Origin: Hydrogenophaga sp.
GTDB lineage: Bacteria; Pseudomonadota; Gammaproteobacteria; Burkholderiales; Burkholderiaceae_C
Reading direction: 5' to 3'
Length of the DNA: 64,000 bases
Assembly (NCBI RefSeq): GCF_011390835.1
Contig: NZ_JAABRQ010000013.1
Span: forward strand, 1-64,000
The position numbers were made by a program, and so were the translations under genes. The notes beneath the pieces are model-generated. The model had not been told where the DNA came from. It saw nothing but the letters and a program-made list of their open reading frames with translations, and searched no databases. This document shows positions 1 through 64,000 of the stretch, piece after piece; the first letter of the stretch is position 1, and the number at the start of each line of letters is the position of its first letter.

Positions 1-1
1 C

Positions 2-508
2 CGCACCACTTGCGTGCTGTTTGGCGACGGCGCCGGAGCCGTGGTGCTGGAGGCCAGCGACACACCTGGCATTCTCGCCACCGACATCCATGCCGATGGC
101 AAACACGCCGGTATCCTCTGCGTGCCCGGGCATGTGTCGGGTGGCAACATCCTGGGCGACCCCCTGCTCAAAATGGATGGGCAGGCCGTCTTCAAGCTCG
201 CCGTCGGCGTGCTGGAGGACACCGCACTGGCCTCGCTGGCCAAAGCGGGTCGCACAGCGGCCGATATCGATTGGTTGATCCCGCATCAGGCCAACATCCG
301 CATCATGCAAAGCACCGCGAAGAAGCTCAAGCTGTCGATGGACAAGGTGGTGGTGACGGTGCATGAGCATGGCAACACCTCGGCGGCATCGATCCCGCTT
401 GCGCTCGACCATGCGGTGCGCGCGGGACAGATCCAGCGCGGCCAGACGCTGCTGCTCGAAGGCGTGGGCGGCGGCTTCACCTGGGGCTCGGTGCTGCTCG
501 ACTTCTAA
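2..508 (+). CDS. fabH: 3-oxoacyl-ACP synthase III, 3' part
   Basis: FabH (KAS III) starts fatty-acid elongation by condensing acetyl-CoA with malonyl-ACP in the cytoplasm. Only the C-terminal 168 residues are present; the reading frame is open to the left edge, so the start and the catalytic Cys lie outside. Visible hallmarks are [10 protein letters not shown] near the edge, the HQAN motif at about nt 284 that carries the active-site His, and the [13 protein letters not shown] segment with the catalytic Asn. The end [13 protein letters not shown] followed by TAA is the usual KAS III terminus. It heads fabD-fabG-acpP-fabF. Identity is certain. Confidence 0.97.
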
Positions 509-574
509 GTGTCCCGGCTGGCGCCATCTGGGGCCGAACCGCGCGCTAGCTCCACCTTTTCAAAGAACACATCC

Positions 575-1525
575 ATGAGCCCATTTGCATTGGTTTTTCC
601 CGGACAAGGCTCCCAGTCGGTCGGCATGCTGGACGCCTGGGGCGATCACCCGGCCGTCGCCAGCACTGTGAAGGAGGCGTCTGATGCGCTGGGTGAAGAC
701 ATGGGGCGACTGATTCGCGAGGGTCCCAAGGAGGCGCTGGCGCTGACCACCAACACCCAGCCCGTGATGCTGGTGGCCGGTGTGGCCGCGTGGCGGGTCT
801 GGCAGGCCGAGGGAGGCGCTGCGCCTGCTGTGATGGCAGGGCATTCGCTGGGCGAATACGCGGCGCTGGTGGCCGCGGGCGCGCTGACGCTCACCCAGGC
901 GGCGCCGCTGGTGCGATTTCGGGCGGCGGCCATGCAGGCTGCGGTGCCGGTTGGCACCGGGGCGATGGCCGCCATCCTGGGCATGGACGCCGAGCGTGTC
1001 GTGGCCGGATGCGCCGAGGCCCAGGCGAGCTTTGGCGCGGGCAGCGCCGAGGTGGTCGAGGCGGTGAATTTCAATGACCCTGCGCAGACGGTGATCGCCG
1101 GCAGCAAGGCTGCGGTGGACAAAGCCTGCGAACTGCTCAAGGCCCAAGGGGCTAAAAGGGCGCTGCCGCTGCCGGTATCGGCGCCCTTTCACTCCAGCCT
1201 GATGAAGCCCGCCGCTGAGGCACTGAAAGAGAAGCTGGCGGACACTTCTTTTGCAGCGCCCCAGATCCCGGTGGTCAACAACATCGACGTGGCAGTCGAG
1301 ACCGATGCCGACCGCATTCGCGATGCCCTCTACCGTCAGGCATTTGGACCGGTGCGCTGGGTGTCTTGCGTGCAGGCCATGCAGGCGCGCGGGGTGGCCA
1401 CGCTGGTGGAGTGCGGCCCGGGCAAGGTGCTAGCCGGCATGGCCAAACGCATTGATGCGAGCCTGACCGGCGCCCCTCTGTTCGACCCGGCCAGCCTGGC
1501 CGAGGTCAAGAATCTGTTGGGCTGA
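575..1525 (+). CDS. fabD: Malonyl-CoA:ACP transacylase
   Basis: FabD moves the malonyl group from CoA to acyl carrier protein, supplying the extender unit for fatty-acid synthesis. The protein is 316 residues, normal for the family. It opens FALVFPGQGSQSVGM (oxyanion-hole Gln), has the nucleophile motif GHSLGEYAAL with Ser91, and has SAPFHSSLM with the catalytic His206. The ATG at 575 is chosen because it gives the canonical N-terminus; an in-frame GTG at 509 directly after the fabH stop would add 22 residues without family character. It lies 66 bp after fabH and 16 bp before fabG, so it is probably cotranscribed with both. Confidence 0.97.
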   Translation: MSPFALVFPGQGSQSVGMLDAWGDHPAVASTVKEASDALGEDMGRLIREGPKEALALTTNTQPVMLVAGVAAWRVWQAEGGAAPAVMAGHSLGEYAALVAAGALTLTQAAPLVRFRAAAMQAAVPVGTGAMAAILGMDAERVVAGCAEAQASFGAGSAEVVEAVNFNDPAQTVIAGSKAAVDKACELLKAQGAKRALPLPVSAPFHSSLMKPAAEALKEKLADTSFAAPQIPVVNNIDVAVETDADRIRDALYRQAFGPVRWVSCVQAMQARGVATLVECGPGKVLAGMAKRIDASLTGAPLFDPASLAEVKNLLG

Positions 1526-1541
1526 GCCCAGGAGCACAAAC

Positions 1542-2662
<1,121 letters not shown>

Positions 2663-2782
2663 ACGGGTCGGTGAGCGGCCAGCGAGCCGGCGCTCCGCAG
2701 AGGGTCTGCTGGGGTGCCGCGCGCGGCCAAACCAAGACTAGCTTCGCCGAGATGTCATCGGCGGGGACCTGAGAGGATATTG

Positions 2783-4027
2783 ATGAGTCGACGTCGTGTC
2801 GTGGTGACCGGCCTAGGGTGCGTGAGCCCCGTGGGCAATACCGTCAACGATGCCTGGGCCAACCTGTTGGCCGGGCGTTCCGGTATCGATCGCATCACCA
2901 AGTTTGATGCGTCTGCGTTCGCCTGCCAGATCGCTGGCGAGGTCAAGGGTTTCGACCTGGAGTCCTACATCAGCGCCAAGGAAGCGCGCTCGATGGACAC
3001 CTTCATTCACTATGGCATTGCCGCGGCGCATCAGGCCGTGGTGGATGCGGGCTTGCCCATGGGCGATGCATTGGATGAGGAGGCTGCGCACCGCATCGGC
3101 TGCATCATCGGTTCGGGTATCGGCGGCCTGCCGCTGATCGAGGCCACGCACGCCGAGTACGTCAGTCGCGGCCCGCGCCGCATTTCGCCGTTTTTCGTGC
3201 CGGCCTCGATCATCAACATGATCGCCGGCCATGTGTCGATGCGCTTCGGCTTCAAAGGCCCCAACCTTGCCGTGGTGACGGCATGCACCACTGGTCTTCA
3301 TTGCATCGGTGAGGCGGCTCGCAAGATTGAATACGGCGACGCCGACGTGGTGATCGCCGGTGGATCTGAGGCCACCGTGTCGCCTCTGGGTGTGGGCGGA
3401 TTCGCCGCCATGCGCGCCCTGTCGACCCGCAACGATGACCCTGCGACCGCTTCGCGCCCCTGGGACAAAGATCGCGATGGCTTTGTGCTCGGCGAAGGCG
3501 CAGGAGTGATGGTGCTGGAGTCCTATGAACACGCCACGGCCCGAGGCGCTCGCATTTATGCCGAGGTGGCGGGTTATGGCATGAGCGCCGATGCTGGGCA
3601 CATGACTGCGCCCAACATGGATGGCCCGCGACGCGCCATGCAAAACGCGCTGCGCAACGCCGGTGTGAATGCCGATGAGGTGCACTACCTCAACGCTCAT
3701 GGCACCTCAACCCCGCTGGGCGACGTGAACGAATCCAACGCCATCAAGGCTGCGCTGGGCGACCACGCGAAGAAAACGGTGGTGAACTCCACCAAGTCCA
3801 TGACGGGGCATCTGCTGGGTGGCGCAGGGGGTATCGAGAGCGTGTTCACCGTGCTGGCGGTACACCACCAGAAGAGCCCGCCCACCATCAATATCTTCAA
3901 CCAGGATCCTGAGTGCGACCTGGACTACTGCGCCAACACCGCCCGCGACATGAAGATCGATGTGGCGCTGAAGAACAACTTCGGTTTTGGCGGGACCAAC
4001 GGCTCGCTGGTTTTCCGACGCATTTGA
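2783..4027 (+). CDS. fabF: 3-oxoacyl-ACP synthase II
   Basis: FabF (KAS II) elongates acyl-ACP with malonyl-ACP. It is 414 residues, the usual length. Catalytic residues are visible: Cys168 in VVTACTTG, His306 in NAHGTSTPLGD, Lys338 and His343 in TKSMTGHLLGGAGG. The ATG at 2783, preceded by GAGAGGA, gives the canonical MSRRRVVVTGLG start; an upstream in-frame start would add an unrelated stretch. It ends the fab cluster and is followed after 39 bp by the amber-interrupted gene. Confidence 0.98.
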   Translation: MSRRRVVVTGLGCVSPVGNTVNDAWANLLAGRSGIDRITKFDASAFACQIAGEVKGFDLESYISAKEARSMDTFIHYGIAAAHQAVVDAGLPMGDALDEEAAHRIGCIIGSGIGGLPLIEATHAEYVSRGPRRISPFFVPASIINMIAGHVSMRFGFKGPNLAVVTACTTGLHCIGEAARKIEYGDADVVIAGGSEATVSPLGVGGFAAMRALSTRNDDPATASRPWDKDRDGFVLGEGAGVMVLESYEHATARGARIYAEVAGYGMSADAGHMTAPNMDGPRRAMQNALRNAGVNADEVHYLNAHGTSTPLGDVNESNAIKAALGDHAKKTVVNSTKSMTGHLLGGAGGIESVFTVLAVHHQKSPPTINIFNQDPECDLDYCANTARDMKIDVALKNNFGFGGTNGSLVFRRI

Positions 4028-4066
4028 ATTCAGCGCGGGTGACTGGCTCCTGCTCACCCCTGACCC

Positions 4067-4528
4067 ATGCAGCGCGCCCCATCGGTGATGTACCCGGTGG
4101 GGCGTTGCGCTTTGTGCGGACGCCTGCTGTTGGGGCTGGCGGGTGCGTTGACCCTGGTCTGGGCCGTCTGGTAGTGGCCCAGCGCGCCGTCGGGCTGGTT
4201 GCTGCCTTCGGTCGGCGGCGCGGCTTGCCTGATCTGGAGTGTGATGGCCTGGCGCAGTTGGCGCGAACCCGCGGTCGGCCGGCTGTACAGGGATGTCCAG
4301 GTGCCGGGGCCGGTCGACGGCGGGACCGGCCGTTGCTATTGGCACGCCGGACCAGCGACCGAGGGCACGCCGTTACGGGGTGTCGAAGCGGCTTTCGATG
4401 CTTAGACCATGGCCTGGTTGCGGCTGCATGGCCCGTAGGAGGTGCCGGCCTGGATCTGCGTGCAGCAGGTGAGCGATCCGGCGCGGTGGCACGACTTGCG
4501 GCGCGCGTGGGTGCAGGCCACGCGTTGA
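4067..4528 (+). pseudogene. Conserved small membrane-protein gene interrupted by three in-frame TAG codons
   Basis: One reading frame runs from ATG 4067 to TGA 4526-4528 and is interrupted only by TAG at 4172, 4403 and 4436, with no internal TGA or TAA. Read through, it gives about 150 residues: an N-terminus with APSVMYPVGRC, a hydrophobic segment (LLLGLAGALTLVWAVW), a second hydrophobic stretch, and a C-terminal half ending PARWHDLRRAWVQATR. From memory, a short uncharacterised protein starting with a PSVxYPVGR-like motif and ending in a PARWxxLRRA-like motif lies between fabF and rpoE in related Comamonadaceae; this is not verified. Each TAG is one transition from CAG (Gln). Most likely a decaying gene; sequencing error or amber read-through are alternatives. 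Function unknown. Confidence 0.6.
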
Positions 4529-4592
4529 TTGAGGCGGGGCTTGTGGAGCGCTCGACGGCACTGCCAGGGTCGTGCGGTATATTTTGCCGCGC

Positions 4593-5234
4593 ATGACCCA
4601 AGAAGACCACACCGCCCCACCACCACCCGACAGCGACGTCATGCTAGTCCAGCGCACGCTGGCAGGGGAGCAGCGGGCCTTCGAGTTGCTGGTCATCAAA
4701 TATCAGCGGCGGGTGGAGCGCCTGATCGGGCGCATGGTGCGCGATGTTGATCTCGTGCCCGACATCGCCCAGGAGACATTCATCCGCGCCTACCGCGCCC
4801 TGGGCCAGTTTCGCGGTGACGCACAGTTCTACACCTGGCTCTACCGCATCGCTGTCAACACAGCCAAGAAGCAACTGATGGAACTCAAGCGCGACCCGCT
4901 GATCTTCCAGTCGCAGATGAAATCTGCCGATGACGATGAAACTTCCGGCTCGGATCGCGAACTAAATCCCAATGTGGCGGATACCGAGACGCCTGAGGCG
5001 ATCTTCGCCAGCAAGGAAATCGCCGAGGCGGTCAACGCAGCGATGGATGCGCTGCCTGAAGAATTGCGCATGGCGATCACCTTGCGCGAGATCGAAGGCT
5101 TGAGCTACGAAGAGATCGCGCAGGCACTGGAATGCCCCATCGGCACCGTGCGATCCCGGATATTCCGGGCTCGTGAGGCCATCTCCAGCCGCATCAAGCC
5201 GATGCTGGATCGCCAGACGGGCAAGCGCTGGTGA
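4593..5234 (+). CDS. rpoE: ECF RNA polymerase sigma factor, RpoE/AlgU type
   Basis: Alternative sigma factor of the extracytoplasmic (envelope) stress response. The 213-residue protein has sigma region 2 (KYQRRVERLIGRMVRD, then QETFIRAYRAL and FYTWLYRIAVNTAK) and region 4 (LPEELRMAITLREIEGLSYEEIA, then CPIGTVRSRIFRAREAI). The ATG at 4593 is preferred to a GTG at 4572. It is followed directly by its anti-sigma gene rseA, then rseB and the mucD protease, the standard sigma-E operon. RseA and RseB should hold it inactive at the membrane until envelope damage triggers proteolysis. Confidence 0.96.
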   Translation: MTQEDHTAPPPPDSDVMLVQRTLAGEQRAFELLVIKYQRRVERLIGRMVRDVDLVPDIAQETFIRAYRALGQFRGDAQFYTWLYRIAVNTAKKQLMELKRDPLIFQSQMKSADDDETSGSDRELNPNVADTETPEAIFASKEIAEAVNAAMDALPEELRMAITLREIEGLSYEEIAQALECPIGTVRSRIFRAREAISSRIKPMLDRQTGKRW

Positions 5235-5290
5235 ATGCGCAGGACATTGGGAATTCAGGGGCCAGCGAGCCGGAAACAGGAAATCAGGAC

Positions 5291-5971
5291 ATGAACGCCA
5301 AGCAGAACAAAAATTCGACCTCGGCCCCCGTATCGGGTGCTGGTGAAGACCTGGACCAGGGCAGCACACTATCGGCCATGCTGGATGGTGAATTGCCCGC
5401 GCACGAGCTCGACGGCTGGCTTGACGGTGCTGCCTCGCCGGCATCGACCGCCACCCGCTGGCACGCCTACCAGCTCATCGGCGAGTCGCTGCGGGGTCAA
5501 GCTCCGGTACTGCCTGCACAATCCCCGGCTCAGTTCCTTGCGGCGGTGCAGCTGCGACTGGCGCAGGAGCCGCTCGCAACCCCTGGCGCGCCTGAAGGGG
5601 CAGCGGCAATCCACCATGTCCGTGGGCAGGCCGCGAACGATGCGGTATTCCGCTGGAAACTGCTCGCGGGCGTGGCCTCGCTGGCCGCTGTGATGGCGGT
5701 GAGCTGGACCGTGCTGGGCACCACGACGGGCAGCCCGACCAACACCACTAGCCCCCAGCTGGCGCTGATCGGTCCAGCTGCGGCACCGGCGTCGCCTTTG
5801 TCCCAGGTTGGCGCTGAGCCGGTGGCGGTCAACACCCGTCAGGGTGTGCTCATCCGCGACGCGCAGCTCGAATCCCTGATGGCTGAGCACCGGCAGTTTG
5901 GCGGCGTGTCCGCACTGCAAATGCCTGCTGGCTTTCTGCGCAATGCCACCTACGACGCCAACGGGCGCTGA
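5291..5971 (+). CDS. rseA: Sigma-E anti-sigma factor, RseA/MucA type
   Basis: Inner-membrane anti-sigma factor that binds RpoE in the cytoplasm. The N-terminal half contains the RseA signature LSAMLDGELPAHELDGWLDG, followed by WHAYQLIGESLRG. A single membrane segment (LLAGVASLAAVMAVSWTVLG, about residues 120-140) leads to a periplasmic tail that ends MPAGFLRNATYDANGR. The ATG at 5291 follows an AGGA-rich stretch. A GTG at 5231 overlapping the rpoE stop would add 20 residues and cannot be excluded. rseB follows after 5 bp. Confidence 0.9.
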   Translation: MNAKQNKNSTSAPVSGAGEDLDQGSTLSAMLDGELPAHELDGWLDGAASPASTATRWHAYQLIGESLRGQAPVLPAQSPAQFLAAVQLRLAQEPLATPGAPEGAAAIHHVRGQAANDAVFRWKLLAGVASLAAVMAVSWTVLGTTTGSPTNTTSPQLALIGPAAAPASPLSQVGAEPVAVNTRQGVLIRDAQLESLMAEHRQFGGVSALQMPAGFLRNATYDANGR

Positions 5972-5976
5972 ATCCC

Positions 5977-7077
5977 ATGACCGTTGACTTGCAAGTGACG
6001 CAGCCACTGGCCGCTGAAGGGACTGGGCGGGGCGATGCAGGCCTGTTCTTGGCGTGGCGAAAAGCCTTGGTGATGCCATCTCTTCGGCGTTGGGGGGTGG
6101 CGGTGGCCGCGGCAATGTTGACGGGTCTGGGGATGCCGGTGGTGGCCCAGACCACGGTGCCTGCGGCGACCGAAACCCGCAGCATCAACGACTGGCTCAC
6201 CCGCATGCACGAGGCCTCGCGGCAGCGCGCTTACCAGGGCACTCTGGTGGTCTCAGCTGGATCGGCCATGTCGGCTTCGCGCATCTGGCATGTGTGCGAT
6301 GGCGTTCAGCAGATGGAGAGGGTGGAAACGCTCACCGGCGCGCCGCGCACCACGCTGCGGCGCAACAACGACGTCATCACCTTCGCTCCCGAAACCAAGA
6401 CGGCCTGGGTGGAAAAGCGCGAGTCGCTGGGTCTCTTTCCCGAGTTGCTGCGCACCCCTCGCAATGGCATCCCGGCGTTCTACGACGTGCGGGAAACCGG
6501 CGTGGACCGCGTGGCTGGGCACAAGGCCGATCGCATCGAGATCGTGCCGCGCGACGAATTGCGTTTTGGCTACCGCATCTGGGCTGAGAAAAAGTCGGGC
6601 CTCGTGGTGAAGATGCAGACGCTGGATGAGCAGGGCGCCGTGCTGGAACAGGTGGCGTTTTCCGAGCTGCAGCTGGACGCACCGGTGCGCATGGACAAGC
6701 TCAGCCAGCAGATGAACGACACCAGGGGCTACGATGTGCAGCGCTCGGTGCAGAAGAAGACCACGCCTGACGCTGAGGGCTGGCGCCTGAAGGAGCCGGT
6801 GCCCGGTTTTGCCTCGATGAGCTGCTACACCCGCGGTGATGTGGCCGGGTCGACCGATATCCCCGGCATGCAGTGGGTGTTCTCCGATGGCCTGGCCTCG
6901 GTGTCCCTGTTTGTTGAGGCATTTGATGCCAAGCGCCACGGCGAGGAAAAGGTGGCTTCCGTGGGCGCCACCCATTCCGTAACGCGGCGACTGGACAACC
7001 ACTGGCTCACCGTGCTGGGCGAAGTGCCGACAGCCACGCTGCGCCGGTTTGCCGACGCGCTGGAGCGAACGCGCTGA
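5977..7077 (+). CDS. rseB: Sigma-E regulatory protein RseB/MucB
   Basis: Periplasmic regulator that binds RseA and protects it from cleavage until it senses mislocalised envelope lipid or protein. The MucB/RseB N-terminal domain starts at about residue 65 (INDWLTRMHEASRQRAYQGTL) and is followed by the smaller C-terminal domain (residues 250-360). As called, the protein is 366 residues and begins with about 32 residues ahead of a normal signal peptide. An in-frame ATG at 6073 gives MPSLRRWGVAVAAAML and a cut near VVAQ, so the true start may be 6073. It sits between rseA and mucD. Confidence 0.92.
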   Translation: MTVDLQVTQPLAAEGTGRGDAGLFLAWRKALVMPSLRRWGVAVAAAMLTGLGMPVVAQTTVPAATETRSINDWLTRMHEASRQRAYQGTLVVSAGSAMSASRIWHVCDGVQQMERVETLTGAPRTTLRRNNDVITFAPETKTAWVEKRESLGLFPELLRTPRNGIPAFYDVRETGVDRVAGHKADRIEIVPRDELRFGYRIWAEKKSGLVVKMQTLDEQGAVLEQVAFSELQLDAPVRMDKLSQQMNDTRGYDVQRSVQKKTTPDAEGWRLKEPVPGFASMSCYTRGDVAGSTDIPGMQWVFSDGLASVSLFVEAFDAKRHGEEKVASVGATHSVTRRLDNHWLTVLGEVPTATLRRFADALERTR

Positions 7078-7182
7078 ATTGCTTCGCGCCCGCGTGTGTC
7101 GCTGTGATGCCCGGGGTTTGCGCTTTCCGGATACACCATTGCTTTGTTGTTCGATCCGATCTTGTCTGAGTAGAGGTTTTTC

Positions 7183-8676
7183 ATGATGCTTCGCCGTTGG
7201 CTCCGTCTCCCTCAAATGGCCCTGCTGGCCGGCGCCGCGCTCGCGGGTGCTGGTGGTGCAGCCCTTCTGGTTCATGCGCCGCTGGGCGCACAGACGCCTG
7301 CGGTCGTTGCGCCCAGTGTGCGGGGCCTGCCCGATTTCACCGACCTGGTCGACCTGGTCGGTCCTTCGGTAGTCAACATCCGCACGCTGGAGAAAGCCAA
7401 GGCGGAGTCCGGCTCGGGCCCGGACGAGCAGATGCTGGAGTTTTTCCGCCGCTTTGGCATCCCGATTCCTCCTGGCGCGATCCCTCGTGGCCCGCGGTCT
7501 GACCGGGGACCTTCCGAGGAGGCGCAGCCCCGCGGCGTGGGTTCGGGCTTTATCCTGAGTGCCGACGGCCTCATCATGACCAACGCCCATGTGGTCGACG
7601 GGGCCGACGAACTCATCGTGACCCTGACGGACAAGCGCGAATTCAAAGCCAAGATCGTCGGCACCGACAAGCGCTCAGACGTGGCCGTGGTCAAGATCGA
7701 GGCCAGCGGGCTGAGCGCGGTGAAGATCGGTGACATTGACCGCCTGCGGGTCGGCGAGTGGGTGATGGCCATCGGCTCGCCGTTTGGTCTGGAGAACACG
7801 GTGACCGCAGGCATCGTCAGTGCCAAGAAGCGCGACACCGGCGACTTCCTCCCTTTCATCCAGACCGACGTGGCGATCAACCCGGGCAATTCCGGCGGGC
7901 CCTTGATCAACATGCGCGGCGAGGTGGTGGGCATCAACAGCCAGATTTACTCTCGCTCGGGCGGTTTTCAAGGTATCTCGTTTGCCATCCCGATCGATGA
8001 AGCCGTTCGCGTGTCCGATCAACTCAGAACCACCGGCCGCGTGACCCGAGGGCGCATCGGCGTGCAGATTGATCAGGTCAGCAAGGATGTGGCCGAGTCG
8101 ATTGGTCTGGGTGCACCCAAAGGTGCGCTGGTGCGCGGCGTGGAGCCGAATTCGCCGGCCGCCAAAGCCGGCGTGGAGCCGGGTGACATCATCGTGAAGT
8201 TCGATGGCAAGCCGATCGACAAGTCCGTCGACCTGCCTCGGCTGGTGGGCAACACCAAGCCGGGCAACAAGAGCAGCATGACGGTGTTCCGGCGTGGAGC
8301 CGAGCGCAACCTGAGCATCGTCGTGGCGGAGCTGGAGCCTGAGCGAACCGAGCAGCGCGCGGAGGCGCCCGAGGCACCCAAGACACCGGCCACGGGCGCG
8401 GCGAAGTCGCTGGGCCTCTCGCTCGCCGAGCTCACGGCCGCGCAGATGAAGGAGCTCAACCTCAAGGGCGGTGTGCTCGTGGTAGCTGCCGAAGGCATTG
8501 CTGCCCGTGCCGGTCTTCGGGAGGGCGATGTGATCGTGCAGCTGGCCAACACCGAGACCCCGGGCATCAAGGAATTCGACGCAGCGTTGGCCAAGCTGGA
8601 CAAGAGCAAGCCCATCAACGTGCTGTTCCGCCGCGGTGAGTGGGCTCAGTACGCCGTGATCCGCCCGGCACGCTGA
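7183..8676 (+). CDS. mucD: Periplasmic serine endoprotease, DegP/MucD type
   Basis: HtrA-family protease and chaperone that degrades misfolded periplasmic proteins; usual last gene of the sigma-E operon. The 497-residue protein has an N-terminal export segment (residues 1-37), a trypsin-like domain with His136 (NAHVVDGAD), Asp166 (DVAVVKI) and Ser237 (GNSGGPL), and two PDZ domains (about 275-370 and 400-490). The acidic, proline-rich linker near residue 385 separates them. The ATG is preceded by GAGG. A strong hairpin terminator follows at 8696-8731. Confidence 0.96.
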   Translation: MMLRRWLRLPQMALLAGAALAGAGGAALLVHAPLGAQTPAVVAPSVRGLPDFTDLVDLVGPSVVNIRTLEKAKAESGSGPDEQMLEFFRRFGIPIPPGAIPRGPRSDRGPSEEAQPRGVGSGFILSADGLIMTNAHVVDGADELIVTLTDKREFKAKIVGTDKRSDVAVVKIEASGLSAVKIGDIDRLRVGEWVMAIGSPFGLENTVTAGIVSAKKRDTGDFLPFIQTDVAINPGNSGGPLINMRGEVVGINSQIYSRSGGFQGISFAIPIDEAVRVSDQLRTTGRVTRGRIGVQIDQVSKDVAESIGLGAPKGALVRGVEPNSPAAKAGVEPGDIIVKFDGKPIDKSVDLPRLVGNTKPGNKSSMTVFRRGAERNLSIVVAELEPERTEQRAEAPEAPKTPATGAAKSLGLSLAELTAAQMKELNLKGGVLVVAAEGIAARAGLREGDVIVQLANTETPGIKEFDAALAKLDKSKPINVLFRRGEWAQYAVIRPAR

Positions 8677-8695
8677 TCCCTTGCGTGGCCTCACG

Positions 8696-8731
8696 TGCCC
8701 CCAGTCCCGTGTCGGGTGTGGGGGCATTTTT
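8696..8731 (+). terminator. Rho-independent terminator after mucD
   Basis: Nested hairpin: 8-bp outer stem TGCCCCCA/TGGGGGCA (8696-8703 with 8719-8726), inner 4-bp stem CCCG/CGGG, TGT loop, then five T. It lies 20 bp after the mucD stop and should end the rpoE-rseA-rseB-mucD transcript. Confidence 0.88.
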
Positions 8732-9051
8732 GCGATTTGGTCGTTTTGCGACACATGAGCAGGAGGCACTCAAGTCAATCCGCTGACCCGAAAAGTCAGT
8801 GGTTGCTTACAAACTTGCAGATGCCCATGAGCGAATTCGATAAAATCTGCGTATCTGGAGCCCGATTTGTGCGCTGGGCACGCTGGCTGAACCACGATGT
8901 GAAAATGCCAAGTGACTGTGCACGGGTCATCCACAGCGGTCGCGCTGAAAGTGTGGATCGCCTGTGATCAATCTGTGGATAAGTTGCTTGTTGCTGCGCT
9001 GCGACAACCTGGAAAAGCGGTGTGGGTGGTGTGTCTTTCGGGCTTTTTGCC
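8732..9051. other. Intergenic region with a cluster of three DnaA-box-like 9-mers
   Basis: No convincing gene is present between mucD and lepA. Three 9-mers resembling the DnaA box (TTATCCACA) lie within 56 bp: TCATCCACA at 8927-8935 (one mismatch, plus orientation), TGTGGATCG at 8952-8960 (two mismatches, minus orientation) and TGTGGATAA at 8974-8982 (perfect, minus orientation). The latter two are spaced exactly 22 bp apart. A promoter-like TAAAAT lies near 8842. No dnaA or dnaN is nearby, so this is not obviously the replication origin. Confidence 0.5.
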
Positions 9052-9063
9052 TACAATGAAACC

Positions 9064-9128
9064 CCAACTATCGCAGTTGCCATTGATTGTTGGTTCTGGG
9101 CGCGTCAACACCTGACGCGCCCTTTTTT
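9064..9128 (+). ncRNA. Candidate small RNA or lepA leader with terminator
   Basis: A -10 element TACAAT at 9052-9057 would start transcription near 9064. A terminator-type hairpin ends it near 9128, giving a roughly 65-nt transcript with no open reading frame. The -35 region is not recognisable. It could be an independent small RNA or an attenuated leader of lepA (ATG 9189). Only the terminator is strong evidence. Confidence 0.3.
9098..9128 (+). terminator. Rho-independent terminator upstream of lepA
   Basis: Perfect 10-bp stem GGGCGCGTCA/TGACGCGCCC (9098-9107 and 9113-9122), 5-nt loop, then six T. It points towards lepA and lies 60 bp before its start codon, far from the previous gene, so it ends a transcript that begins inside the mucD-lepA gap. 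Confidence 0.88.
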
Positions 9129-9188
9129 ATGCTCGTGTGCTGCGCTAAGTCAGCCCACCTATGTCTTTGAGTTGAGCCGTTTTTTTCG

Positions 9189-10997
9189 ATGAATCACATC
9201 CGCAATTTTTCCATCATCGCGCACATCGATCACGGCAAGTCCACGCTGGCCGATCGCATCATCTCGCGCTGTGGAGGCCTCGCCGATCGCGAGATGAGCG
9301 AGCAGGTGCTCGACTCCATGGACATCGAAAAAGAACGTGGCATCACCATCAAGGCGCAGACCGCGGCGCTGCACTACAAAGCGCGCGATGGGCAGGTTTA
9401 CAACCTCAACCTGATCGACACGCCTGGCCATGTGGACTTCTCTTACGAGGTGAGCCGTTCGCTCTCGGCGTGTGAAGGTGCGCTGCTGGTGGTGGACGCC
9501 AGCCAGGGCGTGGAAGCGCAGACCGTGGCCAACTGCTACACCGCGCTGGACCTCGGCGTGGAAGTGGTGCCCGTGCTCAACAAGATGGATCTGCCCAACG
9601 CCGATCCGGACAACGCCAAGGCCGAGATCGAAGACGTGATCGGCATCGATGCCACCGATGCCATTCCGTGCTCGGCCAAGACTGGCATGGGCGTGGAAGA
9701 CATCCTGGAAGCGGTTGTGGCTCGTATTCCGCCGCCGCGCGGTCAGCCCGAAGCACCGCTGCGCGCCATGATCGTCGACAGCTGGTATGACGCCTACGTG
9801 GGTGTGGTGATGCTGGTGCGCGTGGTCGATGGCCGCTTGCTCAAGGGCGAACGCTTCAAGATGATGGCGACCAACACCGTCTACAACGCCGACAACCTGG
9901 GTGTCTTCACGCCGGCCACAGAGCCGCGCGAGTCGCTGCAAGCCGGCGAGGTGGGCTACATCATCGCGGGCATCAAGGAGCTGCAGGCGGCCAAGGTGGG
10001 TGACACCATCACGCTGGAGAAGAAGCTGCCCAACAACGCAGGCCCTGCGGCCCAGGCCTTGCCCGGTTTTAAAGAGGTGCAGCCACAGGTCTTCGCCGGC
10101 CTTTACCCGACCGAGGCCAACCAATACGACGGCCTGCGCGATGCGCTGGAAAAACTCAAGCTCAACGACGCCGCGCTGATGTACGAGCCCGAGGTGTCCC
10201 AGGCGCTGGGTTTTGGCTTTCGCTGCGGCTTTCTCGGCCTGCTGCACATGGAGATCGTGCAGGAGCGGCTGGAGCGCGAGTTCGACCAGGACCTGATCAC
10301 GACCGCTCCCAGCGTGGTCTACCAGGTGGTCAAGCCCGATGGCGAAGTGATCATGGTGGAGAACCCCTCCAAGATGCCCGACCAGGGGCGCCTGGAAGAG
10401 ATCCGTGAACCGATCGTGACCGTGCATCTGTACATGCCGCAGGAGTATGTGGGCGCGGTCATGACGCTGGCCAACCAGAAGCGCGGGATGCAGCTCAACA
10501 TGGCTTACCACGGCAAGCAGGTCATGCTGACCTACGACATGCCGCTGGGCGAGATCGTGCTGGACTTCTTCGACAAGCTCAAATCGGTGAGCCGCGGCTA
10601 CGCTTCGATGGATTACGAATTCAAAGAGTACCGGGCGGCCGATGTGGTCAAGGTCGACATCCTGCTCAACGGGGAAAAGGTCGATGCGCTGTCCATCATC
10701 GTGCACCGCAGCCAGTCCCAGTACCGTGGTCGCGCGGTGGTGGCCAAGATGCGCGAGATCATCAGCCGGCAGATGTTTGACGTGGCGATCCAGGCCGCCA
10801 TCGGAGGCAACGTCATCGCGCGCGAGACCATCAAGGCGCTTCGCAAGAACGTGCTGGCAAAATGCTATGGGGGTGACATTTCCCGCAAACGCAAACTCCT
10901 CGAAAAACAGAAGGCTGGCAAGAAGCGCATGAAACAGATCGGTTCGGTGGAAGTTCCCCAGGAAGCCTTCTTGGCCATATTGCAGGTGCAAGACTGA
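9189..10997 (+). CDS. lepA: Elongation factor 4 (LepA GTPase)
   Basis: Ribosome-associated translational GTPase related to EF-G that back-translocates or remodels stalled ribosomes. It is 602 residues, normal for the family. The G domain shows [12 protein letters not shown] (G1), the RGITIKAQT switch, DTPGHVDF (G3) and NKMDLP (G4). The EF-G-like domains and the LepA-specific C-terminal domain follow ([19 protein letters not shown], then [20 protein letters not shown]). Its stop overlaps the lepB start by one base (TGATG), the common lepA-lepB operon. Confidence 0.98.
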
Positions 10998-11974
10998 TGC
11001 AGGCCGCAATGAGCATGATCACGGGCTTGATCCTGGCGGCCTTTGTGGGTTACGCCTTTGCCTGGTACACCGGCTCGGTCGAAGGCAACTTCGCCTTGCT
11101 GCTGATGCTGGCGGTGGCGGTCACCGGGGTCTACTGGGTGGCAGAAAAGCTGGTGTTTTTGCCGCAACGCCGGCGCGCTGCCGATCACCTGTTGCAAGAG
11201 CACCAGAGTCGCAAGGAGGCGCTGCGCAAGCAAGGCTTCAGCGACGTCGAGGGCGATGTGGAGCCGGCCCGCCAGCAGCTGCTGGCGCAACCCTGGTGGC
11301 TGGACTGGACAGCGGGCCTGTTCCCCGTGATCCTGGCGGTGTTTGTGTTGCGTTCATTTCTGTTCGAACCGTTCAAGATTCCGTCGGGCTCCATGATCCC
11401 GACGCTGCGGGTAGGTGACCTGATTCTGGTCAACAAATTTCACTACGGGCTGCGTATGCCGGTGTTCAACACCAAGCTGCTGGCCAACCACGAGCCCCAG
11501 CGGGGCGATGTGATGGTGTTTCGCTATCCGCCGCAGCCCAGCCTGGACTACATCAAGCGCGTGGTGGGCGTGCCCGGTGACGAGGTGGCCTATCTGAACA
11601 AGCGCCTGACCATCAACGGGCAGCCAGTGCCCCAGGAAGCCCTGCCAGACTTCTTCGATGGCGACAGCATGCGCTACGCCAAGCAGTTTCGCGAGACGGT
11701 AGGGGACAAGCAATACGGCACCCTCAACGACGAGGATCGCCCCGCCTTCATTCCAGGCGCCAGCGATTTTCCCAACAAGTCCAATTGCAGCTACACCGTC
11801 GAGGGCGTGGTGTGCAAAGTGCCACAGGGCCAATACTTCATGATGGGTGACAATCGGGACAATTCGCTTGACTCACGCTACTGGGGTTTTGTGCCCGAGG
11901 CCAACATCGTGGGCAAGGCGTTTTTTGTCTGGATGAATTTTGGCGATCTGGGACGCATCGGTTCGTTTGAATGA
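10997..11974 (+). CDS. lepB: Signal peptidase I
   Basis: Membrane-bound Ser/Lys protease that removes signal peptides from exported proteins. It is 325 residues, with hydrophobic segments near residues 8-24 and 31-48 and a third just before the catalytic site (GLFPVILAVFVLRSFLF, 107-123). The catalytic Ser132 is in PSGSMIPTL and the general-base Lys187 in DYIKRVVGVPGDE. The family box GDNRDNSLDSRYWG is near the C-terminus. The start overlaps the lepA stop; a second ATG four codons downstream is also possible. Confidence 0.97.
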   Translation: MQAAMSMITGLILAAFVGYAFAWYTGSVEGNFALLLMLAVAVTGVYWVAEKLVFLPQRRRAADHLLQEHQSRKEALRKQGFSDVEGDVEPARQQLLAQPWWLDWTAGLFPVILAVFVLRSFLFEPFKIPSGSMIPTLRVGDLILVNKFHYGLRMPVFNTKLLANHEPQRGDVMVFRYPPQPSLDYIKRVVGVPGDEVAYLNKRLTINGQPVPQEALPDFFDGDSMRYAKQFRETVGDKQYGTLNDEDRPAFIPGASDFPNKSNCSYTVEGVVCKVPQGQYFMMGDNRDNSLDSRYWGFVPEANIVGKAFFVWMNFGDLGRIGSFE

Positions 11975-12016
11975 CGGTGGTGCGAGGGCTTTGAGGCACA
12001 GCAGGAGTACAAACAC

Positions 12017-12364
12017 ATGACGCAGCGCAAATCACAACGCGGCCTGACCTTTCTAGGCCTTCTCTTTGTCGGCATCTTGCTGGCCTTCGCTGGCGTGGTG
12101 TTCGCGCAGGTCGTGCCCACCTACATCGAGTACATGGCGGTCCAGAAAGCCGTGGACAAGGCTTCGGCTGGCGAGACGGTGGGCGAGGTGCGGTCCATTT
12201 TTGATAAGGCAGCCACCATCGACGACATCACCACCATTTCGGGCAAGGACCTGGAAGTCGGCAAGGAGGGTAACAAGGTTGTGGTGTCTTTCGCCTACGA
12301 GCGCGATGTGCACCTGGCCGGCCCTGCCTTCCTGGTCATGAGGTACCAGGGCCGCTCCAAGTGA
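12017..12364 (+). CDS. DUF4845 membrane-anchored protein
   Basis: Short protein of 115 residues with a charged start (MTQRKSQRGLTF), one hydrophobic segment (LLFVGILLAFAGVVFAQVVP, residues 14-33) and a small extracytoplasmic domain. The pilin-like start and its place between lepB and rnc match the DUF4845 family of proteobacteria. Its biochemical role is unknown; the neighbourhood suggests a link with protein export. A GCAGGAG site precedes the ATG. Confidence 0.85.
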   Translation: MTQRKSQRGLTFLGLLFVGILLAFAGVVFAQVVPTYIEYMAVQKAVDKASAGETVGEVRSIFDKAATIDDITTISGKDLEVGKEGNKVVVSFAYERDVHLAGPAFLVMRYQGRSK

Positions 12365-12407
12365 GCCTGGTGCGGGGTAACTGGGGCCTTGGCGGCCGAC
12401 GTTTCGC

Positions 12408-13124
12408 TTGAGACCGGAACTGCAGGCGCTGCAGAAGCGACTTGAGCTGGCGTTCGCCAATCCGCGACTGCTGGAGCGCGCTCTCACCCACCGCAGTTTT
12501 TCGGCCGATCACAACGAGCGGCTGGAGTTCTTGGGCGACTCGGTGCTGAGTCTGGCGGTCTCGGGCCTGCTTTTTGAAAAACTGAGCGATCTGCCTGAAG
12601 GCGATCTCTCCCGCGTGCGTGCCAATCTGGTCAAGCAGGACACCTTGTTCCAGCTGGCCTCCAGGCTCGATCTGGCGGCAGCCTTGCGGCTGGGCGATGG
12701 CGAAAAGCGCTCGGGTGGCCACAAGCGGCCGTCCATCCTCGCCGATGCGCTGGAGGCTGTGATCGGCGCGGTGTACCTGGACGCTGGCTTCGAGGCCGCA
12801 TCCAGCCTGGTGCGCCGTCTTTTCAGCGGTGTCGAACTCAACGCCCAGATGAGTGCCATGGGCAAGGACCCCAAAACCGAGTTGCAAGAGTGGCTGCAGG
12901 GGCGCAAGATGAAGTTGCCGGTCTACCGTGTGGTGGCTACGCTGGGCGAGGCCCACAAACAGACCTTTGACGTGGAGTGCACCGTGACCGACACGGGCCA
13001 CAGCGAGCGCGGCATTGGCGCTTCTCGTCGCGCCGGCGAGCAGGCTGCTGCGGCAGCGATGCTGCAGCACCTGCACCGAGCCCGACCCGCAGCAGCGCCT
13101 GTGCCGCCCAACCCCGCCGCTTGA
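12408..13124 (+). CDS. rnc: Ribonuclease III
   Basis: Double-strand-specific endoribonuclease for rRNA and mRNA processing. It is 238 residues. The catalytic signature [12 protein letters not shown] lies at residues 36-47, with the acidic [14 protein letters not shown] helix following. The double-stranded-RNA-binding domain runs from [18 protein letters not shown] to [13 protein letters not shown]. The reading frame is best started at TTG 12408, which gives the family N-terminus (ELQALQKRL); no in-frame ATG fits. A short Pro/Ala-rich tail ends the protein. era follows after 22 bp. Confidence 0.96.
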
Positions 13125-13146
13125 GTGCGGCGTGAACCGACCCGAC

Positions 13147-14190
13147 ATGCCACGATCCAAACCCGACCCCACCGCCGACCAAGCCCCAGTCCCCTCCAAC
13201 CCCGAGCTCGATGCCATGCTGGCGCGAGCGCTAGGTCGTGACGCAGGGGCTGATACGGGCTTGCCTCCCACCGACGAAGAGCCCGCGGCTCCTGAGGTCA
13301 TCGATCCGGATAGCCAACACTGCGGCCTGGTCGCGATTGTCGGCAAGCCCAACGTGGGCAAGTCCACCCTGCTCAATGCGCTGGTGGGTCAGAAAATCAG
13401 CATCACCTCGCGCAAGGCCCAGACCACGCGCCACCGCATCACGGGCTACCGCACGGTGGGCGCCAGCCAGTTTGTGTTCGTGGATACGCCGGGCTTTCAG
13501 ACCCGGCACGGCAATGCGCTCAACCGCTCGCTCAACAAGACGGTGCTGGGTGCGGTGGCTGATGTGGATCTGATCCTGTTTGTGGTGGAGGCTGGCAGCT
13601 TCAACCAGGCCGATGCCAAGGTGCTGGATCTGCTGCCTGACGACATCCCTGTCGTCTTGCTGGCCAACAAATTTGACCTGGTGCATCGCCGGGGTGACCT
13701 GGCGCCCTGGTTGCAGTCCATGCAGGAGCGCCGTGCGTTTGCCGAGTTCGTGCCCATGTCGGCCAAGACGGCGCGCGACGTGCAGCGGCTGTTTGGCATC
13801 TGCGAAAAGTACCTGCCCCGCCAGCCTTGGATGCACGCGCCGGAAGAGCTCACCGACCGCAGCGAGCGTTTCATGGCGAGTGAAATGGTGCGCGAGAAGC
13901 TGTTCCGGCTGACGGGCGACGAATTGCCTTATACCTCCACCGTCATCATCGACAAGTTCGAGCAGGACGGTGCGCTCAAGCGCATCGCAGCGACCATCGT
14001 CGTGGAGAGGGAAGGGCACAAGGGCATGGTGATCGGCGACAAGGGCGAAAAACTCAAGCGCATCGGCACCGAGGCCCGCCAGGAACTGGAAAAGCTCTGG
14101 GACTGCAAAGTCTTTCTGGAGCTGTGGGTCAAGGTGCGGTCGGGCTGGGCCGATGATGCGGCGCGGGTCCGGTCTTTCGGGTATGAGTGA
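13147..14190 (+). CDS. era: GTPase Era with N-terminal extension
   Basis: Essential GTPase that binds the 3' end of 16S rRNA during 30S assembly. The G domain has GKPNVGKS (66-73), DTPGFQ and NKFDLV; the KH domain has [19 protein letters not shown] near the C-terminus. At 347 residues it is longer than the usual 300: about 58 residues rich in Pro, Asp, Glu and Ala precede the G domain. ATG 13147 is used; GTG 13132 would add five residues. It forms a tight unit with rnc, recO, pdxJ, acpS and nagZ. Confidence 0.96.
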
Positions 14191-14191
14191 A

Positions 14192-14231
14192 GGTGGCCCC
14201 CACGCTGCGCCGCTGCGCGGGTCGCAGCCAG
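14192..14231. repeat. Truncated copy of a GC-rich intergenic repeat (type 2)
   Basis: This 40-bp stretch after era contains CCCCCACGCTGCGCCGCTGC and GCGGGTCGC, which match, as reverse complement, the element at 19066-19121 (there ACCCGCGCAACGGCGCAGCG). It fills most of the era-recO gap. Such elements are characteristic of gaps in related genomes; the function is unknown. Confidence 0.5.
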
Positions 14232-14258
14232 GGATCTTGGTGTTGAGCACATTCGACG

Positions 14259-15047
14259 ATGGTCACGCGTCGCTCGGCTGAAGAGCCTGCTTTTGTCCTG
14301 CACCGCTATGACTGGAGCGAGTCCAGTCTGATCCTGGAGGTGTTCAGTCGGCGCGAGGGCCGCATTGCGCTGGTGGCCAAGGGGGTGAAGCGGCCGACCT
14401 CGCAGTTTCGCCCGGTGCTGCTTCCCCTGCAGCCGCTGTTGCTGAGCTGGGGAGGCGACGCCGAGGTGCGCTCGCTGAAGTCGGCGCAGTGGCAGGGCGG
14501 CCACGTCATGCCCACGGGCGAAGCACTGCTATCGGGCACTTACCTCAACGAACTGCTGATGCGGCTGCTCGCGCGCGACGATCCGCATCCGGGCCTGTTC
14601 GACCACTACGCGATGGCGGTTCAGTTGCTGGCCGAGCGGGGTGATGCGCAGCAGCTGATCTTGCGCGCCTTCGAGCTGCTGCTGCTGCGCGAGGTGGGCT
14701 TTCTTTCGGACTTGGGGCAGGAGGGCAGCTCGCTGGCGGCGCTCGACCCGCAGGCGAACTACTTGCTGGCGCCCGAGAGCGGTCTGCGACTTGCACAGCC
14801 CGACGAGGTGCACAGCCTGACCGGTGTGCAATGGCTGGCGCTGCAGCGAGCGATGCGGTCCGACGATGCGTTTATCGCCACCCTGCGCGCCTGCGCGCCC
14901 GCTCTGCCAGCCCTGCGCACGCAGCTTCGCACCCTCCTGCACTACCATTGCGGCGTGCGCGTGTTCAAGACCCGCCAGCTGATGCTCGATGTACAGGCCA
15001 TGCGTCGCCTGCCCGAGCTCGATGCCTTGCCCAACCCACCTCTGTGA
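14259..15047 (+). CDS. recO: DNA repair protein RecO
   Basis: RecO anneals SSB-coated single strands and helps load RecA in the RecF pathway. The 262-residue protein has the N-terminal OB-fold ([39 protein letters not shown]) and the helical C-terminal half (FLSDLG, then [17 protein letters not shown]). The zinc Cys residues seen in some RecO proteins are absent. It lies 68 bp after era and is followed within 3 bp by pdxJ, a conserved order. Confidence 0.95.
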
Positions 15048-15049
15048 CC

Positions 15050-15841
15050 ATGAGTTCCGTTCCCAACCCGCAGCACACCGCCCTCTCGGTCAACCTCAAC
15101 AAGGTGGCGCTGGTGCGCAACACGCGCCACCTGGGCATCCCGTCGGTGACCCGTGCGGCCACTCTGTGCTTGCAGGCGGGTGCGCGCGGCATCACCGTGC
15201 ACCCTCGGCCCGACGAACGCCACATCCGTCGCCACGATGTGTTCGACCTCGCCGAGCTGATGCGGAACTGGCCCGATCGCGAATTCAATATCGAAGGCAA
15301 CCCGTTTCACAACCTCATGTCCATTGCTGCCGATGTGCGCTCGCGCGGGCTACCCCTGCACCAGGTCACCTTCGTGCCCGACAGCGAAGGCCAATTCACA
15401 AGCGACCACGGCTGGCGCTTTCCCGAAGACGCGCAGCGGCTGGCACCGCTGGTGGCGCAGGCCCAGGCGCTGGGCGCTCGGGTCAGCCTGTTCATGGACG
15501 CGGATGTCGCAGCCATGCCGGCGGCCAAGGCGGTTGGCGCCGACCGCGTGGAGCTTTACACCGAGCCTTACGCCGCGGCCTGGGGTACACCCGATCAGGC
15601 GGTGCAACTGGCGCGTTTTCGCGCAGCGGCACAGGCCGCGCTGGACAATGGTCTGGGCGTGAACGCCGGCCACGATCTCAACCGCGACAACCTCATCGCG
15701 TTTCTGTGCATGGTGCCCGGTGTCAGCGAGGTCTCGATCGGTCACGCGCTGATCGCCGATGCGCTGGAGCAGGGCTACGCAGCCACCGTGGCCGCGTACA
15801 ACCGCTGCATCGACGAAGCGTTCGCCTCAAGGCCGGCATGA
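15050..15841 (+). CDS. pdxJ: Pyridoxine 5'-phosphate synthase
   Basis: PdxJ condenses 1-deoxy-xylulose 5-phosphate with 3-amino-2-oxopropyl phosphate to make pyridoxine 5'-phosphate (DXP-dependent vitamin B6 pathway). The 263-residue protein has the family motifs [54 protein letters not shown] and [14 protein letters not shown] 15050 comes 2 bp after the recO stop. Its stop overlaps the acpS start (ATGA), so translation is probably coupled. Confidence 0.97.
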
Positions 15842-16272
15842 TCTACGGTATCGGCACCGACGTCTGCGACATCCGCCGGATCGAAACCACGGTTCAGCGG
15901 CAGGGTGAGCGATTTGTTCACAAGGTGCTGGGCGAGTCCGAGTGGCTGGTGTGGCAACAGCGCAGTGCGCGCTGGCCACAGCGCGGCCTGCGTTACCTGG
16001 CCACCCGCTTTTCGGCCAAGGAAGCCTTCTCCAAAGCCATTGGCCTGGGCATGCGCATGCCGATGAGCTGGCGGCGCTGCGAAATCCTGAATGAGCCCAG
16101 TGGCCGGCCGGTGATCGTGTTGCACGGCGAGCTCAAGCGCTGGTTCGACGCCCAGGGTCTCAGCGCGCAGGTGACTGTGACCGACGAAACCGATTACGCC
16201 GCCAGCTTTGTGGTGGTGGAGCGCCTGAGCGCCGAGCACAAAAAAAACCCTGCCGAATCGAAAAACCCATGA
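15838..16272 (+). CDS. acpS: Holo-ACP synthase
   Basis: Transfers 4'-phosphopantetheine from CoA to Ser37 of AcpP, activating the fatty-acid carrier. It is 144 residues with the N-terminal metal-binding motif [11 protein letters not shown] and the second motif [18 protein letters not shown]. The protein overlaps pdxJ upstream and nagZ downstream by 4 bp each. The last 15 residues are Lys/Asn/Pro rich and are a lineage-specific tail. Confidence 0.96.
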
Positions 16273-17360
16273 CCGTGCACGCTCCCCTCATCATCGATGT
16301 CGCTGGTCTGAGCCTGACGCGAGCCGACTGCCAGCGCCTGGCGCATCCGCTGGTGGGTGGTGTGATCCTCTTCGGCCGCAACTGGCAAAACCGAGACCAG
16401 CTCACCACCCTGTGTCGTCAGATCAAATCGGTGAGGCCAGACCTCTTGATCGCAGTCGATCACGAAGGTGGTCGGGTGCAGCGCTTTCGTACCGACGGTT
16501 TCACCCATCTGCCTCCGATGGCTGCGCTGGGCGCTCTGTGGATGAGGCCGGAGAAGGCCGGTGAAATGACGGGAACCTCGGCTCTGCGCGCCTGCGCCGC
16601 GGCGACCGCTGCCGGCTACGTGCTCGGCGCCGAACTGCGCGCCTGTGGCGTAGATCTGAGCTTCAGCCCGGTGTTGGACCTTGACCACGGCGGCAGCTCG
16701 GTGATTGGTGACCGGGCGCTGGGTCGGGATGCGCGCGTGGTCACGCTGCTCGCGCAAGCGCTGATGCTGGGACTCAAGCAGAGCGGCATGGGCAACTGCG
16801 GCAAACACTTCCCGGGCCATGGTTTCGTCAAGGCCGACTCGCACCTGGAGATCCCGGTCGATAGCCGCAGCCTGAAGGCCATCCTGGCGGAGGATGCTGC
16901 CCCCTACGGCTGGTTGTCGAGCAGTCTGGAGGCAGTGATGCCGGCTCACGTGATCTACCCGAAGGTCGATCGCCGCCCGGCAGGCTTTTCTGCTCGCTGG
17001 CTGCAGGACATCCTGCGTCACCGGCTGGGCTTCACCGGCGCCATCTTCAGCGACGATCTGAGCATGGAAGCGGCGCGCTTTATCGATGGCCAGCGGGTGA
17101 GCTTCACCGAGGCGGCGCTGGCAGCGCTGGCTGCGGGCGCGGACATGGTGCTGCTGTGCAACCAGTCCATCGTGGAGGACGGCACGCCCATCGACGCGGC
17201 CATCGACGACCTGTCGCGCGCGGTGCTCCAGGGCGACTGGGCACTCAGCGCAGCGAGTGAGGCCAGACGTCAAGCTCTGTTGCCCGTAGGCGCTCCATTG
17301 GCATGGGACGAGCTGATGGTGAGTGAGCGATACATGCACGCCTTGTCAATGCTGCCCTGA
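16269..17360 (+). CDS. nagZ: Beta-N-acetylhexosaminidase (glycoside hydrolase family 3)
   Basis: Cytoplasmic enzyme that removes N-acetylglucosamine from anhydro-muropeptides in peptidoglycan recycling. The 363-residue protein carries [24 protein letters not shown], the KHFPGHG signature loop and FSDDLSMEA, where the Asp is the nucleophile. Length is normal for single-domain NagZ. It is the last gene of the plus-strand run; the next genes are convergent, 73 bp away, with no clear terminator between. Confidence 0.96.
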
Positions 17361-17433
17361 GGCAAGGCTTGAGCAGCTGCGCAGCCGCGAGTGGCATCAG
17401 CAGGATGCGGCTCGCAAGGGGGCTCTATGCCTC

Positions 17434-18114
17434 CTACCGTTCCACACCCATCTTGTCGAGCAGGTCCGACACCAGCTCCAGCCTCAGCAATGGGTTGTCG
17501 AGCATCATCAGCCGCTGCTTGAGCTCAGGCGGCGCGGGCAGCAGCTCGACCCAACGGTTGGCCACCCAGCCGCTATCGTCCCAGCGGTATGGCGGTTGCA
17601 GGGGCAGTTCGCTCAGGCTGTCGGGCTCGCGCTCCCGCAGGTTATCCAGCAGGCGCAGCAAGGCGTCGCGGGTGGCAATCAGGTCTTCAGGCACGGGCAC
17701 CACGGTTTCAGGGGGCTGCAGCGTGACATCTGCCACCCACAGACCGTGCGGCAACTGGTGGCTGGCGTCGATCTGGAAGCGTTGCAGACCGCGGCAGTGG
17801 ATCATGAGCAGGCCTGGTTGCGGCTTTTCCAGCCGCTCGATCCGCGCCAGTGTGCCCACCGGAAAAAATACCTCACGCGCAAAGGCATCGCCGGTGGGGG
17901 GCGCTTTGGGATCGATGCGACGCACCTCGCTGCCCTCCGACAGGCAGACCACACCGAATGGTGCCCCCGCCTTTTGGCAGCGGTTGATCATGTCGAGGTA
18001 GCGCACCTCGAAGATGCGCAGTGGCATCCAGCCGTCGGGGAACAGCACGGTCTGCAGCGGAAACAGCGGCAGCTGTTGGAGGGTGAGCGGCGCCGCCGCG
18101 TCGGTATTGCTCAA
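17434..18114 (-). CDS. LON peptidase substrate-binding-domain protein
   Basis: A 226-residue protein with the N-terminal LON substrate-binding fold ([47 protein letters not shown]) and no protease or ATPase domain. Such stand-alone LAN/LON-domain proteins are widespread; the substrate is unknown. The start appears to be TTG overlapping the accD stop (TTGA), so it is probably translationally coupled to accD. It ends in TAG. Confidence 0.88.
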
Positions 18115-18989
18115 TCAGCGACCACCGCGTCAGCGCTCTGGCGTTGCAGCATCGCGAGCACATTGGCCACCGTGGCGCGCAGCTCGCGCCGGTCGCAGAT
18201 GAAGTCCAGCGCACCCTTGGTCTGAAGAAACTCGGCGCGCTGGAAGCCTTCGGGCAGCTTCACGCGCACCGTGTTCTCGATCACGCGCGGACCAGCAAAA
18301 CCGATCAAAGCCTTGGGCTCTGCAATGACCACATCGCCCACAAATGCAAAGCCGGCACTCACGCCACCCATGGTGGGGTCGGTCAATACGCTGATGTAGG
18401 GCAAGCCCTTCTTCGCCAGACGGGTCAGGGCCGCGTTGGTCTTGGCCATCTGCATCAGCGACAGCAGACCCTCCTGCATGCGGGCACCCCCGGTGGCGGT
18501 GAAGCACACAAACGGCACCTTCTGCGCAATCGCTTCTTCCACGCCACGCACAAAGCGCTCGCCCACCACCGAGCCCATCGAGCCACCCATGAAGTCAAAT
18601 TCAAAGCACACGGCCACCAGGCTCATGCCTTGCACCGCACCGCCCATCACGACCAGAGCGTCGGTCTCACCGGTGGTCTCCAGCGCTTCCTTCAGGCGCT
18701 CAGGGTACTTGCGGCTGTCCTTGAACTTCAGCGCGTCGACCGGCAACACCTCCTGCGCGAGCTCGTAACGGCCTTCGGCATCCAGGAATGCATTGAGCCG
18801 GGCGCGGGCGCCGATTCGGTGGTGGTGACTGCAGTGTGGGCAGACGTTCTGGTTCTTTTCAAGGTCGGACTTGTACAGCACGGCTTCGCAGCTCGGGCAC
18901 TTGATCCACAGCCCTTCGGGCACGCTGCGGCGCTCGGTCGGATTGGTGGGCGTGATCTTGGGGGGCAGCAGTTTTTCTAGCCAAGACAT
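18111..18989 (-). CDS. accD: Acetyl-CoA carboxylase carboxyltransferase subunit beta
   Basis: Beta subunit of the carboxyltransferase that makes malonyl-CoA, feeding the fab cluster at the start of the window. It is 292 residues. The N-terminal zinc ribbon is CPSC (34-37) with CPHC 18 residues on; the crotonase-like core has [24 protein letters not shown] and [20 protein letters not shown] precedes the ATG. It lies 142 bp downstream of trpA, an arrangement common in proteobacteria, and overlaps the LON-domain gene. Confidence 0.97.
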
Positions 18990-19065
18990 GCGGTTCTCCT
19001 AAAGCAAATCAAATTAGACCATGCAGGCAGGCGATGGGCCGTGAGCCAGCTGCCGGGTCGCCTCC

Positions 19066-19121
19066 TGAGCCGGCCCAGCCCCTCGGGGGGCAGCGACCCG
19101 CGCAACGGCGCAGCGTGGGTG
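19066..19121. repeat. GC-rich palindromic intergenic repeat (type 2)
   Basis: The trpA-accD gap contains CCCCTCGGGGGGCAGCGACC followed by CGCGCAACGGCGCAGCGTGG. The second part is shared, in the opposite orientation, with the element at 14192-14231. The CCCCTCGGGG core is self-complementary. No coding potential is evident. Confidence 0.5.
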
Positions 19122-19131
19122 TCCTCATCAC

Positions 19132-19941
19132 TCAAGCGTCCAACGCTTTTCGGATGGTCCGCATGAAATGCGATGCCACTGCGATCACCTTCTCATGCGG
19201 CTCGTTCTCGATCAGCTGGATCAAGCGGCTGCCGATGACCACGGCGTCGGCAGACTTGCCGATGGCTTTGGCGGTCTCGGCATCGCGAATGCCGAACCCT
19301 ACGCCCACCGGCACCGTCACATGCTGGCGGATGCGCGGCAGCATCGCCTCGACCTGACCGACATCCAGCGTGCCGGCACCGGTCACGCCTTTGAGCGACA
19401 CGTAGTACACGTAGCCGCTGGCCACCCGGGCCACTTGCGCCATGCGCTCGTCGGTCGAGGTGGGCGCCAGCAGGAAGATCAGGTCCATTTGGTGGGCGCG
19501 CAGGGTGGCAGCGAAGTCTTCGCATTCTTCCGGCGGGTAATCGACCACCAGCACGCCGTCAACACCGGCAGCAGAAGCGTCGCGCACGAAGCTGCCCTCG
19601 CCGTGTTTCTGGTCGTAGCGCTCGATCGGATTCGCATAGCCCATCAGCACCACAGGGGTCTGGCTGTTGCGCTCGCGAAAGCTCTTGACCATGGCGATCA
19701 CCTGCACCAGGCCAATGCCCAGCGCCAGTGCGCGGTCACCCGCCTTCTGGATCACCGGCCCGTCTGCCGATGGATCGGAGAACGGCACACCGAGCTCGAT
19801 CACATCGGCGCCACCCGCGACCAGGCCGTGCATCAGCTCGGGCGTGATGTTGGCGAACGGAAAGCCAGCCGTGACAAAGGGAATGAGCGCCTTGCGGTTC
19901 TGGGCCTTCAGGGCACTGAAGGTCGTGTCGATGCGGCTCAT
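19132..19941 (-). CDS. trpA: Tryptophan synthase alpha chain
   Basis: Cleaves indole-3-glycerol phosphate to indole and glyceraldehyde 3-phosphate, passing indole to TrpB. It is 269 residues. The catalytic pair is visible as Glu49 and Asp60 in [15 protein letters not shown]; the phosphate-binding [10 protein letters not shown] motif is near residue 212. The start overlaps the end of trpB by 4 bp (ATGA). It is part of trpF-trpB-trpA. Confidence 0.98.
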
Positions 19942-21269
19942 GGTGCTTTCGCCTCCACGCTGGCGGTGCTTCGAGCAGCATTGGCCGTTATCTTCACCAC
20001 TGCGGTGTCAGCGCTACCTTTGACCGACTGGCCTTTGCAGCTGGGGCGGCAGTAGAAATCGGCTTGCGACAAATCGGCCACGGTACCGATGTCTTTGTCG
20101 CCGCGGCCGGACAGGTTGACCAGGATGGACTGGTCCGGCTTCATGGTTTTGGCCAGTTTCATGGCGTAGGCAATGGCGTGACTGGATTCGAGCGCTGGAA
20201 TGATGCCCTCGGTGCGGCAAAGGTAGTGAAAAGCCTGCAGCGCTTCGGTGTCGGTGATACCCACGTACTCGGCACGCCCGATGTCTTTGAGGAACGCGTG
20301 CTCGGGGCCTACGCCAGGGTAGTCCAGGCCAGCGCTCACGCTGTGTGTCTCGGTGACCTGGCCGTTGTCATCCTGCAGCACGTAGGTGCGGTTGCCATGC
20401 AGCACGCCGGGGCTGCCCTTTTGCAGCGAGGCCGAGTGCTTGCCGCTCTCCAGGCCTTCGCCAGCGGCCTCGACGCCGATCAGGCGCGTGGCGGCGTGGT
20501 TGATGTAGGGGTAAAAAATGCCCATGGCGTTGCTGCCACCGCCCACGCAGGCGAGCACCGCGTCGGGTTGCTCGCTGTGGCATCCCGCTTCTTTCAGCAT
20601 CTCCGGCATCTGCTTCAGACACTCTTCGCCAATCACGCTCTGGAAGTCGCGCACCATCATGGGGTAGGGGTGAGGGCCGGCCACGGTGCCGATGATGTAG
20701 AAGGTGTTGTCCACGTTGGCGACCCAGTCGCGCATGGCTTCGTTGAGCGCGTCTTTCAGCGTTTTGCTGCCCGACTCCACCGGTACCACCGTGGCGCCCA
20801 GCAGCTTCATGCGGTAGACATTGGGGCTCTGGCGCTTGACGTCTTCGCTGCCCATGTAAACCACACACTCCAGCCCGTAGCGTGCGCAAATGGTGGCGGT
20901 GGCTACACCATGCTGGCCGGCGCCAGTCTCGGCGATGATGCGCGGCTTGCCCATGCGCTTGGCCAGCATGGCCTGGCCGATGGTGTTGTTGATTTTGTGA
21001 GCGCCAGTGTGGTTAAGGTCTTCGCGCTTGAGGAAAATCTGTGCGCCGCCCTGCTCGCGGCTCATGCGCGCAGCGTGGTAGACGGGACTCGGGCGGCCGA
21101 CGAAGTGGGCCAGTTCGCTGTTGAACTCAGCGAGGAACTCGGGGTCGTGCTGGTACTTCGCGTACGCGGCCTTGAGCTCGTTGATCGCGTGGGTAAGCGT
21201 CTCGCTCACGAAGCTGCCGCCATAGATTCCGAAATGGCCTCGGGCGTCGGGTTGCTGGTAGGTCTGCAT
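19938..21269 (-). CDS. trpB: Tryptophan synthase beta chain
   Basis: PLP enzyme that joins indole and serine to make tryptophan. The PLP lysine is Lys92 in HTGAHKINN, the phosphate loop is GGGSNAMG, and [10 protein letters not shown] is near the end. At 443 residues it is longer than the E. coli enzyme (397): after GTVADLS there is a tail of roughly 40 residues containing [12 protein letters not shown] and then an Ala/Thr-rich stretch. The tail is not part of the catalytic core. Confidence 0.97.
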
Positions 21270-21313
21270 GGTGTGCTCTCGGTTTGGTGGCCCGAGCCAG
21301 CACTAAGGGGGCT

Positions 21314-22030
21314 TCAGCTCGGGCGGAATAACTGCGCATCGGCTGCGCGGACCGCAGCCACAAAGGCGCTCATTCGGGCGGCGTCTTTGCTGCCCTTGAT
21401 CACCGCACCATCGGGTGCGCGGGCTTCGACGCCGGAACTCACATCAACGGCCCAGGGCCGCACTTGCGTGATGCCATCGATCACGTTTGCTGCGTCGAGT
21501 CCACCAGACAAAACGAGGCGAGAGCTGGCGTTTAGTTGAGGATGTGACCAAGGGAAAGCTGTCCAGTCAAAACATTGGCCGCTACCGCCATAACCTGTGA
21601 CATGGGTGTCGAGCAGGATAGCCTGGGCAGAAGCAAAGTCCAGCGCGTATTTTAAGAGATCGAAGCCGGCACCCGTCGGGCCGGGGGCAATCCGAGCAGC
21701 CCGGATGTATGGGCGCCCGGCGGACAGGCAGTCGTCGGGCGTTTCGTCGCCATGAAATTGCAGCAAAGCCTGCGGAACGGCCTCGGTGCCTTGCGCTATG
21801 AATTCCGGGCTGGCGTTGACGAACAGCAGCACCGGCGTGACAAAGCAGGGCAGGCGGCGCGCCAACTCCCCCGCGCGCTCGGGCGAGACAGAGCGTGGGC
21901 TGTGTGGGTACAGCACAAAGCCGATCGCGTCGGCGCCGGCATGCACTGCGGCGTCGACGTCAGCTTCTTGTGTCAGTCCACAAATTTTGATGCGTGTTCG
22001 GTGCGGGCTCATCGAATGCGAGGGTGACAT
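21314..22030 (-). CDS. trpF: Phosphoribosylanthranilate isomerase
   Basis: Amadori isomerase of tryptophan synthesis. The TIM-barrel motifs are RTRIKICGLT at the start (catalytic Cys), GFVLYPHSPRSV, LLFVNAS, LQFHGDE, LLDTHV and LSGGLDAANV; the end GVEARAPDGAVIKGSKDAARM is typical. The start at 22030 gives a 238-residue protein; ATG 22012 is an equally plausible alternative. trpB follows after 44 bp. Upstream is a GC-rich repeat. Confidence 0.95.
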   Translation of the reverse strand: MSPSHSMSPHRTRIKICGLTQEADVDAAVHAGADAIGFVLYPHSPRSVSPERAGELARRLPCFVTPVLLFVNASPEFIAQGTEAVPQALLQFHGDETPDDCLSAGRPYIRAARIAPGPTGAGFDLLKYALDFASAQAILLDTHVTGYGGSGQCFDWTAFPWSHPQLNASSRLVLSGGLDAANVIDGITQVRPWAVDVSSGVEARAPDGAVIKGSKDAARMSAFVAAVRAADAQLFRPS

Positions 22031-22049
22031 TTGTTCAGGGGCACGGTAG

Positions 22050-22128
22050 AGCTGGTTTTGCCAGGCCACTCGTGCCGTCCCCTTGAGGGGGCGAAGGGCT
22101 CACAGCGTGAGTCCGGGTCGGGGGTGGG
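22050..22128. repeat. Intergenic repeat, type 1 (diverged copy)
   Basis: The truA-trpF gap holds GCTGGTTTTGCCAGGCCACT followed by CCCCTTGAGGGGGCGAAGGG. The first block is a diverged form of the reverse complement of the shared block at 38057-38140 and 51868-51950; the second is the C/G palindrome that accompanies it. Confidence 0.5.
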
Positions 22129-22962
22129 CTAAGGCAGCCAGTCAAATGCGGGCGTGCGGTCCGGCAAACCCCACGACGCATCGTAAACCGGTCCAAGGAA
22201 GTACAAACCGTCGGGAGAAAAGGTGGGCGCGGCGGCGTCGCGGCTGCGGGCCGCCAGCACCTCCATCATCCACTGAACCGGCTGTTTGCCGGATCCGATG
22301 GCGATTAGGCAGCCCATGATGTTGCGGATCATGTGGTGCAGGAAGGCGGTGGCCTCGAACTCGAAACGCCAGTAGGCGCCCCGGCGCGTGATGGCGATGC
22401 GCAGCATGTGTTTGACCGGGCTGTGGGCTTGGCAGCTGGAGGCGCGGAACGAGCTGAAATCGTGCTCGCCGACCAGGACCTGCGCCGCACTTACCATGGC
22501 ATCCATCTGCAACGGTCGAAAAACCCAGCCCACCTGGCCGTTGTCGACACTGGGCCGCACGGGTGACTCAAGCAACACATAGGCGTAGCGGCGTGCTCGG
22601 GCACTGGCGCGGGCATGAAAGCTGGAAGGGACGCGCTGCGCCCATTGCACCGCGATGGTGTCGGGCAGGAAGCGGTTGGTGCCGCGTACCCAGGCGTTGT
22701 CGATCCGGTCCAGTGGGGAGTCGAAGTGCACCACCTGCATCAGGCCGTGCACACCGGAGTCGGTACGACCGGCGCACAGGGTTTGCACGCGGGGCAGGGC
22801 ACAGAAGGTCGCCAGCGCCTGCTCCAGGTGGTCCTGCACGGTGAGGCCGCTGGCCTGGCTTTGCCAGCCTTCAAACGCCCGACCGTTGTAGCTCACGCCG
22901 AGCGCCATGCGCTGTAGCGTGTGAACGTCGGGGGCCGTGGACTCGGGTACGGTAGCGCTCAA
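22129..22962 (-). CDS. truA: tRNA pseudouridine(38-40) synthase
   Basis: Makes pseudouridine at positions 38-40 of the tRNA anticodon arm. The 277-residue protein has LGVSYNGRAFEGWQ and the catalytic Asp68 in CAGRTDSGVHG; RYAYVLLES, FRASSCQ and FLHHMIRNIMG are further family boxes. The stop is TAG. It lies between fimV and trpF, the standard order of this region in betaproteobacteria. Confidence 0.97.
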   Translation of the reverse strand: MSATVPESTAPDVHTLQRMALGVSYNGRAFEGWQSQASGLTVQDHLEQALATFCALPRVQTLCAGRTDSGVHGLMQVVHFDSPLDRIDNAWVRGTNRFLPDTIAVQWAQRVPSSFHARASARARRYAYVLLESPVRPSVDNGQVGWVFRPLQMDAMVSAAQVLVGEHDFSSFRASSCQAHSPVKHMLRIAITRRGAYWRFEFEATAFLHHMIRNIMGCLIAIGSGKQPVQWMMEVLAARSRDAAAPTFSPDGLYFLGPVYDASWGLPDRTPAFDWLP

Positions 22963-22990
22963 GGCACGGACGCGCGAGCCGGCCCCGGCC

Positions 22991-25645
22991 TCAGGCCAGA
23001 TCGCTCAGGAAGGTGCTGGCCTTGGTCTTGAGCGTGCCCGAGGCTTCTGCCAAGACTTCTTCCGCCAGCGACCGCGCGCCTTCCAAGTCGCCAATGGCCC
23101 GGAACTCTTCGGCCAGCGAGAGTTTGGTTTCCAGCGGGTTTTCTTCGGACAGGTCTTTGTCCACCGCTGCGGCGGGCTCTGGCGTGTCCAGATCGAGGTT
23201 GATGTTGCTCAGGTCGAAGGACATCAGCTCGTTGTTCTCCACAGCCGTTGCAGCGGCCGCGGACTCGGGCAATCCGAGCTCGACTTCAGCCAAGGGGGCT
23301 GGCTCCGAAGGTGCGTCGAGCGCAAAGTCTGGCAGGACCTCACTGTCGTCGAACATAGGCACGTCGGGCGCTGGCGCAGGTGCGGCTTCATCAGACTTGG
23401 CCGCCTGCAGGGGCGCCGGCTCAGAAGGGAAGTCCAGATCGAAGTCCATGGGTCCTGATTCGGGTGCCAGGGCCTCGGGTGCTTTGGCTTCGGTGAGTGC
23501 CTCGGTGTTCTTCAAGTCGTCCAGCGCCGACATCACGTCGTCGGCGGCCACTGCGGGCTCGTCCGTCGAGAAGTCAAGGTCCAGATCCAGAGCGCCTTCG
23601 CCGACCCGGCCCGTGGTCTCTGACATCGTGCTGCTGCCAAACGGCACTGTCATGGCGCCACCGGCGGCCGTCATGGCCACGACCTTTTGAGCGGGCGCAC
23701 CACCTGGCTGGTACAGCGGGTTGCTCGGATCCAGCTCCTTACCCAGCGCGCATGCTTGTTCCCATTCTGGGCCTTGGCCCTGTGTCAGGGCGTAGGCCTC
23801 GGTGGCCACAACCTCGAAGGCCTTGGCGTCGCGGCGCTTGGCGTAGATCTCCAGCAACTTGTTGTGGATGGCGACACGGGTGGGCGTGCTGCGCATGGCC
23901 TCTTTGAGGATTTCCTCGGCCTGCAGGTCGCGGCCATAGGCCAGGTAGACATCGGCTTCGGCGACCGGGTCCACGTCACCGGCTGCATCCAGCTGGCTGG
24001 GCGAATACACCATGGACGAACCCGAAGCGCTGGCTTCGGCGGTGTCGATGCGCTGGCCACCACTGGAGCCAAAAAACGAGTCAGGCTGCAGCCGGCTTTC
24101 GAGGAAGGAGCTGTCGACACCGGCGCCTTTCTTGCGCTGGCGCATCCGGTACAGGCCAAAGCCCGCCAGCAAGGCCAGCAGGCCACCCGCAGCGGGCAGC
24201 ACCAAGGGGTTTTCCTGCAATTGCTCAAGCAGCGATGGCTCTTGAAGCATGGGTTCGGGCACAGGCAGCGGTGCAGGTGCCGCGGCGGGAGCTGGCTCGG
24301 CCACGGCCGGCGCGGCTTCGGTGGGGGCGGTCGCCGTGGCGGTATCGGCCTCTGGCGTGGAAGCCGTTGTTTCGGTTGTGGTGGGCACCGCGCCCGGCAG
24401 GGTCACCGCACTGGTTGGTGTGGCACCCGGCGAGGCGCTGGCGGCGGCGGTGGCGGCTGCCGTGGTGGTACCGAGCTTGGCCAGTTCGTCGATGTTGCGA
24501 GAGAGTTCGGCGACCCGGGTCGATGCATCTTGCGCTTGCCGATCCTGGGCGATCTTCTCTTCGGCCGCGGTCGCTGCGGGGGTGTCGCCTTTGGAAAGCG
24601 TGAGCTTGTCCTGCGCGGGGGCCGCGGGCGCTTGGTCTTGCACTTCGGCCTGCACGCGACCGGCTGCCTCGCGGCTACCAGCGTCGACGGCGGCTGCAGG
24701 AACACGGTTGGCCAGGCTGCGGCGGAATTCGTTGAAATCTCGGCTCTGGGCCGCGATGATCTGCCGGGCCTCACCGGCGGAGGTGCTGCCTGCATCGGCG
24801 GCGCCAGGGAGGTCGATGATGGACCCGGCCTTGACGCGGTTCACGTTGCCGTCGATGAAGGCGTCCGGGTTGGCGCGCAGCATGGCGACCAACATCTGGT
24901 CCAGCGACACGTTTGCCGGACGGTTGGCGTTGGCAATGCGCCCGGCAGTGTCGCCAGCGCGCACGCGGACTTGGCCGCCGGCGGCTTGGGGTGCTGCAGC
25001 GGGCTGAGCTGCGGCTGGCGCACGAACTGGCGCTTGGGCAGGCGCCCTTGCCGCTGGTGCCACCACGGGCGGAAGGGGCTGGGCAGCGACGGGCGCCGGC
25101 GCTGGGGCTGGCGTGGGCCTGGCGGGCGCAGCAGCGGCGGGAACCGGAGCCACGGGTGTCGCAGCGCGTATCTTGGGCGGATCGATCAGCAGCGTGTAGT
25201 CGCGCAGGATGCGACCAGAGGCCCAGTTGGCCTCGACGATGAGGTCGACAAAGGGCTCGTTGATTGGGCGCGGGCTGGTCAGGCGCAGAAACGCACGGCC
25301 ATCCGGGCGGCGCTGCAGACTGATCTGAGCACTGCCCAACGCTGGGTTGAATTCCATGCCGGCGGCGCGAAACGCTTCGGGCGAGGCCAGACCCACGCGC
25401 AGGCTCGACGCCTCCTCCGCGCTGATGTCGGGCACGTCGATTTCGGCCCTCAGCGGCTCACCCAGGGCCGACTGCACCGCGATGCGACCCAGCGCCAGCG
25501 CGAGTGCGTCAGAGGTGTGCGCGAGCCCGGTGCAAAGCACCACCGCAGCGGCAACTGCGTGTAACCGGCTCAGACCGACTGAAGTGGGCTTTTTGAGGGA
25601 CGACGAGGCCGTTTTGGATGGAATATTGCGGGTGGTGGATGGCAC
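22991..25645 (-). CDS. fimV: FimV-like peptidoglycan-binding polarity protein
   Basis: Inner-membrane polar hub protein linked to type IV pili and cell polarity in relatives. It is 884 residues. After an export segment (about 25-50) the conserved FimV N-domain begins with LGRIAVQSALGEPLRAEIDV; a LysM-like region follows (VRVRAGDTAGRIA, about 220-280), then a long Ala/Pro/Thr-rich linker. A transmembrane segment (LPAAGGLLALLAGFGLYRM) is near residue 500. The acidic cytoplasmic half has TPR-like helices and ends with the FimV C-terminal motif (KLSLAEEFRAIGDLEGARSL). The start is GTG with GAGG six bases upstream. Confidence 0.93.
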   Translation of the reverse strand: MPSTTRNIPSKTASSSLKKPTSVGLSRLHAVAAAVVLCTGLAHTSDALALALGRIAVQSALGEPLRAEIDVPDISAEEASSLRVGLASPEAFRAAGMEFNPALGSAQISLQRRPDGRAFLRLTSPRPINEPFVDLIVEANWASGRILRDYTLLIDPPKIRAATPVAPVPAAAAPARPTPAPAPAPVAAQPLPPVVAPAARAPAQAPVRAPAAAQPAAAPQAAGGQVRVRAGDTAGRIANANRPANVSLDQMLVAMLRANPDAFIDGNVNRVKAGSIIDLPGAADAGSTSAGEARQIIAAQSRDFNEFRRSLANRVPAAAVDAGSREAAGRVQAEVQDQAPAAPAQDKLTLSKGDTPAATAAEEKIAQDRQAQDASTRVAELSRNIDELAKLGTTTAAATAAASASPGATPTSAVTLPGAVPTTTETTASTPEADTATATAPTEAAPAVAEPAPAAAPAPLPVPEPMLQEPSLLEQLQENPLVLPAAGGLLALLAGFGLYRMRQRKKGAGVDSSFLESRLQPDSFFGSSGGQRIDTAEASASGSSMVYSPSQLDAAGDVDPVAEADVYLAYGRDLQAEEILKEAMRSTPTRVAIHNKLLEIYAKRRDAKAFEVVATEAYALTQGQGPEWEQACALGKELDPSNPLYQPGGAPAQKVVAMTAAGGAMTVPFGSSTMSETTGRVGEGALDLDLDFSTDEPAVAADDVMSALDDLKNTEALTEAKAPEALAPESGPMDFDLDFPSEPAPLQAAKSDEAAPAPAPDVPMFDDSEVLPDFALDAPSEPAPLAEVELGLPESAAAATAVENNELMSFDLSNINLDLDTPEPAAAVDKDLSEENPLETKLSLAEEFRAIGDLEGARSLAEEVLAEASGTLKTKASTFLSDLA

Positions 25646-25827
25646 TTGGACCTCGACGTAAAGAACCGAGAATTGACCTTAACATCAACGCATTAGGGTG
25701 ACAAGCTGAGAATCCGCTTGAGTTTCCAAGGAGCCCGTTGGTCGGGTTTGTGGTGCCTCTGCGTTGTGGAGTCACAACGCTGGCGCCGGGCTCGAAGGGA
25801 GCCAGGCGCGGTTTCCATTGCTGACAT

Positions 25828-26958
25828 TCAGGCCGATAGCAGGATGCGCAACATGCGGCGCAGCGGCTCGGCAGCTCCCCAGAGCAGCTGGTCACCGATG
25901 GTGAAGGCGCCCACGTACTCAGGGCCCATGGCCAGCTTGCGGATGCGCCCGACCGGGATGTTCATGGTGCCGGTCACGGCCACGGGGGTCAGGTCCCGGA
26001 TGGTGGCCTCGCGTGTGTTGGGCACCACCTTGGCCCAGGGATTGTCGGCCGCGATCATGGCTTCGATGTCGGCCACTGGCACCTCTTTCTTCAGCTTGAA
26101 GGTCAGCGCCTGGCTGTGGCAGCGCATGGCGCCCACGCGCACACAGAAACCGTCGACCGGAATGGGCGCCGAGCCGAAGCCTTCGCCCAGTCCTAGGATC
26201 TTGTTGGTTTCGGCCATGCCTTTCCACTCTTCCTTGGACACTCCGTTGCCCAGGTCCTTGTCGATCCACGGGATGAGCGAGCCGCCCAACGGCACGCCGA
26301 AGTTGGCGGTTTCCGCGTCCGAGAGCGCGCGCTGCTTGGCGATCACCTTGCGGTCGATTTCCAGGATGGCGCTCTTGGGGTCGTCCAGCAGCGCCTTGAC
26401 TTCGGCGTTGAGCGTGCCGTACTGGGTGAGCAGCTCGCGCATGTGCTGCGCGCCGCCGCCAGAAGCCGCCTGGTAGGTCTGGGTGCTCATCCACTCCACC
26501 AGCCCAGCCTTGTACAGCGCGCCCACGCCCATGAGCATGCAGCTCACCGTGCAGTTACCGCCCACCCAGTTCTTGCCGCCCTTGGCCAACGCGTCCTTGA
26601 TCACCGGCATGTTCACCGGGTCGAGGATGATGACGGCGTCTTTCTCCATGCGCAGCGTGGAGGCAGCGTCGATCCAGTGGCCTTTCCAGCCCGCGGCCCG
26701 TAACTTTGGGTACACCTCGGTCGTGTAGTCACCGCCCTGCGCAGTGATGACGATGTCGCAGCGCTTGAGCGCGTCGATGTTGTGTGCGTCTTGCAGCGTG
26801 GTTTCGTTTTTCGCCATGGCCGGGGCATTGCCGCCGGCGTTGGAGGTCGAAAAAAACAGGGGCTCGATCAGGTCGAAGTCCTGTTCCTCGACCATGCGAT
26901 CCATCAACACCGAGCCGACCATGCCACGCCAGCCGACCAGACCAACCAATTTGCTCAT
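25828..26958 (-). CDS. asd: Aspartate-semialdehyde dehydrogenase
   Basis: Reduces aspartyl phosphate to aspartate semialdehyde, the branch point to lysine/diaminopimelate, methionine and threonine. It is 376 residues; [18 protein letters not shown] is the NADP-binding start and Cys136 in [12 protein letters not shown] is the nucleophile. It belongs to the Gram-negative (E. coli-like) Asd type. A 298-bp gap separates it from leuB and holds a leuB terminator, a promoter and a Thr/Ile-rich leader ORF, so asd probably has its own regulated transcript. Confidence 0.97.
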
Positions 26959-27049
26959 TTTTTGCCCTCTTCAGTGAATCAACAGGTCCAGACCAGACCG
27001 GCTTACCCGGCTCGTCTGGCCGGGAGGGCGCACGACGAACCAGGCTGGA

Positions 27050-27151
27050 TCAGCCCGTGATGGTCGTGGTTTTGGTGTTGATTGCGCGCGCAACCGCTGC
27101 TGCCCTGTCGGCACAAGCGGTGTTCAAGGTGAACGGGTAGGCGGCAATCAT
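27050..27151 (-). CDS. Putative threonine/isoleucine-rich leader peptide of asd
   Basis: A 33-codon ORF beginning with ATG at 27151 and ending with TGA at 27050. Its last ten residues are INTKTTTITG: four Thr and two Ile codons among the final nine, much like the thr-operon leader peptide of E. coli (which contains TTITTTITITTG). It lies 92 bp upstream of asd, whose pathway makes threonine. A hairpin (GGCTG/CAGCC) covers its stop codon, and further complementary segments follow (CCCGGC/GCCGGG; CCAGAC/GTCTGG) that could form alternative structures, though without a U-run. The role as attenuation leader is inference. Confidence 0.5.
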   Translation of the reverse strand: MIAAYPFTLNTACADRAAAVARAINTKTTTITG

Positions 27152-27158
27152 GGCTGGG

Positions 27159-27164
27159 ATTGTA
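27159..27164 (-). promoter_or_regulatory. asd: Putative -10 element of the asd leader transcript
   Basis: TACAAT on the minus strand. Its end lies 7 bp before the leader ATG, so transcription would begin at or next to the start codon and the leader would be translated from an almost leaderless RNA. No good -35 is seen. Confidence 0.45.
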
Positions 27165-27210
27165 GCGGAGCAGGGCTTGTCGCCGGCTGACAACGTCGGG
27201 CTGTTGGGCC

Positions 27211-27242
27211 GAAAAACACAAAGGCAGCCGGAGCTGCCCTTG
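27211..27242 (-). terminator. Rho-independent terminator after leuB
   Basis: On the minus strand CAAGGGCAGC pairs with GCTGCCTTTG (nine of ten pairs) around a 4-nt loop, followed shortly by five T. It lies 22 bp after the leuB stop and separates the leu operon from asd. Confidence 0.75.
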
Positions 27243-27263
27243 TGGTTGACCTGAGCCAAAGCT

Positions 27264-28334
27264 TCAGGCCAGCGCCTGCACCACCGCATCTCCCATCTGC
27301 ACGGTGCTCACCTGCGTGCTGCCTTCGCTCCAGATGTCAGGCGTGCGCAGGCCCTGGGCCAGCACGGATTGCACGGCGGCTTCGACGCGCTGCGCAGCCG
27401 CTTCCTGGTTCAGGCTGAAGCGCAACATCATCGCCGCGCTCAGGATAGTCGCCAGCGGATTGGCGACCCCCTTGCCCGCGATATCCGGCGCGCTGCCATG
27501 GCTGGGTTCGTACAGGCCCTGGTTTTTCGCGTTCAGCGATGCCGAGGGAAGCATGCCGATGGAGCCGGTCAGCATCGATGCCTCGTCGGACAGGATGTCG
27601 CCAAACATGTTGCCAGTGACCACCACGTCAAAAGCCTTGGGCTTCTTGACCAGCTGCATGGCCGCGTTGTCGACATACATGTGCTCCAGCTCCACGTCGG
27701 GATACTGGGCGTGCACCTCGGTGACCACGTCTCTCCAGAACTGGAAGGTCTCGAGCACGTTGGCCTTATCGACGCTGGTCACCTTCTTGTTGCGCTTGCG
27801 CGCCGCCTGGAAGGCCACGTGGGCAATGCGTTCGATCTCGGGCCTGGAGTAGCGCATGGTGTCAAAGGCTTCCTCCGCACCGGGAAAGTGACCATCGACT
27901 GCGGTGCGACGCCCACGCGGCTGGCCAAAGTAGATGTCGCCGGTGAGCTCGCGGATGATGAGGATGTCCAGGCCCGAGATGAGCTCGGGCTTGAGGCTGG
28001 ATGCGCCCACCAGCTGCTCGTAGCAAATGGCGGGGCGAAAGTTGGCGAACAGGCCGAGGTGCTTGCGCAAGCCCAGGATGGCCTGCTCAGGGCGCAGCGG
28101 GCGGTCGAGCTTGTCGTACTTCCAGTCGCCGACCGCACCGAACAGGATGGCGTCGGCCGATTGCGCCAGCTTGAGCGTGGACTCGGGCAGCGGGTGACCG
28201 TGGGCCTCATACGCAGCGCCGCCGACCAGGGCCGATTCCATTTCAAACGGAAGACCCAGCACGTCCAGCACCTTGACGGCTTCGGCCACGATTTCGGTGC
28301 CGATGCCGTCACCGGGGAGAACTGCGATTTTCAT
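27264..28334 (-). CDS. leuB: 3-isopropylmalate dehydrogenase
   Basis: Oxidative decarboxylation step of leucine synthesis. It is 356 residues starting [12 protein letters not shown]; family motifs are [34 protein letters not shown] and [18 protein letters not shown], followed by [16 protein letters not shown] near the C-terminus. An upstream in-frame ATG at 28397 would add 21 unrelated residues and reach into the repeat, so 28334 is preferred. It is the last gene of leuC-entericidin-leuD-leuB. Confidence 0.97.
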
Positions 28335-28364
28335 TGGGATGGATGAGAGAAAAAGTGTCTGTTC

Positions 28365-28443
28365 CAGGCTGCCGTGGAACCGGCTTTGCCGGGCCACTGG
28401 TAACGCCCCCCTGAGGGGGGGAGGCCGCAGGCGGCGCGGGGGT
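28365..28443. repeat. Intergenic repeat, type 1 (minus orientation)
   Basis: Between leuD and leuB. It holds the sequence CCGTGGAACCGGCTTTGCCG, the reverse complement (one mismatch) of the block shared by 38057-38140 and 51868-51950, followed by the palindromic C-run/G-run CCCCCCTGAGGGGGG and GGCCGCAGGCGGCGCGGGGG. It lies inside an operon and is presumably transcribed. Confidence 0.7.
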
Positions 28444-28445
28444 TG

Positions 28446-29090
28446 TTACATCGTTTGCGCCAGCCAGGGCTTGGTCGCCAGCCGCTCGGACTCAAAGGCG
28501 GCAATTTTGTCCTTATGGCGCAGCGTGAGACCGATGTCGTCCAGACCGTTGAGCAGACAGTATTTGCGAAACGCCTGCGTTTCGAACGGCAGCTCATCGC
28601 CCTGCGGCTTGATCACCACCTGGCGCTCCAGATCGATTGTCAGCTCGAAGCCTGGGAACGCCAGCACGTCGTTGAACAACTGGTCCACCTGTGCCTCGGG
28701 CAGCACGATGGGAAGGATGCCGTTCTTGAAACAGTTGTTGTAGAAGATGTCTGCGTAACTGGGCGCGATCAGGGCACGGAAACCGTACTGTTCAATCGCC
28801 CAAGGCGCATGTTCGCGGCTGGAGCCGCAACCGAAGTTCTTTCGCGCCAGCAGGACAGAGGCGCCCGCGTAGCGCGGCTGGTTGAGCACGAAATCGGGGT
28901 TGGGCTTGCGCGTCGCCGGATCCTGGCCTGGCTCACCCTTGTCGAGGTAGCGCCACTCATCAAACAGGTTGGGCCCGAAGCCAGTCTTGCGGATCGACTT
29001 CAGGAACTGCTTGGGAATGATGGCGTCCGTGTCGACGTTTTCCCGGTCGATGGGCGCCACCAACCCCTTGTGCAAGGTGAACGGCGTCAT
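28446..29090 (-). CDS. leuD: 3-isopropylmalate dehydratase small subunit
   Basis: Small subunit of isopropylmalate isomerase, partner of LeuC. The 214-residue protein has [33 protein letters not shown] and [18 protein letters not shown]. Its ATG shares one base with the stop of the entericidin gene (TAATG), so the two are probably translationally coupled. leuB follows after the repeat. Confidence 0.97.
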
Positions 29091-29221
29091 TATTTCTTCT
29101 TGGCCGCGTCTTCGAGCACCTGGCCGCCCTTCTGGATGTCCTGGCCCACGCCCTGGACGGTGTTGCAGGCGCTCAGAGCCAGCACGAAGGTGGCGGCGAG
29201 GATGGCAGCGATGGATTTCAT
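29090..29221 (-). CDS. Entericidin A/B family lipoprotein
   Basis: A 43-residue lipoprotein: signal sequence [19 protein letters not shown] with the lipobox LSAC, so the mature protein would begin at Cys19 and be about 25 residues, containing [13 protein letters not shown] and a Lys-rich end. These features match entericidins, small envelope lipoproteins of uncertain physiological role. A good AGGAAGAC site lies upstream. It sits between leuC and leuD and overlaps leuD by one base. Confidence 0.88.
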
Positions 29222-29233
29222 AGCGTCTTCCTT

Positions 29234-30655
29234 TCAGACAAATTGACGGACGTCGACGAAGTGACCATGGATGGCCGCAGCGGCCGCCATAGCGGGGGAA
29301 ACCAAGTGGGTGCGGCCGCCAGCACCCTGGCGACCTTCGAAGTTGCGGTTGCTGGTTGAGGCGCAGCGTTCGCCGGGCTCCAGCCGGTCGGCGTTCATGG
29401 CCAGGCACATGGAGCAGCCCGGCTCGCGCCACTCGAATCCGGCGGCCTTGAAGATCTCGTGAAGGCCTTCGCGCTCGGCCTGCGCTTTCACCAGGCCCGA
29501 GCCAGGCACGACCATAGCGAGCTTGACATTCTTGGCTACTTTTTGCCCCAGCTTTTTCACCAGGGCCGCCGCTTCGCGCATGTCTTCGATGCGGCTGTTG
29601 GTGCAGGAACCGATGAACACCTTGTCGACAAAAATATCGTTGAGCGGCTTGCCAGGCTGCAGTGCCATGTAGGTGAGCGCCCTCTCGATCGCGCCGCGCT
29701 TGTTCGGGTCTTTTTCTTTCTCGGGATCGGGCACGCTGCCGTCTACGCCGAGCACCATCTCGGGTGAGGTGCCCCAGGTGACCTGCGGCACGATGCGGCT
29801 CGCATCGAGTTCGACCACGGAATCGAAGTGGGCATCGGCGTCGGAGCGCAGCGTTTTCCAGTAGGCCACCGCCTGATCCCACACCACGCCAGTGGGCGCC
29901 AGCGGGCGACCCTTGACGTAGTCGATGGTCTTGTCGTCCACCGCCACCAGGCCGGCGCGCGCACCAGCTTCGATGGCCATGTTGCACACCGTCATGCGGC
30001 CTTCGATGGAGAGCGCCCGAATGGCGCTGCCGCCGAACTCGATGGTGTAACCGGTGCCGCCAGCGGTGCCGATCTTGCCGATGATGGCGAGCACGATGTC
30101 CTTCGCGGTCACGCCTTTGCCCAACTGGCCTTCGACCTTGACCAGCATGTTCTTGGCCTTCTTGGCCAGCAGCGTTTGCGTGGCCATGACATGCTCGACC
30201 TCACTGGTGCCAATGCCGTGTGCCAGCGCACCGAAGGCGCCGTGGGTCGAAGTGTGGCTGTCACCACAGACCACAGTCATACCTGGCAGGGTAGCCCCGT
30301 TTTCCGGGCCGATCACGTGCACGATGCCCTGGCGTTTGGACATGAACGGAAAAAACGCGGCCGCACCGAACTCGGCGATGTTCTTGTCGAGCGTGACGAT
30401 CTGCTCTTTGCTGATCGGGTCGGTGATGCCATCGTAGCCGTGCTCCCAGCCGGTCGTGGGCGTGTTGTGGTCGGCGGTGGCAACGATGGAGCTCACCCGC
30501 CATACTTTGCGCCCAGCCTGGCGAAGGCCTTCGAAGGCCTGTGGGCTGGTGACTTCGTGCACCAGGTGCCGGTCGATGTAGAGCACCGAGGTGCCGTCGT
30601 CCTCGGTGTGAACAACGTGCTCGTCCCAGATCTTGTCGTAGAGGGTGCGTCCCAT
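29234..30655 (-). CDS. leuC: 3-isopropylmalate dehydratase large subunit
   Basis: Catalytic iron-sulfur subunit of isopropylmalate isomerase. The 473-residue protein has [20 protein letters not shown], the cluster Cys in [12 protein letters not shown], and the pair in GCSMCLAMN. It starts [15 protein letters not shown] and heads the leu cluster. The 146-bp gap to gltA contains the gltA terminator and a -10-like TAAAAT (minus strand, 30701-30706); no leucine-rich leader peptide was found. Confidence 0.97.
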
Positions 30656-30718
30656 TTGGCGTGTGTGTGGTCTTGGTCAGGTCGGTGGATGTAACCGGTG
30701 ATTTTAGGGCTTCACCCG

Positions 30719-30753
30719 AAAAAACGCCCGCCCGGCATTTCGCGGGGCGGGCG
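30719..30753 (-). terminator. Rho-independent terminator after gltA
   Basis: On the minus strand CGCCCGCCC pairs perfectly with GGGCGGGCG across an 11-nt loop and is followed by six T. It lies about 50 bp after the gltA stop and ends the sdh-gltA transcript. Confidence 0.88.
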
Positions 30754-30801
30754 CGGGCGCTGCGGCCGGGCCGATGAAACGGCCCTGAGCGCGTCGCGCG
30801 A

Positions 30802-32112
30802 TCAGCGGCCGACTGCTTGTGGCATGTCGCGGCGCGGCGAACCAGTGAACAGTTGGCGCGGCCGGCCGATCTTGTATTCCGGGTCACCAATCATTTCGTT
30901 GAGCTGGGCGATCCAGCCCACGGTGCGGGCCAGCGCAAACACGCCGGTGAACAGATTGACCGGGATACCGATGGCGCGCTGCACGATGCCAGAGTAGAAG
31001 TCCACGTTGGGGTAGAGCTTGCGGGATACGAAGTACTCGTCTTCCAGCGCGATCTTCTCCAGCTCCTTGGCGAGCTTGAACAGGGGGTCGTTTTCCAGGC
31101 CCAGTTCGGCCAGCACGTCGTTACAGGTCTCCTGCATCAGCTTGGCGCGTGGGTCATAGTTCTTGTAGACGCGGTGACCGAAGCCCATGAGCTTGACGCC
31201 CGAGTTCTTGTCCTTCACCTGCTCCATGAACTCGCCGACCTTGGCCACGCCACCCTGGCGCTGGATGTCTTCGAGCATGTTGAGGCAGGCCTCGTTGGCG
31301 CCACCGTGGGCTGGACCCCAGAGACAGGCCACACCAGCGGCGATGGCAGCAAACGGGTTGGTGCCCGAGGAGGCGCACAGGCGCACGGTGGAGGTAGACG
31401 CGTTCTGCTCGTGGTCGGCGTGCAGGATGAAGATGCGGTCGAGTGCCTTCTCTAGCACCGGATTGACAACGTACTCTTCACACGGAGTGCCAAACATCAT
31501 GCGCATGAAGTTGCCCGCATAGGACAGACTGTTCTGCGGGTACATGTAAGGCTGGCCGAACTTGTACTTGTAGGCCAGCGCCACCAGCGTGGGCATCTTG
31601 GCGATCAGTCGGATGGCCGCGATTTCCCGGTGTTCCGGGTTATTGATGTCGGTGCTGTCGTGATAGAAGGCCGACATGCCACCCACCAGCCCGGTCAGGA
31701 TGGCCATGGGATGGGCATCGCGACGGAACCCGCGCAGGAAAAACTGCATCTGCTCGTTGACCATGGTGTGGTTGGTCACGAGCTTATGGAAATCGGTGCG
31801 CTCCTTGTCGTCGGGCAGCTCGCCCTTGAGCAGAAGGTAGCAGGTGTCGAGGAAGTCGCAGTGTGTGGCCAGCTGCTCGATCGGGTAGCCGCGGTACAGC
31901 AACTCTCCCTTGTCACCGTCGATGTAGGTGATGGCCGACTGGCAGGAGGCGGTGGACAGAAAGCCCGGGTCGTAGGTGAACATGCCGGTCTGTGCATACA
32001 GCTTGCGGATGTCGACCACGTCGGGGCCAATGCTGCCGGCGTAGACCGGCAACTCAACGCTGGGGCTGCCATTAGAAAACGACAGGGTGGCTTTGTTGTC
32101 AACGAGTTTCAT
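30802..32112 (-). CDS. gltA: Citrate synthase
   Basis: Condenses acetyl-CoA with oxaloacetate, the entry step of the TCA cycle. The 436-residue protein is of the large (type II, hexameric) kind with an N-terminal beta domain ([21 protein letters not shown]). Active-site His residues are in [15 protein letters not shown] with [10 protein letters not shown], and in [14 protein letters not shown]. It follows sdhE by 38 bp at the end of the sdh operon. Confidence 0.98.
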
Positions 32113-32150
32113 GCGGTTTCCTTCACGTGGCGCGGTATCGAATGGCGTTC

Positions 32151-32438
32151 TTAAACGGTGGTCCGGGCTGCGCGCAGCATGCCCAGCACCTGGCTGATGT
32201 CTGCGCGGGCCAATTCGCCCTCGGGGTGCTTTCGGCCCAGCAACAGATCCAGCAGATCGTTGTCGGACAGGTCCATTAAAACCCCCAGAGCTTCGGCCTG
32301 ACTGACAGTCAGGTCAGATTCATGCCGGCTGAAGAAGCGCTCGATGAACAAATCGTTTTCGAGCAGTCCCCGCCGGCAGCGCCAACGCAACTTGCTCAGA
32401 GCCCGCTCATCGAGCAGCGCGTCGCTGGTGGCGTTCAT
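32151..32438 (-). CDS. sdhE: Succinate dehydrogenase FAD assembly factor
   Basis: Small factor needed for covalent attachment of FAD to SdhA. It is 95 residues; the family signature [15 protein letters not shown] (RGxxE type) is at about residues 22-36 and the acidic helix [20 protein letters not shown] follows. The position directly downstream of sdhB fits. Start ATG 32438 lies 19 bp after the sdhB stop. Confidence 0.94.
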
Positions 32439-32457
32439 GGTGATTGGAGGTGGGCGC

Positions 32458-33162
32458 TCAGACCGAGCGCATCACCATCATTTCCTTGATCTTGCCAATC
32501 GCCTTGGTCGGGTTCAGCCCCTTGGGGCAGACGTCGACGCAGTTCATGATGGTGTGGCAGCGGAACAGGCGGTACGGGTCTTCCAGGTTGTCCAGCCGCT
32601 CGGCCGTGCCCTGATCGCGGCTGTCGGCGATGAAGCGGTAGGCCTGCAGCAGACCGGCAGGGCCGACGAACTTGTCCGGGTTCCACCAGAAGCTCGGGCA
32701 GCTGGTGGAGCAGCTGGCGCACAGGATGCACTCGTAGAGTCCGTTGAGTTCTTCGCGCTCCTCCGGGCTTTGCAGGCGCTCTTTTTCGGGCGGCACGGTG
32801 TCGTTGATCAAGTAGGGTTTGATGCTGTTGTACTGCTTGAAAAACAGCGTCATGTCCACGATCAGGTCGCGCACCACGGGCAGGCCGGGCAGCGGCTTCA
32901 GGGTGATCACGCCGGGCAGCGTGTTCATGTTGGTCAGGCAGGCCAGACCGTTTTTGCCGTTGATGTTCATCGCGTCCGACCCGCACACGCCTTCGCGGCA
33001 GGAGCGACGGAACGAGATCGAAGGGTCGACCTTCTTGAGCTTGCCCAGTGCGTCCAGCAGCATGCGCTCGTGACCGTCGAGTTCCACTTCGATGGTCTGC
33101 ATGTAGGGCTTGGCGTCCTTCTCGGGGTCGTAGCGGTAGATCTTGAATGTGCGAAGTGACAT
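32458..33162 (-). CDS. sdhB: Succinate dehydrogenase iron-sulfur subunit
   Basis: Electron-transfer subunit of complex II. The 234-residue protein has all cluster motifs: CREGVCGSDAMNINGKNGLAC ligands near residues 55-75 for [2Fe-2S], CILCASCSTSCP for [4Fe-4S], and CHTIMNCVDVCPKGLNP for [3Fe-4S]. It is separated from sdhA by a 66-bp gap. Confidence 0.98.
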   Translation of the reverse strand: MSLRTFKIYRYDPEKDAKPYMQTIEVELDGHERMLLDALGKLKKVDPSISFRRSCREGVCGSDAMNINGKNGLACLTNMNTLPGVITLKPLPGLPVVRDLIVDMTLFFKQYNSIKPYLINDTVPPEKERLQSPEEREELNGLYECILCASCSTSCPSFWWNPDKFVGPAGLLQAYRFIADSRDQGTAERLDNLEDPYRLFRCHTIMNCVDVCPKGLNPTKAIGKIKEMMVMRSV

Positions 33163-33228
33163 GGTGTGATCCTGAATTCGGTTAACGGCTGTGCGGTTGG
33201 CTCAGGGCGCCGCAGGTGCACTGGGTGA

Positions 33229-35040
33229 TCAAAATGTTCTGACTTTTGGCGGAACGGATTCCACCGTCAGCGGCTTGAGGTTGACCGCCTTGTACGACAG
33301 GCTGTTGTCTGCGCTGTGCCACAACGTGTGCTTCATCCACTCGGCGTCGTTGCGGCCGAGCGGGAATTGCGCGTCGTCGGCTGGGCGCTCGTAGTCGTTG
33401 ACCGTGTGCGCACCGCGGCATTCCTTGCGCGCAGCAGCCGACGTCATGGTGGCCTGGGCGCATTCGATCAGGTTTTCCACCTCCAGCGCTTCGATGCGCG
33501 CGGTGTTGAAGACCTTGGACTTGTCTTTGAGTGCGATGGCGTTGACCCGCGCACGCATGGCGTTGATCTTCTCCACGCCCTCGTCCATGCTGGCCTGGGT
33601 GCGGAACACGCCGGCGTGCTGCTGCATCGCGGCGCGCAGGTCGTTGGCCACGTCCTGTGCGTATTCGCCGTCAGTCGCATTGTCCAGGCGCGCCAGGCGC
33701 GCCAGGGTCTTGTCGGCCGCGTCGGCAGGCAACGGTTTGTGGGTCTTGGTCTTGTCGTGGTGCTGAACGATGTGGTTACCGGCCGCGCGGCCGAACACCA
33801 GCAGATCGAGCAGGGAGTTGGTGCCCAGACGGTTGGCGCCGTGCACGCTCACGCAGGAACATTCGCCGACCGCGTACAAGCCATTAACGACCTCCTGCTT
33901 GCCGCTGCCATCGGCTGCGGGCGTGACGACCTGGCCGTTGATGTTGGTCGGGATGCCGCCCATCTGGTAGTGGATGGTGGGCACGACCGGAATCGGTTCG
34001 CGGGTGATGTCGACGTTGGCAAAATTCACGCCGATCTCGTAGACCGAGGGCAGGCGTTTGTGGATGGTGTCGGCCCCCAGGTGATCGAGCTTGAGCAGCA
34101 CGTAGTCCTTGTTGGGTCCGCAGCCACGGCCTTCCTTGATCTCCTGGTCCATGCAACGGCTGACGAAGTCGCGCGGTGCCAGGTCTTTCAGGGTGGGCGC
34201 GTAGCGCTCCATGAAGCGTTCGCCTTCGCTGTTGAGCAGGATCGCGCCTTCTCCACGGCAGCCTTCGGTCAGCAGCACGCCGGCACCGGCCACGCCGGTC
34301 GGGTGGAACTGCCAGAATTCCATGTCTTCCAGCGGGATGCCGGCGCGTGCCGCCATGCCCAGACCGTCACCGGTGTTGATGAAGGCATTGGTGGACGCCG
34401 CGAAGATGCGCCCGGCGCCGCCAGTTGCCAGCAGCGTGGTCTTGGCTTCTAGCACGTAGGTTTCGCCGGTTTCCATTTCCAGGGCGGTCACGCCCACGAC
34501 GTCTCCGCTCTCGTCGCGGATCAGGTCCAGCGCCATCCACTCAACGAAGAAGGTGGTGCGGGCCTGCACGTTTTGCTGGTAGAGCGTGTGCAGCATGGCG
34601 TGACCGGTCCGGTCTGCCGCGGCACAGGCGCGCTGCACCGGCTTCTCACCGTAGTTGGCGGTGTGGCCACCAAATGGGCGCTGATAAATCGTGCCGTCGG
34701 GGTTGCGGTCAAACGGCATGCCGAAGTGTTCGAGCTCGTACACGACCTTGGGCGCTTCGCGGCACATGAACTCGATGGCGTCCTGGTCGCCCAACCAGTC
34801 CGAGCCTTTGATGGTGTCGTAGAAGTGGTAGTGCCAGTTGTCCTCGTTCATGTTGCCGAGGGAGGCGCCAATGCCGCCCTGGGCGGCCACGGTGTGCGAA
34901 CGCGTCGGGAACACCTTGGACAGCACGGCGACCTTGAGACCAGCGCGGGCCAGTTGCAGTGAGGCGCGCATGCCAGAGCCGCCGGCACCGACGATGACCA
35001 CGTCAAATTGACGCTTGGGAAGATTTGCGGTTGCGGACAT
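33229..35040 (-). CDS. sdhA: Succinate dehydrogenase flavoprotein subunit
   Basis: Oxidises succinate to fumarate. The 603-residue protein starts MSATANLPKRQFDVVIVGAG with the dinucleotide-binding GAGGSG, has the FAD-bearing His49 in RSHTVAAQGG, and the active-site FWQFHPTGVAG segment. ATG 35040 is chosen because upstream in-frame codons overlap sdhD with no family similarity. It is 4 bp downstream of sdhD. Confidence 0.98.
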   Translation of the reverse strand: MSATANLPKRQFDVVIVGAGGSGMRASLQLARAGLKVAVLSKVFPTRSHTVAAQGGIGASLGNMNEDNWHYHFYDTIKGSDWLGDQDAIEFMCREAPKVVYELEHFGMPFDRNPDGTIYQRPFGGHTANYGEKPVQRACAAADRTGHAMLHTLYQQNVQARTTFFVEWMALDLIRDESGDVVGVTALEMETGETYVLEAKTTLLATGGAGRIFAASTNAFINTGDGLGMAARAGIPLEDMEFWQFHPTGVAGAGVLLTEGCRGEGAILLNSEGERFMERYAPTLKDLAPRDFVSRCMDQEIKEGRGCGPNKDYVLLKLDHLGADTIHKRLPSVYEIGVNFANVDITREPIPVVPTIHYQMGGIPTNINGQVVTPAADGSGKQEVVNGLYAVGECSCVSVHGANRLGTNSLLDLLVFGRAAGNHIVQHHDKTKTHKPLPADAADKTLARLARLDNATDGEYAQDVANDLRAAMQQHAGVFRTQASMDEGVEKINAMRARVNAIALKDKSKVFNTARIEALEVENLIECAQATMTSAAARKECRGAHTVNDYERPADDAQFPLGRNDAEWMKHTLWHSADNSLSYKAVNLKPLTVESVPPKVRTF

Positions 35041-35044
35041 GAAA

Positions 35045-35410
35045 TCAGAGCCTCCAGAGAACTTGAACGGCCCAGCCCAGACAGGCGACCAGCCAGACCA
35101 TCGTGAACACGTGCAGTAAGACGCGGACACCGGCGGGCTTCACATAGTCCATCCAGATATCGCGCATGCCGACCCACACATGGTAGGTGAGGGCCAGAAA
35201 CACAACGAAGGTGAGGGCCTTCATCCATTGGGCGGCGAAGATGGCGGCCCAGGATTCGTAGCCGATCGGGCCCGAGGTGAACACCACCTGCAGCAGGACG
35301 ATGAGCGTGAACACCGCCATCACGGCGGCGGTGAGGCGCTGGGCCAGCCAGTCGCGCAGACCGTAGTGGGCGCCGGTGACGACGCGTTTGGAACCGTAGT
35401 TGACAGACAT
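35045..35410 (-). CDS. sdhD: Succinate dehydrogenase membrane anchor SdhD
   Basis: Small anchor subunit binding heme b and ubiquinone together with SdhC. The 121-residue protein has three hydrophobic helices, around residues 24-46, 60-82 and 95-117. The region ALTYHVWVGMRDIWMDYVK carries the His and the Asp-Tyr typical of the heme/quinone site. It lies between sdhC and sdhA in the standard order. Confidence 0.95.
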   Translation of the reverse strand: MSVNYGSKRVVTGAHYGLRDWLAQRLTAAVMAVFTLIVLLQVVFTSGPIGYESWAAIFAAQWMKALTFVVFLALTYHVWVGMRDIWMDYVKPAGVRVLLHVFTMVWLVACLGWAVQVLWRL

Positions 35411-35434
35411 GGTGGGTGATCCTTGTGGTGTTGC

Positions 35435-35866
35435 TCAGTACAGGCCGAAGAGCTTGGCGCCCAGCACCAGGGTGAGGCCGATGCTCAGCACCAGCGTGAC
35501 AATGGCCGACGACTTGCCAAATTCCTTGGTCACTGCGTGGCGCGCATCCATGAACAGGTGGCGCAGCCCGGCGATGAGGTGGTGGAGGTAGGCCCAGATG
35601 AGGGCCAGCACCACGAGCTTGAAGAGCCAGCCGGGAATAAAGCCGATGCCGGCCGTAAATGCCGAGGTGAAGCGCGCGAACGAGATTTCGGAGGAAATCG
35701 AGGTGTCGAACAGCCAGACGATCAGGGGCAGCAGCACAAACATCAGGCCGCCGCTGGCGCGGTGCAAGATGGAGACCCAGCCTGCCGGGGGCAGGCGGTA
35801 GGTGGTGAGGTCCTTGAACGCATTGATGTTGCGGAACTCGGGCCGCTTGCGGCTCAATTCGGTCAT
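35435..35866 (-). CDS. sdhC: Succinate dehydrogenase cytochrome b556 subunit
   Basis: First membrane anchor of complex II. It is 143 residues with three membrane helices and the signatures RPEFRNINAFKDLTTYRLPP, SILHRASGG and HHLIAGLRHLFMD, where the His residues contribute to heme and quinone binding. It heads sdhCDAB. In the 161-bp gap upstream a -10-like TAGAAT is present on the minus strand (35950-35955), without an evident -35. Confidence 0.96.
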   Translation of the reverse strand: MTELSRKRPEFRNINAFKDLTTYRLPPAGWVSILHRASGGLMFVLLPLIVWLFDTSISSEISFARFTSAFTAGIGFIPGWLFKLVVLALIWAYLHHLIAGLRHLFMDARHAVTKEFGKSSAIVTLVLSIGLTLVLGAKLFGLY

Positions 35867-36027
35867 GGTGAGGGGCTTTCTTGCGGAGGTGGGGGCGGGA
35901 GGTTGGCAGGCGATGTAACGGCTTGGTAACTCGGTCGCGCAGGACTCAAATTCTAGGGCAAGGCAACATACTGGAGGCTGACGCTGGGGCGATTGACCTG
36001 CAACGCGCTCGGTGTCGCACGTTCAGC

Positions 36028-36885
36028 TCAGTTCAACTCATTGCGGTAGTGCCTGCAGTCGGTGCGGTAGAGGCCGCGCCGCAGCTCCATGGGCACATCG
36101 TTGTAGGTATAGGCGATGCGCTCCACGCTCAGCAGAGGCTGGCCTTCGGCCACATTGAGCAGCGCGGCGGCCTCCGCATCGGCGCTAACCGCCTTGATTT
36201 TCTCGACTGCGCGCACCATGCGCACGCCAAACTGGGTCTCGAACAGGGCGTACATCGGGCCTTTGTCATCAGACAGGGTCTCCACCGTCAGGCCCTTAAA
36301 CGGTCCGCCTGGCAACCAGATCTCTTCCAGGATCGCTGGCAACGCGTCAAAAGACAATACGCGGCGCACCTGCAGCACCGGGTCGCCGGTACGGGCACCC
36401 AGCTGGCGCGCCACTTCTGCGCTGGCGCGCTGGCGGCGGCAATCGATGATGTGGCGCTCGGCCGGCCCCTGGCTGTCGAGATCGCCGGTATCGGGCAACA
36501 GGCGCAGAAAACGGTACTGAATGTGTTGCTCGGCATGGGTCGCGACGAAGGTGCCCTTGCCTTGGCGGCGCACCAGCAGGTTGTCGGTGGCGAGTTCGTC
36601 GATCGCCTTGCGCACCGTACCCTGGCTGACTCGGTAGCGCGCGGCCAAATCGAACTCGCTGGGAATGGCGTCGCCCGGTTTCCATTCGCCAGCCTGCAGG
36701 CTACGCAGGATGAGCGTCTTGATCTGCTGGTACAGCGGGCTGAAGGCCGGCGCTGTCTGACCCGCGAACTCGCCCTCGGCGCGTGCCTCGGCTGGCAGTG
36801 CAGTTGCCGGGTTGGAGGGGGGCGTGACGGGCGAGGTGGGCATGCGAAATCTGGTAGTCGAAGGGTGTTCGGCTGGCGCAATCAT
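36028..36885 (-). CDS. GntR-family regulator, HutC/UTRA type
   Basis: Transcription factor of 285 residues: a Pro/Ala-rich N-terminal extension (about 48 residues), the winged-helix GntR domain (SPLYQQIKTLILRSL, GDAIPSEFDLAARYRVSQGT, RRQGKGTFVATH) and a UTRA effector domain (residues 140-285). It lies directly upstream of sdhCDAB-sdhE-gltA in the same direction and divergent to mdh, so control of TCA genes is likely but unproven. ATG 36885 abuts the palindrome; ATG 36843 is an alternative start. The effector is unknown. Confidence 0.9.
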   Translation of the reverse strand: MIAPAEHPSTTRFRMPTSPVTPPSNPATALPAEARAEGEFAGQTAPAFSPLYQQIKTLILRSLQAGEWKPGDAIPSEFDLAARYRVSQGTVRKAIDELATDNLLVRRQGKGTFVATHAEQHIQYRFLRLLPDTGDLDSQGPAERHIIDCRRQRASAEVARQLGARTGDPVLQVRRVLSFDALPAILEEIWLPGGPFKGLTVETLSDDKGPMYALFETQFGVRMVRAVEKIKAVSADAEAAALLNVAEGQPLLSVERIAYTYNDVPMELRRGLYRTDCRHYRNELN

Positions 36886-36886
36886 A

Positions 36887-36907
36887 TCTTATATAAGACA
36901 TAAGACA
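36887..36907. promoter_or_regulatory. Putative GntR operator in the gntR/mdh divergent promoter
   Basis: A perfect 12-bp palindrome TCTTATATAAGA (36887-36898). Its right half continues as two overlapping direct copies of ATAAGACA (36893-36900 and 36900-36907). It lies 2 bp from the regulator's first ATG and just upstream of the mdh -35. AT-rich palindromes of this kind are typical GntR-family operators. Ownership by the adjacent regulator is inference. Confidence 0.6.
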
Positions 36908-36909
36908 AA

Positions 36910-36939
36910 TTGACTTATCAGGGTTTGCGCGAGTACACT
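36910..36939 (+). promoter_or_regulatory. mdh: Putative sigma-70 promoter of mdh
   Basis: TTGACT (36910-36915), 18-bp spacer, TACACT (36934-36939). Transcription would start near 36946, giving a 5' leader of about 124 nt before the mdh ATG. The -35 is 3 bp after the putative operator. Confidence 0.55.
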
Positions 36940-37069
36940 TGCTGGCTGACTTTGACCCCTGTTTTGCGGGTTTACCCGCAGGCTAGCGGCCCCTGTCTCC
37001 GGGAAGCATGGAATCGAATGCTTCCCCGACCGCTTGTTTCCAACCAACGTCCCTATCTGGAGTTTTTAC

Positions 37070-38056
37070 ATGAGCAAGAAGCCTGTACGTGTTGCCGTCA
37101 CCGGTGCTGCCGGTCAGATCGGCTATGCCCTGTTGTTCCGCATCGCCTCGGGCGAAATGCTGGGCAAAGACCAGCCCGTCATCCTGCAGCTGCTGGAGAT
37201 TCCCGACGAGAAGGCCCAGAAGGCGCTCAAGGGCGTGATGATGGAGTTGGACGACTGTGCTTTCCCGCTGCTGGTGGAAATGACCGCACACGGCGACCCG
37301 ATGACCGCCTTCAAGGACGCCGACTACGCCTTGCTGGTCGGCTCGCGTCCGCGCGGCCCCGGCATGGAGCGCGCCGAACTGCTGGCCATTAACGGCGCCA
37401 TCTTCACCGCCCAGGGCAAGGCGCTCAACGCCGTGGCCTCGCGCAATGTCAAGGTACTGGTAGTGGGCAACCCGGCCAACACCAACGCCTACATTGCCAT
37501 GAAGAGCGCACCCGATCTGAAGCCCGGCAACTTCACCGCCATGCTGCGCCTGGACCACAACCGCGCTGCCAGCCAGCTCGCCGCCAAGACCGGCAAGGCC
37601 GTCTCCAGCATCAAGAAGCTGGCTGTGTGGGGCAACCACTCTCCTACCATGTACGCCGACTATCGCTTCGCCACCATCGACGGCGCCAGCGTGAAGGACA
37701 TGATCAACGACCAGGTCTGGAACAAGGACGTGTTCCTGCCCACCGTGGGTAAGCGCGGCGCGGCCATTATCGAAGCGCGTGGCCTCTCCAGCGCGGCTTC
37801 GGCGGCCAACGCCGCCATCGACCACATGCGCGACTGGGCGCTGGGCACGAACGGCGAGTGGGTCACCATGGGTATCCCGTCACAAGGCTGGTACGGCATC
37901 CCGAAGGACGTGATGTTCGGCTTCCCGGTAACCTGCGAAAACGGCGAATACAAGGTGGTCGAAGGTCTGGATATCGATGCTTTCTCGCAAGAGTGCATCA
38001 ACAAGACCCTGGCCGAGCTCGAAGGCGAGAAAGACGGCGTCAAGCATCTGCTGTGA
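37070..38056 (+). CDS. mdh: Malate dehydrogenase (NAD)
   Basis: Interconverts malate and oxaloacetate in the TCA cycle. The 328-residue protein starts [21 protein letters not shown] with the NAD-binding GAAGQIG at 12-18; [12 protein letters not shown] and the active-site His in [12 protein letters not shown] are present. This is the betaproteobacterial type related to cytosolic MDH. ATG 37070 is preferred over an upstream in-frame ATG (37034) on family start and a GGAG site. Confidence 0.97.
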
Positions 38057-38140
38057 CCCCCCTGCGCCGCTTCGCGTCTTCCCCCCAGGGGAATCAAACC
38101 AGTGGCCCGGCGAAGCCGGTTCCACGGCTTGTGCTGGAAG
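38057..38140. repeat. Intergenic repeat, type 1 (plus orientation)
   Basis: Starts one base after the mdh stop. It consists of CCCCCTGCGCCGCTTCGCG, then CCCCCCAGGGG and the shared block GGCCCGGCGAAGCCGGTTCC. That block is identical at 51868-51950 and occurs with one mismatch at 28365-28443. Confidence 0.75.
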
Positions 38141-38174
38141 CGCGCCACGGCGATCGCTGCTTGCTCATTGATTT

Positions 38175-39212
38175 GTGCACGTGAAACCGCATCCTCGCGA
38201 CATCTTGCTCGGTGCCCAGGCTGGCGCGTTGGTGCTGCCGGTCTGTGACCATTACAGCGGCGTGCCGGCGCGCATGAAGAAGAGCCTGCAGCTGCAGGCC
38301 GAGATGACGGCCGAGTTCGGTACCTGCGTGTTTGACGTCACGCTGGACTGCGAAGACGGTGCGCCGGTGGGTGGCGAGGCCGAGCACGCGGCGCTGGTGG
38401 CCGAGCTGGTCACCCAGGCTGGCGCGTCTGCCCGGATCGCGGTGCGCGTTCACGCGGTCGACCACCCCGCTTTTGAAAGTGATGTGAACACCATCGTCGG
38501 CAATGTGGGGCGGCGCATGACGCACCTGATGGTGCCCAAGGTGGACACCCTGGCCGACTTGGCTGTTGCTGTGGCCGCGCTGGACCGCGCTGGCGCCCAG
38601 GCGCTGCCGATCCATGTCTTGATCGAGTCGCCGCTGGCGGTGCGAAACGCGTTTGACATCGCCGCTCATCCGCGGGTGCAGTCGCTGAGTTTCGGATTGA
38701 TGGACTTTGTGTCAGCCCACGGTGGCGCCATCCCTGGCGAAGCCATGTCCTCGGCGGGCCAGTTCAACCACCCTCTGGTGGTTCGTGCGAAGCTGGAGAT
38801 GGCCGAAGCTTGTCATGCAAATGGAAAAGTGCCTTCGCACTGCGTGGTCACCGAATTCGCTGACACGCAGGCGGTGCAGGCGGCGGCGCAGCGCGCGGCG
38901 CGCGAACTCGGTTACACCCGCATGTGGAGCATCCACCCCCAGCAGATTCGCCCAATACTGAGCGCCTTTGCACCCACCGAAACTGAGGTGGAGACGGCGA
39001 CACGGATCGTGGGCGCGGCAGCCGATGCCGACTGGGGCCCCATCAGCTTCCAAGGCCAGCTTCACGACCGCGCCAGTGTTCGTTACCACTGGCAGGTGCT
39101 GGTGAGGGCGCACCAGACCGGTCGCGCCCTGCCGCCTGAGGCCGTGGCCTGGTTCGATCCGGGCTGTAAGCCAAGGCCGCTGGCTTCACCATTGCAGGAG
39201 ACAAACCGATGA
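38175..39212 (+). CDS. HpcH/HpaI aldolase / citrate-lyase-beta-like CoA ester lyase
   Basis: A 345-residue CitE-like TIM-barrel protein, with [19 protein letters not shown] (metal-binding Glu/Asp), [26 protein letters not shown] and [14 protein letters not shown]. The size and CitE-like motifs suggest a malyl-CoA or citramalyl-CoA lyase-type activity rather than true citrate lyase, since no citD/citF partners are present. The start is GTG (38175 or 38181). It overlaps the next gene by 4 bp and lies between mdh and acnB. Substrate not determinable here. Confidence 0.85.
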
Positions 39213-39709
39213 AATGGCTGCTACCCACCCTGATTCTGGCTTTCGCGACCAGCGCCGCGCAGGCGCAGGCGGCTGCCGCGCCCAAACAAAGCAGATCCCA
39301 CAATGGCAAGGCCACCCAGGTCGCGCAACCGGCGCCGGAGAGGGATCTCACGCCGACGGAGCTGGCGGTGGCCGAGCGAGTTCACGTGGGCCGCTTGCCG
39401 TGTGAGCTGGGGCAGGTGGTCACGCTCACGCCCGATGCCCAGTCGCCGGGTTACTTTGACCTGCAGGTGAAAAAAGCCAAGTTCCGCATGTTCGCGGTGG
39501 AAAGCAAGTCCGGCGCTGTGCGCTTGGAGGCGCTCACCGGCGACGCCGTCTGGCTGCAGCTGTCCAATAAGTCGATGCTGGTCAACTCCAAGCTGGGACA
39601 GCGCATGGCGGATGTTTGCACCAGCCCCGAGCAGCTGCTTGTGGCCCAGGCGTTTGAAAAATCACCACCTCCCGGCCTGCTGGACGACCCCGTCGTCACC
39701 CGACCTTGA
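39209..39709 (+). CDS. Conserved periplasmic protein of unknown function
   Basis: A 166-residue protein with a clear signal peptide ([20 protein letters not shown]) followed by an Ala/Gln/Ser-rich stretch and a small conserved domain (LTPTELAVAERVHVGRLPCE, then YFDLQVKKAKFRMFAVESKS). Two Cys residues (in LPCELG and DVCTSP) could form a disulfide. I do not recognise a function. Its ATG overlaps the stop of the CitE-like gene (ATGA), so the two are translationally linked, and acnB follows after 73 bp. Confidence 0.75.
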   Translation: MKWLLPTLILAFATSAAQAQAAAAPKQSRSHNGKATQVAQPAPERDLTPTELAVAERVHVGRLPCELGQVVTLTPDAQSPGYFDLQVKKAKFRMFAVESKSGAVRLEALTGDAVWLQLSNKSMLVNSKLGQRMADVCTSPEQLLVAQAFEKSPPPGLLDDPVVTRP

Positions 39710-39782
39710 CCCGCTCTGCCAGCCCGGGCGGGACCCGTTTTTTGCCAGTTGAATTTGTTTGAAACGTACGGAGAAAAAAATC

Positions 39783-42368
39783 ATGTTGAAAGCCTACCGT
39801 GACCATGTGGCCGAACGCGCCGCCCTGGGTATTCCCCCCCTCCCATTGAGTGCGCAGCAAACCGCCGATCTGATCGAGTTGCTGAAGAACCCACCCAAGG
39901 GCGAAGAAGCCACGCTGCTTGAGCTGATCACGCACCGCGTGCCGGCCGGCGTGGACGATGCCGCCAAGGTGAAGGCCAGCTACCTCGCTGCCGTGGCCCA
40001 CGGCACCGAGAAGTGCGCGCTGATCAGCCGCGAAAAAGCCACCGAGTTGCTGGGCACCATGCTGGGTGGCTTCAACCTCACGCCGCTGATCGATCTGCTG
40101 GACGACGCAGTCGTGGCGCCGGTGGCCGCCGAGGGCTTGAAGAAAACCCTGCTCATGTTCGACCAGTTCCACGATGTGAAGGACAAGGCCGACAAGGGCA
40201 ACGCACTGGCCAAGGCCGTGGTTCAGAGCTGGGCCGACGCCGAGTGGTTCACCAGCCGCCCCGAAGTGCCCAAGAGCATCACGCTCACCGTGCTGAAGGT
40301 GACCGGCGAGACCAACACCGATGACCTGTCGCCCGCGCCCGATGCCTGGAGCCGCCCCGACATTCCGCTGCATGCACTGGCCATGCTGAAGAACAAGCGC
40401 GAGGGCATCACGCCCGAAGAAGACGGCAAGCGCGGCCCGATCAAGTTCATCGAAGACCTGCGCGCCAAGGGCCACCTGGTGGCCTATGTGGGCGACGTGG
40501 TCGGCACCGGATCCAGCCGCAAGTCGGCCACCAACAGCGTGCTTTGGTTCACCGGTGAAGACATTCCCTTTGTCCCCAACAAGCGCTTCGGTGGTGTTTG
40601 CCTCGGCTCCAAGATCGCGCCGATTTTCTACAACACCATGGAAGACGCTGGCGCGTTGCCGATCGAGCTGGACGTGAGCCAGATGAACATGGGCGACACC
40701 ATCGAGCTGCGCCCCTACGAAGGCAAGGCGCTGAAGGACGGCAAGGTGATCGCTGAGTTCACGGTGAAAAGCGAGGTACTGTTTGATGAAGTGCGCGCCG
40801 GTGGCCGCATTCCGCTCATCATCGGCCGCGGCCTCACCGCCAAGGCGCGGGAAGCCTTGGGCCTTAAGCCTTCCACCCTGTTCCGTCTGCCGGTCGTGCC
40901 GTCTGGCAAGGTCAAGGGCTTCACCCTGGCGCAGAAGATGGTGGGGCGTGCCTGTGGCCTGCCTGAAGGCCAGGGCGTGCTGCCCGGCACCTACTGCGAA
41001 CCCAAGATGACCAGCGTGGGCAGCCAGGACACCACCGGCCCGATGACACGCGACGAACTGAAAGACCTGGCCTGTTTGGGCTTCAGCTCTGACCTGGTCA
41101 TGCAGTCTTTCTGCCACACCGCCGCCTATCCCAAGCCCGTGGACGTGACCATGCACCACGAGCTGCCCGATTTCATCAGCACGCGTGGCGGCATTTCGCT
41201 GCGCCCGGGCGACGGCATCATCCACAGCTGGCTCAACCGCATGCTGCTGCCCGACACCGTGGGCACTGGTGGTGACAGCCACACCCGTTTCCCCATCGGC
41301 ATTAGCTTTCCGGCAGGTTCCGGCCTGGTGGCTTTTGCTGCAGCCACCGGCGTGATGCCGCTGGACATGCCCGAGTCGGTGCTGGTGCGATTCAAGGGCA
41401 AGATGCAACCCGGCGTGACGCTGCGCGACCTGGTGCACGCGATTCCGCTCTACGCCATCAAGGCCGGCTTGCTGACTGTGGAGAAGAAGGGCAAGAAAAA
41501 CATCTTCTCTGGCCGCATTCTGGAGATCGAAGGTCTGCCCGACATGAAGGTGGAGCAGGCTTTTGAGCTGAGCGACGCGTCTGCTGAGCGCTCAGCCGCT
41601 GGTTGCACCGTACGCCTGAACAAGGAGCCGGTGATCGAGTACATCAACTCCAACATCGTGCTGCTCAAAAACATGATCGCCCAGGGCTACCACGACGAGC
41701 GCACCATCGCCCGCCGCATCAAGGCCATGGAAGCCTGGCTGGCCAAGCCCGAGCTGCTGGCGCCCGACGCGGGTGCAGAGTACGCCGCCGTGATCGAGAT
41801 CGATCTGGCAGAGATCAGCGAGCCCATCGTCTGCTGCCCGAACGACCCGGACGACGCCAAGACCCTGTCTGACGTGGCCGGTGCCGCCATCGACGAGGTC
41901 TTCATCGGCTCGTGCATGACCAACATCGGTCACTTCCGTGCAGCGTCTAAGCTGCTGGAAGGCAAGCGCGACATCCCGGTGAAGCTGTGGATGGCACCGC
42001 CCACCAAGATGGACGCCAAGCAGCTCACCGACGAAGGCCACTACGGGGTGTTCGGTGCCGCTGGTGCCCGCATGGAAATGCCGGGCTGTTCGCTGTGCAT
42101 GGGCAACCAGGCGCAGGTCAGAGAGGGCGCCACGGTGATGAGCACCAGCACGCGCAATTTCCCCAACCGCCTGGGCAAGAACTCCAACGTCTACCTCGGT
42201 TCGGCCGAACTGGCCGCGATTTGTTCCAAGCTGGGCAGGATCCCGACCAAGGCCGAGTACCTGACCGACATGGGCGTGCTCAGCACCAACGGCGACGCGG
42301 TCTACAAGTATTTGAATTTCGACCAGATCGACGAGTACGTGGACACCGCCAAGGGCGTGGCGGCCTGA
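39783..42368 (+). CDS. acnB: Aconitate hydratase B
   Basis: Iron-sulfur enzyme isomerising citrate and isocitrate. It is 861 residues with the HEAT-like N-terminal domain of AcnB ([20 protein letters not shown]), the swivel domain with [16 protein letters not shown], and the aconitase core with cluster Cys in [13 protein letters not shown] and [10 protein letters not shown]. The start at 39783 follows a GGAG site; an upstream ATG would add eight residues. A UUCG-loop terminator follows. Confidence 0.97.
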
Positions 42369-42390
42369 TCGCCGTTCCGATTGCATCACC

Positions 42391-42415
42391 AGCGGCCTTC
42401 GGGCCGCTTTTTTTT
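42391..42415 (+). terminator. Rho-independent terminator after acnB
   Basis: AGCGGCC and GGCCGCT form a 7-bp stem capped by the stable TTCG tetraloop, followed by a run of T. It lies 22 bp after the acnB stop and also faces the convergent DUF364 gene. Confidence 0.9.
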
Positions 42416-42442
42416 GGGTTGTGCGAGCGGAGCCAACGCAGC

Positions 42443-43330
42443 TCAGGCGGCCGAGGCGCCAATGCCAGTCAGGGCGCGCCAGCCTGGCCAGTCGCGCCTG
42501 CCAATCGCGAATTTGGCCGCTGCCGCGCTCCACGACGCGCCACTGGCCATGGCTTCGCGGAACGCTGAAGGGTCAATCACCCGCGTGCCGCCGAGCAGGG
42601 TGACGCCGCGTTCAAACAGGGCGTCGGGCCAGAGACCGGCCGAGGGTCCAATCACCGCGAAGTGCTCGGCGCGCGGTGCGGCTGTCAGCATGTCGTCCAG
42701 GGTGTCGTTGAGCAGCATGGTCGAGGTGCCGACCACGAGGTTGCAGTCTTCCAGGGTCGAGCGGTCCAGCGAAATCGACAAGCCGGGGAAGCGCTCGCGC
42801 TGGCGCGCCACCATGGCTCCGTTCATCTCCACCACACTCAGCCGCCCGCCAGCTTCGGTCACCCGCTGCACCAGCGGGGGAAAGAAGCCGATCATGCCGA
42901 GGTGGTCGTGCGGCCCCAGTTCGATGTCACCCAGCGAGTTGCCGGCGGGCGGTGGCTGGTAGCCCACCTGGCGCCAGACCGAATCGGTCAAGGCGTTGAT
43001 CGCGGCCAGCGCCAGGGCACGCTCGACCGCGCTGCCATCCACCAGCCGGTGGGCCAGTACCAAAGGGTCGGCGCCAGCCAGCGGCGCGCTCGCCCTGCTG
43101 CCATGCTGGGCCACCAGCGCCTGCAGGGTGTCACCCAGCAGCACGTAAGAGAGACCAAAACCGCCATCTGCCAGTTCAATGGCGCAGAACTCGGCATCGT
43201 GCGGCTGGCCGGTGGGTGCGCGCGCCGGTACATGAAGCTGGACCACCGGTGAGGGCGTAAACACCTGCGCAATGCGCTTAATCTGCGCGAGCAGGCTGTG
43301 GGCAATCGGCGTAAGGTTGGGCATGGTCAT
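42443..43330 (-). CDS. DUF364 family protein (putative metal-chelation domain)
   Basis: A 295-residue cytosolic protein. The N-terminal DUF4213-like part (AEFCAIELADGGFGLSYVLLGDTLQ) precedes a DUF364 Rossmann-like half (HLGMIGFFPPLVQRVTEAGG, NLVVGTSTMLLNDTLDDML, AVIGPSAGLWPDALFERGV). DUF364 proteins have been proposed to bind or chelate metals; the role is not established. It is oriented against both flanking aconitase genes. Start 43330 or 43324. Confidence 0.82.
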   Translation of the reverse strand: MTMPNLTPIAHSLLAQIKRIAQVFTPSPVVQLHVPARAPTGQPHDAEFCAIELADGGFGLSYVLLGDTLQALVAQHGSRASAPLAGADPLVLAHRLVDGSAVERALALAAINALTDSVWRQVGYQPPPAGNSLGDIELGPHDHLGMIGFFPPLVQRVTEAGGRLSVVEMNGAMVARQRERFPGLSISLDRSTLEDCNLVVGTSTMLLNDTLDDMLTAAPRAEHFAVIGPSAGLWPDALFERGVTLLGGTRVIDPSAFREAMASGASWSAAAAKFAIGRRDWPGWRALTGIGASAA

Positions 43331-43454
43331 GCACCATCGTATCGCCTGGCCACGTTCGAATCCGCCCGTTTCGGGCGACAGTAACCGCGCCGTGGTCACA
43401 GGTATGCGGGCGGTTCACAATGGGTAGGTGTCTGTTCCCCAAGAGGAGTGTTTC

Positions 43455-46319
<2,865 letters not shown>

Positions 46320-46425
46320 GCGGGGCGCCGCAACGCGGCATGATGTATCGAACCGCGTCCATCCTGGCGCGGTGACCCAGCCGCCGGACCCGGCCCTGCC
46401 GGACCCGTGGCGCCAAGGAGCTGCC

Positions 46426-47334
46426 ATGCGAAAGCCCGCTCTCTACAGCCGGTCGGACCGAGGCTCGACTGCGCGGGTACCCCAGCCGCCGGCGACGGAC
46501 ACGGTGGTGCCTTCCGTACCCCGCGCTCGCTGGCGCACCGCACTGTCGGCTGCGGCGGTCAATCCACGGGTGATGTGGGCGGCCTTGGCCCTGCTGGCCA
46601 CGCTTCTACTGGTCAGCGTGCTCCAGCGTGGTGCGCTGGGCCCCAAGGCGCTGACCCAGAAAGACATAGACGCCGCGGTGCTGCGCACGCTCACCACCCA
46701 GAACATGCCCTCGGCTGCGGCACGCGCGGCCGAAAAGATCCGCCCCGCAGTGGTGCGCGTCATGTCGTTCGCGAAGAACAAGCAGGGCGAAGAGGTGGAG
46801 CAAGGCGTGGGCACTGGCGTGGTCATCGTCGACAAGGGGGTCATCCTCACCAACCTGCATGTGGTGCAGTCGGCGCAGGTGATCAGGCTGGTGTTTGCCG
46901 ACGGCAGCGAGTCGGAAGCGTCGGTGACGGGCGCGCAGCCGGAAAATGACCTGGCGGTGCTGCAGGCCAAGACCATTCCCGATGACCTCATCGCCGCCAC
47001 GATGCGCAGCACGGCTGACCTAGTGCCAGGCGACCAGGTGGTGGCGATAGGCTTCCCGTTTGGCATCGGCCCCTCCACCTCGGCCGGCGTGATCTCCGGC
47101 CTTGGGCGCTCGTTCCGCTCGCCCGAGGGCGAGCAGGAAATTGGCAACCTGATCCAGTTCGACGCCGCGGCCAACCCGGGCAATTCGGGCGGGCCGCTGG
47201 TCACCATGAGTGGCGAAGTGGTCGGCATCGTCACCGGCATCCTCAACCCCACCAGCCACCGCACGTTTGTGGGCATTGGTTTTGCTGTGCCCATCGAGAG
47301 TGCTGCGTCTGCCGCTGGTTTGCCCCCTTTCTGA
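46426..47334 (+). CDS. Membrane-anchored trypsin-like serine protease (HtrA-type, no PDZ)
   Basis: A 302-residue protein with a charged cytoplasmic start of about 45 residues, one membrane segment (VMWAALALLATLLLVSVL) and an extracytoplasmic chymotrypsin-fold domain. Catalytic residues are the His in ILTNLHVVQS, the Asp in ENDLAVLQ and the Ser in NPGNSGGPLV. No PDZ domain follows. The ATG at 46426 has AAGGAG upstream; a GTG at 46372 would add 18 residues. It lies 41 bp before a MoxR gene and is probably cotranscribed with it. Confidence 0.88.
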   Translation: MRKPALYSRSDRGSTARVPQPPATDTVVPSVPRARWRTALSAAAVNPRVMWAALALLATLLLVSVLQRGALGPKALTQKDIDAAVLRTLTTQNMPSAAARAAEKIRPAVVRVMSFAKNKQGEEVEQGVGTGVVIVDKGVILTNLHVVQSAQVIRLVFADGSESEASVTGAQPENDLAVLQAKTIPDDLIAATMRSTADLVPGDQVVAIGFPFGIGPSTSAGVISGLGRSFRSPEGEQEIGNLIQFDAAANPGNSGGPLVTMSGEVVGIVTGILNPTSHRTFVGIGFAVPIESAASAAGLPPF

Positions 47335-47375
47335 ACGCCTGAAACGCTGAATCTGAACCTTACCCAGGAGACCCC

Positions 47376-48377
<1,002 letters not shown>

Positions 48378-48391
48378 CGGCGCGTTGCCCC

Positions 48392-49405
48392 ATGTTTGGC
48401 CTTTTCAAAAAAAGACGCCCTGAAGCCGAAGTGCCAGCGCCACCGGCGGCTGAGCCGTCGGAGCGCGCAGATGCCATGCTGCAGCGCCTGGAATGGACCG
48501 TGATCCGCCGGCTCGACGGCCTGCTGCAGGGCGATCACCGCACGCTCATGCGCGGCAGTGGTCTGGACCTGGCCGACTTGCGCGAGTACCAGCACCATGA
48601 CGACGTGCGCCATATCGACTGGAATGTGACGGCGCGCCTGCAGCAGCCGCATGTGCGCGTGTTCACCGAAGATCGTGAAATGTCGGCCTGGTTTCTGCTG
48701 GACCTGAGTCCATCGGTCGACTTCGGTTCGGGCTCGCAACGCAAGAGCGAGCTCTTGCTGGGTTTTGTTGCGGTGCTGGCCCGCCTGATCAGCCGCCACG
48801 GCAACCGCGTGGGAGCGGTGCAATACGGCGCGCTGGGCCAGGCTCAGGTCGACGCGGTGCTGCCTGCGCGAGGAGGACGCGCCCAGGTGCTGCGCTTGAT
48901 GCAGCTGGTGCGCAAAGGGGTGGCCGCATCGTCGACTCCGTCCAAGAACAATGGCGTGACGCGACTGGCCGATCTGTTGAGGAGCGCCACCCATGCAGTG
49001 CGCCAGCGCAGCACGGTGTTCGTGGTGTCGGATTTCATCAGCGAACCGGGCTGGGAAAAGCCGCTGGGGGAGCTGGCCCGGCGCCACGACGTGGTGGCGG
49101 TGCGGTTGCTCGATCCGCTGGAGCTCAACCTGCCCGACTTGGGCCTGGTGACGGTGCGCGATGCCGAGACCGGCGAGCAGATGCTGGTGGACACGCACGA
49201 CAGCGGTTTTCGCCAGCGCTTCGCCCGAATCGCCGCGCAGCGCGAGGCTCTGCTGCGTGAGAGCTTGAACCGAGCTGGTGTGGACACGCTGGAGCTGGCC
49301 ACCGACGACGACCTGGCCGATGCCATCCTGCGCTTCGTGGACCTGCGCCGTCGCCGCAGTGCCTTGCGCGCCGGGCAGCCACTGCCCGCCCACATGACCC
49401 GGTGA
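48392..49405 (+). CDS. DUF58 domain protein
   Basis: A 337-residue protein with the DUF58 signature (GLDLADLREYQHHDDVRHIDWNVTARLQQPHVR) near residues 65-95, followed by a degenerate VWA-like fold (SAWFLLDLSPSVDFGS, VVSDFISEPGWEKPL). It is the usual second gene of MoxR-DUF58-VWA operons. ATG 48392 follows the moxR stop by 14 bp. Function unknown; presumed partner of the MoxR ATPase. Confidence 0.88.
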   Translation: MFGLFKKRRPEAEVPAPPAAEPSERADAMLQRLEWTVIRRLDGLLQGDHRTLMRGSGLDLADLREYQHHDDVRHIDWNVTARLQQPHVRVFTEDREMSAWFLLDLSPSVDFGSGSQRKSELLLGFVAVLARLISRHGNRVGAVQYGALGQAQVDAVLPARGGRAQVLRLMQLVRKGVAASSTPSKNNGVTRLADLLRSATHAVRQRSTVFVVSDFISEPGWEKPLGELARRHDVVAVRLLDPLELNLPDLGLVTVRDAETGEQMLVDTHDSGFRQRFARIAAQREALLRESLNRAGVDTLELATDDDLADAILRFVDLRRRRSALRAGQPLPAHMTR

Positions 49406-49481
49406 TGCCTGCCATGCCGAATGATCTCTTGCTTGTTTTGCGTTCCGCCCGGCGCGGGGCACCGCACTTGGGAGCCCGACC

Positions 49482-50561
49482 ATGAACACCAACCTCTCCA
49501 ACTTGCCCGTCACCTTTCTCTGGCCGCAGTTCCTCTGGCTGTTGCTGGCGCTGCCCCTGCTGGTTCTGCTGTATTGGTGGTTGCTGCGCCGCCGGCGTCA
49601 GGCGTCGCTGCGGTTTGCCAGCCTGTCCATCGTGCGCGAAGCCATGGGCAAGAGCCCAGGCTGGCGCCGGCATGTGCCGCCGTTCCTGTTGCTGCTGGCG
49701 TTCGCCGCCATGCTGCTGGCCTCGGCTCGGCCCATGGCCACCATCGTGCTGCCCAGCACCGAGCAGACCATCATCCTGGCCATGGACGTCTCGGGCAGCA
49801 TGCGCGCCGAGGATGTGGAGCCCAACCGCCTGGTGGCATCACAAAACGCAGCCAAGGCTTTTCTGGCCGACTTGCCTCGCCATGTGAAAGTGGGCATCGT
49901 CGCGTTCGCCGGCACGGCGCAGGTGGTGCAGCCGGTCACGCTCAGCCGCGAAGACCTGAATGCGGCGATCGACAAGTTCCAGCTGCAGCGCGCCACCGCC
50001 ATCGGAAGCGCCCTGGTGGTCGCGCTCGGCGAGCTGTTTCCAGGCCAGGGCATCGACCTGGCCAGCCTGACCTACGGGCGCAACAACGATCCCTTCGCGC
50101 CACGAGGGCGCGCGATCGATCAGCCCAGGACCGAGCAAAAGGCTTTTCAACCGGTGCCGCCGGGCTCCTACGGATCGGCAGCCGTGATCCTGCTCACCGA
50201 CGGTCAGCGCACCACCGGCGTCGAAACGGCCGAGGCGGCCAAGATGGCGGCGGACCGCGGTGTGCGGGTGTACACCGTGGGTGTGGGCACGGTGGATGGC
50301 GAAGTCATCGGCTTTGAAGGCTGGTCCATGCGGGTCCGGCTGGACGAAGATACGCTGAAAGAAGTCGCCAAGACCACGCTGGGCGAGTACTACTACGCCG
50401 GCACCGCTGAAAATCTCAAGCAGGTCTACCAGTCGCTCAGTTCCCGGCTCACGGTGCAGAAGAAGGAGACGGAGGTCTCCGGTCTGCTGGCCTTGTTCGC
50501 TGCGCTGCTGGTGATGGTGTCCGCTGGTCTGTCGCTGGCCTGGTTCAACCGCGTGCTCTGA
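49482..50561 (+). CDS. VWA domain membrane protein, BatA-like
   Basis: A 359-residue protein. Two hydrophobic segments near the N-terminus (residues 12-35 and 66-82) precede a VWA domain with the complete metal site DVSGSM (102-107), TAIGS and LLTDGQRTTG; a last membrane helix ends the protein (LLALFAALLVMVSAGLSLAW). This is the architecture of BatA (Bacteroides aerotolerance-type) proteins. It follows DUF58 after 76 bp. Confidence 0.9.
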   Translation: MNTNLSNLPVTFLWPQFLWLLLALPLLVLLYWWLLRRRRQASLRFASLSIVREAMGKSPGWRRHVPPFLLLLAFAAMLLASARPMATIVLPSTEQTIILAMDVSGSMRAEDVEPNRLVASQNAAKAFLADLPRHVKVGIVAFAGTAQVVQPVTLSREDLNAAIDKFQLQRATAIGSALVVALGELFPGQGIDLASLTYGRNNDPFAPRGRAIDQPRTEQKAFQPVPPGSYGSAAVILLTDGQRTTGVETAEAAKMAADRGVRVYTVGVGTVDGEVIGFEGWSMRVRLDEDTLKEVAKTTLGEYYYAGTAENLKQVYQSLSSRLTVQKKETEVSGLLALFAALLVMVSAGLSLAWFNRVL

Positions 50562-50643
50562 GCCAACCCGCCTGGACGCCGGCGGCGGGCGGCGTTGCGT
50601 CGGGTCAAACCTTCCGCACGGATGGGCTGCACAATCGACAGCC

Positions 50644-51867
50644 ATGACGCAAGACGTGATCGTGGTCGGTGGGGGTATCGGTGGCCTGGGTGCTGCCCTG
50701 GCAATGGGCCGCTCGCAGATTCGTGTGCAGCTGCTGGAGCAGGCCACCGCTTTTGGTGAGGTGGGAGCGGGCTTGCAGCTGGGGCCCAATGCGGTGCGCG
50801 TGCTGGCCGACTGGGGTCTCAGCGATGCATTGGTGGACTGCGCCGCTTTTCCCGAAGCCTTGATGGTGCGCGACGCCCACGCGGGCAGCGTGCTGGGTCG
50901 GCTGCGACTGGGTCAGGCGATGCAGAAGCGCTATGGCCATCCCTATGCCACGCTGCACCGCGCCGATCTGCACGCTCTGTTGCTGAACGCCGTGCAACAG
51001 CAGGCACCGGTGTCGCTTCAGCTCGGTGCGCGCGTGGCGGGATACGCCGAGAGCACCAACGGGATTCGGGTGACGCTGGAAGACGATACCGCGTTCAGCG
51101 CCCAGGCCTTGATTGGCAGCGACGGGCTCTGGAGCCGCGTGCGCAGCCAGATGCTGGGCGCGCAGCCGGTGCGAGCCAGCGGTCACCTGGCCTACCGTGG
51201 CATGGTGCGCAGTGCCGACCTGCCGCTGGCCTTGCGCGCGCCGGTGGTCACCGCCTGGCTCGGACCGCAGCTGCATGTGGTGCATTACCCGGTGAAGCGT
51301 GGAGATTGGTTCAACGTGGTGGCGGTGGTGCATGGCGTGCTGGGTCAGGGTCACGGCGGTGCGGTGGGCGCCGATCCCCGCAGCTGGTCGCACCAGGCCC
51401 AGGCGGCCGATTTGTTTCGCGCCCTGGGGCCGGCCCACAGCGAGCTGCTGGCCATGATCGACGCGGTGTCCGGCTGGACACTCTGGGCGCTCAACGACCG
51501 ACCGCCGATGCGCGGACCCGGTGAGCATGCGCAGGGTCGCGTGGCGCTGCTGGGTGACGCCGCTCATCCGCTGCGCCCCTACCTCGCCCAGGGCGCCGCG
51601 ATGGCGCTGGAAGATGCCTGGACACTGGACCGCCTGCTTGCTGAACAGGGGGCGGTGTCTGCAGACACCTGGCCTCGTTTGCTAGAACGTTTCGCGCAGG
51701 CGCGCTGGCAGCGCAACGCGCGCGTGCAGCAGCGCTCGGCGCGCAACGGCTCCATCTTCCACGCCAGCGGAGTGGTGCGCCTGGGGCGCAACGCCGCCAT
51801 GGCCGCGCTGGGAGAAGCGCTGCTGGACAATCCCTGGCTCTATGCCGGCCCGCCCGAGCCTGTGTAG
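50644..51867 (+). CDS. FAD-dependent aromatic-ring monooxygenase (3-hydroxybenzoate 6-hydroxylase-like)
   Basis: A 407-residue group A flavoprotein monooxygenase. It shows the FAD fold GGGIGGLGAALAMGRSQ at the N-terminus, the second motif LIGSDGLWSRVR and the third motif GDAAHPLRPYLAQGAAMALED. The family includes salicylate and 3-hydroxybenzoate hydroxylases; the ring substrate cannot be fixed from sequence reading. It ends in TAG. The next gene, a Bug-type binding protein, lies beyond an intergenic repeat and could serve uptake of a related compound. Confidence 0.85.
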   Translation: MTQDVIVVGGGIGGLGAALAMGRSQIRVQLLEQATAFGEVGAGLQLGPNAVRVLADWGLSDALVDCAAFPEALMVRDAHAGSVLGRLRLGQAMQKRYGHPYATLHRADLHALLLNAVQQQAPVSLQLGARVAGYAESTNGIRVTLEDDTAFSAQALIGSDGLWSRVRSQMLGAQPVRASGHLAYRGMVRSADLPLALRAPVVTAWLGPQLHVVHYPVKRGDWFNVVAVVHGVLGQGHGGAVGADPRSWSHQAQAADLFRALGPAHSELLAMIDAVSGWTLWALNDRPPMRGPGEHAQGRVALLGDAAHPLRPYLAQGAAMALEDAWTLDRLLAEQGAVSADTWPRLLERFAQARWQRNARVQQRSARNGSIFHASGVVRLGRNAAMAALGEALLDNPWLYAGPPEPV

Positions 51868-51950
51868 TCCCCCTTCGCCGCCGCGCGGCTTCCCCCGAGG
51901 GGTAGCACACCTGAGGCCCGGCGAAGCCGGTTCCTTGGGGCGTGCTGGAC
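51868..51950. repeat. Intergenic repeat, type 1 (plus orientation)
   Basis: Begins directly after the stop codon of the monooxygenase gene. It contains CGCGGCTTCCCCCGAGGGG and the block GGCCCGGCGAAGCCGGTTCC, identical in 20 bases to that at 38057-38140, then CGTGCTGGAC (compare TGTGCTGGAA in the other copy). Confidence 0.75.
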
Positions 51951-52007
51951 ACGCGCCTGTGTGAGGGCTGTTAACCTGCTGTCTTTTTGACCCAACAGGA
52001 TCGCAAG

Positions 52008-52982
52008 ATGCACCGCACTCAACGCCGTTTTGTCATCGCCGCCGCTATCGCGCTGGCTTGCGCCACTTCGTCCGTGTTCGCTCAGGCCACCTGGCCCAGC
52101 CAGCCGATCAAGCTCGTGGTGGGATTCCCTGCGGGCTCCTCGCCCGACCTGATGGCCCGCACCCTGGCCGAACCGCTTGCGCAGGCGCTGGGTCAGCCGG
52201 TGGTGGTGGAGAATCGCGCCGGTGCCGGCGGCAACATCGCGGCGGCCTCGGTGGCTCGCGCAGACGATGACCACACCCTGGGTTTGATGATCAACGGCAA
52301 CCTCACCATTGCCAAGATCCTCAACCCGGCCACCACCTACGACCCGCTGACCGATCTCACCCCGGTGTCGCTGATCGCGGTGGCGCCGCTTGTGCTGACT
52401 GCGCCAATGAGCGCACCGGCGGACGGCGCGGCGTTTCTGGCCGCGGCGCGCCAGGCGGGTGATCGCTGGAACTACGGCACGCCTGGTGTGGGCACCGTGG
52501 CCCATCTGGGCATGGAGCTCATCAAATCGCGCGCTGGTATCTCGCCGGTGCACGTGCCCTACACCGGCAACCCCCAGGTGATCACCGCCATGATCAGCGA
52601 GCAGGTGCAGCTGGCCTTACTGCCACCAGGTCTGGCGATGGCCCAGGTACGAGGCGGCAAATTGCGCGCCATCGGTGTGACGTCGGCCGGCCGCAGCAGC
52701 GTGGTGCCCGAGGTGCCCACGCTGACCGAAGCCGGTGTGCGCAACCTGCAGCTGGAAATCTGGAATGCGGTGGCAGCACCCAACAGCCTGCCCAAGGCCC
52801 ACGTGAAGCGCTTGTCGGCGTTGCTGGTCGAGATTGTTCGCCGTCCCGACGTGCGCGAAAAAATCCTGGCACAAGGCTGGCAGGTCACCGGTACGTCACC
52901 CGAAGGCCTGGCCAACCGCATCCGCGTCGACACAGCTGCCATGTCGGACGTGATCCTGCGCAACGGCATTCAGGCCAAGTGA
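52008..52982 (+). CDS. Bug-type periplasmic solute-binding protein (tripartite tricarboxylate transporter family)
   Basis: A 324-residue exported binding protein: signal peptide (RRFVIAAAIALACATSSVFAQA) then the Bug signature WPSQPIKLVVGFPAGSSPDL and VVVENRAGAGGNIAA, with PHV-type contacts in GVGTVAHLGMELIK. Bug proteins bind carboxylates; Burkholderiales carry many without the transporter genes, as here. ATG 52008 is preferred with AGGA upstream. The tail-sheath gene follows after 39 bp. Confidence 0.92.
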   Translation: MHRTQRRFVIAAAIALACATSSVFAQATWPSQPIKLVVGFPAGSSPDLMARTLAEPLAQALGQPVVVENRAGAGGNIAAASVARADDDHTLGLMINGNLTIAKILNPATTYDPLTDLTPVSLIAVAPLVLTAPMSAPADGAAFLAAARQAGDRWNYGTPGVGTVAHLGMELIKSRAGISPVHVPYTGNPQVITAMISEQVQLALLPPGLAMAQVRGGKLRAIGVTSAGRSSVVPEVPTLTEAGVRNLQLEIWNAVAAPNSLPKAHVKRLSALLVEIVRRPDVREKILAQGWQVTGTSPEGLANRIRVDTAAMSDVILRNGIQAK

Positions 52983-53021
52983 GCTGAGCTTCGCTCGGGA
53001 CCAGGCTCAAGGAGTCACCAT

Positions 53022-54203
53022 ATGCCTTACCTGGCCCCGGGCGTCTACATCGAAGAGAACGGCTTTCTGCCGCGGAGCATTCAGCGGGCGCCGACCAGTG
53101 CGGCGGTCTTCATCGGTCCGACGCTCAAGGGACCCATCGGCGGCCACGCCGGGTCCGCTTCGCCGCTCACGTCTTACCCGGATTTTGAGCGCACCTACGG
53201 CCGGCCTGCCGACGCTGGCCTGAGCCCTGGCACGGTGTCCGCGCTGCAGGCCTTTGCCCTTTCTGTGCGGGCATTCTTCGGCGAAGGCGGATCGCGGCTG
53301 TATGTATCGCGAGTGCCAGGCCAAGACCCTTCTACCGCTGAATATGTGCAAGCGCTGGCCGCGACCGAAGCCATCGAAGACATCGCCATCGTGGCGGCGC
53401 CCGGCAGCACCGCCCTGGCTTCAGGCCCCGGCAGGGTCAACCGTCCGCTGGAGATCGCCAGGGTCTTGCTGGCGCATGTGGCGCGACCCGGTGCCCACCG
53501 CTTTGCGGTGCTGGATACACCGCCGGGGCTGACGGTGGCGCAAGCGTTGAGCTGGCGCCACCAGCTCAATGCCGTTCACGCCGCGCTCTACTACCCGTGG
53601 GTGTCATCGCCTGGCGGATCGGGCGACGTGTGGTTACCTCCATCGGGATCCGTCTGCGGCATCTATGCCCGTGTTGACGCGCGGCGCGGCGTGCACCGAG
53701 CACCTGCCAATGAAGTGGTGACGGGGGCGCTGCGTCTGGAGGTCAACCTGGATGCGACGCAGCTGGAGCAGCTCAACCCAGCCGGTGTGAATGGCTTGCG
53801 CCAGGTGCCCGCACGAGGCATTCGCGTGTGGGGTGCTCGCACGATTTCCAGCGACCCCGAGTGGCGGTACGTGTCCAGCCGGCGCCTGATGACCTGCATC
53901 GAGGCCTCGATCCAGCGGAGCCTGCGCTGGGTCGCGTTCGAGCCCAATAGCGAACGCCTGTGGACTGAGGTGCAGCTGAGTATCGAAACCTTCCTGACTC
54001 AAGAATGGCGCGCGGGAGCCTTGGTTGGCGAGCGACCTGAGCAAGCCCTTTTCGTGCGCTGCGGTCTCGGCAGCATGACACAGGACGATTTGGATCAAGG
54101 TCGCCTGGTGTGCGACATGGGCGTCGCTCTGACGCGCCCTTCAGAGTTCAGCATCCAGCGTTTCGTGATCAGGACGGCCAGCGCAACCGGGGGCCGAGTC
54201 TGA
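53022..54203 (+). CDS. Phage/contractile-injection tail sheath protein, isolated
   Basis: A 393-residue protein with the sheath N-terminal signature YLAPGVYIEE and the conserved sheath C-terminal domain: RRLMTCIEASIQRSLRWVAF, EPNSERLWTEVQLSIETFLT, ALFVRCGLGSMTQDDLDQGR and a final beta strand FSIQRFVIRT. The short length is like sheaths of extracellular contractile injection systems rather than long phage sheaths. No tube, baseplate, spike, ATPase or lysis gene is found anywhere nearby. AAGGAG lies upstream of the ATG. It ends 2 bp from the convergent kynA. Function in isolation unknown. Confidence 0.9.
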   Translation: MPYLAPGVYIEENGFLPRSIQRAPTSAAVFIGPTLKGPIGGHAGSASPLTSYPDFERTYGRPADAGLSPGTVSALQAFALSVRAFFGEGGSRLYVSRVPGQDPSTAEYVQALAATEAIEDIAIVAAPGSTALASGPGRVNRPLEIARVLLAHVARPGAHRFAVLDTPPGLTVAQALSWRHQLNAVHAALYYPWVSSPGGSGDVWLPPSGSVCGIYARVDARRGVHRAPANEVVTGALRLEVNLDATQLEQLNPAGVNGLRQVPARGIRVWGARTISSDPEWRYVSSRRLMTCIEASIQRSLRWVAFEPNSERLWTEVQLSIETFLTQEWRAGALVGERPEQALFVRCGLGSMTQDDLDQGRLVCDMGVALTRPSEFSIQRFVIRTASATGGRV

Positions 54204-54205
54204 TT

Positions 54206-55078
54206 TCAGAGGTCGGTCCGCAACGACCAGATCTCCGGAAACAACACGACGTCCAGCATCTTGCGCAGGTAGCTCACACCGCCGGTGCCACCGGTGCCGC
54301 GCTTGAAGCCGATCACACGCTCGACCGTGGTCACGTGACGAAAGCGCCAAAGGCGGAACGCGTCTTCCAGATCGGTGAGTTCTTCGCCGAGTTGGTACAG
54401 GTCCCAGTGTTGCTGCGGGTGACGATAAACCTGCAGCCAAGCCTGCTCGACCGCCGGGCTGGCGCTGTAGGCCTGGGTCCATTCGCGCTCCACATGGCTG
54501 GCTGGCACGGGCAGGCCTCGCCTAGCCAGCAGGCGCAGGGCCTCGTCGTACAAAGAAGGCGCTTCAAAGGCGGCTTGCACCATGGCCAGCCGAGTTGGAT
54601 TGTGGGCGTGAGGCTGGAGCATGGCGGCATTCTTGTTACCCAGCGCGAACTCGATGCAGCGGTATTGAAAGCTCTGAAAGCCGCTGGACTTGCCGAGGTA
54701 GGGTCGCATGGCGCTGTACTCGGGCGGTGTCATGGTGGCCAGCACGTCCCACGCGTGCACCAGCTGCTCCATGATCTTGGACACCCGGGCGAGTTGCTTG
54801 AACGCCGTGGGCAGTTCGTCGCTGGCGACGTTGCGCACGGCCGCAGTGAGCTCGTGCAGCATGAGTTTCATCCAGAGTTCACTGGTCTGGTGTTGCACGA
54901 TGAACAGCATCTCGTCGTGCGCGGGCGACAGCGGTTGTTGTGCGCTCAGGATGCTGTCGAGTTGCAGGTAGTCGCCGTAGCTCATGTCGTGGCTGAAGTC
55001 GAGCTGGGCTTTTTCTTCCTTCACGATGCGCTCGCCGGGTGCGCTGGCGCCTGGGTTGGCTTGGTGCGGGCACGTCAT
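54206..55078 (-). CDS. kynA: Tryptophan 2,3-dioxygenase
   Basis: Heme dioxygenase opening the tryptophan indole ring to N-formylkynurenine. It is 290 residues with [20 protein letters not shown], the active-site His63 in [16 protein letters not shown], the substrate-binding [16 protein letters not shown], and the probable heme-ligating His in [20 protein letters not shown]. The ATG at 55078 overlaps the kynU stop by one base. It is the last gene of kynB-kynU-kynA. Confidence 0.97.
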
Positions 55079-56355
55079 CAGGTCACCGCGTGTTTCTGGT
55101 TGAACTCGGGTTGTTTCCACTCGCTCGATTCGAGCACGTGGCGCAGCTGCTCCACTGCGTGCCACACATCTTCAAAGCCGAGGTAAAGCGGGGTGAATCC
55201 GAAGCGCAGGATGTCCGGGTGGCGGTCACCATCACCGGCACGGAAGTCGCCCACGACGCCGCGTTGGATCAAGGCCTGCACGATGGCGTAAGCGCCATCG
55301 CTTCTCGTGAGGCAAACCTGTGAGCCGCGTTGCTGGTGATCGTCAGGAGTCGCCAAGCCCAAACCGTGTCCAGCACAGCGGACTTCAACCAGTTGAATGA
55401 ACAGGTCAGTGAGCGCCAGCGACTTCTTGCGCAATGCACTCATGCCGCCCAGTGACTCGGCCGCGAGCGTGGCATCCAGCCCGCAGTCCAACGCGGCCAG
55501 GCTGATGATGGGCTGGGTGCCGCACTGGTAGCGGGTGATGCCCGGCGCGGGCTGGTAGTCGGGCGTAAAAGCGAACGGGGCAGCGTGGCCCCACCAGCCA
55601 GCCAGCGGCTGCCAGCAGCGATCAGTGTGCATCGGGTTGACCCAGACAAAGGCCGGTGCGCCGGGTCCGCCGTTCAGGTACTTGTAGCCGCAGCCGACCG
55701 CGAAGTCGGCGCGCGCCGCGTGCAGGTCGACCGGCACCGCGCCAGCGCTGTGCGCCAGGTCCCACACCATCAGCGCGCCCTCGGCGTGGGCGGCGGCGGT
55801 CACGGCGGCCATGTCGTGCATGGCGCCGGTGCGGTAGTTCACGTGAGTGAGCATGAGCACGGCCACCTGAGCAGTGAGGGCTTGCCTGACGCCCTCGGGT
55901 TCCACCAGCACCAGCTCGAACCCGCGCTCTTTGCACAGTGCTTCGGCGATGTAGAGATCGGTCGGGAAGTTGCTGCGCTCGCTCACTATTTGCCGGCGCG
56001 TGGGAGCGTCCTGCGCTGCGATGTTCAGCGCCGCCGAGAGCACCTTGTAGAGGTTGATCGAGGTGGTGTCGGTCGCCACCACCTCTCCAGGTCCGGCGCC
56101 AATCAGCCGCGCGATCTTGTCGCCGACCCTTTGCGGCAGCTCGAACCAGTGATTCTTGTTCCAGCTCTGGATCAGGTCGGTGCCCCACTCGCGGGTGACC
56201 ACATCGGCCACGCGCGCCGCGGCGGTTATGGGCAACACACCGAGCGAGTTGCCGTCGAGGTAGATCACGCCGGGGGGCAAGGCAAACAGATCGCGCAGCG
56301 AGCGCAAGGGGTCTTGCGCGTCGAGCGCGCGGCAGTCGTTCAAGGTGATGGTCAT
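55078..56355 (-). CDS. kynU: Kynureninase
   Basis: PLP enzyme splitting kynurenine to anthranilate and alanine. The 425-residue protein has [12 protein letters not shown], the [16 protein letters not shown] motif with the PLP-binding Asp, and the PLP lysine Lys225 in [14 protein letters not shown]. It overlaps kynB by 4 bp and kynA by one base, so the three enzymes are made from one coupled message. Confidence 0.97.
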
Positions 56356-56981
56356 GGGAGCGATCGGAGTATGGCGCGCACCGGCGAGGCGTCGGCCGTG
56401 GTGAGTTTCAGGGGCAGGGCGATGAGCTCGTAATCGCCTTCGGGAACGTCGTCGAGCAGCAGGTTTTCCAGCACGCGCAGGCCGCGGCGGCGAATCACTT
56501 GGTGGCTGTCCAACGTCTTGCTTTCGGCCGGGTCGATGCTGGCGCTGTCTATGCCGATGAGCAACACACCGAGGTCTGCGAGGCGCTTCACGGTGTCCGC
56601 GGCGAAGGCGGGCAGGGCGGCGTCGAAACGGTCTTGCGGCATGCGCTCATAGGTGCGCACCAGCACGCGTGGCGGCAGGTCGGCCAGTGCGTGATCCAGG
56701 TCGCTGATCTGCACCAGCGGGGTCACGCCCATGGCGTGAATGACGCGGCAGGGGCCGAGAAAGGGCTCAAGGTCCAGCGTGCCCACGGGTGCACCGTCGG
56801 GGTCGTAGTGCAGCGGAGCGTCAGCGTGGGCGCCGGTGTGGGGCGACAGGGTGATGGCGCTCACATTCACCGGGCAGCCAGGCCCGAGCGTGGCCGACCA
56901 GTGCTGCTGGTAGGCCGTGTCGCCCGGAAACACCGGGCTGCTGGCGTGGAGGGGTGGTGAGATGTCCCAAAGGCGTTTCAT
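56352..56981 (-). CDS. kynB: Kynurenine formamidase
   Basis: Metal-dependent hydrolase converting N-formylkynurenine to kynurenine. The 209-residue protein has the cyclase-family metal motif [12 protein letters not shown] (His48, His52, Asp54, His58) and [19 protein letters not shown] at the N-terminus. It is the first gene of the kyn operon and is divergent from feoA; the 183-bp gap must contain both promoters. No obvious operator for a kyn regulator was found. Confidence 0.96.
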
Positions 56982-57133
56982 GCCCGTGAAGGTAACGAAG
57001 CTGGCGCGCAGTGGTGTCGGTTAATTCCAACAGCCTGCGGGTGAATGTGCTCGGTCGGGCTTCGCGGGTTGATGCGCCTCAAGTGCCGCAAAAATATTTG
57101 CATCGGGCGATGGCAGCCACCTGCATTTCAGGC

Positions 57134-57152
57134 GAGAATAAGAATCGTTATC
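57134..57152 (+). promoter_or_regulatory. Fur box upstream of feoA
   Basis: The 19-mer GAGAATAAGAATCGTTATC matches the Fur consensus GATAATGATAATCATTATC at 15 of 19 positions and lies 12 bp before the feoA ATG, so ferric-uptake regulator and iron should repress feoAB. Confidence 0.85.
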
Positions 57153-57164
57153 AATAATGAGATC

Positions 57165-57458
57165 ATGAATGTGATCACCGATCTGCCCACTGCAGTGGGC
57201 TTGCACCAGTGGCCCAGCCAGACATGGGCCGAGGTGGTCTCGCTCGCTTCGCCGGCTGACGAGGAGCAGCAGGCGGTGCTCCTGCGGCTGCTGGAAATCG
57301 GTTTTCTCCCTGGGGAGCGTGTGCGTGTGATCGCCAAGGGTTTTCCGGGCAGCGACCCGATGGCGGTTCGCGTGGGCCATACCACCTTTGCCTTGCGCAG
57401 CCACGAGGCGGCCCTGATCCGCGTACGCGCCGCCAGCGTTGATGGCAGCGAAGCATGA
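57165..57458 (+). CDS. feoA: Ferrous iron transport protein A
   Basis: Small SH3-like cytoplasmic partner of FeoB. The 97-residue protein has the FeoA core LLRLLEIGFLPGERVRVIAK, DPMAVRVGHTTFALRSHEA and a final strand ALIRVR. The start at 57165 directly follows the Fur box. It overlaps feoB by 4 bp (ATGA), as is usual. Confidence 0.92.
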   Translation: MNVITDLPTAVGLHQWPSQTWAEVVSLASPADEEQQAVLLRLLEIGFLPGERVRVIAKGFPGSDPMAVRVGHTTFALRSHEAALIRVRAASVDGSEA

Positions 57459-59353
57459 ACATGGTCCGCACGGCTGACACTGCGCTTCCGCTGCGCCTGG
57501 CCTTGCTGGGCAACCCCAACTGCGGCAAGACCGCGCTGTTCAACCTGCTCACCGGCAGCCGGCAGAAGGTGGCGAACTACGCCGGCGTGACGGTGGAGCG
57601 CAAGGAGGGGTCGCTGCGCACGCCGCAGGGGCGTGAGGTGCTGGTGATCGATCTGCCCGGTGCCTACAGCCTCAATGCACTGAGCGCCGACGAAGCCGTC
57701 ACGCGCGACATCGTCACCGGCCAGCGCGCAGACGAGCCGCTACCCGATCTGGTGGTTTGTGTGGTGGACGCGACCAACCTCAAGCTCAACCTTCGGCTGG
57801 TGCTGGAGGCGCGTGCGCTTGGACTGCCCATGGTGCTGGCGCTCAACATGGTCGACTTGGCCCGGCAGTCGGGCGTCGAGGTGGACCGAGAGACGCTCGA
57901 ACGCGAACTCGGCATGCCGGTGGTGGAAACCGTGGGCGTGCAGCACGACGGCGCGCGGGCGTTGCTTGAGCAGCTCGACCACCTGCCCACAAAGCCCCGC
58001 GAAGCGGTGACCAGCGCCGGGCGCTGGCACGCCGGCACGGTGGAGCAGGTGATGGCCACGCAGCAGGCGGTGCGACGCATCGTGGCTCAAGCGGTGAAAC
58101 AGCCGCCCAACACGCTGGCGCGAGACGACGCGGTGGACCGCGTCGTGCTGCACCCGCTGTGGGGTATGGTGCTGCTGGGGTTTACGCTGTTCCTGATGTT
58201 CCAGGCCGTATTCAGCTGGGCAGCGCTGCCGATGGAACTGATCAAGTCTGGCGTGCAGTCGCTGTCGGACGGCATCCAGACCGTGCTGCCGGCGGGCCCG
58301 CTCACCAGCCTGCTGACCGATGGCGTGATCGCCGGCGCCGGCGGCGTGCTGGTGTTCTTGCCACAGATTCTGGTGCTGTTCTTCTTCATCCTGGTGCTGG
58401 AGGACTCGGGCTATCTGCCGCGCGCGGCCTTTCTGCTCGACCGCGTGATGGGCACGGTAGGGCTGTCGGGCCGCTCCTTCATTCCGCTGCTCTCCAGCTT
58501 CGCCTGCGCCGTGCCCGGTGTGATGGCCACCCGCACCATTACCCACTGGCGAGATCGACTGGTGACCATCATGATCGCCCCGCTCATGACCTGCTCGGCG
58601 CGCTTGCCGGTGTACGCGCTGCTCATCAGCGCCTTCATCCCGTCGCGTACGGTGGGGGGCCTGTTCAACCTGCAGGGGCTGGTGATGTTCGGCCTGTACC
58701 TCGGCGGCATCGTCTCGGCGATGGCGGTGGCCGGTGTGTTCATGCTGTGGCGCGGCCACGCACGGCCCACGCCGCTCATCATGGAGTTGCCTACCTACCG
58801 CTGGCCCAGCCCACGCAACCTGGCGCGCGGGCTTTATGAGCGTGCCCTAATTTTTGTGCGCCGTGTGGGTGGCATCCTGCTGGCGCTGATGATCTTGCTA
58901 TGGTTCCTGTCTTCCTACCCCGGTGCGCCCGAGGGCGCCACAGGCCCGGCTATTCAGTACAGCTTCGCCGGCACCATAGGCCACTGGCTTGAGCCGCTGG
59001 TCGCGCCCATCGGCTTCAACTGGCAGATCGCCATCGCACTCGTGCCCGGCATGGCAGCACGCGAAGTGGCGGTGGGTGCCCTGGGCACGGTGTATGCGCT
59101 CTCGGCGACTGGAGGCGACACGGAAGCCCAGCTCGGTGGTCTGATCGCGCAAAGCTGGTCACTGGCCACAGCGCTTTCGCTGCTGGTCTGGTACGTGTTT
59201 GCGCCGCAATGCATCTCGACCCTGGTGGCGGTGAAGCGCGAGACCAATGGCTGGCGCTATCCGTTGCTCATGACCAGCTACCTGTTTGGTCTGGCCTACC
59301 TCGCCAGTTTCGTCACCTACCGGTTGGCGCTGTGGTTGGGCGGAGGCAGCTGA
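57455..59353 (+). CDS. feoB: Ferrous iron transporter FeoB
   Basis: Inner-membrane Fe2+ transporter with a cytosolic GTPase domain. It is 632 residues: G1 GNPNCGKT (19-26), NYAGVTVE (G2 Thr), DLPGAYSL (G3), NMVD (G4), then two Gate domains with the conserved motifs RAAFLLDRVMGTVGLSGRSF, PLLSSFACAVPGVMATRTI and PLMTCSARLPVYALL, where Cys residues lie in or near the proposed pore. The next gene begins in its stop codon. Confidence 0.96.
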   Translation: MNMVRTADTALPLRLALLGNPNCGKTALFNLLTGSRQKVANYAGVTVERKEGSLRTPQGREVLVIDLPGAYSLNALSADEAVTRDIVTGQRADEPLPDLVVCVVDATNLKLNLRLVLEARALGLPMVLALNMVDLARQSGVEVDRETLERELGMPVVETVGVQHDGARALLEQLDHLPTKPREAVTSAGRWHAGTVEQVMATQQAVRRIVAQAVKQPPNTLARDDAVDRVVLHPLWGMVLLGFTLFLMFQAVFSWAALPMELIKSGVQSLSDGIQTVLPAGPLTSLLTDGVIAGAGGVLVFLPQILVLFFFILVLEDSGYLPRAAFLLDRVMGTVGLSGRSFIPLLSSFACAVPGVMATRTITHWRDRLVTIMIAPLMTCSARLPVYALLISAFIPSRTVGGLFNLQGLVMFGLYLGGIVSAMAVAGVFMLWRGHARPTPLIMELPTYRWPSPRNLARGLYERALIFVRRVGGILLALMILLWFLSSYPGAPEGATGPAIQYSFAGTIGHWLEPLVAPIGFNWQIAIALVPGMAAREVAVGALGTVYALSATGGDTEAQLGGLIAQSWSLATALSLLVWYVFAPQCISTLVAVKRETNGWRYPLLMTSYLFGLAYLASFVTYRLALWLGGGS

Positions 59354-59595
59354 TGCAACAGGTGTTGGTGCTCCTGATCGGGCTGGGCGCAGCAGGCTAT
59401 GCAGTCTGGTACTGGCTGCCAGAGGCGTGGCGCAAGCCCTTGGGCCGGGTGCACGAATCGCTGGCAGCGGCGCCGAGCTGCAGCGCCTGCGAAGCCGGCT
59501 GCAGTGGCTGCTCGAAGGCGGGTGACGCACCGACTCCCGTGCCCAGCAAAAACCGGACCATTCCGATCACGCTGCAGCCTCCTCCCGATCGCTGA
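59353..59595 (+). CDS. FeoB-associated small Cys-rich membrane protein
   Basis: An 80-residue protein whose ATG overlaps the feoB stop (TGATG). It has one membrane helix (VLVLLIGLGAAGYAVWYWL) followed by a cytoplasmic segment with four Cys in SCSACEAGCSGCSKAG and a Pro-rich tail. Small Cys-rich proteins of this kind (DUF6587/FeoB-associated) commonly replace FeoC in proteobacteria. Role not established; iron or cluster binding is plausible. Confidence 0.82.
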   Translation: MQQVLVLLIGLGAAGYAVWYWLPEAWRKPLGRVHESLAAAPSCSACEAGCSGCSKAGDAPTPVPSKNRTIPITLQPPPDR

Positions 59596-59817
59596 GCCAG
59601 GGTCTGTCGAACGTTTTTGCTGCCAGCCACAAATCCGCGCCAAAGCGCAGGTGAGGTGTCAGCATCACGGCGTGTTGCAGATCGGACTGCAAACTTGCGC
59701 GGCCGCAATCAGCGAAGTGGGCAACTCAAGGTGGCTGGTAATCGGTCTTTGATGAAGCGCTTCATGGCATACCCACCAGCGTGACTGTCGCGTGAACCTG
59801 CGCGCCTCCCTCGGCGT

Positions 59818-62325
59818 TCAGTCTCTTGCAGACAGTAGGGCCTCGATCGCGCCGCAAAACTCATCCACTGAGCTTGCTTTGAAAATGAGGTTGTTTATCC
59901 CGGCACTCTGGGCCTGCGCGCTCAGCTTTTCATCAATAAAACCTGACGCGATGGCAACGGGCAGGTCCGACTTGATCGCGTGAGCCAAGCGGGCAACATC
60001 GAGCCCGGACATGCCTGGCATGTTGTAGTCGGTCAGGACCAAATCGATGCCGGCCGGATCAGCGCTGATCGCATCAAGCGCAGATTGCTGATCGTGGTGG
60101 GCGCTGACGCGGTAACCACGACGTTCCAGCAGTCGTTTCACCAGCGAAACCAGCGCCTCATCGTCGTCGAGATACAGGATGTGAGGAGCAGAAACTGAGA
60201 GGCCTTTTGAAACGCCGGATTGAGGCGCCAGCGGGGAGGCTGGCGAGGTGGCCGGCTTCACGTCCTGCGGTGGTTGGTCCGATGCAGTGCCCAACGGGGT
60301 GGGGCAGGCGGGCAGATACAGCGTGAACTGAGTCCCGGCGCCTGGTTCGCTGTTGACCACGATCACGCCTTTGTGACCTTGCACGATGCCGTGTACCACG
60401 GACAACCCCAGTCCGGTGCCTTCGCCCACAGGCTTGGTCGTGAAAAAGGGTTCAAAGATCCGAGCAAGAATGGCTTGGCTCATTCCAGGCCCGTCATCGC
60501 TGAAGGTGAGGCGCACCGCGGCATCCTGGTTCTGTTTGTGAAACTCGCGCAGCGACGGATGTTGTGTCAGCAAGTCATCATCAAGAACGACAGCATCGAG
60601 CCTTATGTCAATCTGACCCGGTTGGCCATCCATTGCCTGCACGGCATTGGTGGCCAGATTGATCAGGATCTGCTGCATTTGCGAGGTATCGGCTGAAACA
60701 TCTGGTGTGTTGGGGGCGCATTGCACGAAAATGGCTGCCCGCGCTGGCAGCGTGGCGCGCAGCATGCTTGCCGTCTCTTCGATCACTGGACCAAGAGCCG
60801 TCTGTTGGTAGTGAGTGTGCTGTCGCCGGCTGAAGGCCAGAATTTGCTTCACCAGGTCCCGGGCGCGGCTGGCGGCCTTATGAATTTCCTCCAGGCTCTC
60901 TTGCGCCTTCGATGCTGGACTCGCATCCTCGCGTGCCAGAGCGACGTTGCCCAGAATCGCCGCAATGATGTTGTTGAAATCGTGTGCAATACCGCCTGCC
61001 AGTGTTCCTATTGCTTGCATCTTTTGCGATTCGCGCAGTTGAGTTTCGAGTTCAGCGCGCGATGCTTCTGCCAGCTTGCGAGGCGTGATGTCGAACGAGG
61101 TACCTCGGTAGCCAGTCACAGCACCTTGACGGTCGCGAAGTGGAATTCGGGAGGTTTGCATCCAGCTGATCGAGCCGGATTTGGTGACGACACGGTATTC
61201 GAGACCGTAGAGCGAACCGTCCGGTTTTTTGTAGTCTTCAAAGCAGGCGTTGACTCTTTCGATCTCTCCCGGTGGCATGAAGGCCGCCGGCGTGCGGCCA
61301 AGCATTTCCTCTGGGGTGTATCCCAGCATTCTTTCAGCCGCTTCCGATACATAGGTGTAGCGGAAGTCAGCGCCCAGGTCACAGATGTATCCTCCGGCCG
61401 CCTCGGCCGCATCTCGATAACGCGCCTCGCTCTCGCGTTGTGCGGCGTCAGCCTGCTTGCGCGGTGTGATGTCAAAAGCAGTTCCGCGATATCCGGTGAG
61501 GGTACCTTTGCTGTCGTGAAGGGGGATTCGGGAGACTTGTAGCCAAAGCACAGCACCGGCCTTCGTGACGATCCGGTGCTCCAGCCCGTGAACCGAGCCA
61601 TCCTTTTCCAAGTGCTGTTCAAGCCAGGCATTGACCCTGTCGATCTCACCTGGCGGCATGAATTCGGCCGGCGTGCGTCCCAATAGTTCATTCGAAGGGT
61701 AGCCGAGCAGCTTTTCTGCGCGTTCTGACACAAACGTGTACCGGAAATTGGTGTCAATATCCAGGATGTATCCACCCATGACCTCGGCGGCATCCCGGTA
61801 GCGGGTTTCGCTTTCGCGTAGAGCTGCCTCAGCACGTTTGCGTTCGCTGATATCGCGCATGATGCCAATGAAGTGCGTCACACTCCCATCGGCATCGCGC
61901 ACCGGAGAAATGGACAGGTCGTTCCAGAAAATGCGGCCGTCTTTGCAATAGTTGAGGACTTCGCCTGAGAACGCGCTGTGCTCCTGCAAAGCGTTGCGGA
62001 TGCCGTCGACGGTTCCGGTGTCGGTTAGCGGGCCTTGCAGGAACGCACAGGTGCGCCCGGCCACTTCCTGCTGGCTGTATCCGGTGATGGACTCGAATGC
62101 AGGATTGACCAGAATGATGCGACGAGCATTGTCCGCAATGACAACGCCTTCTGAGGTCGCCCCGAAAGCCAGTGCACTGACGCGCCTGGCTTCTTCAGCG
62201 AGTTGGCTTGGATGCTGTGCTTGCCCAGATTCCTCGTCACTTGGATCCACTGGGGTGCTGACGCCCCCGGCTGTGCCGAGGCCTGTCAACGACGATGAAT
62301 TGTCAGGTTTGGCACTCATCGACAT
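59818..62325 (-). CDS. Hybrid histidine kinase: LOV-like PAS, two PAS repeats, kinase, receiver
   Basis: A predicted soluble 835-residue sensor with no membrane segment. Domains: LOV-like PAS (about 48-165; GRTCAFLQGPLTD with Cys93, LNYCKDG, FWNDL), PAS (178-290), PAS (305-417), HisKA with phospho-acceptor His448 in GGIAHDFNNIIAA, HATPase (NLATNAVQAMDG, DDGPGM, GTGLGLSVVHG) and a C-terminal receiver with Asp766 in LTDYNMPG. The two inner PAS domains are near-copies. No separate response regulator is adjacent, so the output is unknown. It is convergent with the feo operon; the 222-bp gap between them holds nothing recognisable. Confidence 0.92.
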   Translation of the reverse strand: MSMSAKPDNSSSLTGLGTAGGVSTPVDPSDEESGQAQHPSQLAEEARRVSALAFGATSEGVVIADNARRIILVNPAFESITGYSQQEVAGRTCAFLQGPLTDTGTVDGIRNALQEHSAFSGEVLNYCKDGRIFWNDLSISPVRDADGSVTHFIGIMRDISERKRAEAALRESETRYRDAAEVMGGYILDIDTNFRYTFVSERAEKLLGYPSNELLGRTPAEFMPPGEIDRVNAWLEQHLEKDGSVHGLEHRIVTKAGAVLWLQVSRIPLHDSKGTLTGYRGTAFDITPRKQADAAQRESEARYRDAAEAAGGYICDLGADFRYTYVSEAAERMLGYTPEEMLGRTPAAFMPPGEIERVNACFEDYKKPDGSLYGLEYRVVTKSGSISWMQTSRIPLRDRQGAVTGYRGTSFDITPRKLAEASRAELETQLRESQKMQAIGTLAGGIAHDFNNIIAAILGNVALAREDASPASKAQESLEEIHKAASRARDLVKQILAFSRRQHTHYQQTALGPVIEETASMLRATLPARAAIFVQCAPNTPDVSADTSQMQQILINLATNAVQAMDGQPGQIDIRLDAVVLDDDLLTQHPSLREFHKQNQDAAVRLTFSDDGPGMSQAILARIFEPFFTTKPVGEGTGLGLSVVHGIVQGHKGVIVVNSEPGAGTQFTLYLPACPTPLGTASDQPPQDVKPATSPASPLAPQSGVSKGLSVSAPHILYLDDDEALVSLVKRLLERRGYRVSAHHDQQSALDAISADPAGIDLVLTDYNMPGMSGLDVARLAHAIKSDLPVAIASGFIDEKLSAQAQSAGINNLIFKASSVDEFCGAIEALLSARD

Positions 62326-62445
62326 ATGCTCTTTTCCATGAATGGACGCAGTCTAAATTTTTCGCTTTGGCTGGATGAATCGATGGGGCCAGAAAGCTGG
62401 TGAAGGCCTGTTCATCGACACATGACCCTTTTAATTAAGCGTAGT

Positions 62446-62757
62446 TCACGGCATCAGCGGTAGCAAGCCATGGCGCACTCGGGCGCGCTGACAAGCCTCG
62501 CTGCCTGCTTCGAACTCTCGGCAAGGCGACGGGCGCCAATCGTAGATGCCGCAGGCCGCGCGCTCGCCAAGCCTGCCGGTGAGCGCGGCGCATCGCGGCG
62601 GGCTGTGGTCGGAGCCGCGCATGCGGGCGGTGTGTTGGGTGACCTCGACGGTCAGGCCGTCTGGCACCGTGCCGCCTCCAGTCTGGGTCTCCATGACGGA
62701 GAAGTCAACGCGGAAACTGGCGCAGCACACGCCGCAGCTGAGGCAGGGATTTGAGAT
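62446..62757 (-). CDS. YkgJ-type Cys-cluster protein, apparently ATC start
   Basis: Small putative zinc/iron-chelating protein (UPF0153/YkgJ family). The family N-terminus is read as xSNPCLSCGVCCASFRVDF, with the Cys cluster C5-C8-C11-C12, and further Cys in CAALTG and CGIYDWRPSPCREFE. The codon at the expected Met position is ATC (62757-62755), preceded by GAGG eight bases upstream; the upstream frame is closed by the methyltransferase stop. The first standard start codon is a GTG at 62730, which would remove three of the four cluster Cys (it lies between C8 and C11-C12). So either ATC is used or the gene is damaged. It is 3 bp downstream of the methyltransferase. Confidence 0.7.
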   Translation of the reverse strand: MSNPCLSCGVCCASFRVDFSVMETQTGGGTVPDGLTVEVTQHTARMRGSDHSPPRCAALTGRLGERAACGIYDWRPSPCREFEAGSEACQRARVRHGLLPLMP

Positions 62758-62760
62758 GGC

Positions 62761-63717
62761 TCAGGCCTCGGTGCGTGGCGGCACCTCGGGGGCGCGGTAA
62801 ATCAACACCTTGAGCGAGCGCTCGGCGTCCACGTCGGCAAAAGCGGCCGGGTTGGGCAGGCGCTGCTCGAACGCCAGTTCGGGAGCGACTTCGGCCATCT
62901 GGGTTTGCAGGAAGTCCACGCTCAATTCTGGCGCATTGAGGCAGAGCATGGCGCGCCCGCCAGGGCGCAGCAATTCGGGCAGGCGGCGCATCAGTCTGGC
63001 GTAGTCCTTGGTGGCCACGAAGCTGCCTTTCTGGAAGCTCGGCGGGTCCACGATGACGAGGTGGTAGGGGCCGCTGCGTGTGATCTTTCCCCAGGTTTTG
63101 AAGATGTCGTGAGACAGGAAGCCGGCGCCGGACTGCAGGCCGTTGAGTGCGTGGTTGTGTTGACCCTGGGCGATGGCGCCCGCGCTCATGTCCAGGTTCA
63201 CTACCTGCTTGGCGCCACCCTGCAGCGCCACCACCGAAAACGCGCATGTGTAGGCGAACAGGTTGAGCACCTTCTGCCCAGCTGCCTGCTGGCGCACCCA
63301 GCGCCGGCCTTCAGCCATGTCGAGAAACAGACCATGGTTCTGACCCTGGAGCAGGTGCACCGCAAAGCTCGCGCCGTCTTCGCTCACCACATGTGGCTCG
63401 GGCACGCTGCCGACCATCAACCGGGTCTCGGTTCGATGGCCGTCGCGGCGCTGAAACACCCAGTTCAGTGGCTCATCGGGCGCAAGCTGGGCCCAGCGCG
63501 CGGTGAGCGCGTCGTGCACCTGCGCCAGTTCGGCGTCGCTCATCGGCGCGAATGCCGTCAGCAGCCAGGCGGGCGGGTAAGCGTCCAGTGCCAGGTGTTC
63601 ACAGCCCGGGAATAGCCCGCCGCGCCCGTGAAACACGCGCTGAGCATCAACGGGTCGGACCATCTGCGCAATGGCATCGAGCAGGGGCTGCATGGCCCCG
63701 TCAGTGCGGCCGGTCAT
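62761..63717 (-). CDS. Class I SAM-dependent methyltransferase, RlmI-like
   Basis: A 318-residue methyltransferase with the SAM-binding motif VLNLFAYTCAFSVVALQGG, the acidic VVNLDMS, HDIFKTW, and the catalytic loop VIVDPPSFQKGSF. The C-terminal core resembles 23S rRNA (cytosine) methyltransferases of the RlmI/RlmK group, but the PUA domain of RlmI is missing, so the substrate is uncertain. ATG 63717 is used; ATG 63693 is an alternative. It lies 16 bp downstream of argF. Confidence 0.85.
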   Translation of the reverse strand: MTGRTDGAMQPLLDAIAQMVRPVDAQRVFHGRGGLFPGCEHLALDAYPPAWLLTAFAPMSDAELAQVHDALTARWAQLAPDEPLNWVFQRRDGHRTETRLMVGSVPEPHVVSEDGASFAVHLLQGQNHGLFLDMAEGRRWVRQQAAGQKVLNLFAYTCAFSVVALQGGAKQVVNLDMSAGAIAQGQHNHALNGLQSGAGFLSHDIFKTWGKITRSGPYHLVIVDPPSFQKGSFVATKDYARLMRRLPELLRPGGRAMLCLNAPELSVDFLQTQMAEVAPELAFEQRLPNPAAFADVDAERSLKVLIYRAPEVPPRTEA

Positions 63718-63733
63718 CGCACTGGTGCGTGCA

Positions 63734-64000
63734 TCACAGGCGACCGAGCAGCAGGTACTCCATCAAGGCCTTTTGCGCGTGCATGCGATTTTCGGCCTCA
63801 TCCCAGACCACGCTTTGCGGCCCATCGATCACCTCGGCCATCACCTCTTCGCCGCGGTGGGCGGGCAGGCAGTGCATGAAGAGCGCATCGGGTTTGGCCG
63901 CGGCCATCATGGATTCGTCCACGCACCACTGCGCAAACGCGGTGCGTCTCACCTCGTTTTCGGCTTCAAAGCCCATGCTGGTCCAGACGTCGGTGGTGAC
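63734..64000 (-). CDS. argF: Ornithine carbamoyltransferase, 3' part
   Basis: Forms citrulline from ornithine and carbamoyl phosphate in arginine synthesis. Only the last 88 residues are in the window; the frame is open to the right edge. Diagnostic are [16 protein letters not shown] and the catalytic [11 protein letters not shown], with the end [16 protein letters not shown]. Its start lies beyond position 64000. Confidence 0.95.

Follow-up and report, generated by a model that had tools for sequence, protein, structure and literature searches.

What sets the expression of asd in the Hydrogenophaga sp. locus presented here? The gene encodes aspartate-semialdehyde dehydrogenase, from whose product lysine, threonine and isoleucine are all synthesised. 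A sequence-only reading of the window (the whole 64,000-nt stretch of DNA analyzed) had noticed a Thr/Ile-rich leader ORF ahead of asd and proposed threonine/isoleucine-dependent attenuation. The observation itself is confirmed here and is broader than first reported. As a full explanation, a ribosome-mediated attenuator that would set asd expression by Lys/Thr/Ile demand appears likely. Its sensing part is held with high confidence, while a translational output is favored with reservation. The comparison behind it is that Lys, Thr and Ile (K/T/I) codons end the leader, that two downstream segments, A and B, can both pair with a third one, C, and that the 3' part of A can also pair with the Shine-Dalgarno (SD) region of asd.

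Locus Organization

The minus strand carries, in order, leuB, a terminator-like hairpin, TACAAT, the leader ORF and asd. Around them (22991-30655) the gene order is leuC-leuD-leuB-asd-fimV-like, as named from translations, with the Pfam check covering leuB and asd. The features are the following:

27264..28334, minus strand: leuB (PF00180, E-value 1.4e-137), stop at 27264; the end of LeuB is here without a K/T/I tail
27217..27244, minus strand: terminator-like hairpin 3' of leuB, 12 pairs (7 GC), then TTTTT
27159..27164, minus strand: -10-like TACAAT, 7 nt 5' of the leader ATG
27050..27151, minus strand: leader ORF MIAAYPFTLNTACADRAAAVARAINTKTTTITG, 33 codons, probably leaderless
27056..27082, minus strand: putative sensing codons I-N-T-K-T-T-T-I-T (then G)
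27043..27055, minus strand: stop-codon hairpin GGCUG/CAGCC, in the place of segments 1:2 of classic attenuators
27027..27046, minus strand: segment A, forming the 5' side of hairpin A:C, the proposed ON state
27024..27029, minus strand: anti-SD GCCCUC, which closes segment A on its 3' side and is the complement of GAGGGC in the asd SD region
27019..27024, minus strand: segment B (CCCGGC), which competes with A for pairing to C
27006..27021, minus strand: segment C (GGCCAGACGAGCCGGG), 3' arm in both A:C and B:C
26985..26999, minus strand: hairpin D, GGTCTGGTCTGGACC, loosely terminator-like in the terminator-pattern scan
26964..26969, minus strand: asd SD region GAGGGC
25828..26958, minus strand: asd (PF01118 and PF02774), single match in its own genome

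The 33-codon ORF ending in INTKTTTITG and the TACAAT box are both present as first read; the distance to the asd ATG at 26958 is 91 nt, one less than had been given. Two more traits without an obvious role were seen: a small GUUC-NNNNN-GAAC hairpin and a peptide start MFAARPFxLN, which recur near the 5' end in the window (27100-27140) and in the separate leaders of named relatives (codons 6-11).

Distribution of the Leader

We compared 241 asd upstream stretches: that of the window, 80 from named relatives (the best 80 of at least 596 Asd matches, among which the nearest relatives are mostly Hydrogenophaga), 60 sampled across various families of the order, 80 from the window's family (80 of the 111 then unread, out of 120 family genomes, those passed over being mostly the closest relatives) and 20 more from f31, inferred to be a Burkholderia-like family. 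Leaders were scanned for as stop codons preceded by Thr/Ile/Lys/Met-rich codons, scored as the best count in the last 12 codons. After removal of three rows from other families (L086, L131, L134; score 5-6) that were judged false, a leader is found in 163/241 stretches, as a separate ORF in 108 and as a LeuB tail in 55; one further stretch (L204) is scored as having no leader despite one lying 593 nt upstream. The window's family has a leader in 73/90 stretches (44 fused to LeuB, 29 separate) and the named relatives in 75/80 (64 separate, 11 fused). A comparable ORF, always separate, is present in 14/25 stretches of f31. Concerning other families, 1/46 stretches has a leader (family f13, ...SIKRTTTIITKTVMKG), and a second genome of that genus, fetched later, carries ...ITTIITKKTKTIILV. 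Scores of at least 6 were reached by 161/195 real stretches of the three main sets versus 0/195 letter shuffles, the top score of which was 5.

A covariance model of the last leader codons plus the A:C hairpin (R1) matched 100/120 family genomes, representing 119 genera, and in 98/120 the match lies at most 400 nt upstream of asd. One match in the 100 positive genomes is at a contig end, another lies 593 nt upstream of asd with a different reading frame (acetyltransferase-like by eye) in between, and four more, found away from asd, are weak. In 300 genomes of the order, searched with stricter filters, the 10 family members score strongly; 9 matches outside the family are weak, one of them, from f31, adjoining asd. 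The prediction that ORF, Thr codons and pairing segments would be kept in relatives is borne out and the proposal of attenuation is supported, with Lys to be added to it. The leader-end pattern occurs a single time in its own genome. At L245 (genome G382, contig C18), a reading frame that resembles an acetyltransferase by eye lies between asd and a KTTTIKG leader with its A:C-like hairpin, so this leader may now head another gene.

The LeuB-Fused Form

The leader is not always a separate ORF like the one first read in the window: the LeuB C-terminus takes its place in 44/73 leader-bearing family stretches, a share that should not be taken as a family-wide estimate because sampling passed over mostly the closest relatives. 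An example of such a tail is ...MGDAVVKAITTTKTIKS*, and named cases include Paucibacter oligotrophus CHU3, Ideonella sp. A 288 and Hydrogenophaga sp. IBVHS2. Whether its locus has a separate leader or none, tail-free LeuB mostly stops at ...AVVAAL or no more than five residues from it, nine being the maximum. The fused protein continues for about 10 residues past that point, and these are one third Thr, one fifth Lys and one sixth Ile, with 44 distinct sequences among the 55 tails. The proposed attenuation would suggest that K/T/I-rich LeuB C-termini are regulatory rather than structural. On an Asd tree of 81 rows, in which one row (L003) owes its leader-less label solely to a contig that starts 40 nt upstream of asd, the fused state needs about seven changes; since well-supported branches force only one of them and the bootstrap is not settled, repeated fusion is not claimed. 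In some fused loci (L149, L158, L162, L165, L166, L191), a further alternative helix can form between a ACAAACCC-like segment preceding C and a GGGTTTGT-like segment preceding the asd SD.

Codon Content of the Leader

In the last 12 codons, Lys and Thr are present in 73/73 family leaders and Ile in 71/73; the corresponding numbers are 75/75, 75/75 and 74/75 for the named relatives, and all three residues occur in 14/14 leaders of f31. The joint K/T/I richness is partly a product of selection, as the scan picked on Thr, Ile, Lys and Met together, but the presence of each residue was not selected for. The Thr/Ile signal initially described was incomplete, since Lys belongs to it as well. A short ORF rich in codons for the end products of the pathway, as would be expected of a ribosome-mediated attenuator, is thus present in these leader-bearing stretches and predicted to be translated. 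As regards codon choice, ATT is raised over ATC in leaders versus the end of LeuB in every set. Lys AAA accounts for 32/34 codons in f31 leaders versus 3/39 at the LeuB end, and for 45/100 versus 18/135 in fused family leaders; the separate leaders of named relatives show no such enrichment (65/124 versus 51/108 in LeuB).

Separate leaders of named relatives are exactly 33 codons long in 54/64 cases, and 64/68 leaders of exactly this length contain KTTTI and end in G. In the 59 distinct ones, the final seven codons are nearly invariant at their third positions; the codon table was limited to leaders with KTTTI, which makes those residues constant by choice but not their third positions. Codons 2-26 of the same leaders are under weak protein constraint (omega-like 0.76).

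Start of the Leader

A -10-like box lies 6-9 nt before the ATG in 101/108 separate leaders, a count that is favored by the choice of the best-box ATG where several were in frame. Hexamers with at least 5/6 matches precede 91/108 leaders, and all 1962 ATGs tested (leaders included) give 98. An SD-like motif is rare (3/108). Given this spacing and the rarity of an SD, separate leaders probably start on leaderless mRNA. As a two-hexamer scan yielded no promoter in the window, only the -10 box points to a transcript start at the leader.

Alternative RNA Pairings

Three pairings after the leader stop had been pointed out in the window. GGCTG/CAGCC, over the stop codon, is conserved, with 94.0% of cells paired in 70 sequences and 0/500 shuffles as high, its covariation score being reached by 32/500. 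CCCGGC/GCCGGG, which is B:C here, is conserved too (95.5% of cells, 0/500). CCAGAC/GTCTGG is not general, both segments occurring in that order in 5/73 leader-bearing family stretches and 25/75 named relatives, and was set aside. A:C forms a long hairpin and B:C a short one, and the C strand is common to both. In the alignment used (A1, 70 of 72 distinct rows; L068 and L073 left out), column 79 covaries with column 33 in A and with column 64 in B, each through C-G, U-G and U-A, which indicates that both alternative pairings are kept. The column counts for A:C are mixed: paired cells (3/500 shuffles as high) and covariation score (4/500) stand out, but pair changes on both sides (110/500) and pair types (487/500) do not, one reason being joint gains or losses of a base in A and C. 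RNAalifold retained only seven A:C pairs (-1.6 kcal/mol).

When partners were swapped among sequences of the family set, none of 5000 swaps was as strong as the real partners for A:C, B:C or anti-SD:SD, and three control pairings were not significant (1086, 2630 and 2403 of 5000), values which, like those of the shuffle tests, are inflated by kinship among sequences. Anti-SD:SD also passes within fused loci (2/5000) and fails within separate leaders alone (867/5000). Mutually exclusive pairings just after the sensing codons, of the kind a ribosome-mediated attenuator would require, are supported by these comparisons, with the mixed column counts for A:C as a caveat. Hairpin strength as such is not diagnostic, as 19/40 leader-less loci also reach -20 kcal/mol, and hairpin D is family-wide barely above shuffles (-3.1 versus -2.1 kcal/mol).

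CACGAC/GUCGUG, which would join the Thr codons to segment A, was also considered, as it looked convincing on inspection. It was matched by 230/5000 swaps in the family; it has been left out of the model because it fails within classes (4607/5000 separate, 1714/5000 fused) and shows little covariation.

The f31 stretches (L091, L092, L113, L117, L223-L236) have a different post-leader pairing near asd, CTTCCCCGC with GCGGGGAAG. A shared block, TCGTCGTG, suggests a common origin, but the output mechanism may differ.

Proposed Control of asd

In the proposed attenuator, scarcity of charged tRNA for Lys, Thr or Ile would stall the ribosome a few codons short of the stop and keep A accessible; A:C would then form, lock up the anti-SD and free the asd SD (ON). 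With amino acids plentiful, the ribosome would reach the stop codon and cover the 5' arm of A, so that B:C would form and the released anti-SD would pair with the SD (OFF). In the fused form, which accounts for roughly half of the family stretches examined, sensing would fall to the codons of the LeuB tail and would be done by each ribosome finishing LeuB. We put forward, with moderate confidence, a Lys/Thr/Ile sensor that comes in two forms (a free leaderless leader or a LeuB tail) and would switch asd translation through an anti-SD and competing hairpins.

Evidence on the output comes from the SD region. An AGG(G)GC-type asd SD is found in 52/73 leader-bearing versus 3/17 leader-less family stretches, in 69/75 versus 1/5 among the named relatives and in 0/45 leader-less stretches of other families; f31 is without it (0/14). 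In a base-by-base test of the 130/148 stretches (60/73 of the family) with both cores, one of three positions next to the anti-SD core follows the SD (21/5000) and the other two do not (3111 and 4304 of 5000). Folding was compared with and without masking of the first 11 nt after the stop, the stretches of suitable length being 71/73 for the family, 74/75 for the named relatives and 14/14 for f31. With masking, the SD was predicted to lose over 0.1 in accessibility in 36/74 named relatives and to gain in 7 (shuffles 8 and 5); the wider family gave 15/71 down and 10 up (shuffles 6 and 10), and f31 gave 4/14 and 3/14. In the window accessibility stayed at 0.46 in both cases, because SD and anti-SD are already paired with each other in its unmasked lowest-energy fold. 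Among six folds compared, masking moves L002 and L063 from A:C to anti-SD:SD (with B:C too in L063), and in the other four (the window, L147, L198 and L208) the SD is paired in the lowest-energy fold even unmasked. The output is the least certain step of the model, as the effect of masking is weak in the wider family and nil in the window.

The sequence-only reading had left translation and Rho as options. With the same sensing, the position of the ribosome could expose or hide a C-rich loading site for Rho; a C-rich loop is indeed present and intrinsic terminators are rare, but the way in which the SD region follows the anti-SD segment would be left unexplained. Translation is favored because the anti-SD shares bases with the switching strand and, in the family set as a whole though not among separate leaders by themselves, follows the asd SD. 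An output through Rho is regarded as unlikely. A transcriptional output of the kind seen in the E. coli thr operon, through an intrinsic terminator, has about the same standing. Some relatives do have hairpin D followed by a U-run, e.g., ACTGTTTTTTT, and terminator-like signals in the leader-asd gap are found in 3/73 family stretches and 8/75 named relatives versus 0 and 2 among shuffled sequences. One of the three family stretches is that of the window, which lacks a classical U-run terminator, as first noted, but whose hairpin at 26999-26985 just fits the loose terminator pattern, with a broken T-run. The test detects none in 70/73 family stretches and 14/14 of f31, and no U directly follows B:C. 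A translational switch is preferred over intrinsic termination on account of the 3/73, and the latter is likewise regarded as unlikely.

Other alternatives concern the sensing itself. Nascent-peptide arrest, known from SecM and ErmCL, would mean that KTTTIKG itself stalls the ribosome irrespective of codon demand. The KTTTI and terminal G of the 33-codon leaders would agree with it, but elsewhere composition is kept while order and length vary, as among the LeuB tails, and the constancy of KTTTI fits RNA pairing too and extends to third codon positions; arrest is accordingly judged improbable. Least probable of all is a purely RNA element (a protein- or sRNA-binding or processing hairpin) with an incidental ORF, which the weak constraint on codons 2-26 would allow but which does not account for K/T/I content preserved in separate ORFs and LeuB tails alike, or for the constant distance of the -10 box to the ATG.

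The attenuator proposed here would explain, for a large bacterial family, the control of the shared step in Lys, Thr and Ile synthesis. It would also show that one species can build the leader of an amino-acid attenuator into a full-length enzyme while its relative makes a free peptide. The most surprising part is the sensor as a fused enzyme tail: if true, a working biosynthetic enzyme doubles as a leader peptide and translation of a leucine gene is tied to aspartate-family control. A natural two-form system for the study of leaderless translation and ribosome-position switches would thereby be available.

Comparison with Known Systems

At gathering score, Rfam matched nothing in the window; at E ≤ 1, 26900-27300 yielded no convincing match and none to the Thr leader; 12 relatives likewise gave no Thr leader and only weak matches, e.g., Phe_leader with 25 bits against a cut-off of 55. 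An intrinsic terminator before the first structural gene would be expected of the Thr leader family; the signal counted above is confined to 3/73 family stretches, the window included. No description of the asd leader was found in the open-access literature searched, most subscription journals lying outside its coverage.

The thr operon attenuator of E. coli (thrL) has a leader with Thr and Ile codons, competing hairpins and an intrinsic terminator. The asd leader resembles it as a Thr/Ile-codon leader with competing hairpins ahead of an aspartate-pathway gene, and differs in the gene served, the added Lys codons, the rarity of a terminator, the probably leaderless start and the fusion to LeuB in many relatives; moreover, no K/T/I-rich leader was found at its own genome's hom locus. 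The ilvGMEDA attenuator of E. coli (ilvL) is multivalent, and the two have in common that one leader reads several amino acids, but ilvL responds to Ile, Val and Leu and acts through a transcription terminator. In E. coli rph-pyrE, a gene is controlled through translation of the final part of the enzyme gene ahead of it, as proposed for the fused form, although there UTP is sensed through polymerase pausing rather than amino acids through codons in an enzyme tail; a paper on rph-pyrE was not found in the open-access literature searched. Cis elements reported before asd are the asd RNA motif RF01732 of Lactobacillales and attenuator-like sequences in Streptococcus mutans (PMC2864571); these belong to another phylum, and no RF01732 match was obtained here. 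Finally, the trpL of Sinorhizobium meliloti is a 14-residue Trp leader whose ORF lies at the 5' end of the transcript (PMC7298713), a placement that is predicted for the separate asd leaders as well, while trpL differs from them in being Trp-specific and terminator-based.
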